From Bacteroidales bacterium (GTDB lineage Bacteria > Bacteroidota > Bacteroidia > Bacteroidales > UBA932), in NCBI GenBank assembly GCA_017502125.1, contig JAFVVN010000012.1, forward strand, positions 1 to 33,819: a DNA stretch of 33,819 nucleotides. Reading direction: 5' to 3'. How positions within the stretch are numbered: position 1 is the first letter of the stretch; each line of letters begins with the position of its first letter. A program made the translations under genes and the position numbers. This document shows positions 1 to 33,819 of the stretch, in pieces. The notes beneath the pieces are model-generated. The model worked only from the letters and a program-made list of their open reading frames with translations. It had not been told where the DNA came from and ran no database searches.

Positions 1-1
1 A

Positions 2-76
2 TTTTCGGTACCATCAGGCGCTAAATCACTCAAAACTCTGCCTGTCGGTCTCACAGGTAAAGTATTGATTTGGTAA
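2..76 (+). CDS. possible 3' end of an upstream gene (partial)
   Basis: An open frame enters from the left edge and stops at TAA 74-76, giving 24 residues that end in GLTGKVLIW. The piece is too short to recognise. The reason to consider it is its position: the stop codon is the first base triplet of a 23-base sequence that recurs at 217-239 directly before the next gene, as if a normal stop-to-start spacer had been duplicated. A second frame (stop at 66-68) is also open from the edge, so the reading frame is not certain. Confidence 0.22.
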   Translation, partial: FSVPSGAKSLKTLPVGLTGKVLIW

Positions 77-96
77 AAGAAATAACGTAGACAAAA
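74..96 (+). repeat. direct repeat, copy 1, of the leader before the PG0541-like gene
   Basis: This 23-base sequence recurs at 217-239 with one mismatch (A78 versus C221); the core gaaataacgtagacaaaa is identical in both. The copies lie exactly 143 bases apart. The second copy ends one base before the ATG of the next gene. Confidence 0.85.
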
Positions 97-216
97 AGGA
101 GCGAAGCGACCAAGTCCTCCTCCCGAGGAGGAGGATTTAGGAGGAGGGTAACGTGAATAGATATTTTTCATATTTATGTATGCCTTAGCCCCAAGCTCTA
201 AGTTGAATGTTTTCAA
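97..216. repeat. palindromic element between the two leader copies
   Basis: The segment between the direct repeats carries a perfect 9-base stem (tcctcctcc 115-123 with ggaggagga 127-135, loop cga), followed by another ggaggagg at 139-146 that could pair with the same left arm instead. No credible reading frame is seen here. It resembles small GC-rich hairpin elements scattered between genes in Bacteroidales, but I cannot compare copies across the genome. The flanking 23-base duplication suggests insertion or local duplication. Confidence 0.5.
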
Positions 217-239
217 TAAACGAAATAACGTAGACAAAA
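217..239 (+). repeat. direct repeat, copy 2 (leader of the PG0541-like gene)
   Basis: This is the second copy of the 74-96 sequence. It begins with TAA and ends one base before ATG 241, so it forms the translation-initiation region of the following gene. No Shine-Dalgarno sequence is present, which is normal in Bacteroidota. Confidence 0.85.
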
Positions 240-240
240 T

Positions 241-534
241 ATGAAAGGAATTTTTATAGCATACGACCAGGCATATAACATGGAGATAGCCGATGCGATG
301 GAAGAAATCGGCGTCAGAGGCTTCACCATGTGGCAGGATATAGCCGGACGTGGAAGCGAAACAGGTGAACCCCACCTTGGCAACCACGCATGGCCTACAA
401 TGAACAATGCCATCCTGACATTTGTCCCTGACGAAAAGGTGGATGATATCCTTGAAATGGTCAGGGCAAAGGACGAAGACACCCCTGCGTTGGGTCTGAG
501 AGCCTTTGTGTGGAATATCGCAAAGTCTTACTGA
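241..534 (+). CDS. PG0541-family transporter-associated protein
   Basis: A 97-residue soluble protein without signal peptide or membrane segment. The pattern GVRGFT-W, GRGS, GEPH-G-HAWP-MN-A and the C-terminal GLRAFVWNI matches my memory of the PG0541 family, small PII-like proteins usually encoded just downstream of RND-type efflux genes in Bacteroidota. The length fits the family (about 100 residues). By analogy with PII-like proteins it may sense or regulate the efflux pump, but that is inference. The transporter genes would lie to the left of the window. It starts directly after the second copy of a duplicated leader. The next gene, trxA, has its own promoter, and a 14-base hairpin lies between them. 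Confidence 0.72.
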   Translation: MKGIFIAYDQAYNMEIADAMEEIGVRGFTMWQDIAGRGSETGEPHLGNHAWPTMNNAILTFVPDEKVDDILEMVRAKDEDTPALGLRAFVWNIAKSY

Positions 535-574
535 CATACCTCGGCTTTTTTAGGCCAATAAAATAGGTATCAAT

Positions 575-606
575 ATTGTAAATCCAACCGCAAAAGTTTA
601 TATTTG
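575..606 (+). promoter_or_regulatory. promoter for trxA and the following operon
   Basis: A TATATTTG box (599-606) fits the Bacteroides -7 consensus TAnnTTTG. A weak -33 element (ATTG, 575-578) lies 20 bases upstream. Transcription would start near 610, leaving a leader of about 70 bases before ATG 681. Confidence 0.6.
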
Positions 607-616
607 TGGTTGGATT
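581..616. terminator. 14-base inverted repeat, probable terminator of the PG0541-like gene
   Basis: Left arm 581-594 and right arm 603-616 pair over 14 bases with one G-T wobble; the loop is 8 bases and is followed by cttcgtttt. It could end transcription from the left. It also overlaps the -7 box of the trxA promoter (599-606), so an operator role is an alternative. Confidence 0.45.
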
Positions 617-680
617 CTTCGTTTTGCCATCCTGAAAAAAGTGAGGAATCCGGTAGTAATAATTTAAAAACATCAATATT

Positions 681-995
681 ATGGCACATGTAATAACAGA
701 CGCGAATTTCGCTGAGACTTTGAATACTGATAAACTTGTGGTTGTGGATTTCTGGGCAACATGGTGTGGACCTTGCAAGGCCATCGCTCCTGTCGTTGAT
801 GAACTGGCGACTGAGTATGAGGGCAGGGCAGTGATCTGCAAGTGCAATGTGGACGAGTGTGACGATGTCCCTATGAACTATAACATCAGGAGCATCCCTA
901 CCCTTCTTTTCTTCAAGAACGGAGAGGTTGTGGACAGACATGTAGGTGCTGCTTCCAAGGCAGATCTTGCAGCTAAGATAGACGCTAATCTTTAA
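681..995 (+). CDS. trxA: thioredoxin
   Basis: A 104-residue cytoplasmic thioredoxin that reduces protein disulfides using electrons from thioredoxin reductase. The active site WCGPC is at residues 28-32 with the following lysine, and the conserved cis-proline sits in SIPT (P73). The length is the family norm, and there is no signal peptide, which separates it from the TlpA-type protein at 22343. It carries extra cysteines (CKCNVDEC, about 53-60) beyond the active pair. It is the first gene of the plus-strand run and is followed after 6 bases by the outer-membrane protein. Its promoter lies at 575-606. Confidence 0.95.
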   Translation: MAHVITDANFAETLNTDKLVVVDFWATWCGPCKAIAPVVDELATEYEGRAVICKCNVDECDDVPMNYNIRSIPTLLFFKNGEVVDRHVGAASKADLAAKIDANL

Positions 996-1001
996 TCCCG
1001 C

Positions 1002-1628
1002 ATGGCCATGAAACGTTTCTTGTCGATAGCATTGATCTGTGCTGCAGCTCTTTTCAGCGCGGTTCAGGCGAATGCTCAGAAGTTCGGTGTGATCGGAGGA
1101 CTTACATTTTCAAGCATCGAGAATATTGATAACAGCTCTAAGACCGGCTGGAACCTTGGTGCAACCGCTCAGTTCAAGCTCCCTCTTGGATTTTCTCTTC
1201 AGCCGTCGCTGATATATAACTCCAAGGCTGCCCAGCTGGGTGGAACTCTGGCCACAGGAAGCCTGAATGTGGGTTATCTGGAACTTCCGGTCTCTGTTCA
1301 GTGGGGTCCGGACCTCTTGATTTTCAGACCTTTCATTGATGTTTCTCCATATGTGGGCTGCGCTCTCACCAGCGATATGTCCGTGGAGACCCTCCTGACC
1401 AAGGAAGAGTGGAATACCTCAAACCTCCAGCGTTTCGAATATGGTCTCGGACTGGGTGGAGGTGTTGAAATATGGCGTTTCCAGATTCTGTGCAGATATA
1501 ACTGGAACTTCGGACCTCTGTTCAATGATGAGGGAAAGCTCAGTAACATCCCGCAGATGGAGGAGGCCCTCAAGGACAAGAACTTTGGAGGCGTGACACT
1601 TTCGTTGGCCCTGCTTTTTGGAAAATAG
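1002..1628 (+). CDS. outer-membrane beta-barrel protein (porin family)
   Basis: A 208-residue protein with a signal peptide ending in VQANAQ (about residues 1-26; ATG 1008 is an equally possible start). The mature part alternates polar and hydrophobic residues as in an 8-stranded barrel: GVIGGLTFSS near the start, GWNLGATAQF, GLGLGGGVEI, and a last strand ending in VTLSLALLFGK. This fits the OMP_b-brl_2 type common in Bacteroidota. The role is unknown; such proteins are usually small outer-membrane proteins of unassigned function. It follows trxA by 6 bases and is one base from the LOG-family gene, so it is cotranscribed with housekeeping genes. Confidence 0.8.
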   Translation: MAMKRFLSIALICAAALFSAVQANAQKFGVIGGLTFSSIENIDNSSKTGWNLGATAQFKLPLGFSLQPSLIYNSKAAQLGGTLATGSLNVGYLELPVSVQWGPDLLIFRPFIDVSPYVGCALTSDMSVETLLTKEEWNTSNLQRFEYGLGLGGGVEIWRFQILCRYNWNFGPLFNDEGKLSNIPQMEEALKDKNFGGVTLSLALLFGK

Positions 1629-1629
1629 A

Positions 1630-2160
1630 ATGAAGAAGATAGCAGTATTCTGTTCGGCAAGTCTTGAAATAGATACCAAGTATAACAAAGTCGCCCGCGA
1701 GTTCGTCAGGGCGGCTTCGTTGCGTGGATATGGGGTGGTTTCCGGAGGTACAGTAAAGGGTACGATGGGAGTGATTTCCGATGAACTGGTGGCATGCGGC
1801 GGGTACCACAAGGGGGTTATTCCGCATTTCATGGAGCAGTATGTGTATCCCAAGCTTTCCGAACTGGTGTGGACTGACACTATGGCCGAGCGCAAGACAG
1901 AAATGCGCCAGGGAACATGTGCTGTGGTGGCGCTCCCAGGCGGTGTGGGTACTCTCGATGAGTTGATTGAGACTGTGGCTCTCGTGCACCTCAAGAGATA
2001 TGACGGGAAGGTGGCAGTGCTGAATCATGATGGTTTCTATGAGCCTCTGAAACGGCTTCTCGACCATTACCTTGAGACTAAGATGATGCCGCTGTCGACA
2101 CGTGAGAAGGTGATTTTTGCAGACTCGGTCGAAGAACTGCTGGACAGGCTTGAAGATTAG
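1630..2160 (+). CDS. LOG-family / TIGR00730 Rossmann-fold protein
   Basis: A 176-residue cytoplasmic protein. The start at ATG 1630 gives MKKIAVFCSAS, the usual family N-terminus; an in-frame ATG at 1618 overlaps the previous gene and would add four residues without family support. Family motifs are SGG-TVKGTMG (about 38-47), AERK (86-89) and the nucleotide-binding PGGVGTLDE (103-111). Characterised relatives hydrolyse cytokinin riboside 5'-monophosphate or related nucleotides to a free base and ribose phosphate. Which nucleotide this one uses is unknown. The gene is one base from the previous stop and 4 bases from the next start. Confidence 0.85.
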   Translation: MKKIAVFCSASLEIDTKYNKVAREFVRAASLRGYGVVSGGTVKGTMGVISDELVACGGYHKGVIPHFMEQYVYPKLSELVWTDTMAERKTEMRQGTCAVVALPGGVGTLDELIETVALVHLKRYDGKVAVLNHDGFYEPLKRLLDHYLETKMMPLSTREKVIFADSVEELLDRLED

Positions 2161-2164
2161 TCTT

Positions 2165-3145
2165 ATGGATATATCGTCAATAAAGGAATTTCTTGGAAGC
2201 GATTGGACTGCGGTGCAGGAGAGCATTACTTCTGCACTGGACAGTGATATATCCCTTCTCAATTCCACAAACAGATCCATTCTTTCACAGTCCGGAAAGC
2301 AGCTCAGGCCTATGCTTGCCCTCATGGTGGCTCGTGCCTGTGCCGGCAGGGCCGGGGATGCATGTGTCAGATATGCTGCGGCTGCAGAACTTCTTCACAA
2401 TGCGACCCTTCTTCACGATGATGTTGCTGACGGAAGTGAACTTCGCCGCGGCAAGCCGACCATAATGTCGCTGATGGGACCGTCTGTGTCTGTCCTTGTA
2501 GGAGATTATTGGCTGGTCAAGGCCATGGAGCTGATTCTTCAGGATGGAGAGACTGATGTGCAGGTGATAAGGATATTCTCCAAGACACTGAGCGACCTTG
2601 CGGAAGGAGAGATGCTCCAGCTCCAGAAGGCGCAGAACGGTGACACTGTCGAGGAGGACTATCTGAGGATAATCTACAACAAGACAGCGTCGCTGTTTGA
2701 GGCGGCCTGTGTGTCTGCAGCCATATCGGTGGGCGCTCCTGAGGCATATGTGGAGGCTGCCAGAAGATATGCCGTGGCTTTGGGACTGGCATTTCAGATC
2801 AAGGATGACATATTGGATTATTCCGGTACCGAGTCTGTGGGCAAGCCGTTGGGAGTGGATATTCTTGAGCAGAAGATCACCATCCCGCTTCTTGGAGCCT
2901 TGAGGAACGTTTCCGGGGAAAGGTCTGAGGAAGTGCGTGCGATGGTGAAAGATATAGTGGGTAATCCGGGGCTCAGGGATGAGATAGTCAGATTCGTGAA
3001 GGAGAACGGAGGACTTGAGTATGCTGTGAAACGTCTTGGTGAGTATGTTCAGGAGGCGGTCCATGCCCTGGATGTCCTTCCGGATTCCAAGGAGAAGGCA
3101 GGTCTGGTGGAGCTTGCGCGCTACACTGCAATTCGTGACAGGTAA
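2165..3145 (+). CDS. all-trans polyprenyl diphosphate synthase
   Basis: A 326-residue member of the trans-prenyltransferase family, which lengthens allylic diphosphates with isopentenyl diphosphate, here most likely for the menaquinone side chain. The frame is open from 2117, but ATG 2165 follows the previous stop by 4 bases and gives a normal N-terminus. Motifs: GKQLRP (44-49), first aspartate-rich motif DDVAD (85-89) with RRGKPT after it, YNKT (171-174), and second motif DDILD (214-218) after FQIK. All catalytic residues expected for the family are present. The chain length of the product cannot be fixed by eye, so I leave the symbol blank (ispB-like). Confidence 0.9.
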   Translation: MDISSIKEFLGSDWTAVQESITSALDSDISLLNSTNRSILSQSGKQLRPMLALMVARACAGRAGDACVRYAAAAELLHNATLLHDDVADGSELRRGKPTIMSLMGPSVSVLVGDYWLVKAMELILQDGETDVQVIRIFSKTLSDLAEGEMLQLQKAQNGDTVEEDYLRIIYNKTASLFEAACVSAAISVGAPEAYVEAARRYAVALGLAFQIKDDILDYSGTESVGKPLGVDILEQKITIPLLGALRNVSGERSEEVRAMVKDIVGNPGLRDEIVRFVKENGGLEYAVKRLGEYVQEAVHALDVLPDSKEKAGLVELARYTAIRDR

Positions 3146-3190
3146 GGTCACGGCCGGGCTTTTCGGGAAATCCATAAAAATAAGGAACGA

Positions 3191-4246
3191 ATGCGTTTTT
3201 CAGATATAATAGGAAATGCCGATGTGGCGAAGACTCTGGTGTCCATGGCGGACAGCGGAAGGGTGGCGCATGCCATGCTCATGTACGAGAACGAGGGCTG
3301 CGGTGCTCTGGCTTTGGCCTTGGCATATGTGCAGTATCTGAACTGCAGCAACCCTCATGACGGGGACTCATGCGGAGAGTGTCCTTCGTGCCGTCAGATG
3401 GCCAAACTTATTCATCCGGATGTCCATTATGTGTTTCCGGTGAACAAAGGCCCTAAGACTTCTGATGACAAGCCGACTTCGGAATCCTACATGAAATACT
3501 GGAGGGAGCTGGCAATCGCGAATCCATATTTTGTGGAGGCGGACCTTCAGAGGGCGATAGGCATCGAGAGCAAGAACGGACTGATTGCTGTGGCAGAAGC
3601 CAGGAACATCATCAGCAAGCTCTCCCTGACTGCCGTTGCAGACGGATACAAGGCGGTGATTTTCTATCTGCCGGAAAAGATGAATCAGGAAACTGCCAAC
3701 AGGCTTCTCAAGATGGTGGAGGAACCGCCGGTCCAGACCCTCTTCATCTTCATAACCCATGCTCCGGAGAAGGTGCTCCAGACCATATTCTCCCGTTGTC
3801 AGAGCATAAGGGTCCTGCCTCTGACCAAGGAGGAGGCCGAGCAGGTGAAGGCTTTGAATCCGTTCGATGACAGCGAGGAATACAATGTCTTCATGGATAT
3901 GTTTTCCGACCTGATGAATGCTCTTGTCTCACGGGATCTCATGGGGGCTCTGGAATGTGGGGAGAGCATGGCGGCTCTTGAATCGCGTGAAAAACAGAAA
4001 GCTTTTTGTACCTTTGCGGGTGAATGTATAAGAAAGATATTCATGTTCCAGCAGAATCTTCCTCAGATAGCGGGGGTTTCTGAGCAGGAGCAGGAATTTT
4101 ATGTCAATATGGCCGGACGATGCGGAAGGAAATTCTGTTCGCGTTCGATGGCTGATGTTGAAAAGGTGGTGGCGATGATCGACAGGAATGTGAGTTCCAA
4201 GATACTTTTCACGGACCTTGTCAACAGAATGTTTTTGAATATATGA
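3191..4246 (+). CDS. holB: DNA polymerase III delta-prime subunit
   Basis: A 351-residue AAA+-type clamp-loader subunit, part of the complex that loads the sliding clamp at replication forks. It carries the zinc site C52, C61, C64, C67 (GECPSC) and the conserved IFSRCQSI segment (SRC motif). The P-loop region reads YENEGCGAL and lacks the Walker lysine, as is usual for delta-prime, which does not hydrolyse ATP. The family usually has about 330-370 residues. The 45-base spacer before it is the longest within this run. Its stop overlaps the start of the next gene by four bases (ATGA), suggesting translational coupling. Confidence 0.88.
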   Translation: MRFSDIIGNADVAKTLVSMADSGRVAHAMLMYENEGCGALALALAYVQYLNCSNPHDGDSCGECPSCRQMAKLIHPDVHYVFPVNKGPKTSDDKPTSESYMKYWRELAIANPYFVEADLQRAIGIESKNGLIAVAEARNIISKLSLTAVADGYKAVIFYLPEKMNQETANRLLKMVEEPPVQTLFIFITHAPEKVLQTIFSRCQSIRVLPLTKEEAEQVKALNPFDDSEEYNVFMDMFSDLMNALVSRDLMGALECGESMAALESREKQKAFCTFAGECIRKIFMFQQNLPQIAGVSEQEQEFYVNMAGRCGRKFCSRSMADVEKVVAMIDRNVSSKILFTDLVNRMFLNI

Positions 4247-5511
4247 TTGAATCTAAAGAATATGATTGCTCCAGAGGCTGTGTGGTGGAACATACTGCCA
4301 GTGGTGAGACAGAGTGCACCTATCGTCAGGGGTGCTGCAAACTTGAAGTCTATGACTGGCTTCAGGGGGTGAATCAGGAGCAGTTCGACGACTTTTTCGA
4401 GGTGCGTTTCAAGAATACGCGCAAGGCTATATTCCGCAATGCTTCGGGTCAGAGTCTGAAGACCGGGGACCTCGTGATCGTGGAGGCGACAAATGGTCAC
4501 GACCTTGGAATCGTGACTCTTGAGGGCCCTATTGTTGGTCGTCAGATGAAGTGCAAGAGGGTGAATCCGGAGAACTTCGAGTTCAAGAAGATATATAGGA
4601 AGGCCAAGCTTTTCGATATTGAGAAGTGGCAGGAGGCGATTGCCCGTGAGCATGAGACCATGATCCGTTCACGTCAGATTGCAGCCGAGCTCGGCCTGGA
4701 GATGAAGATCGGAGACGTTGAGTTCCAGGGAGACGGCACCAAGGCTATCTTCTATTACATAGCAGACGGCCGAGTGGACTTCCGCCAGCTCATCAAGGTC
4801 TTTGCAGAGGAGTTCCGCATCAGGATCGAGATGAAGCAGATCGGAGCGCGTCAGGAGGCCGGTCTGATAGGTGGACTCGGAGTCTGTGGCCGCGAGTTGT
4901 GCTGTTCGAACTATATATCAAGCTTCCAGTCCATAACCACTTCTGCGGCACGTATCCAGGATCTTTCCCTGAATCCCCAGAAGCTGGCAGGTCAGTGCGG
5001 CAAGCTCAAGTGCTGTCTTAACTATGAGACGGCTGCATACATGGATGCACAGTCGAGAATTCCGAAAGTCAACAACCCTTTGGAGTTCCAGGACGGACTG
5101 GCATATCTGATGAAGACCGATATACTTCGTGAAATCATGTATTTCTCATACGATCCGTCATCTTTGGCGAATCTCTATCCTCTTTATGCTGAGGAAGTAT
5201 GGGATATAATCCGCATGAACCGTAATGGTGTGAAGCCTGAGTCGCTCAAGGAGGATTCCGCTCCTGCCGCTCCTGAGTTTGTGACAGCTGTCGGAGATGA
5301 TGCCATCAACCGTTTCGATGAGGCACGCAAACGCAAGAAAAAGAAAAGATCCGGGGGCAGCCGCTCCAAGGCAAATGTCGGTGAAGGCAGTCAGTCTGCA
5401 CCAAAGCAGCGTGAGGACTCACAGCCGGCTGAGCGTCGGGAGTCCCGTGGTGAGGGGAGAGGAAGAAGGAACCGTGGCAATCGTGATGGACGCAAATCTA
5501 AAACGGAATAG
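4243..5511 (+). CDS. ricT: RicT-like PSP1-domain protein
   Basis: A 422-residue cytoplasmic protein of the PSP1/YaaT family. Two cysteine clusters typical of RicT are present, GVCGRELCC (C215, C220, C221) and GQCGKLKCC (C252, C257, C258). In Bacillus, RicT forms a complex with RicA and RicF that binds iron-sulfur clusters and affects RNA processing. The N-terminal 30 residues hold five further cysteines, and the C-terminal 70 residues (after about 355) are lysine-, arginine- and serine-rich, probably disordered and able to contact RNA. No ricA or ricF is seen here. It overlaps the delta-prime gene by four bases and precedes trmB by two, a housekeeping context. Confidence 0.85.
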   Translation: MIESKEYDCSRGCVVEHTASGETECTYRQGCCKLEVYDWLQGVNQEQFDDFFEVRFKNTRKAIFRNASGQSLKTGDLVIVEATNGHDLGIVTLEGPIVGRQMKCKRVNPENFEFKKIYRKAKLFDIEKWQEAIAREHETMIRSRQIAAELGLEMKIGDVEFQGDGTKAIFYYIADGRVDFRQLIKVFAEEFRIRIEMKQIGARQEAGLIGGLGVCGRELCCSNYISSFQSITTSAARIQDLSLNPQKLAGQCGKLKCCLNYETAAYMDAQSRIPKVNNPLEFQDGLAYLMKTDILREIMYFSYDPSSLANLYPLYAEEVWDIIRMNRNGVKPESLKEDSAPAAPEFVTAVGDDAINRFDEARKRKKKKRSGGSRSKANVGEGSQSAPKQREDSQPAERRESRGEGRGRRNRGNRDGRKSKTE

Positions 5512-5513
5512 TC

Positions 5514-6350
5514 ATGGGAAAGGACAAGCTGAGAAAATTCCGTGAAAACGAGACCTTCCGCTGCATGATTCAGCCGGAGACTTCCGAGGTACTGAATCGT
5601 GACCATCCCATCAAGGGCAATTGGTGTCGCGACTTCTTCTGTAATGACAACCCTATAGTCGTGGAGTTGGGTTGTGGCAAGGGTGACTACACGGTGGATC
5701 TTGCAGAGCGTAATCCTTCGTTCAACTATATCGGCATCGACATCAAGGGCGCCCGTCTGTGGAAGGGTGCAAAATATGCTGAGGAACATGGTCTGAAGAA
5801 TGTGGCCTTCCTTCGCACCCGCATAGAGTTCATCGAGTCGCTTTTTGCTCCGGGTGAGGTGTCTGAAATATGGATAACCTTTGCTGACCCTCAGATAGGA
5901 CGCGAGAAGAAACGTCTCACAGCACCGCTCTTCATGTCCCGTTATCGTAATTTCCTGAAGCCCGGTGGAATCGTTCATCTGAAGACAGACAGCAGGTACC
6001 TCCACGAATATTCCCGTGCAATGGCCGAACAGAACGGTCTTAAGATCCTTGCCTGTGCCACCGACATATATGGCGCTGACCGCGAGCGACTTTATGCAAG
6101 CGGCCTTTCTTCACTCTGCGGCCGTGATGCGGTGGATGCCTTGTTCGAGGTCCAGACCTTCTATGAGTCTCAGTATCTGGCCCAGGGTTTCCCCATCACA
6201 TATCTCTCATTCCTGGCAGACCATGAAGGCCCATATGTCTCCCCTGAATGGGACGAGGATACCTGGAAGGGTGAGAATCACCATTTCGTGATACCTTCAG
6301 GTCTTCCCGTAGCATCGAAATTCTATCCTGACGAGCAGAATACCCTATAG
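5514..6350 (+). CDS. trmB: tRNA (guanine-N7-)-methyltransferase
   Basis: A 278-residue SAM-dependent methyltransferase that makes m7G46 in the variable loop of tRNA. The SAM-binding motif VVELGCGKGDYT is at about 49-60, GIDIKG at 74-79, and the substrate region FADPQ...KKRLT at about 123-136. The last differs from the proteobacterial FPDPWPKKRH form, which I take as lineage variation rather than decay. The C-terminal extension beyond about residue 220 (HEGPYVSPEWDED) is longer than in E. coli. It is the last gene of the plus-strand run; a strong terminator starts 39 bases after its stop. Confidence 0.92.
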   Translation: MGKDKLRKFRENETFRCMIQPETSEVLNRDHPIKGNWCRDFFCNDNPIVVELGCGKGDYTVDLAERNPSFNYIGIDIKGARLWKGAKYAEEHGLKNVAFLRTRIEFIESLFAPGEVSEIWITFADPQIGREKKRLTAPLFMSRYRNFLKPGGIVHLKTDSRYLHEYSRAMAEQNGLKILACATDIYGADRERLYASGLSSLCGRDAVDALFEVQTFYESQYLAQGFPITYLSFLADHEGPYVSPEWDEDTWKGENHHFVIPSGLPVASKFYPDEQNTL

Positions 6351-6389
6351 CCCGTTTTACTAATCAGTTGATGTACAATATGTTATATT

Positions 6390-6424
6390 AAAACGCCTGC
6401 TCCATTTGCCGCAGGCGTTTTTGC
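6390..6424. terminator. bidirectional terminator between trmB and miaA
   Basis: An 11-base perfect stem (6390-6400 with 6411-6421, core cgcctgc/gcaggcg) with a 10-base loop. A-rich sequence lies on the left and a T-tract on the right, so it can serve both convergent genes. Confidence 0.88.
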
Positions 6425-6470
6425 TTAAGTGGCTGAGAACCATTGAGTTGTGTGTTGGTGGGGTGTGGGG

Positions 6471-7574
6471 TCAGACATTCGTCCAGTGGATGCGGATGCC
6501 TTTGCGTTCCATTCCACGGAACCAGGTCATCTGGCGCTTTGCAAACTGGTGTATGGCTGTGGCCAGTTGCGTGCGCATCTGTTCGAACGTCAATTCCCCT
6601 TTGGCATATAATGTGACGAATTTATATTCCAGACCATAATATATAAGGTCTTCCGCCGGAATCGGATGACGTTTTCCCTCGGAGTCGGGAGTTATGGCTG
6701 TATGGGTTCCGTTCAGCAGACTTCTGATTTCTTCCACCATGCCTTCTTCCAGACGTGAGTCCAGGCGGCGGTCGATTCTCGCGTTTCTTTCGTCGCGGCT
6801 CACAAGAGTACCTATATAATATGTGTTCTTTGGAAGGAATGCCGTCCGGTTCACAGGATGCTCCGCTTCATATATGGCAATCTCCAGAGCACGGATCAGA
6901 CGCTTGCGGGTGTCGTAGTCGGTGCTGTTGTGAAGTGGTTTCAAGGCTGCCAGCCTCTGAATCAGTTCCTCGGTGGACTCCTTGTCCAGTTCTTCTCTGA
7001 GTGCCTGGTCCGCAGGAACTTCCGGGAGGGAATACCCGCATGTGGCTACTTCCACATATAGTCCTGAACCTCCGCAGAGAATCGGAATGCCACCCCTTTC
7101 CACAATGTCCCTGTACGCCTTTTCGAAGTCGCGCTGATATTCGAAGATGTTGTATTTTGCTCCGGCATCCACAATGTCCATCAGGTGATATGGAATCTCC
7201 TCATATTCAGCCAGATCCTTTCCAGTTCCAATATCCATCCCCCTATATACCTGTCTTGAATCTGCCGAAATTATCTCGGCTCCGGAGTACGGGAGGCAAG
7301 GGTTCCCCATCCCCTGCGGCCAGGGGGGTAGCACGCTTTCTTCACCCTTGCCTCCCGTGCTCCTCTTCTGAGGACGTCTTGCCGAAAGCAACGCATTGAT
7401 CTCCCGTGCCAGGCGGACAGCATATTTCGTCTTTCCGGATGCCGTCGGGCCCAGGACACAGATCAGGTCAATCTCCCCAGACATGTACTTGTCCAGTAGT
7501 TCAGCTGCGTTGATTTCTTCTGCAGGAGGAAGTTCCGCCATCGGGGGAATCGGTGTGAAAGGTTTCTTTGCCAT
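6471..7574 (-). CDS. miaA: tRNA dimethylallyltransferase with an inserted palindrome-encoded segment
   Basis: MiaA transfers a dimethylallyl group to A37 of tRNAs that read UNN codons. The P-loop GPTASGKT is at 42-49, SADSRQVYR at 103-111, GTGKD after it, and CGGSGLY further on. The protein is 367 residues, whereas the family usually has about 300. Two features explain this: a 30-residue N-terminal extension (M31 gives MSGEIDLICVLGPTASGKT, a better match to family starts), and about 38 extra residues (about 61-98) between the helix after the P-loop and GAEIISADS. DNA 7286-7361 under that insert is a long inverted repeat, so the insert seems to be a translated palindromic element. The frame is intact, and the other conserved motifs are present. 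It is divergent from smpB and convergent with trmB. Confidence 0.92.
   Translation of the reverse strand: MAKKPFTPIPPMAELPPAEEINAAELLDKYMSGEIDLICVLGPTASGKTKYAVRLAREINALLSARRPQKRSTGGKGEESVLPPWPQGMGNPCLPYSGAEIISADSRQVYRGMDIGTGKDLAEYEEIPYHLMDIVDAGAKYNIFEYQRDFEKAYRDIVERGGIPILCGGSGLYVEVATCGYSLPEVPADQALREELDKESTEELIQRLAALKPLHNSTDYDTRKRLIRALEIAIYEAEHPVNRTAFLPKNTYYIGTLVSRDERNARIDRRLDSRLEEGMVEEIRSLLNGTHTAITPDSEGKRHPIPAEDLIYYGLEYKFVTLYAKGELTFEQMRTQLATAIHQFAKRQMTWFRGMERKGIRIHWTNV
7286..7361. repeat. palindromic element inserted in frame within miaA
   Basis: A 15-base perfect inverted repeat (7289-7303 and 7344-7358), extendable to 18 with one wobble (7286-7303/7344-7361). Inside it is a smaller hairpin, cccctg/cagggg (about 7311-7326). 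Read on the minus strand it encodes residues about 72-97 of MiaA, a stretch rich in Gly, Pro and Lys that has no counterpart in ordinary MiaA. Its base composition and symmetry are unlike the surrounding gene. Confidence 0.75.
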
Positions 7575-7581
7575 AGCGGTG

Positions 7582-7589
7582 CAAATATA
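7582..7589 (-). promoter_or_regulatory. possible -7 box for miaA
   Basis: TATATTTG on the minus strand fits TAnnTTTG but ends only 7 bases before ATG 7574, and no clear -33 TTTG lies 19-21 bases upstream. If used, the transcript would be almost leaderless at 7574, which would favour a later start codon (7541 or 7484). Confidence 0.35.
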
Positions 7590-7653
7590 GTGTTTTTATA
7601 TCAAAGTCTGCCGTGCTGCTGAACAACCTGACATACAGATAGTTAATATATAT

Positions 7654-7679
7654 TGCTCGCTGTCCCCGCCATGCGAGCA
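7654..7679. repeat. 7-base inverted repeat in the miaA/smpB gap
   Basis: tgctcgc (7654-7660) and gcgagca (7673-7679) form a perfect stem with a 12-base loop. It lies between the two divergent genes, upstream of the smpB promoter, and has no T-tract. The role is unknown. The rest of the 205-base gap holds only the promoter elements listed. Confidence 0.4.
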
Positions 7680-7723
7680 GTGTGTGCTAATCCTCTGGTG
7701 GTCAAATGATTATGTGCCACGCC

Positions 7724-7755
7724 TTTGTTTAATTATCAGAAAAGCATTACATTTG
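7724..7755 (+). promoter_or_regulatory. promoter of smpB
   Basis: TTTG (7724-7727), 20 bases, TACATTTG (7748-7755): a full match to the Bacteroides promoter consensus. Transcription would begin near 7760, about 20 bases before ATG 7780. Confidence 0.82.
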
Positions 7756-7779
7756 CATCGAAAATTAAGTTATTGAATT

Positions 7780-8229
7780 ATGCCGAAAGCAAAGAGCAGT
7801 GTAGAGATAAAGAATAGGAGGGCTTCGTTTGACTATGAGTTCATCGAGACCTTCCAGGCGGGTATTGTGCTGACCGGCACAGAGATAAAGTCCATCAGGG
7901 CGGGCAAGGCCTCGCTGGTGGATGCGTTCTGCTATTTTAATTCCAACGAATTGTATATCAAGAATATGCATATCGCGGAGTACTGGTGGGGAAGCTGGGG
8001 AAAGCATGACCCGCGCCGTGACCGCAAGCTTCTTCTTAGCCGTAAGGAATTAAATAAGCTCCAACGCGCAGTCAAGGAAAAGGGATTGACAATCGTTGGA
8101 GTCAAACTCTATATAGCCGATAACGGATACGCCAAGGTTCTGATTGCCCTGGCCCGTGGTAAGAAGGAATACGACAAGCGCGCCTCAATCAAGGAGAAGG
8201 ATCTCCGCCGCGAGATGGAGCGTATGTAG
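7780..8229 (+). CDS. smpB: SsrA-binding protein (trans-translation)
   Basis: A 149-residue RNA-binding protein that delivers tmRNA to stalled ribosomes. Family features are [10 protein letters not shown] near the start, [15 protein letters not shown] (about 28-42), the DAFCYF segment, the [11 protein letters not shown] region and the basic C-terminal tail ending in LRREMERM, which probes the empty mRNA channel. The length is normal. It is transcribed alone from its own promoter and is divergent from miaA. tmRNA itself is not in this window. Confidence 0.95.
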
Positions 8230-8240
8230 TATCGAGAATA

Positions 8241-8340
8241 AATCAGAAAGCCCCGTTAATTCCACCGGTCCTCCCCACTTCGTGGGTCCCCTCCCTTTTC
8301 GGGAGCCAATGCCGGATTGAATTAACGGGGCTTTCTGATT
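8241..8340. terminator. bidirectional terminator of smpB and metK with hairpins in its loop
   Basis: Arms 8241-8261 and 8320-8340 form a perfect 21-base inverted repeat (core aaagccccgttaatt / aattaacggggcttt). The loop is 58 bases, far longer than usual, and holds two further hairpins: cccac/gtggg (8274-8286) and ctccc/gggag (8291-8305). The loop content looks like a small palindromic element inserted into an existing terminator. No gene fits in the 131-base gap. Confidence 0.85.
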
Positions 8341-8360
8341 CCTGAATCAGTCTCTATATG

Positions 8361-9680
8361 TTATAGGTTGAACGCAGCCTTGATCATATCGACAGAGTCG
8401 AGGAGCTCCCAGCCGAAGAACTGTACGAGTTCCTGAACGTATTTTCCGTCGCGGCGAATCGCCACGGTTGCCTTGTATGGGTCGCGGCCCACATGACCGT
8501 AGGATGCTGTCGGTTCATAAATCGGCTTCTTCAGCCCGAACTTCTCTATTATCTTAGCCGGACGAAGGTCGAAAATCTCATTTATCTTCTCAGCGATTGC
8601 AGCGTCGTCAAGTCCGGAAGCTGCTGTTCCATAAGTGTTTACATAGATGCTCACAGGACGGGCAACACCGATTGCATATGAAAGCTGGACAAGCATTTCG
8701 CGTGCCACGCCGGCTGCTACCATATTCTTGGCGATATATCTTGCTGCATATGCCGCCGAGCGGTCTACCTTTGAAGGGTCCTTTCCTGAGAAGGCGCCGC
8801 CGCCATGTGCTCCCTTTCCGCCATATGTGTCCACGATGATCTTGCGGCCTGTCAGACCTGTGTCGCCGTGAGGACCTCCGATAACGAACTTTCCTGTAGG
8901 ATTGACGTGAAGTATATGGTCACCCTTGAAGAGAGCTGCTGTCTCCGGAGCGAGGGATTCCACGAGCATCGGGAGAAGAATGTTCTGTACATCCTCTCGT
9001 ATCTTGGCCTGCATCGCCTGGTCCACGCGGTCCTGACCGAACTGGGCGCAGCCGTCAGCATAGCTCATGTTGCCGAGGGAAGCCGGAGTGAACTCGTCGT
9101 GCTGTGTCGAGATCACGATGGTGTGCACTCGAACCGGGAGGTTGGTCTGTCCGTCATACTCGATGGTGAACTGGGACTTGGAGTCAGGACGAAGGTAAGG
9201 CATAAGCTCAGGCTGCTGCTTGCGTATCTTTGCCAGCATGAGGAGGGCCTGATGGGAGAGAGCCAGCGGAAGAGGCATATATTCTTCTGTGTCACGGCAT
9301 GCGTAGCCGAACATCATTCCCTGGTCACCTGCTCCCTGAGCGTCAGCATCTTCGCCCACGACACCTCTGTTGATGTCGGCACTCTGCTCATGGAGAGCTG
9401 AGAGAATACCGCATGAGTTGCCGTCAAACATATATTCTGCCTTGTTGTATCCGATCTTGTCGATAACCCGGCGCACTGTCTTCGGAACGTCCACATATGC
9501 ATCGTCCGAGCGGACCTCACCGCCCACAACCACGAGTCCGGTGCTGCAGAATGTCTCGCAGGCAACCTTGGCCTCAGGGTCCTGACGGAGGAACTCGTCA
9601 AGAATTGCGTCGGAAATCTGGTCCGACACCTTGTCTGGGTGTCCTTCTGACACCGACTCTGATGTAAAAAGATAGTTCAT
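8361..9680 (-). CDS. metK: S-adenosylmethionine synthetase
   Basis: A 439-residue enzyme that makes S-adenosylmethionine from methionine and ATP in the cytoplasm. I chose ATG 9680 ([17 protein letters not shown]); the frame is open to 9851, but that part runs through the structured leader and has no family likeness. Motifs: [12 protein letters not shown] (13-24), [12 protein letters not shown] (116-127), the loop [13 protein letters not shown], and [19 protein letters not shown]. All substrate and metal-binding segments look intact. It stands alone, with a leader of about 300 bases carrying a SAM-II riboswitch, so its own product should repress it. Confidence 0.96.
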
Positions 9681-9723
9681 ACCCTGTAATGCGTAAAATG
9701 TAATAAGTTGTCTATCAGTTAGT

Positions 9724-9810
9724 TGTCCAGAATCGCCTGCGGCAAATGACTCAGGCGATTTGATGTAATGTGCTGTGGGACAGGGGTTTATGTGCCGCGC
9801 TTGCTGGACA
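9724..9810 (-). promoter_or_regulatory. second structured module in the metK leader
   Basis: On the minus strand, TGTCCAG (9810-9804) can pair with CTGGACA (9730-9724), enclosing about 70 bases. Inside is a perfect 9-base hairpin, AATCGCCTG/CAGGCGATT (arms 9731-9739 and 9752-9760). It lies between the terminator-like hairpin and the metK start, and no T-tract follows. It could be an anti-terminator, an mRNA-stabilising structure or a remnant of another element; I cannot tell which. Confidence 0.4.
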
Positions 9811-9838
9811 TAATAAAAGCCCCACAAAAATGCGGAGC
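9811..9838 (-). terminator. terminator-like hairpin downstream of the SAM-II aptamer
   Basis: On the minus strand, an 8-base stem with two G-U pairs (9838-9831 with 9826-9819) and a short loop is followed by TTTTATTA (9818-9811). It lies about 40 bases after the aptamer and 130 bases before the metK start, where a transcription-attenuating expression platform would be expected. Confidence 0.55.
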
Positions 9839-9878
9839 CGTCACAAAACACAAAACATTGATATGAAAGCGGTCATCA

Positions 9879-9959
9879 TCGTCGGATGGCCTATTTTTCA
9901 ATATTTTAGCATTTTTTAACGTGGTTGCAAGCAGCCAAATCTCTCCACATCCCCGACGA
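9879..9959 (-). ncRNA. SAM-II riboswitch of metK
   Basis: Minus strand. The core 9948-9903 has GTGG (9948-9945) pairing with CCAC (9924-9921), enclosing GATTTGGCTGCTTGCAA, and is followed by an A-rich stretch and GCTAAA (9910-9905). The order P1, GAUUU, UUGCAA, P1', A-rich joint, GCUAAA is that of the SAM-II class, with near-identical spacing to the well-known metX example. After GCTAAA comes a small TATT-GAAA-AATA hairpin and then GGCC (9891-9888), whose GCC could pair with GGC of the loop (9936-9934) as the pseudoknot. An outer stem (9959-9948 with 9888-9879, with a two-base bulge) encloses the whole. It senses S-adenosylmethionine, the product of the metK gene behind it. Confidence 0.85.
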
Positions 9960-9989
9960 CCCACCAAAGGAGCCACCGTTTTCGGGGCG

Positions 9990-10019
9990 CAAAGATAAAC
10001 AAAAATCCGGATATGCAAT
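9990..10019 (-). promoter_or_regulatory. promoter of the metK leader
   Basis: On the minus strand, TATCTTTG (9997-9990) matches the -7 box. A weak ATTG (10019-10016) lies 18 bases upstream, slightly closer than the 19-21 base norm. Transcription would start near 9985, just upstream of the riboswitch. Confidence 0.55.
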
Positions 10020-10159
10020 ACAGAAAGGTGGGTTTTTCTCAATATGCCGGTATGTTGAACGTTATGCCTGAAGACCTGCGGCAGATGGAGCAGGTCTGGA
10101 TTATCAGGGCCTTCACCATGGAAATATCGTCTTTAAACAAGATTGTGTGACAAATAGAT
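10020..10159. other. remaining intergenic space between the metK and TonB-receptor promoters
   Basis: No credible gene is seen. One 8-base perfect inverted repeat, agacctgc/gcaggtct (10072-10079 and 10090-10097), lies upstream of both divergent promoters without a T-tract. It might be a regulator site, but there is no second copy in the window to support that. Confidence 0.4.
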
Positions 10160-10189
10160 GTTGAAACTCCCTAAAATGTGTTATATTTG
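10160..10189 (+). promoter_or_regulatory. promoter of the Oar-like receptor gene
   Basis: TATATTTG (10182-10189) matches the -7 box; a weak GTTG (10160-10163) is 18 bases upstream. The leader before ATG 10225 would be about 30 bases. Confidence 0.55.
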
Positions 10190-10224
10190 TGGATTAAAAC
10201 TATCTATTAATCAACTAAACCGTT

Positions 10225-13200
10225 ATGAAACAAACATTTAAGTGTCTATTTGCTGCTTTTGCAGCGATGCTTGTTGCCGTTTCTGCCTTCGCGCAGATTA
10301 CGACATCATCACTTGGTGGACGCATTACTGATGCGAACGGTGAGCCAGTGATCGGTGCGGCTGTTGTCGCAACTCACGAGCCATCGGGAACTGTTTACGG
10401 TGTGACCACCAACACTGACGGACGTTATGCTATGAATGGTATGCGTTCCGGCGGTCCTTACAAGGTTGAGGTTTCTTGCCTTGGCTACAAGCCTCTCACC
10501 TACACCGATGTAAATCTTCAGCTTGCTGAGGCTTATGCATTGAACGGATCACTTCAGGATGACTCACAGATGCTTGGTGAGGCTATCGTGGTGGCTGCTC
10601 CTGCATCAAAGTTCGCAGCAGAGAAGACAGGTGCTGCAACAAACATCTCAAGCCAGCAGATGACATCTCTGCCTACAATCAGCAGAGATCTTACTGACGT
10701 TACAAGACTTTCTCCATACGGAGGAAACGGAATGACCTTCGGTGGTACTGACGGACGTACTGCAAACTTCACAGTGGACGGTGCGAACTTCAACAACAAC
10801 TTCGGTCTCAGCGACGGTCTACCAGGAGGTGGAAACCCTATCTCTCTCGATGCTATCGAGGAAATGCAGGTGGTTATCTCTCCATATGACGTACGTCAGA
10901 CCAACTTCATCGGTGGTGGTGTGAACGCAATCACCAAGTCCGGTACAAACAAGTTCATCGGAACTGCCTATGTATATCACCGCAACGAGAACATGCGTGG
11001 TAATCAGGTGGCTGGTATGGAGGTTGCAGGTGCTCGTGACCGTGACCGCAACACTACATACGGCTTCACCCTCGGTGGTCCTATCATCAAGAACAAGCTC
11101 TTCTTCTTCGTGAATGCAGAGTACTCTCAGACTCCTTCAGTGGCAGTGCGCTGGAGAGCTTCTGAAGATGGTGTGGGTGTGAATGAGAAATATCTCTCAT
11201 ATGCATCTAGAACAGACATGGAGCGTGTTCAGACTCATGTTAATGACAAGTATGGATATGACACAGGTTCTTTCACAGACTTCCCTGCAGACGAGAACAA
11301 CCTCAAGCTCCTTGCTCGTATAGACTGGAATATCAGCGACGCTCACCGTCTTGCTGTACGTTATAACTATACTAACAATACTGCATGGAAGGCTCCTAAC
11401 GCATCTTCTATGGACGGTGGTACACGTTCGGCTTTCGCCCGCACCTCTCTCTATTCTATGGCTTTTGCTAACTCTATGTACTCTATGAACAACCTCGTTC
11501 ATACAGTGTCAGTGGACCTCAACAGCCGTCTCAGCGACAATCTTTCTAACCAGTTCCTCGCAACATTCTCAAAGCTCGATGACATCCGTGGAACAAACTC
11601 AGCTGAGTTCCCATTCATCGACATCCATGACGGTACAGGTACTACAACCCAGTACATGGCCCTCGGTTACGAGCTCTTCACCTGGAACAATGCGGTTCAC
11701 AACACTGTAGCCAATGTCAAGGATGACCTTACATACTATGTAGGCAACCACAAGATCACTGCAGGTCTGAACTACGAGTATCAGATGGCTGACAATGCTT
11801 ATATGAGAAACGGTACAGGTTACTATCGTTATGAGAGCGTTGACGATTTCATCAATGGTGCTGCTCCGGAGGTTGTCTGCCTTACTTACGGATACGGTGG
11901 AGACAAAAACCCTGCTGCACGCGTTCAGTTCCACAAGGCTGGTCTCTATGCACAGGATGAGTGGAATGTAAGCGAGTCATTCAAGCTCACTTACGGTCTT
12001 CGTCTCGACGGTCTCTTCTTCGACAACGGTGACCTTATGACCAACAACGCAATCAAGGAAATCGACTACTATACAAAGGCTGGTACAGTCCGCAACATCG
12101 ACACAGGAAAGTGGCCTAACTCAAGCCTCACTGTTTCTCCAAGAATCGGTTTCAACTGGCACATCCTTGAGAACAAGAGCCTCACTCTCCGCGGAGGTAC
12201 AGGTCTCTTCTCAGGACGTCTCCCTCTCGTGTTCTTCACCAATATGCCTACCAACTCAGGTATGGTTCAGTACCAGGCACAGATCAATAACAAGAATCTT
12301 GAGAAGATGTTCGGAAAGGATGATGAAGGAAATCCTGTATACACAATGGATGTGTTCAAGGGCGGTCTCGTGACAGATGCAAACGGAAAGGCTACAACTC
12401 AGGCCCTTCTCGACAAACTCATCGGTATGGGATATCCTGAGACAATTTCAGAAGAAACTGGTGCAGTTCCATCATCAATCTCAGCTGTGGATCCTAAGTT
12501 CAAGATGCCTCAGGTTTGGAAGACATCCCTCGCTCTCGACTACACAATTCCTGTTTCATTCCCATTCTCAGTCTCTGTTGAGGGAATCTTCAACAAGACC
12601 GTCAATGGTGTGACAATCTCTGACTGGAGCATGCTCCCAGTGAACGGCTTCGCAAGACTCAACGGTGCTGACAACCGTCCTATGTACCCTGGTACATTCA
12701 GAACCGGAACAAAGGCATTCGTTCTTGAGAATACTCACAAGGGATACGGATACTCAGGAAGCGTGACAGTGAACATGCGTCCTATCGAGGGACTCAGCCT
12801 CATGGCTGCATACACTCACACTGTATCCAAGGAACTTACCAGCATGCCAGGTTCAGCAGCTGAGTCTGCATTCACATATGTTCCTACAGTTGAGGGACCT
12901 AACAACATCAAGCTTCACAATGCTTTGGATGTGACCCCTGACCGTGCTTTCATTTCAGGTACATACAGCGACAAGGTGGGTAACCACTTCAGCCTTATTT
13001 ATGAGACTTGGAGAAGAGGTAACTACTCATACATGCTCGCAAACGACATGAATGCTGACGGTTATAACTACGACGCTCTCTATATTCCTACAGATGAGCA
13101 GGTGGCAAACAACGAGTTCCGTTTCGCAACTCCTGACGATGCTACCCGTTTCATGGACTATGTTCATAATGACAAGTATCTCAGCAAGAACCAGGGCAAG

Positions 13201-13545
13201 TACGCAGAGGCTTACAGCGTACGTTCTCCTTGGGTCCACAGACTTGACTTCAGCTACAAGCATGACTTCAAGGTGAAGATCGGTCAGTCGGTGAACAAAC
13301 TTCAGCTCAGCGTGGACATCAAGAATATCCTTAACCTCTTCAACTCTAACTGGGGTGTAGCCAAGTATATGAACTCTGATCTCAATGAGGGACGTATCCT
13401 CAAGTTCGAGCACATCGACTCAGAAGGATATCCGGTATTCTCTACACCTAAGCCGGTTCACGCAAATACTCAGACATTTACACCTAACATCTCAATAGGT
13501 CAGTGCTGGTATGCTTCAGTGGGAATAAAGTATATGTTTAACTAA
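10225..13545 (+). CDS. Oar-like TonB-dependent outer-membrane receptor
   Basis: A 1106-residue protein with a signal peptide (about 1-24, ending in SAFAQ). A carboxypeptidase-regulatory-like domain follows (about 28-110: GGRITDANGEPVIGAAV, TNTDGRYAM, CLGYKP), then a TonB plug (about 125-235: DVTRLSPYGGNGMTFGG, FTVDGANFNNNFG, VNAITKSGTNKF) and a large barrel ending in YASVGIKYMFN. The plug sequence is of the Oar/OmpA-related type, distinct from SusC at 15517. No SusD follows; instead a modular lipoprotein starts 17 bases downstream, probably as its surface partner. Codons are strongly biased (CGT, AAC, GAC, CTC), unlike the SusC gene, which suggests high expression. The substrate is unknown. 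Confidence 0.88.
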   Translation: MKQTFKCLFAAFAAMLVAVSAFAQITTSSLGGRITDANGEPVIGAAVVATHEPSGTVYGVTTNTDGRYAMNGMRSGGPYKVEVSCLGYKPLTYTDVNLQLAEAYALNGSLQDDSQMLGEAIVVAAPASKFAAEKTGAATNISSQQMTSLPTISRDLTDVTRLSPYGGNGMTFGGTDGRTANFTVDGANFNNNFGLSDGLPGGGNPISLDAIEEMQVVISPYDVRQTNFIGGGVNAITKSGTNKFIGTAYVYHRNENMRGNQVAGMEVAGARDRDRNTTYGFTLGGPIIKNKLFFFVNAEYSQTPSVAVRWRASEDGVGVNEKYLSYASRTDMERVQTHVNDKYGYDTGSFTDFPADENNLKLLARIDWNISDAHRLAVRYNYTNNTAWKAPNASSMDGGTRSAFARTSLYSMAFANSMYSMNNLVHTVSVDLNSRLSDNLSNQFLATFSKLDDIRGTNSAEFPFIDIHDGTGTTTQYMALGYELFTWNNAVHNTVANVKDDLTYYVGNHKITAGLNYEYQMADNAYMRNGTGYYRYESVDDFINGAAPEVVCLTYGYGGDKNPAARVQFHKAGLYAQDEWNVSESFKLTYGLRLDGLFFDNGDLMTNNAIKEIDYYTKAGTVRNIDTGKWPNSSLTVSPRIGFNWHILENKSLTLRGGTGLFSGRLPLVFFTNMPTNSGMVQYQAQINNKNLEKMFGKDDEGNPVYTMDVFKGGLVTDANGKATTQALLDKLIGMGYPETISEETGAVPSSISAVDPKFKMPQVWKTSLALDYTIPVSFPFSVSVEGIFNKTVNGVTISDWSMLPVNGFARLNGADNRPMYPGTFRTGTKAFVLENTHKGYGYSGSVTVNMRPIEGLSLMAAYTHTVSKELTSMPGSAAESAFTYVPTVEGPNNIKLHNALDVTPDRAFISGTYSDKVGNHFSLIYETWRRGNYSYMLANDMNADGYNYDALYIPTDEQVANNEFRFATPDDATRFMDYVHNDKYLSKNQGKYAEAYSVRSPWVHRLDFSYKHDFKVKIGQSVNKLQLSVDIKNILNLFNSNWGVAKYMNSDLNEGRILKFEHIDSEGYPVFSTPKPVHANTQTFTPNISIGQCWYASVGIKYMFN

Positions 13546-13562
13546 TTTATTTGAAGGAGATT

Positions 13563-15386
13563 ATGAAACTTAGATATTTATTCTCAATGATTCTTGCGTC
13601 GGCTCTCATGTTTGTGAGCTGCGTGGACGAGATGGGCACAGACTCTTTCGACAACATCAAGCTGGACAAGACCATCCTTATCATTCCTGAGGCTGGTGGA
13701 ACAGTTGAACTTAAGGTAAATGCGACTGAAGCGTGGGCTTTCGACACACTTTATACAGAGGATGTTTGGCCTAATGTTATCAAGCGTGATAAGAACAAGG
13801 AAACCGGTGAGGTAACTGTAAAGTCAGTCACTCCATCATGGCTCACAGTGGACACAATGGTAGGTGAGGTTGGTGAGACAGTTGTCAAGTTCACTGCCGG
13901 TGAAGTCTCTGGTGGACGCGAACTCGAGCTTTGCATCAAAGCTGGTGCTAATTCTCAGTTCGTGAAGATCCGTCAGGGATCGTTGACAATTACAAAAGCA
14001 ACTGTTGCTGAGATTATTGCAGGACCAGAAGGAAAGCTCTATGAGGTTTCAGGAGTATGTACTGCCATTGCAAACACAACCTATGGTAACTGGTATCTTC
14101 AGGACAGTTCAACTGAAGATCAGCTCTACATTTATGGAACAATAAACGAAGAGGGTAAGTATGACTGGGATGAATTTGGCATCGAGATCGGTGACGTGGT
14201 TACAGTTCAGGGCTCATATGTTCTTTATAACGGAACTACCCCAGAGTTTGTCGATGCTTCTTTCATAAAGGTTGAGAAGTCTCTTGTAAAGGTTCTTACC
14301 GAGCCTCAGACAGTAGCTAAAGAGGGTGAGGAGATTGAGGTTGAGGTTGCTTACAAGGGAGAAGGTGTCTTCCCTACGATTCCAGAAGAATATAGGTCTT
14401 GGGTATCTGTTGTGGATATTCAGACTAGAGAGGGTGAGCCTACCAAGATTGAGCCTAATCCAGCAGATACTGCAACAGTGACTATTTCAGTTTTCGCTAA
14501 TGCGGGTGGTCCTCGTAGTGCTGAGGTGGAGTTTGTTTCAGGTACTTCAAGTGTGAAGTATGCTTTTGAGCAGGATGGAACTCTCCTTGAAATCGAGGAT
14601 GGATACTATTGGCTTATTGCAAACAATGCAGGAGCTAATGTAGCAGCAAGTCCGGTTCCAGCAGACAAGAAGTATGGATATCTTGCAGTAGCTGAGGCTA
14701 CAGCAACAACAGCTCCTGGTGCGTCAGCTTTCTATTTCGCTGCTATTGAGGGTGGTTACACCATCCAGGATCTTAGCGGAAGATATTATTATCAGAAGGG
14801 CACATATGACAACTTCAATGTGTCTACTGAACTTCCTGAAAGTGGTCATATCTGGAGTCTCATCGCGAATGACGATGGCACGGTGAAGATTCTGAATACA
14901 GAAGTGAAGAAGTTCATCCAGTTCGATGCTGGCTATAACTCTTGGGGATCATATAGTACTGCGAAGGGTGTGCTTCCTGCACTCGTTTCTGCTGTTGCTC
15001 CTGTGATTGCAGATGGCAAGTACTATATTGAAGTGTCTGCCGGAGTTGCTACTCCTATTGACGCCGCTAAGACTTATGGCTATGTCAATGTTGCAGAAAA
15101 GGCAGAAGCAAACCTCTTCACATTCACCTTCACTGAGGGAGAGGGTTACACAATCTGTGATGCATCCGGAAGGTATTATTATCAGAAGGGAACTTACAAC
15201 AGTTTCAATCTTGATGCAAATCCATCTGAAGGTCAGTATTGGAGCATTCTCCCACAGAAAGACGGTACAGTGAAGATACTCAACCGCTCTGTAAACAAGT
15301 GGTGGCAGTACTCTACAGGTTACAAGTCATTCGGTTCTTATGACTCACCGCAGGATGGAGGTGAACTTCCTAAACTCGTAAAATAA
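13563..15386 (+). CDS. modular surface lipoprotein paired with the Oar-like receptor
   Basis: A 607-residue lipoprotein; ATG 13563 (MKLRYLFSM) is preferred to the TTG at 13551. The lipobox is VSC, and acidic residues follow the cysteine (CVDEMGTD), as in surface-exported Bacteroidota lipoproteins. Modules by eye: a BACON-like beta sandwich (about 35-135), an OB-fold-like module (about 144-240: TVAEII, YEVSGVC, GNWYLQD, IEIGDVVTVQG), a second BACON-like region (about 245-343), and two copies of a module of about 125-130 residues with the signature YYYQKGTY (about 345-474 and 483-607). No enzyme motif is seen. The gene is 17 bases from the receptor stop and is followed by a strong terminator, so the two form an operon. 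A binding role at the cell surface is inferred. Confidence 0.75.
   Translation: MKLRYLFSMILASALMFVSCVDEMGTDSFDNIKLDKTILIIPEAGGTVELKVNATEAWAFDTLYTEDVWPNVIKRDKNKETGEVTVKSVTPSWLTVDTMVGEVGETVVKFTAGEVSGGRELELCIKAGANSQFVKIRQGSLTITKATVAEIIAGPEGKLYEVSGVCTAIANTTYGNWYLQDSSTEDQLYIYGTINEEGKYDWDEFGIEIGDVVTVQGSYVLYNGTTPEFVDASFIKVEKSLVKVLTEPQTVAKEGEEIEVEVAYKGEGVFPTIPEEYRSWVSVVDIQTREGEPTKIEPNPADTATVTISVFANAGGPRSAEVEFVSGTSSVKYAFEQDGTLLEIEDGYYWLIANNAGANVAASPVPADKKYGYLAVAEATATTAPGASAFYFAAIEGGYTIQDLSGRYYYQKGTYDNFNVSTELPESGHIWSLIANDDGTVKILNTEVKKFIQFDAGYNSWGSYSTAKGVLPALVSAVAPVIADGKYYIEVSAGVATPIDAAKTYGYVNVAEKAEANLFTFTFTEGEGYTICDASGRYYYQKGTYNSFNLDANPSEGQYWSILPQKDGTVKILNRSVNKWWQYSTGYKSFGSYDSPQDGGELPKLVK
14595..14985 (+). 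repeat. YYYQ-GTY module, copy 1
   Basis: Encodes about 130 residues: GYYWLIA at the start, GYLAVAEA, YTIQDLSGRYYYQKGTYDNFN in the middle, W-L-DDGTVKILN, then F-QFD-GYNSWGSY and LPALV at the end. It aligns end to end with 15009-15383 and with 26574-26960. The pattern of short strands and SGRYYYQ recalls beta-trefoil modules, but I do not recognise the family. Confidence 0.65.
15009..15383 (+). repeat. YYYQ-GTY module, copy 2
   Basis: The second copy in the same gene: GKYYIEV, YGYVNVAEKA, YTICDASGRYYYQKGTYNSFN, W-ILPQKDGTVKILN, W-QYSTGYKSFGSY, LPKLVK. It ends the protein. The DNA block tattattatcagaaggg is identical to copy 1, while other parts have diverged, indicating an older internal duplication. 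Confidence 0.65.
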
Positions 15387-15442
15387 CCTCCTTTCAGTTC
15401 TAAGGGAGGCAGCTCCCATGATTCAAGGAAGTAACCATATTC

Positions 15443-15472
15443 AAAGAGGTCGTTTCGGCGACCTCTTTTTTT
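15443..15472 (+). terminator. terminator after the receptor/lipoprotein operon
   Basis: A 10-base perfect stem (15443-15452 with 15459-15468, core agaggtcg/cgacctct), a 6-base loop, and a T-tract to 15472. The T-tract also supplies the -33 element of the next promoter. Confidence 0.92.
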
Positions 15473-15501
15473 GTGTACATATAACTATTTGACTAAATTT
15501 G
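15470..15501 (+). promoter_or_regulatory. promoter of the SusC/SusD operon
   Basis: TTTG (15470-15473), 20 bases, TAAATTTG (15494-15501): a complete Bacteroides consensus. Transcription should start near 15505, only about 10 bases before ATG 15517. Confidence 0.82.
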
Positions 15502-15516
15502 TGGGATTATTATCCT

Positions 15517-18500
15517 ATGATGAGGTCATTATATTCAATAATATTTCTATTCCTGTCTTCCCTTTTGGCAGTTTCTGCACAGGACAACTCGGTGGTGCTG
15601 AAGGGAAAGGTGCTGGATTCGGCTGACGGATACCCGCTTATAGGTGTTTCTGTGACTGTGGAAGGCAGAAGCGGGGGCACTATAACAGATGTGGACGGGC
15701 AGTATGAACTGAAGATTCCGAAACAGCAGTGCGAGGTGGTCTTCTCGTATGTCGGCTACGATGACAAGGTGATCAGATACAATCTAAAGAACGACTCGGC
15801 CTTCTCCAAGGTCGTGATGTATATGAACGTGACCCAGCTTGCAGATGTGGTGGTCACCGGAGTCTATGAGAGAAAGAAGGAGAGTTTCACCGGAGCCTCA
15901 GCCACCTTCAAGTCGGATCAGCTGAAGTCGGTGGGAACATCCAACGTCCTTCAGAGCTTGAGCACCCTGGACCCTTCATTCAAGATGATGGAAAGCACTC
16001 AGTTCGGTTCCAATCCTAACGTGATGCCGGAAATAGAGATCCGGGGAAAGACCAGCGTAGTGGGCCTGAAGGAGGAATATGGCACCGACCCGAACCAGCC
16101 TTTGTTCATCCTTGACGGATTCGAGACCTCGATCGAGACCATCATGAACCTCAATATGAACCGAGTGGCCTCTGTCACCATTCTCAAGGATGCCGCATCC
16201 ACAGCCATCTATGGTTCCAAGGCATCGAATGGAGTCGTGGTGATCGAGACAAAGGCACCTGCCCGTGGCCGTCTGCAACTGTCTTATAAAGGCGATTTCG
16301 GTCTGTCGTTGGCGGATCTGAGCGACTATAACCTCATGAATGCCAGAGAGAAACTCGAATTTGAGACCCTGGCAGGAGTATATAAGGACAATTCAGGCGA
16401 CCCTTTTGCACAGCTGCGTCTTGACGACCTGCGGAACCGGCGCCTTCTTGAGATTGAAAGGGGTGTGGACACATACTGGCTCAGCGAACCGGTGCGGGCC
16501 GGCTTCACCCACAAGCATAATATCTATGCGGAAGGAGGTGAGGACAAGATCAGGTACGGAATCGGACTCAGCCTGGGAAATACCGACGGTGTGATGAAGG
16601 GTTCCGACAGGCAGACTCTTGAAGGCAATGTCGACCTGATCTACAGGACAGGCAAGTTCCAGTTCAGTAACAAGCTGTCCATCAACTGGCTTGATGTCTC
16701 CAACCCCACTGTCTCATTTGCGGAATATGCCTATGCAAACCCGTATTACAGAAAGCGTGATGCCGATGGCGGTATAGAGAAATATCTTTACTATCCGGAG
16801 GACGGTGTGGATGACTATCCCGTGTCCAACCCTCTCTGGAATGCCCACCTGAACAACTGGGACAAGGCCTCCGGATTCGGATTCACCAATAATTTCATCT
16901 TCGAGTGGTTCATGACCGAGTCGCTCCGAATGAGGGCAAAGTTCGGTCTTACCAAGCAGGATGATGACGAACAGACCCGTCTTTCTCCGCAGCACACGCA
17001 GTTTGACGATGTGGGAGAGACGGAAAAAGGTCTCTATACCCACACTCAGATAAAGGAACTTGTCTATGAAGGTGATGTCGCTGTGACCTTCGGAAAGCTC
17101 CTTGCCGAAAAGCATATGCTGAACGCTGTCGGCGGGTTCAACTTCAGCAATAACCATCGACGCATCTATGGCTATTCGGCTACAGGTTTTACGGATGACC
17201 AGTTCGATGCCCCTTCTTTCGCAAACGGATATCCTGTGGGAGATTCTCCGGATTACAGCGAAAGCCTCAAGAGGGCTGCCAGTTTCTATATCAATGGCGG
17301 TTATGCATATGCGGAGCGTTATCTGCTGGACTTCAACTACCGACTCGACGGAGCCTCCATGTTCGGAACCGGAAACAGATTCAGAAACACATGGTCGGTG
17401 GGTACAGGATGGAATATCCATAATGAGCCCTTCCTGAAGGATTCGGACTTCTTCTCGCTCCTGAAGCTGCGCGGATCTGTCGGAAATCCCGGAAATCAGA
17501 ACTTTTCGGCCTATCAGGCCTTCTCCACATACAAGTTCAACGGCTGGATGACCAACATATTCGGAACGGGAGTCATTCTGAACGCCCTCGGCAACACGGA
17601 ACTGTCATGGCAGGAGACCACCAATTATGATGTCGGTGTGGACCTCACTTTCTGGGGTGAGCGCATCAACATCACATATGACTATTACTGGAAGCATACT
17701 GACCCGCTTCTTGCCATCATCACCACTCCGGGCTCCATGGGAGTGACCAGCGTAGCGATGAATGCCGGCAGCCAGAAGACACGGGGCTGGGAGGCTACAA
17801 TGAGGATTTCTCCGGTCTACAGACCTTCGGAAGGCATCATGTGGAACATAAGTCTCAATGCCACCAGCTCGAAATCCCAGTATGCCGATATCGGCAACTC
17901 GTTCAGTGCCTTGAATGAAAGCGGAAAGACTTCACTTGTCGGCACCACGAGATATTATGACGGGGGCAGCCCGACAGCAATCTGGGCGGTTCGCTCTGCC
18001 GGAATCGACCCGGCGACAGGAAGGGAACTGTTCATAAAGAAGGACGGCACATATTCATTCACATACGATGTCAATGATGAGGTCGTGGTGGGTGACACCC
18101 AGCCGAAGGTGGAAGGACTTCTTGGAACTTCGCTATATTTCAAGGGACTTTCGATAGGCTGCTATCTCAGATACAGATACGGCGGGCAGGTGTTCAACTC
18201 CTCGCTTTTCCAGAAGGTCGAGAATATCGGAACCCAGGAAGTATATAACAACCAGGATAAGCGTGCACTTTACGACAGATGGTCCGAGAACAACAGGGAG
18301 GCATATTTCAAGGGAATCTCCCTTGTGCAGAGAACCGAAAAATCGTCCCGTTTTGTGATGGATGACAATTCTCTGGTGGGTGAATCCTTCAACATCGGCT
18401 ACGAATTTCCGGACAGGATCGTGCGTAGGATGAGGATGGGGGCGCTGAATGTCCAGCTCAACATGACCGACATGTTCAGGGCCACGTCAGTGCGGGTGGA

Positions 18501-18561
18501 ACGCGGTATAGACTATCCGTTTGCGCGGACGGTGACCATGTCCTTAGGTATAACTTTTTAA
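15517..18561 (+). CDS. SusC/RagA-family TonB-dependent transporter
   Basis: A 1014-residue outer-membrane transporter; a TTG at 15499 is in frame, but it overlaps the promoter, so ATG 15517 (or 15520) is used. The signal peptide ends in AVSAQ (about 22). A carboxypeptidase-regulatory-like domain (about 28-105: GKVLDSADGYPLIGVSV, TDVDGQYEL, SYVGYDD) leads to the SusC signature LADVVVTGVYERKKESFTGA and a plug with IRGKTSV, PLFILDGFE and ILKDAASTAIYGSKASNGVVVIET. A barrel follows and ends in MSLGITF. It forms a lidded transporter with the SusD encoded 14 bases downstream, energised by TonB. The substrate is unknown; no degradative enzyme is encoded nearby. Confidence 0.95.
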   Translation: MMRSLYSIIFLFLSSLLAVSAQDNSVVLKGKVLDSADGYPLIGVSVTVEGRSGGTITDVDGQYELKIPKQQCEVVFSYVGYDDKVIRYNLKNDSAFSKVVMYMNVTQLADVVVTGVYERKKESFTGASATFKSDQLKSVGTSNVLQSLSTLDPSFKMMESTQFGSNPNVMPEIEIRGKTSVVGLKEEYGTDPNQPLFILDGFETSIETIMNLNMNRVASVTILKDAASTAIYGSKASNGVVVIETKAPARGRLQLSYKGDFGLSLADLSDYNLMNAREKLEFETLAGVYKDNSGDPFAQLRLDDLRNRRLLEIERGVDTYWLSEPVRAGFTHKHNIYAEGGEDKIRYGIGLSLGNTDGVMKGSDRQTLEGNVDLIYRTGKFQFSNKLSINWLDVSNPTVSFAEYAYANPYYRKRDADGGIEKYLYYPEDGVDDYPVSNPLWNAHLNNWDKASGFGFTNNFIFEWFMTESLRMRAKFGLTKQDDDEQTRLSPQHTQFDDVGETEKGLYTHTQIKELVYEGDVAVTFGKLLAEKHMLNAVGGFNFSNNHRRIYGYSATGFTDDQFDAPSFANGYPVGDSPDYSESLKRAASFYINGGYAYAERYLLDFNYRLDGASMFGTGNRFRNTWSVGTGWNIHNEPFLKDSDFFSLLKLRGSVGNPGNQNFSAYQAFSTYKFNGWMTNIFGTGVILNALGNTELSWQETTNYDVGVDLTFWGERINITYDYYWKHTDPLLAIITTPGSMGVTSVAMNAGSQKTRGWEATMRISPVYRPSEGIMWNISLNATSSKSQYADIGNSFSALNESGKTSLVGTTRYYDGGSPTAIWAVRSAGIDPATGRELFIKKDGTYSFTYDVNDEVVVGDTQPKVEGLLGTSLYFKGLSIGCYLRYRYGGQVFNSSLFQKVENIGTQEVYNNQDKRALYDRWSENNREAYFKGISLVQRTEKSSRFVMDDNSLVGESFNIGYEFPDRIVRRMRMGALNVQLNMTDMFRATSVRVERGIDYPFARTVTMSLGITF

Positions 18562-18574
18562 CGTGGGAGGAAGG

Positions 18575-20020
18575 ATGAAAAGGATATATACATATATTAT
18601 ATTGATGCTGACGGTGGTCCTGTCCTCATGTGATGCGTGGCTGGATGTCAAGCCATACGACAAGATGTCTCAGGACGAGCTTCTCTCCTCGGAGGCAGGA
18701 TATATGAAGCTTCTCAACGGAATCTATATAGAGCTCAACCGTGACATGCTTTACGGAGGGGCTATGTCCATGGAAATGATAGAGATAATGGGAGGTGCCT
18801 ATGTGATCGGAACAAACAATTCCGTCTGGGGCAACTACGCCGATCTTGCAGAATATGAATATGGTACGGATTACTGGCGTGCAAGGTTCAATGAGACATG
18901 GAACAAGGCCTATTCATTGATACTGAACTGTAATCTCCTGCTGGAGAACCTTGAGACGACGGATGTCAGGTTCACAGGGGACAATTACAAGATCATCAAG
19001 GGAGAGGCACTGGCTCTGAGGGCTATGCTTCACTTTGACATGCTTCGTCTTTTCGGACCTGTCTATTCGCGTAATCCTGAGGCGCTTTCCATCCCTTATT
19101 ATAAGGTGTATTCGGTTGTCCCGAATGAAAGGCTTTCAGCTTCCGAGGTCGCTGCCGAGATAACCCGTGACCTTCATGAAGCCCGTATCCTCCTGGCAAA
19201 CGACCCGGTCAGGACTTCCGGAACGATGGCGTCAGCTCCGTCAGATGGGGCCTCTTCATTCATGCATTACAGGAATCTGCGCCTAAACTACTATGCTGTG
19301 ACCGCCCTGCTGGCACGTTCGGGACTGTATTTCGGCGACAATGATGCGGCATATAAGTATTCAACGGAGGTGATTGAAGCTGCCCGTGAAGTGTTCCCGT
19401 TTGTTGACCGGAATCTTGTGAGCGGATCTCCGGACGACCCGGACCGCATTTTCTCTTCAGAGGTGATCTTTGCGTTGACTCACTCGCAGAGAAACACAGT
19501 CTTCAAGGGATATTTCGACCCGAGCCGTATCCCGAACTACGTGTTCAGAATGGATAACGACTTGATGAGCAATGTCATATATGGTGGAGGTGCCACCACA
19601 GGAGGAAGCCAGGACGACTATCGATATCGTGTCAACTGGGTTGCGACCGGAGCCAACAGATACTTCTACAAATATTCCGACATGGTGGATTCAGGAAGCA
19701 TCACCAACACGATGATTCCGATGATCAGGCTCGGAGAGATGTATCTCATTGCAGCGGAAAGCCGTTCTTCCGGTCTTGAAGCCGGAGTCTCCTATGTCAA
19801 TCTTCTCCGTGCTGCAAGAGGGGTTTCGAAACTCCCGACCCTCACTATGGAGACCCTTCAGTATGAATATATAAGGGAACTTTATGGAGAAGGACAGCTG
19901 TTCTTCATGTACAAGAGGATGTTCTCTCCTGTGATATTTTCAGCGACGGCAAGCAGGAATCCGCAGCCGTCGGATGCCATCTTCGTCGTGCCGCTTCCAT
20001 CCACAGAAACAGACAATTGA
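18575..20020 (+). CDS. SusD/RagB-family surface lipoprotein
   Basis: A 481-residue lipoprotein; ATG 18575 gives MKRIYTYIILMLTVVLSSC with the lipid cysteine at 19, while the GTG at 18563 is less likely. The start of the mature part (CDAWLDVKPYDKMSQDEL), the N-x-LL-ENLE segment, the GEALALRAMLHFDMLRLFG helix, the IPYYKVYS segment and the LGEMYLIAAESRS helix match the SusD fold. The family caps the SusC barrel and captures substrate at the surface. The C-terminus is somewhat shorter than in starch SusD (about 550). It lies between SusC and a DUF4843-like lipoprotein in one operon. Confidence 0.93.
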   Translation: MKRIYTYIILMLTVVLSSCDAWLDVKPYDKMSQDELLSSEAGYMKLLNGIYIELNRDMLYGGAMSMEMIEIMGGAYVIGTNNSVWGNYADLAEYEYGTDYWRARFNETWNKAYSLILNCNLLLENLETTDVRFTGDNYKIIKGEALALRAMLHFDMLRLFGPVYSRNPEALSIPYYKVYSVVPNERLSASEVAAEITRDLHEARILLANDPVRTSGTMASAPSDGASSFMHYRNLRLNYYAVTALLARSGLYFGDNDAAYKYSTEVIEAAREVFPFVDRNLVSGSPDDPDRIFSSEVIFALTHSQRNTVFKGYFDPSRIPNYVFRMDNDLMSNVIYGGGATTGGSQDDYRYRVNWVATGANRYFYKYSDMVDSGSITNTMIPMIRLGEMYLIAAESRSSGLEAGVSYVNLLRAARGVSKLPTLTMETLQYEYIRELYGEGQLFFMYKRMFSPVIFSATASRNPQPSDAIFVVPLPSTETDN

Positions 20021-20021
20021 T

Positions 20022-20774
20022 ATGAAGCAGTATATAATCGCAATCGTCGCCGGTCTGTTTGTGCTGGCTTCGTGTCAGGAACGCAATCCTGACCTGTTCA
20101 TGGATATTTCCGGAGTGTACTTCAATAACACGACCGGCGGTATGACAGTCGTCGACAGCCTTGATGTCACCTTTGTATATGAGGCTGAAGATGTTGTGGA
20201 GGTGCCCGTCAAGGTCCAGCTGCTTGGAAGGACGGCAGACGAGGAACGTCCTTTCGGAATCTCGGTTCATTCAGAAAACGCCCGGGAGGGGATTGATTAC
20301 GAACTCCCACTGCAGGCGGTACTTCCTGCCGGTGAGTCGTCTGTCGACTATATCGTCAGACTGAAGCGTACTCCTGCGTTGAAGAGCGAGAAGAAGATGC
20401 TGCATCTTCGGATAAGTGAGAATGAGCATTTCGGACTCCCTGTCACGGAGATCGTCCAGGTGAGCGACACCGTGTCTGTCCTGGACTACCGCATATATTT
20501 CTCTGACATGTTCACCAAGGCTCCGTCTGCATGGGATGCCAATCTGCTCGGGGAATTCACCCAGAGTAAATTCGAACTCATCTGCAGGGTACTCGATGTC
20601 GATCCGGGTGATTTCAACGATTCGTCGCTGATGACCCTTGCCCGACAGCTGTATATATGCACGGAGATGACTGCCTATGTTCAGGGTGAGGTGGCAAAGA
20701 AGGCAGCGGGAGAGAATTATGATGCTGAGGCCTTCGACCCTCAGACAGGAGAACCATTGAAGTTTACCAGATGA
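20022..20774 (+). CDS. DUF4843-like lipoprotein
   Basis: A 250-residue lipoprotein starting at ATG 20022, one base after the SusD stop (signal MKQYIIAIVAGLFVLASC). The mature part has GVYFNN near the start, then paired beta-rich segments (VEVPVKVQLLGR, PFGISVHSENAREGIDYEL, AGESSVDYIVRLKRT, KKMLHLRISENEHFG), a Calx-beta-like pattern as I recall for DUF4843 proteins, which usually sit directly after SusD. The second half (IYFSDMFTKAPSAWD) is helical and of unknown role. It ends in an ATGA overlap with the next gene. Probably an accessory surface lipoprotein of the SusC/D complex. Confidence 0.75.
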   Translation: MKQYIIAIVAGLFVLASCQERNPDLFMDISGVYFNNTTGGMTVVDSLDVTFVYEAEDVVEVPVKVQLLGRTADEERPFGISVHSENAREGIDYELPLQAVLPAGESSVDYIVRLKRTPALKSEKKMLHLRISENEHFGLPVTEIVQVSDTVSVLDYRIYFSDMFTKAPSAWDANLLGEFTQSKFELICRVLDVDPGDFNDSSLMTLARQLYICTEMTAYVQGEVAKKAAGENYDAEAFDPQTGEPLKFTR

Positions 20775-22330
20775 GAAAGTTAGTTCATATATTGTTGCCG
20801 GCTGTGCTCCTGATAGCTTGTGCATGCAGCCAGGATCTGGGTAATTATGAATATGTTACCCTTGATGAGCCAGTCATCTCCGGACTTCAGGACCAGGAGG
20901 TGTTCACTCAGTCCCGGCTCCAGCTTACACCTCAGATTGACGGGGGAGAGTACCCGGAAGAGAAATATGCTTTTGAATGGATGGTTCTGAACAGCAATTC
21001 GGTCGGCGAGCCCGTCATCATAGGTACCGGACGAAACCTCGATTATGAGGTCACGCTTGCTCCCGGAGCATATGTGCTTTATTTCACCATCACACAGAAA
21101 GAGACCGGGTTATATTGGAGAAGCAGTGTCAGTCTTACGGTAAGTTCCTCATTGTCAGAAGGATGGATGGTGCTATGTTCGGACGGGGGATGTGCCCGTC
21201 TGGATTTTGTGTCAGCGACGACAGGTCAGACGATGAATGATGTGCTCAAGGGGAACGGAATGCCTGAGCTGAATGGTCCGCGCAGGATACAGTGGCTTTC
21301 GGACAAGACGGATGCGGCCTCTCCTTACTATCTGCTGACTGATGACGGTGCGACAAGATTAGGCAGGGATGCCTTTGAATGGAAGCCTGAATATGACTTT
21401 GCCTATGAAGTGGCTGTTTCAGACAGGCTCATCCCGAGCAGCATCACCTCTGCAGGATTCGGAAAGGTGATCGTCAGCGGCGAAGATGCCCACTACTGCG
21501 AAGTCATGGGAATCGACGGCCTGTACGGCAGTGCCATAAACAAGGATTTCTCTGTGGCTCCGTTTGTAGGTGCGAATGTTCTTGCAACCCAGGTCTATGC
21601 AGCAGTCTACCTCCTGTACGACACTGACAACCTGAGATTCATGACATACTGTTCTCTTCTGGCCACCAACGACCTTGGAAATCTCAATCCGGTTTCGACT
21701 ATGGAGGAGATGGGACAGATTGCCGAAGGCATGGCTCCCGGCTCCGGTGTTGTCGGGAATGCATTCAAGGAATGGCCTGAAGGCAAGGAACTTGTGTATA
21801 TGGAAAACACACGCTACGATCCGGGTAATGCGAAGATGGGCATGACCTATGCTCTGCTCAAGGATGGTCGTTCCTGCTCTCTGTACGGCATCCAGCTGGG
21901 TGATATCCTCAGATATGCCGACTGCACATATGTTCTGGGCAAGGGCTATTATGGCGACCTTTCGCAGTGTCGTGACATCCTCCATCCGGCGGCGTTATAT
22001 GCCTTCAGCTCTTTGAAAGGATGCATGTATTATGCGCTGGACGGAACCGTGTACAGGGTGGACCTTTCGGAGAATCCTGCCAGGGAAGAGCCGATGTTCT
22101 CTCTTGAAGGAGAAAGGATTACATGCATGAAGTTCAACCTCTATTGCAGGAGCGAGAACATGCAGAAGAGCTATGATCTGGTGATAGGAAGTGTCAGCGG
22201 CAGCGGGGAAGGAAAGCTGAGAATCTATGAGGGACGCGAGTCTGGAGGAGATTTCAAGAATGTGGAGCCTCAGGTCTACGAGGGCTTTGCCGAGATTGTG
22301 GATGTTGAATATAAGGAAAGGATATATTAA
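20771..22330 (+). CDS. PKD-like family lipoprotein
   Basis: A 519-residue lipoprotein overlapping the previous gene by four bases; the lipobox region is LLIACAC. The N-terminal 130 residues carry a PKD-like beta sandwich (GNYEYVTLDEPVISGL, YAFEWMVLNS, YEVTLAPGAYVLYFTITQKETGLYWRSSVSLTVSS), followed by a larger region that starts SEGWMVLCSDGGCARLDFVS and looks like beta-propeller repeats. This arrangement is common next to SusD and DUF4843 proteins in gene clusters of Bacteroidota. No catalytic motif is recognised. It may be a surface glycan- or peptide-binding component. The next gene starts 12 bases after its stop. Confidence 0.72.
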   Translation: MRKLVHILLPAVLLIACACSQDLGNYEYVTLDEPVISGLQDQEVFTQSRLQLTPQIDGGEYPEEKYAFEWMVLNSNSVGEPVIIGTGRNLDYEVTLAPGAYVLYFTITQKETGLYWRSSVSLTVSSSLSEGWMVLCSDGGCARLDFVSATTGQTMNDVLKGNGMPELNGPRRIQWLSDKTDAASPYYLLTDDGATRLGRDAFEWKPEYDFAYEVAVSDRLIPSSITSAGFGKVIVSGEDAHYCEVMGIDGLYGSAINKDFSVAPFVGANVLATQVYAAVYLLYDTDNLRFMTYCSLLATNDLGNLNPVSTMEEMGQIAEGMAPGSGVVGNAFKEWPEGKELVYMENTRYDPGNAKMGMTYALLKDGRSCSLYGIQLGDILRYADCTYVLGKGYYGDLSQCRDILHPAALYAFSSLKGCMYYALDGTVYRVDLSENPAREEPMFSLEGERITCMKFNLYCRSENMQKSYDLVIGSVSGSGEGKLRIYEGRESGGDFKNVEPQVYEGFAEIVDVEYKERIY

Positions 22331-22342
22331 AATTCAAACGAT

Positions 22343-23710
22343 ATGAAGAGACTGTATTTTCTTGTTTTTTCTTTGGTCATGGCAGTCGGATGTGCCGAAT
22401 CGGACAAAGCGGCTTCCGGTCCTGTGGAATTGAATGTTTCGGTGGAGTCCCCTGTGATGGAATCCGCTGTGGTGGTGTGCCATAATGACATCCATGAGAT
22501 TGCTTTGGGCCAGGATGGCAGAGGCACGCTTGAACTGGACGGCATTGATGCGGCATACCTTACGCTGTATCATGGTCGCGAAGCCCTCAGGCTCTATGTC
22601 GAAGGTGGCGACAAGGTGTCTTTGGCCTTTGATGGAGCGGATGTGCTTGGCTCATACAAGCTTGAAGGTGGAAAGCCTGCTGCAACGAAATATCTCAACA
22701 GCGTGAAGCTGCTTCCTCTTCCTGATGAGGACTATGCTTTGCCGTTCGAAGAATACAAGTCACGTCTTGCCGCAAAGGAGAGTGATGCGCTCAGGCTCCT
22801 CAAGGCCGGTGATTTCTCTGCAGAGGGCAGGTTCCGGACCATGGAGGAGGCCAGGATCAAGTATTCTTATGGTGCGGCCCTTATGATGTATCCTGTCGGT
22901 CATATGATCATGACAGGTGACGCCTCATATGCTCCGGATCAGGCGTATTATGATTATATTTCTTCGTATGTGGTTGAGGATGAGTCTCTTGCGAATGTCG
23001 ATGAGTATCTGGAGTTTGTTGCTGAAGCCATGCACCTGCTGGATGCGGCCAATAGGGAGGTGACGGAAATCTATCCGAAGACCGTTGCCCAGATGAAGTA
23101 TGCGGCAGATTATTTCACGAATGCTGATGTCAGGGAGAACTTGATACATCATATTGCTACTGTCTATGTCGATAATTTCGGAGTGAAGGACATTGACGAA
23201 CTTCAGAATCTCTATTTTACCTATGTCAAGGATCCTGCACACCAGGCTGCCTACCAGGCGAAATGCGAAAGATGGGATCTGTCCCGCCCGGGACGCATCT
23301 CTCCTAATTTCAGGGCTGTGGATGTGGACGGAAAGGAATGGACACTGGTGGATTTCAGGGGAAAATATGTTTACATCGACATGTGGGCGACATGGTGTGG
23401 TCCGTGCAAACAGGAAATGCCTTATCTCAAAAAGCTTGAGGAGCAGTTCGCAGATGCACAGATAGTGTTTGTGGGCCTGTCTGTGGACCGTGACAGATCA
23501 AAATGGGAAGCGATGGCAAAAAGCGGAAAGCTCACAGGAGTCCAGCTCTATCTTGGCACTCAGAGCTCATTCCAGGAGGCATACAGGGTGGAGTCCATTC
23601 CTCGATTCATCCTTATAGACAGGAACGGCGTGATCATCGACAATGATATGTCGCGCCCATCTGAACCTCGGACTGCAGAAACACTCAATGCACTTGAAGG
23701 TATCAGGTAA
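22343..23710 (+). CDS. TlpA-type thioredoxin-fold lipoprotein
   Basis: A 455-residue lipoprotein (signal MKRLYFLVFSLVMAVGC). The N-terminal part is beta-rich and recalls DUF4369-type domains of Bacteroidota TlpA proteins; a helical middle follows. The C-terminal 140 residues are a TlpA/AhpC-like domain: FRAVDVDGKEWTLVDFRGKYVYIDMWATWCGPCK, with active cysteines C352 and C355, then FVGLSVDRD and the cis-proline region VESIPRF. The active-site lysine and proline are intact, so it should be a disulfide reductase acting outside the cytoplasm. In SusC/D operons without glycosidases such a protein suggests a substrate or partner with disulfides, but that is inference. Its stop overlaps the next ATG by one base. 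Confidence 0.88.
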   Translation: MKRLYFLVFSLVMAVGCAESDKAASGPVELNVSVESPVMESAVVVCHNDIHEIALGQDGRGTLELDGIDAAYLTLYHGREALRLYVEGGDKVSLAFDGADVLGSYKLEGGKPAATKYLNSVKLLPLPDEDYALPFEEYKSRLAAKESDALRLLKAGDFSAEGRFRTMEEARIKYSYGAALMMYPVGHMIMTGDASYAPDQAYYDYISSYVVEDESLANVDEYLEFVAEAMHLLDAANREVTEIYPKTVAQMKYAADYFTNADVRENLIHHIATVYVDNFGVKDIDELQNLYFTYVKDPAHQAAYQAKCERWDLSRPGRISPNFRAVDVDGKEWTLVDFRGKYVYIDMWATWCGPCKQEMPYLKKLEEQFADAQIVFVGLSVDRDRSKWEAMAKSGKLTGVQLYLGTQSSFQEAYRVESIPRFILIDRNGVIIDNDMSRPSEPRTAETLNALEGIR

Positions 23711-25017
23711 TGAAAAGACTCTTGATCATATTTGCTGTCTTGCTGGCTGCCTTGTCATGCAGTGACATCGGAGATGTGCAGGGAGGAGGAGCTAATCCTC
23801 TGGATGACTGCGTCTTGCCATCTGTTGTCAAGGCCGGAGAAGAGGCGCTGGTGCAGTGGAACGGGTTCACCGGGCAGGCGAGGATATGGATGGTTTCTGA
23901 GGATGGAAAGGAGCATGAGGTCACGATAGAGGTGCTCACGGATTCCGGTATCATGTTCGTGGTGCCTGCTGACCTGCCTGCGGGAACATATGTCATCATG
24001 ATGGAACAGGATGGCCGGAAGGAACTGGGGACTGTCGAGGTGCTGGCTGCCGACATGCCTGTCACCGGGTTGAAACTCCCCTCGGGTGCCGTCACAGGTG
24101 AGGAACTTGTAATCGAAGGAATAGGATTTGAAGACGGATGTTCTGTGATGCTGGTCGATGCTGACGGAAATGAGTACCCGGTCGCTGCGTCGATTACTGT
24201 TTCCGGCATATCCGCTGTGCTTCCAGATGAACTCGCCAAGGGAAGCTATGCGCTGTATCTGGTTCAGGATGGCGTCCTGTGGCTTCTCTCGGATTCGTTC
24301 ACCGTGCACAGGGGGACTCTGATGAAGTCTTTGGCGCGTATTGACCTTTACACTCCATATCTGAACTCATCGGAACTTAAGCTTTCGTGGGAAATCAGTC
24401 ACGAGGACCCTGTGACCCTGACCCTGTCGCAGTTCCTGGTCGAGGGCGAGGAACAGACGCTTCAGGCTTATGACCTGTATGTCTGCGATGCAGACGGGGT
24501 CTTCAAGCTGGAGCATGACGGCTTCGAGTCTTCAAACGATATAGAAATGTCGTACACCCGTGATGCAGAGGGAATTGTGACGCTGTCAGATGTCCTGATA
24601 TATGGCAAAAGCAAGACAACAGCGTTTGCATGGACATATGATGCAGACGGCAACCTGACGGAGATCGCCTCTTCTGCCGGTTCATTCCGTTCCTTGGGCT
24701 ACGAAGCGGGAAATCTGACGACATTCAGGAATGTAGGCTTCATATACAATGACCCTCAGCTGGTCAATAACCCTTCCGCACCTGATGTGGTCTGGGCATA
24801 TATGACCATGATGGAACCTAACGATCCGTTTGTCTATTTCCCATACCTTCTCGGATGGTACCGCAAAGCATCTGTCAATCTCCCCGACGTGCTCAGACTC
24901 CCTTCTCCTATGGGTTCCGGAACTGAAGATCACCCGTTGGCATACACTTTTGATGAGGATGGCTATGTCGTGAAGATGGAGTGGGGAACTTCATCGATAG
25001 AGTTTATTTTCTTGTAA
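23710..25017 (+). CDS. IPT/TIG-like lipoprotein, last gene of the SusC/D operon
   Basis: A 435-residue lipoprotein (MKRLLIIFAVLLAALSC; CSDIGD follows). Two immunoglobulin-like IPT/TIG repeats are visible, about 25-110 (VKAGEEALVQWNGF, VPADLPAGTYVIMM) and 112-200 (VTGEELVIEGIGFEDGCSVMLVD, LPDELAKGSYALYLVQDG). The C-terminal half has hairpin repeats of the YD-like form (AWTYDADGNLTEI, YTFDEDGYVVKMEW), as in DUF4595-type proteins. Function unknown; a surface-binding or structural role is likely. It overlaps the TlpA-type gene by one base. No hairpin terminator follows it, so transcription may continue into the next lipoprotein. Confidence 0.7.
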   Translation: MKRLLIIFAVLLAALSCSDIGDVQGGGANPLDDCVLPSVVKAGEEALVQWNGFTGQARIWMVSEDGKEHEVTIEVLTDSGIMFVVPADLPAGTYVIMMEQDGRKELGTVEVLAADMPVTGLKLPSGAVTGEELVIEGIGFEDGCSVMLVDADGNEYPVAASITVSGISAVLPDELAKGSYALYLVQDGVLWLLSDSFTVHRGTLMKSLARIDLYTPYLNSSELKLSWEISHEDPVTLTLSQFLVEGEEQTLQAYDLYVCDADGVFKLEHDGFESSNDIEMSYTRDAEGIVTLSDVLIYGKSKTTAFAWTYDADGNLTEIASSAGSFRSLGYEAGNLTTFRNVGFIYNDPQLVNNPSAPDVVWAYMTMMEPNDPFVYFPYLLGWYRKASVNLPDVLRLPSPMGSGTEDHPLAYTFDEDGYVVKMEWGTSSIEFIFL

Positions 25018-25019
25018 AG

Positions 25020-25051
25020 ATTGTTCGGATTGATTAAAAAATGTATATTTG
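25020..25051 (+). promoter_or_regulatory. promoter of the first mosaic lipoprotein
   Basis: ATTG (25020-25023), 20 bases, TATATTTG (25044-25051). The leader to ATG 25096 would be about 40 bases. Confidence 0.7.
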
Positions 25052-25095
25052 TAGTTCCGCGAAATAATAAAATTCAACCATAAATTATAACTATC

Positions 25096-26200
25096 ATGAA
25101 AATCAAGCATTTGTTGATCGGTTTGTTCGCAGTGGCGGCAACCGTAGCGTGTACGCAGGAGCAGCCTGCCGAGACGCCGAAGCTCGAAGTTGACAAGGAA
25201 GCCGTGTCATTGGCATCCACAGCAGCCGAGTCTTCTTTCAATGTGACTTCAAATCAGGCATGGGCAGCTACAGCTGACGCAGACTGGGTAACCCTTGATC
25301 CTGCAAGCGGCGAGGCTGCAACAGAGGCAGTTGCCGTGAAGGTGACCGCTGAGGACAACACCGCAAAGGAGGCAAGAACTGCAAAGGTTACAGTGAAGGC
25401 CGGTGAACTGACCAAGACCGTCACAGTGACTCAGGCAGCCGGCGAAGAGCCAGAAAAGCCTGTTGTTGAGGAAAAGACCTATATCCTCGTAGGAGAGGCC
25501 GTCGGCGGATGGAATGTTGATGAAAATGGTGTAGTCCTTACTCTTGATGGCACAACAGATGGCTACTACGTTGCAAAATCAGTGGCTGTGGCTGCCAAGA
25601 AGGGAATGCACTTCACAAAGAATAGCAGTTGGGAAGGCAATGTCAAAGGTCTCCACGGCCTTATTGCTCCTAACGAAATCGGAGAAGTAGGCGGCAACGA
25701 CATTTCTCTTACCGAGGGAGGTAACTATGATGTATATCTCACCGAGGCTCTTGACAAGTTCTATTTCATGTCCGAGGGCAAGCTCCCTTCGGAGGCGGTA
25801 GAGCATGTGGAGATTGCTGTAGTTTGGGGAGTATGCGGTGCATATGGTAACAATAATTGGGGAGAAGGTGACCTAGATGTGGTACTTGCTCAGGAAGGCG
25901 AATGGTATGTGGCAAAGAATCTTGAATTTACAGAACTTAACTTCAAGGTTCGTGGCAACAACAGCTGGGCAGATGACTTGAAGTGGGGTTGTGCAGCAAA
26001 AGGTCAGACTTGCGAGTTGAACAAGGCGATTGCTGTTTCTACTTGCACCGAATACAAGGTTGCAAATCCTGGTGAAAATGACAATCCGAATGTTTATATC
26101 GGTGGCGCAGGTACTTATGACATATATTTCAGCCCTGATAAAAAGGAAGTTTGGGTCATGACTCCAGGCTATAAGCCAGGCGACGAGGTGCCGGGACCTG
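25096..26200 (+). repeat. duplicated 5' half of the mosaic lipoproteins, copy 1
   Basis: It matches 27831-28945. By eye, the first 348 bases differ at about 8 positions, nearly all synonymous, and the first 110 bases are identical. Further along there are diverged stretches mixed with blocks of perfect identity, for example around 25730-25790. The similarity begins at the ATG; the upstream regions are unrelated. Confidence 0.85.
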
Positions 26201-27642
26201 CACCAGCTGATTACGACATCGATGGCAAGCAGTGGTTGTTTACATGGGAGGTACTGTATGGAGCATCAAGTGTAATTGATCTTGGTGTAACTCAGCCAGG
26301 TGTGGCAATCATTGCTTATGATATGGGAGCGATTGATCCTACTCTTGCCGGTATCATATATCCTTATATTACGTCCTCTTATACCATCACCAAGACTGAC
26401 GGTACTTCAGGTGTCATTACTTTGTCAGCAGAAGGACAATCAGTTGAAATCACTTATTCTAAGGCGACAGACAATACTGTACATCTCGCTTGTCCGACTC
26501 TTTTTGGTGAGATAGATTGTACTCTCGCAACTTCTCCAGTTCAGATCTACATAGAACAACCTAGCGTTAGTCTTCCTGACGGCGAGTATTGGATCATCGC
26601 TAACGGTAAGGTAGCAACTCCTTTGACATCTAATTATGGATATCTTAAGGTGGTCGATGCCGTGAACGGAAAGAGCACAGCTGCAAACGCATTCAAGTTC
26701 ACTCAGGTGGAAGCTGGTCTCTATACAATCCAGGACAGCAACGGTAAGTACTACTATCAGACAGGCACATATGACAGCTTCAATGTTGCTGATACTGATG
26801 GTGAGACTGATGAGTATCTGTGGGAGGTGGTAGAATACGCTGAAGGACAGTATGTGATCCAGAATGTAAAGATGGCTAAGGCTATCCAGTATGATACCCA
26901 GTACAATTCATATGGTTCATATGAAGATTTGAGAGGAGTCCTCCCTAACCTTGTTCTTGCAGAAGATCCTATCGCTGAGCCTGAGCCAGAACCAGGTGTT
27001 CTTGCTGAGTGGCTTTTCAGTGCTGATGCAATGGCTGCTTATGTAGATTCTTTCGGTGGAACAGATGGAGTGCTTGACAAGACTGCCGGTGACGGCGGAA
27101 AATATGTTGCTGCAAATAAGGCAGGAACAGGAAAGATTTCTTATGTTCAGGTGGATAAGACAGAGGTGGATGTTGATGGAAAAGCGGAGAGAATCGTAGG
27201 TAGCACAGGTCATCCATACGTAATAGGTATATGGTCAGGTGACTACTGGCTCTTTGAGGCAACGGCTGCAACTGAGTGCCAAGCAGGTACTAAGGTGAAT
27301 ATCAGCTACATCACCAGAACGTCAGGCACTGGACATAAGTATTGGAGACTTGAGTATCTCGATGGTTCTGAGTGGAAGGCAGCAATGACTACAGAAAAGA
27401 AGACTGTCAATGAGAAGGAGATCGAGTATAACATTGCAATGAATAAAGATGGAAAAACTAACGTGGAGGTTGATGCTACAGTTACTCTTTCTTCTGCAAC
27501 AAAGGATGTCAAGTTCCGTATGCTTGCTGTCGGCGATGTCGTTAAATCAAGCGATGAATCACTGGTTACAAAACCTAACGGAGGTACTTGCCGTATTGCA
27601 GGTGCGGAAGGTACAAGCCCTGTAATCAAGGTTGTAGAGTAA
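25096..27642 (+). CDS. mosaic surface lipoprotein A with SusE/SusF-like and YYYQ modules
   Basis: An 848-residue lipoprotein (lipid cysteine 19 in ATVAC). Modules: BACON-like (about 30-113: NVTSNQAWAATADADWVTLDPASG), two SusE/SusF-like beta sandwiches (about 125-235 and 236-360: GAYGNNNWGEGD, GEWYVAKN, FKVRGNNSWADDLKWG, GAGTYDIYFSPDKKEVWVM), a lipocalin-like stretch (about 372-490), one YYYQ-GTY module (about 493-622), and a C-terminal jelly-roll-like domain (about 635-848). The family resemblance suggests glycan binding at the cell surface. It has its own promoter and terminator. Its first 1.1 kb is nearly a copy of the next gene (27831), while the remainder is unrelated to it. No catalytic residues are recognised. 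Confidence 0.75.
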   Translation: MKIKHLLIGLFAVAATVACTQEQPAETPKLEVDKEAVSLASTAAESSFNVTSNQAWAATADADWVTLDPASGEAATEAVAVKVTAEDNTAKEARTAKVTVKAGELTKTVTVTQAAGEEPEKPVVEEKTYILVGEAVGGWNVDENGVVLTLDGTTDGYYVAKSVAVAAKKGMHFTKNSSWEGNVKGLHGLIAPNEIGEVGGNDISLTEGGNYDVYLTEALDKFYFMSEGKLPSEAVEHVEIAVVWGVCGAYGNNNWGEGDLDVVLAQEGEWYVAKNLEFTELNFKVRGNNSWADDLKWGCAAKGQTCELNKAIAVSTCTEYKVANPGENDNPNVYIGGAGTYDIYFSPDKKEVWVMTPGYKPGDEVPGPAPADYDIDGKQWLFTWEVLYGASSVIDLGVTQPGVAIIAYDMGAIDPTLAGIIYPYITSSYTITKTDGTSGVITLSAEGQSVEITYSKATDNTVHLACPTLFGEIDCTLATSPVQIYIEQPSVSLPDGEYWIIANGKVATPLTSNYGYLKVVDAVNGKSTAANAFKFTQVEAGLYTIQDSNGKYYYQTGTYDSFNVADTDGETDEYLWEVVEYAEGQYVIQNVKMAKAIQYDTQYNSYGSYEDLRGVLPNLVLAEDPIAEPEPEPGVLAEWLFSADAMAAYVDSFGGTDGVLDKTAGDGGKYVAANKAGTGKISYVQVDKTEVDVDGKAERIVGSTGHPYVIGIWSGDYWLFEATAATECQAGTKVNISYITRTSGTGHKYWRLEYLDGSEWKAAMTTEKKTVNEKEIEYNIAMNKDGKTNVEVDATVTLSSATKDVKFRMLAVGDVVKSSDESLVTKPNGGTCRIAGAEGTSPVIKVVE
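26574..26960 (+). repeat. YYYQ-GTY module, copy 3
   Basis: Encodes GEYWIIANGKVATPL, NYGYLKVVDA, YTIQDSNGKYYYQTGTYDSFN, LWEVVEYAEGQYVIQN, IQYDTQYNSYGSY and LPNLVL, aligning end to end with the two copies in the 13563 gene 11 kb away. Here it is followed by another domain instead of the protein end. Confidence 0.62.
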
Positions 27643-27665
27643 TCCGACTCTTAAATAAACGTCTT

Positions 27666-27705
27666 TCCGGCGGCCATGGTTCCCACCAAGGTCGCCGGAT
27701 TTTTT
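27666..27705 (+). terminator. terminator after mosaic lipoprotein A
   Basis: A 10-base stem (tccggcggcc 27666-27675 with ggtcgccgga 27690-27699, one G-T pair), a 14-base loop and a run of T (27700-27705). Confidence 0.88.
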
Positions 27706-27741
27706 GGTTCAGGTGGGTTTGAACCATAAAATGCGCGTGAT

Positions 27742-27774
27742 GTTGGATTTTTAAATCTTATTTTTTTAAATTTG
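27742..27774 (+). promoter_or_regulatory. promoter of the second mosaic lipoprotein
   Basis: GTTG (27742-27745), 21 bases, TAAATTTG (27767-27774). The leader to ATG 27831 would be about 50 bases and has no similarity to the leader of the paralogue. Confidence 0.7.
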
Positions 27775-27830
27775 TGGAGATTAACACATAGTTGAATCAT
27801 TGTCAAACTAAAACCACAAATAAAATCATT

Positions 27831-28945
27831 ATGAAAATCAAGCATTTGTTGATCGGTTTGTTCGCAGTGGCGGCAACCGTAGCGTGTACGCAGGAGCAGC
27901 CTGCCGAGACGCCGAAGCTCGAAGTTGACAAGGAAGCCGTATCATTGGCAGCCACAGCAGCTGAGTCTTCATTCAATGTGACTTCAAATCAGGCCTGGGC
28001 AGCTACAGCTGACGCAGACTGGGTAACTCTTGACCCTGCAAGCGGCGAGGCTGCAACAGAGGCAGTTGCCGTGAAGGTGACCGCTGAGGACAACACCGCA
28101 AAGGAGGCAAGAACCGCAAAGGTTACAGTGAAGGCCGGTGAACTGACCAAGACCGTCACAGTGACTCAGGCAGCCGCAGGCGAGGAGCCAGAGCCAGAAA
28201 AACCTGTTGTTGAGGAAAAGACCTATATCCTCGTGGGAGATGCCGTCGGCGGATGGAATGTTGATGAAAACGGCGTAGTCCTTACACTCGATGGTACAAC
28301 TGATGGTTACTATGTGGCAAAAGCCGTAGAGGTGACTGGACAGAAGGGAATGCACTTCACAAAGAACAGCTCATGGGAAGGCAATGTCAAAGGAAAGCAT
28401 GGTCTTATCGCTCCGAATGAAATTGGCGAGGTAGGAGGCAATGACATCTCCCTCACTGAAAGCGGCACATATGATGTATATCTCACCGAGGCTCTTGACA
28501 AGTTCTATTTCATGTCCGAGGGCAAGCTCCCTTCTGAGGCGGTAGAGCATGTGGAGATAGCTGTAGCTTGGGGAGTATGCGGTGCATATGGCAACAATAA
28601 TTGGGGAGAAGGTGACCTAGATGTGGTACTCGCTCAGGAAGGCGAATGGTATGTGGCAAAGAATATTGAGTTCACAGAGGTCAGCTTCAAGGTTCGTGGA
28701 AACAATAGCTGGGCAGATGACCTTAAGTGGGGTCGTGAGGCAGAAGATACAAAGTGCGCTCTTAATGTGGCTATTCCAGTTTCGACATGCACAGACTATA
28801 AGGAAGCAAACACAGGCGCTACTGACAATCCTGGAATCTACATCGGTGGTGCAGGAACTTATGATGTATATTTCAGCCCTGATAAAAAGGAAGTTTGGGT
28901 CATGACTCCAGGTTATAAGCCAGGTGATGATGTGCCTGAGCCTGA
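27831..28945 (+). repeat. duplicated 5' half of the mosaic lipoproteins, copy 2
   Basis: Partner of 25096-26200. The match ends at the YKPGD linker after the second SusE/SusF-like module, beyond which the two proteins are unrelated. A small insertion of a few codons lies in the linker after the BACON-like domain (EEPEPEKP versus EEPEKP). Confidence 0.85.
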
Positions 28946-30593
28946 TCCAGTTGATGTGACTTATACCTTGACAGGAACAGTTGAAGGTCATTACTGGGAC
29001 AATAACGCTGCTGCGGGTCTTATGACTCTGGAAGGCGACTATTATGTTGTGAAGAACATCAGCCTTCTCCTTGATTCTACAATGCAGCCTGACGGAACTA
29101 ACCCGGCTGATTATGTGAAGTTCAAGATATGTGAAACCGGAACATGGAATGCGTATGGCGTAGCTGCTGAGAATGCAGACGTCAAGTATGCTCCTAATAC
29201 TGAGATTCCTGTAGTGTCAGGAGGTTCTGATATTTTTGTTGACGGTGCCGGCAAATATGACGTATATTTCGACAAGACGAACGGAAAGCTATGGGTTATG
29301 GCAGCTGGTTACAAGCCTGGCGACGAGGTGCCGGTTCCTGGTCCATCATATAACATCATATCTTCTACAGAGGTTACAGAATGGGGAGTGGATGCTTTTG
29401 CAGCGCTTTTCACACAGTACGGGTCAGCTGAAGTGACCGAGGATTTCATCTGTGAAGACCTTTACTTCTTCGCTGGTGGCGGAAAGTTCAAATTCGGTGA
29501 GAATAAAAATGCCGCAGGTGAGAAGGTTGCTCGTTTCCAGTTCGGTGGATCGGGTAATTATGAGAAGAACAAGCAGATCGTTAAGTTCTTTGTTCCTGGA
29601 CCTGGAACTCTCAAGGTGGAAGCTATCAGCTCCGGTGACACAGAAAGACCATTGATGGTTGCCATCGACGGTACACCTACAGTTGAGACTGGATATAGTC
29701 TTCCAGTCAAGGCAGAGACTCCTATCGTAGTTGAGGTGGACTGCTCAACAGCAACCAGCGGCTCTGAAATTGCTCTTTGGAGCGGAGACTCAGGAATCAA
29801 TGTCTTCTCTGTGAAGTGGATTCCTGCAGGTGTTACTGAAACAGAACCAGCTCCAGAACCAGCTCCTGTTACAACTGAGACAACTATTTGGGAAGGTACG
29901 CATAACACAGGTAATTGGAGTGGTCTTGAGGAACTTTCATGGGGCAGATATGACTGGTCTACAGTTACAGCAGGTCAGAGACTCAAAGTATATGTAACAC
30001 CAAATGATCCTACTTCTGACTGGTGGTGCCTCAGCTTGCGTTCGGCAGGCACAAATTGGCCGACACTGGTAGGTGCAAAAGGTCAGTATGACAAGGCTAC
30101 ATATTCTGTGACCATTCCATTGACTCAGGAAACCATCGATGATCTCCTCGCAAATAATGGCCTTGTTCTTACAGGATCTGAGACAACTATCAATAAAGTG
30201 ACTATTCTCCCAGCCGATGCTGAGAATGTGATCTGGGCAGGTGAGATGGAGTCCAACGGTTATTCTAACTGCACAATCGGAACTGTCAACGACCTTGCAA
30301 ACAATGGAGCAGCTGTGGGTGACAAATTCAGAATCTATGTGGAAGGTGGAGAAGGATGGTCGTTCATGATTACTGATGGACAGTGGAATAAGTGGTTTGC
30401 AACAGCTTCAGACGGAAGCCAGGAGGGACTTTATGGAAAGGGATTCGACTCATATAACACAGACCTTAGCAAAGGTTATATCGAATTCGAAATCACCGAA
30501 GCAATGGCTGCAGCATATGCAGGATATGGTTGGGGAAATCTTGTCATTCTTCAAGGTAATGCTGTCAAGTTCACTAAGATCAGCCTTCTTTAA
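27831..30593 (+). CDS. mosaic surface lipoprotein B with three SusE/SusF-like modules
   Basis: A 920-residue lipoprotein; ATG 27831 gives the same signal peptide as its neighbour, while the upstream in-frame TTG (27792) is rejected. Modules: BACON-like (about 30-113), SusE/SusF-like modules at about 128-238, 239-362 and 374-500 (the third, VEGHYWDNNAAAG...GKYDVYFDKTNGKLWVM, is absent from the paralogue), a carbohydrate-binding-like sandwich (about 507-665: ISSTEVTEWGVDAF...FFVPGPGTLKVEA), and two jelly-roll-like domains (about 680-795 and 798-920: IWEGTHNTGNWSG, IWAGEMESNGYSN). PGDEVP-P linkers join modules. No enzyme motif is seen. Glycan binding at the surface is the best inference. It has its own promoter and terminator. 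Confidence 0.75.
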   Translation: MKIKHLLIGLFAVAATVACTQEQPAETPKLEVDKEAVSLAATAAESSFNVTSNQAWAATADADWVTLDPASGEAATEAVAVKVTAEDNTAKEARTAKVTVKAGELTKTVTVTQAAAGEEPEPEKPVVEEKTYILVGDAVGGWNVDENGVVLTLDGTTDGYYVAKAVEVTGQKGMHFTKNSSWEGNVKGKHGLIAPNEIGEVGGNDISLTESGTYDVYLTEALDKFYFMSEGKLPSEAVEHVEIAVAWGVCGAYGNNNWGEGDLDVVLAQEGEWYVAKNIEFTEVSFKVRGNNSWADDLKWGREAEDTKCALNVAIPVSTCTDYKEANTGATDNPGIYIGGAGTYDVYFSPDKKEVWVMTPGYKPGDDVPEPDPVDVTYTLTGTVEGHYWDNNAAAGLMTLEGDYYVVKNISLLLDSTMQPDGTNPADYVKFKICETGTWNAYGVAAENADVKYAPNTEIPVVSGGSDIFVDGAGKYDVYFDKTNGKLWVMAAGYKPGDEVPVPGPSYNIISSTEVTEWGVDAFAALFTQYGSAEVTEDFICEDLYFFAGGGKFKFGENKNAAGEKVARFQFGGSGNYEKNKQIVKFFVPGPGTLKVEAISSGDTERPLMVAIDGTPTVETGYSLPVKAETPIVVEVDCSTATSGSEIALWSGDSGINVFSVKWIPAGVTETEPAPEPAPVTTETTIWEGTHNTGNWSGLEELSWGRYDWSTVTAGQRLKVYVTPNDPTSDWWCLSLRSAGTNWPTLVGAKGQYDKATYSVTIPLTQETIDDLLANNGLVLTGSETTINKVTILPADAENVIWAGEMESNGYSNCTIGTVNDLANNGAAVGDKFRIYVEGGEGWSFMITDGQWNKWFATASDGSQEGLYGKGFDSYNTDLSKGYIEFEITEAMAAAYAGYGWGNLVILQGNAVKFTKISLL

Positions 30594-30624
30594 CAGATTA
30601 ATCTGACAATAGTCTGATTGGAAT

Positions 30625-30659
30625 AGAGCTCGGTACTGCACCGGGCTCTTTCCTTTTTG
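30625..30659 (+). terminator. terminator after mosaic lipoprotein B
   Basis: A 9-base stem (30625-30633 with 30641-30649, one G-T pair, core gagctcgg/ccgggctc), a 7-base loop, then tttcctttttg. Confidence 0.82.
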
Positions 30660-30660
30660 T

Positions 30661-30678
30661 GGCGACCTCTTTTTTTTG
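30661..30678 (+). repeat. half-copy of another terminator
   Basis: ggcgacctct followed by a T-run matches the right arm and T-tract of the terminator at 15443-15472, but the left arm is missing, so it cannot form that hairpin. It lies directly after an intact terminator. Confidence 0.5.
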
Positions 30679-30686
30679 TCATAATC

Positions 30687-30717
30687 GCTGGACTTCTCGG
30701 AGAAATTATTATTTTTG
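30687..30717 (+). promoter_or_regulatory. promoter of the OB-fold lipoprotein
   Basis: TATTTTTG (30710-30717) matches TAnnTTTG; the -33 position holds only GCTG (30687-30690), 19 bases upstream. The leader to ATG 30779 would be about 60 bases. Confidence 0.5.
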
Positions 30718-30778
30718 TAAGTTACCCTAAGTTGGGGGATTTTATGACTAAAAGATACAAATGAATAATAAAAGGATT

Positions 30779-32911
30779 ATGAAGTTAAGACATTTTTTTG
30801 CTTTTGCTATGGCATCTGTCATGGCATTGGCGGCGTGTGAAGAGATCGTTAATCTCGGCATGCCGAGTGTTACCATCAGTACAAGCGAGGTGACATTGGC
30901 GAAGGAAGGTGGAGATGCCACGATAAAGCTGGTGGCGACACGCGACTGGACCGTGAAAATTGATGACGAGGCGGCAGCTTGGCTCGTTGTTGATCCGGCT
31001 TCGGGAATAGCTTCCTCTCTGGAGCAGGAAGTGACAGTCACGGCTCTGGCCAACGACGGATATGACCGTGAGGCATCTGTGGGATTCACCATCGGAATGC
31101 AGACCAAGTATCTGACAGTGAAGCAGGAAGGCTCTCAGGGATCGGCTGAAGCCCTTGTCATGTATTCTAATGATTTTGACAAGACCAAGGCAGAGAAGGG
31201 TGGCAGCGGATGGTCTACCTATCTCGATTCGTTCGACGGCTGGATGAATGCCACAGGAACCGGTCTGGAGTCCGTTACATATGGTTTTGACAGAATGACA
31301 GCCCGTACAAACAGCGGCAACGGTTCTGCAGGTTCATATTCAGATTATGTTGAGCTGGGAGCATCCGGAATGAACTACCTCTGGTTCGGATCGGGAGCGC
31401 CATACTTTGCGGTGAAGAACATCGCTCTTCCTGAGGGCAAGACTGATTTCACCCTCTCTTTCGGAACAGAAAGATATCTCTACCAGGCAGATGATAACAC
31501 ATTCAGCTGGGATGAGTTCAAGGTGTATGTCAGCGTGGACGGAAACAAGTGGGTGAAGCCTGCATTCGAGTTCGCTGGAGGAAAGCTTCCGAATGGAAGA
31601 TGGGATCTGGCTTCGACTACCTTCACCGTTCCTGCTGGTACAGCATCCCTCAGTGTGTATTTCGCTTCCTCGCTTGCTTCGGCATATGCGATAGACGACG
31701 TCAGACTGGTTCTGGCAGATGCCGCAGGCACCGTGCTTGACTTCGCAAACGGTGAAGAGTTCCAGGTGGGCGACAGCACTACCGGTGGTGGAAATACCGG
31801 AGGAGATGATGTAGTTCCTGAATCAAAGGGCAAGAAGACAGTTGCTGAATTCATCGAGGCTGCCGACAAGGAAAACTACTATGAACTGACAGGAACTGTC
31901 TCAGGTTTCAACGCTACATATTGCAGTTTTGATCTCACTGATGACTCGGGCAAAATATATGTTTATTCTGTTCTCGATGCAAGCAAGGCTGCGTGGACAA
32001 GCAAGATTTCGAATGGCGGTACCATCACCATCTATGCACTCTATGATTACTATGAGAAAAACTCACAGCATGAAGTGGTGAAGGCTCATATTGTCAACTT
32101 TACTGCTGGAACTGTCGAGAGACCGACCGATATTACTGATGTGACGGTCGAGGAGTTCTTGAAGAAGGAGGTGGATGATACCTGGTACAGACTTTCCGGC
32201 ACGGTAAGCGGCACGTTGAATACGACATATGGAAACTTCGATCTTACAGATGAAACAGGAAGCGTATATGTATATGGAATAGATAACTGGAGTTCATACT
32301 CGGCAAAGTTTGCGGTAGGTGACAAGGTGACAATTGTAGGACACAGATATATCTATACCAATCCTAATGACGGCAGCGTAAAGGATGAGGTAATGGATGC
32401 ATATATCGAGTCCTGGACAGCCGGTGAGGGAAATACCGGAAGTGGTGGCGGCAACGGTGGAGAACTTGACCCGGATGCAGCATGGTCGTATCTTTTCGCA
32501 AAGAGTGATCTGGGTGATTCATATTCTGCTCCAGTGACCAAGACCCTGAATGGTGCTGAGTGGTCATTTGCTATGACAGGTTCCACATACTTGGGATGGG
32601 ACAGCAACAATGGCCGTGGTCTCCAGATGGGTAAGAGCAAGGAACCGGCATCAGAGGTGACGCTTTCGACTTCCGGTATCTCTGGAAACATCAAGAAGAT
32701 AGTTGTAAATACAGCAGGTGCTTCCGGTACTGATGCGGAGCTGGTAGTGAAGGTTGGAGAGACAGCCTTGGGTTCGCCTGTCAAGACTACAACAACAGCC
32801 ACTGATTATACCTTTGAAGCTGAGACTGCCGTTTCAGGTGCAGTTGAACTGAAGTGGACACTGACAACGGCGGCTGTATATATTAAAAGCATATCCGTAT
32901 ATACTGAATAA
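30779..32911 (+). CDS. modular lipoprotein with BACON-like and two OB-fold-like modules
   Basis: A 710-residue lipoprotein; ATG 30779 (MKLRHFFAF) matches the starts of its relatives better than ATG 30761. The lipobox is ALAAC, followed by EE. Modules: BACON-like (about 27-112: DWTVKIDDEAAAWLVVDPASG), a jelly-roll-like domain of about 185 residues (YSNDFDKTKAEKGGSGW ... SAYAIDDVRLVL), two OB-fold-like repeats (about 350-440 and 450-548: YELTGTVSG, YCSFDLTDDSGKIYVYS; YRLSGTVSG, YGNFDLTDETGSVYVYG, KFAVGDKVTIVG), a Gly-rich linker and a C-terminal beta domain (about 565-710). The OB modules resemble that of the 13563 protein and DUF5689-type modules. The next gene encodes a lipoprotein nuclease, so nucleic-acid binding is possible but unproven. 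Confidence 0.72.
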   Translation: MKLRHFFAFAMASVMALAACEEIVNLGMPSVTISTSEVTLAKEGGDATIKLVATRDWTVKIDDEAAAWLVVDPASGIASSLEQEVTVTALANDGYDREASVGFTIGMQTKYLTVKQEGSQGSAEALVMYSNDFDKTKAEKGGSGWSTYLDSFDGWMNATGTGLESVTYGFDRMTARTNSGNGSAGSYSDYVELGASGMNYLWFGSGAPYFAVKNIALPEGKTDFTLSFGTERYLYQADDNTFSWDEFKVYVSVDGNKWVKPAFEFAGGKLPNGRWDLASTTFTVPAGTASLSVYFASSLASAYAIDDVRLVLADAAGTVLDFANGEEFQVGDSTTGGGNTGGDDVVPESKGKKTVAEFIEAADKENYYELTGTVSGFNATYCSFDLTDDSGKIYVYSVLDASKAAWTSKISNGGTITIYALYDYYEKNSQHEVVKAHIVNFTAGTVERPTDITDVTVEEFLKKEVDDTWYRLSGTVSGTLNTTYGNFDLTDETGSVYVYGIDNWSSYSAKFAVGDKVTIVGHRYIYTNPNDGSVKDEVMDAYIESWTAGEGNTGSGGGNGGELDPDAAWSYLFAKSDLGDSYSAPVTKTLNGAEWSFAMTGSTYLGWDSNNGRGLQMGKSKEPASEVTLSTSGISGNIKKIVVNTAGASGTDAELVVKVGETALGSPVKTTTTATDYTFEAETAVSGAVELKWTLTTAAVYIKSISVYTE

Positions 32912-32933
32912 TCAGCAGATTATCTAATCATCA

Positions 32934-32963
32934 AAAGGGACTGACCAGGAGGTCAGGCCCTTT
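32934..32963 (+). terminator. hairpin between the OB-fold lipoprotein and the nuclease gene
   Basis: A 13-base stem with one mismatch (aaagggactgacc 32934-32946, ggtcaggcccttt 32951-32963) and a 4-base loop. Only three T residues follow, so termination may be partial. It ends 16 bases before ATG 32980, and no promoter box lies between, suggesting read-through or attenuation into the nuclease gene. Confidence 0.7.
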
Positions 32964-32979
32964 GGTAGTCTAAAAGAAG

Positions 32980-33819
32980 ATGAAGAAAATCGCTTCCATA
33001 TCAAGAATTACAGTGCTTCTGATGGCATTCTGGGCCTTCTTTGCCGTGTCTTGTGAGAAACCTTCAGGGGAAACGCCTCTCGAAGTGTCTCTCAAGAATA
33101 CTTCTGTGACCTCCGGCAAGGGACAGCAGTTCGTGAGTGTCAGATGCAGTGGAGACTGGACCTTGTCACTTGCTGCGGACGAGGGCGAAGTGGACTGGGC
33201 CGGACTCAGCGTGACTTCTGGCAAAGGTGATAAGAGCAATGTGATTCTTACATATCAGGCCAATACAGGAGAAGAGAGCAGGGAACTCAGGGTGGTTCTT
33301 GCCAGCGGTTCCAGGTCGGTTGAGTGCTCGATGGTGCAGCTTGCAGCCGGAGAACGTCCCGAAGAGGGCCCCGATGAAGACCCGCAGCCGGTTCCTGACC
33401 TGGACCTGACCAAGACAGGCTGGCTGGAGCTTCCGGCAATGGACAATCCTGACCTTGGATACTACAGTCACAGTTTCCAGATGAACGGCAAGATCTACAG
33501 GAACTATTCCTTCGGCTGGAGTCAGGATGACCGCGTGGCGCTCTGGGTGGCATATCCGCTGTGCAAGTTCTATACAAACGGAAATGTCGGAAGAACAGAT
33601 GCATGGGCAATGGATCCTCTCCTTGGTGACGACTCGGCCGCACCTTTCGGAGGTTATGCGGGAAGCTATGCAAGAGGTCACCAGGTCCCGTCGGCTGACC
33701 GTCAGTGCTGCTATGATGCAAATGCGCAGACATTCTATGGCACCAACATGACTCCGCAGTTGAATGCTCATAATGAGGGCATTTGGGCAGACCTGGAGGG
33801 CAAGGTGCGCGGATGGGCA
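32980..33819 (+). CDS. lipoprotein DNA/RNA non-specific endonuclease (truncated by the window end)
   Basis: 280 codons are visible and the frame is open to the edge. The signal peptide ends in FFAVSC (lipid cysteine 25), followed by EKPSGE. Residues about 30-120 form a BACON-like domain (NTSVTSGKGQQFVSVRCSGDWTLSL), then a Pro- and Glu-rich linker (about 121-145). From about 146 the sequence is of the NUC1/EndoG-like type: YARGHQVPSADRQ with the catalytic RGH (R232, G233, H234) and TFYGTNMTPQLNAHNEGIWADLE, which supplies the metal-binding asparagine region. It would cut DNA and RNA at or outside the cell surface, for nutrient release or biofilm turnover. About 130 or more C-terminal residues should lie beyond the window. 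Confidence 0.88.
   Translation, partial: MKKIASISRITVLLMAFWAFFAVSCEKPSGETPLEVSLKNTSVTSGKGQQFVSVRCSGDWTLSLAADEGEVDWAGLSVTSGKGDKSNVILTYQANTGEESRELRVVLASGSRSVECSMVQLAAGERPEEGPDEDPQPVPDLDLTKTGWLELPAMDNPDLGYYSHSFQMNGKIYRNYSFGWSQDDRVALWVAYPLCKFYTNGNVGRTDAWAMDPLLGDDSAAPFGGYAGSYARGHQVPSADRQCCYDANAQTFYGTNMTPQLNAHNEGIWADLEGKVRGWA

Follow-up and report, generated by a model that had tools for sequence, protein, structure and literature searches.

Bacteroidota mRNAs mostly lack Shine-Dalgarno sequences (PMC6847099), which raises the question of how a translational riboswitch could work in this phylum. In the window, the whole 33,819-base stretch of DNA analyzed here, metK starts at 9680, 224 nt past the GCTAAA of a SAM-II element. 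How would such an element act on its gene? A sequence-only reading had proposed attenuation by a Bacteroidota variant of SAM-II.

The aptamer, its gene and its relatives

The Rfam covariance model, suggested in that reading as a check, gave a significant full-model match to RF01726 (SAM-II) at 9954-9896 on the minus strand (59.6 bits vs a gathering score of 44, E 3.4e-9 for the window). RF01726 was the sole Rfam family above its own gathering score within the window, and RF00521 (SAM_alpha) reached 19.9 bits at the element, under its cut-off of 36. The element thus lies where it had been placed, on the minus strand ahead of metK, and P1, GATTT, TTGCAA, the A-rich joint and GCTAAA were all located as claimed. 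Judged by this score, it is a member of an already known riboswitch family; the supposed variant had been catalogued for Bacteroidetes and marine sequences as "SAM-II long loops", RF01726 (Weinberg et al. 2010, PMC2864571 Table 1). Its parts and surroundings are as follows.

9990..9997, minus strand: TAnnTTTG promoter-like box TATCTTTG (sequence; genus-wide enrichment)
9953..9959, minus strand: upstream arm of an outer stem, TCGTCGG, complementary to CCGACGA at 9885-9879, not conserved
9896..9954, minus strand: SAM-II aptamer (RF01726; 59.6 bits, gathering score 44)
9945..9948, minus strand: P1 5' strand GTGG, doubling as putative antiterminator core (sequence, covariance model, duplex and covariation tests)
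9937..9941, minus strand: L1 GATTT, SAM pocket (covariance model; role in SAM-II according to PMC5352136)
9925..9930, minus strand: TTGCAA (seen in the sequence)
9921..9924, minus strand: P1 3' strand CCAC (sequence and covariance model)
9912..9917, minus strand: A-run, the A-rich joint (seen in the sequence)
9905..9910, minus strand: GCTAAA, with GCTAA taken as the P2b 3' strand and TTGC as its partner (sequence and covariance model)
9871..9891, minus strand: local hairpin GGCCATC...GATGACC in the aptamer-to-linker interval (7 pairs in the plus-strand reading of the inverted repeat)
8361..9680, minus strand: metK, S-adenosylmethionine synthetase (Pfam S-AdoMet_synt N, M and C)

The gene immediately 3' of the element is metK, a SAM/methionine-gene position. 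The claim that metK has no Shine-Dalgarno sequence is fair, since an AGGG at -5 to -2 relative to the start was judged too near to serve. The divergent neighbor of metK (10225-13545, plus strand) encodes an outer membrane beta-barrel protein, TonB-receptor-like, with a carboxypeptidase regulatory-like domain, and an IPP transferase (miaA-like) gene lies farther downstream of metK on the same strand (6471-7574, minus strand).

RF01726 was detected in 51/61 genomes searched as relatives, in 366/400 genomes of the window's genus (356 above cut-off) and in 102/119 genomes of the family, spanning 25/25 genera. We collected 308 loci, including 80 from the higher-scoring matches listed, 80 chosen by MetK similarity to the window and 40 spread over genera. 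A core pattern demanding TTGCAA and GCTAAA, which divergent aptamers escape, was found in 220 genus loci (184 unique leaders after duplicate removal) and in the 57 loci read from 20 other genera of the family. Loci without it were excluded (L052, L217, L219 and L240; L254, L283, L284, L289, L293, L294 and L302), and two of these, L240 and L283, carry core near-matches. Genus loci without a mapped metK start were L045, omitted, and L103, retained in the terminator tests. Some genomes hold two RF01726 matches: the two leaders of G427 (L276, L277) look alike, and the second in G038 (L051, L052) is weak (32.7 bits, sub-cut-off).

The TAnnTTTG box, which we take to be a Bacteroidota -7 element, occurs in 178/182 unique genus leaders with 90 nt upstream (shuffled 45/910). 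Its gap to P1 is 40 nt in the window against a genus median of 15, which places the outer stem in extra upstream sequence. That stem had been read as a feature of the variant form; in stability the window ranks 4th of 128 leaders, and across these 128 there was no own-over-swapped signal (561/2000 permutations as good), so the stem was rejected as a conserved extension. A TATT-GAAA-AATA hairpin, read in the same way, is present as a string in the window but in just 2/128 leaders and was likewise rejected as a conserved part. A GGTCA..TGACC version of the local hairpin appears in 16/128 relatives' leaders. The entire window leader folds just moderately better than its shuffles (z -1.97, 8/200 as good).

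For the pseudoknot, both P2b strands (TTGC and GCTAA) are present, presumably paired in the register given above; the pattern by which loci were chosen included them and they are near-invariant, so covariation is uninformative there. Covariation of the GGC/GCC extension (P2a), expected from the earlier reading, was looked for in genus leaders and none was found (own-over-swapped, 640 and 808 of 2000 in leaders with a terminator; 1990 and 1663 of 2000 in direct-start leaders, in which metK begins beside or within the aptamer), leaving room for a P2a helix of three or four pairs in the window's genus. A P2a signal was obtained in 16 loci of other Bacteroidales families (0/2000). Part of it may be anti-aptamer pairing, because some of the downstream strands there also span GAUUU (L019), which the SAM-bound fold needs.

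Terminator-like hairpin and predicted antiterminator

The hairpin with a T-rich tail that had been noted between aptamer and metK was confirmed, with a nine-pair stem at 9839-9818; a scan of 9600-10224 returned two sites of this kind, and shuffled sequence gave 0.5 on average. The elements of the proposed platform are as follows.

9943..9953, minus strand: putative antiterminator 5' strand GGGATGTGGAG, 11 pairs with 9837-9827, seen in the predicted fold of the transcript to the terminator loop
9839..9861, minus strand: U-rich linker, forming in the predicted fold an anti-aptamer helix with the A-rich joint and GCTAAA (about 9921-9898)
9827..9837, minus strand: putative antiterminator 3' strand CTCCGCATTTT, equal to the terminator 5' arm and loop (duplex and predicted fold)
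9811..9839, minus strand: intrinsic terminator-like hairpin with T-rich tail TTTATTAT (stem 9839-9818, 9 pairs, -13.5 kcal/mol)

Terminator-like hairpins of -6 kcal/mol or lower were found in 128/128 long leaders of the genus and in 9/40 shuffled ones. The hairpin picker behind this count chose the wrong hairpin in some leaders (L013, L092, L097, L105); a stricter picker, with weak tails in L023, L067 and L075, was used for the duplex tests onward. Attenuation therefore stands as the best reading of the leader, given the hairpins and the support for an antiterminator, a component that the sequence-only reading had missed.

In the window, the P1 5' strand and its upstream flank complement the terminator 5' arm and loop over 11 pairs (GGGAUGUGGAG with CUCCGCAUUUU). 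Among 116 unique pairs of P1 flank and terminator arm, own duplexes averaged -12.4 kcal/mol vs -11.2 for swapped ones (0/5000 permutations as good) and a mean of -6.2 with shuffled arms; the longest unbroken run was just 4 or 5 pairs in 14/116. For transcripts ending at the terminator loop, the predicted antiterminator pairing probability exceeded 0.5 in 117/128 leaders and in 122/384 shuffled platforms, so that 11/128 real leaders fall short of a level that about a third of shuffled platforms reach. The pairing is retained with changed letters in AGGUGGA/UCCGCCU (L231), CGUGGA/UCCACG (L034), GUAUGUGGA/UCCGCAUAC (L024) and CGAAAUGUGG/UCACAUUUCG (L122), and in a shifted register in L013 (GGAAAG/CUUUCC). 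In the flank test (109/128 leaders usable, 88 unique), positions u3-u5 were paired in 172/264 cells vs 154.9 expected within terminator subtypes (0/2000); the loci are akin, and permutation counts therefore overstate independence. Singly, u3 alone clearly exceeded chance, and u1, u2, u4, u5 and u6 did not (95, 233, 193, 153 and 680 of 2000).

P1 itself was compared across relatives, as the sequence-only reading had advised, and it covaries in direct-start leaders: at three P1 positions, 52, 51 and 43 of the 55 leaders had a pair, where permutation gave means of 24.2, 33.3 and 28.7 (0/2000 each). The inner variable pair there is A-T, T-A or G-C in the 52/55 (permutation mean 24.2, 0/2000), whereas it is T-A in 127/127 terminator leaders. 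In these, the next pair formed in 105/127 vs 97.8 (5/2000) and the outermost gave no signal (64/127 vs 64.2). A P1 that covaries without a terminator and is frozen at its inner pair with one is as expected if the 5' strand has to pair with two partners, although common descent of the terminator leaders may be part of the reason for the invariance.

Fold energies came from a model without pseudoknot and without SAM. At full length, the predicted antiterminator state of the window lies 2.6 kcal/mol below the state with P1 and terminator; over the leaders the median difference between these states is 0.6 kcal/mol (10th-90th percentile -7.9 to 7.8). Forcing P1 on the shorter transcript would cost 4.2 kcal/mol in the window and a median of 7.3 over leaders, with forcing setting just one pair in 6/128. 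By the duplex, pairing-probability and covariation tests, the predicted antiterminator and the aptamer fold would exclude one another. A predicted second helix, in which the U-rich linker pairs with the A-rich joint and GCUAAA, exceeded a probability of 0.5 in 70/128 leaders vs 51/384 shuffled; it is supporting evidence for a switch, though weaker than the P1-based antiterminator. In other genera, the terminator arms of g30 (L252, L255, L257, L298), g36 (L268, L269), g43 (L262, L264) and g29 (L276, L277) by eye complement aptamer GAUUUGAC and part of the P1 5' strand, and possibly follow the same antiterminator logic with a longer strand.

The window element is likely to be a SAM-II riboswitch with which high SAM represses metK by ending transcription early, through a switch involving a predicted P1-based antiterminator. 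From what was computed for this leader, namely the identity of the aptamer, the terminator-like hairpin, the complementarity and the covariation of part of that complementarity, we infer SAM binding, the direction of the switch and termination itself. At low SAM, the P1 5' strand with its upstream flank (9953-9943) would pair with the terminator 5' arm and loop (9837-9827), assisted by capture of the A-rich joint and GCUAAA in a further helix with the U-rich linker (9861-9839); this would keep the terminator from forming, and metK would be transcribed. At high SAM, P1 and the pseudoknot would form and withdraw the aptamer strands, and hairpin 9839-9818 would halt transcription at the U tract.

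The complementarity between P1 and the arm might instead be a by-product of a real SAM-II element, with the hairpin controlled otherwise (e.g. only through the linker and GCUAAA) or acting as a constitutive attenuator. Terminator 5' arms do resemble the P1 complement partly because they are obliged to pair with their own 3' arm, which itself resembles the P1 strand; shuffled platforms reach pairing above 0.5 in 122/384 cases, and the linker helix is enriched in its own right (70/128 vs 51/384). We nevertheless regard this account as unlikely, as the complementarity extends into loop positions that the hairpin does not use (e.g. L122, L100, L018, L024, L231), the arm covaries with the P1 upstream flank, and P1 is free to vary in direct-start leaders but frozen in those with a terminator.

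Control of metK translation at a distance, with the hairpin serving as an RNA-stability or processing element, has a precedent in Sinorhizobium meliloti metA, where SAM-II controls a distant AUG across an intervening terminator (PMC9373788). It seems quite unlikely here, given the 224 nt between GCTAAA and metK with a terminator-like hairpin between them and the hairpins with T-rich tails in 128/128 long leaders. An RNA that matches the aptamer yet has lost SAM sensing, or senses a near relative of SAM, would fit the lack of P2a covariation in the genus; against this stand a full-length RF01726 match above cut-off, intact GATTT, TTGCAA and GCTAAA, the position ahead of metK and the presence of the element in 366/400 genus genomes, which together make it very improbable.

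Likeness to known SAM riboswitches

In Firmicutes SAM-I type attenuators, aptamer P1 excludes an antiterminator built with one of the P1 strands. The window leader shares this exclusion and differs in its aptamer and in having a P1 5' strand predicted to invade the terminator arm. Such attenuators are described in general terms in PMC2258182. Among SAM-II elements, terminators had been predicted earlier in alpha- and beta-Proteobacteria (PMC2258182, PMC1273637). The alpha-proteobacterial family RF00521 (Corbino et al. 2005, PMC1273637; Barrick and Breaker 2007, PMC2258182) has the same core class as the window element, and many of its members likewise carry putative terminators between pseudoknot and gene, but the window scores just 19.9 bits against its cut-off of 36. 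A Bacteroides thetaiotaomicron example already appears in the 2005 SAM-II alignment (PMC1273637).

In S. meliloti, termination upon SAM binding was predicted for metZ, as proposed here, and the metA riboswitch is followed by a terminator, as in the window; unlike the window, metA has a Shine-Dalgarno sequence, a distant AUG and a terminator for which no antiterminator could be predicted (PMC9373788). The closest relatives, the SAM-II long loops, agree with the window in family (above the gathering score), in phylum and in a metabolically fitting gene. To these the window adds a terminator and a predicted P1-based antiterminator, with no platform description noticed in the main text of PMC2864571, and its genus differs in a P2a without covariation. 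Among the literature searched, mostly open-access titles and the starts of abstracts, we noticed neither a Bacteroidota SAM-II antiterminator nor a start codon within a SAM-II aptamer. The window thus offers a concrete, if predicted, antiterminator for a SAM-II long-loop leader.

Predicted start codons beside and inside the aptamer

Among the 184 unique genus leaders, the spacing between GCTAAA and the metK ATG is bimodal: 127 leaders have 49 nt or more, and 55 have 0-6 nt or an ATG inside the motif. No leader has 7-48 nt, and 2 are without a mapped start. Direct-start leaders, in which GCUAAA abuts the metK AUG, accordingly make up 55/182 of the unique leaders with a mapped start (four of them starting inside AUGCUAAA), proportions that reflect the chosen loci and not population frequencies. 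This second platform of the genus had also been missed by the sequence-only reading. Elsewhere in the family, each of the 12 loci that were read from g39, g46, g47 and g49 has the short form (0-3 nt), and in one locus of g42 metK starts 11 nt past GCTAAA. The 12 loci are L273, L282, L295 and L297 (g39), L281, L292 and L303 (g46), L243, L256 and L308 (g47), and L270 and L305 (g49).

Adenines at -3, -6, -12 and -13 favor initiation in Flavobacterium johnsoniae (PMC6847099). Of the family's 69 direct-start loci (56 from the genus and 13 from other genera, with the g42 locus at 11 nt counted), 63 have A at -3, 63 at -12, 50 at -11 and just 41 at -6. In the predicted folds of 51 direct-start leaders, bases from -12 to +3 are less often paired than those of shuffled sequences (median unpaired 0.69 vs 0.47). 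SAM binding may block initiation in direct-start leaders. A caution comes from S. meliloti metA, where translation does not begin at the AUG beside the SAM-II aptamer (PMC9373788).

In five rumen-type loci (L234, L235, L237, L238, L239; 942-1008 each, four unique leaders), the AUG of AUGCUAAA is the sole plausible metK start, with a predicted N-terminus MLKNYLF. Followed upstream in frame, 4/5 reach a stop at the fourth codon without passing a start codon; the L235 frame runs on farther and contains one TTG. Additional AUGs close to starts are under-represented in Bacteroidetes (PMC6847099), which makes it less likely that the AUG in AUGCUAAA stands idle, or speaks for its being used. The embedded-start aptamers score 39.1 to 43.3 bits, below the RF01726 threshold of 44 (E 1.7e-5 to 1.7e-4 for 16,480 bases), and ten other direct-start loci scanned were all above it. 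With core and P1 present, the five look like divergent SAM-II relatives and are not classed as RF01726 members.

A tree of 188 MetK fragments (quick method, LG+G4, SH-aLRT only; a single gene, with some rows partial and several long) places the five embedded-start loci in a starred clade, nested in a starred group with six further rows that all carry terminators. The long/short label requires 11 changes on this tree, of which starred branches force at least six, and 8 on the genus rows alone. The SAM-II aptamer may accordingly be a module with interchangeable outputs in this family, a view to which we give even chances. One output would be the P1-based attenuation of the window; the other would be a start-codon switch free of Shine-Dalgarno sequences, with the A-rich joint and GCUAAA as ribosome landing site and an AUG that lies 0-6 nt past them or, for a single rumen clade, within AUGCUAAA, so that part of the binding pocket also encodes M-L-K, the first residues of SAM synthetase. 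The outputs would have been swapped repeatedly. Such an exchange of outputs, with start codons next to the aptamer or within it, would be a more interesting result than the window element itself: one aptamer class and one gene with two outputs among related species provide natural matched pairs for expression-platform evolution, and a case in which the aptamer itself may serve as a ribosome landing site.

The AUG of the aptamer also opens a frame of three or four codons in 89/161 long leaders (not de-duplicated), and we considered it a candidate short upstream ORF in terminator leaders. Among direct-start loci, an aptamer AUG that would be out of the metK frame and not meet the TGA overlapping the metK start is rare (6/69), a rarity inflated by relatedness.
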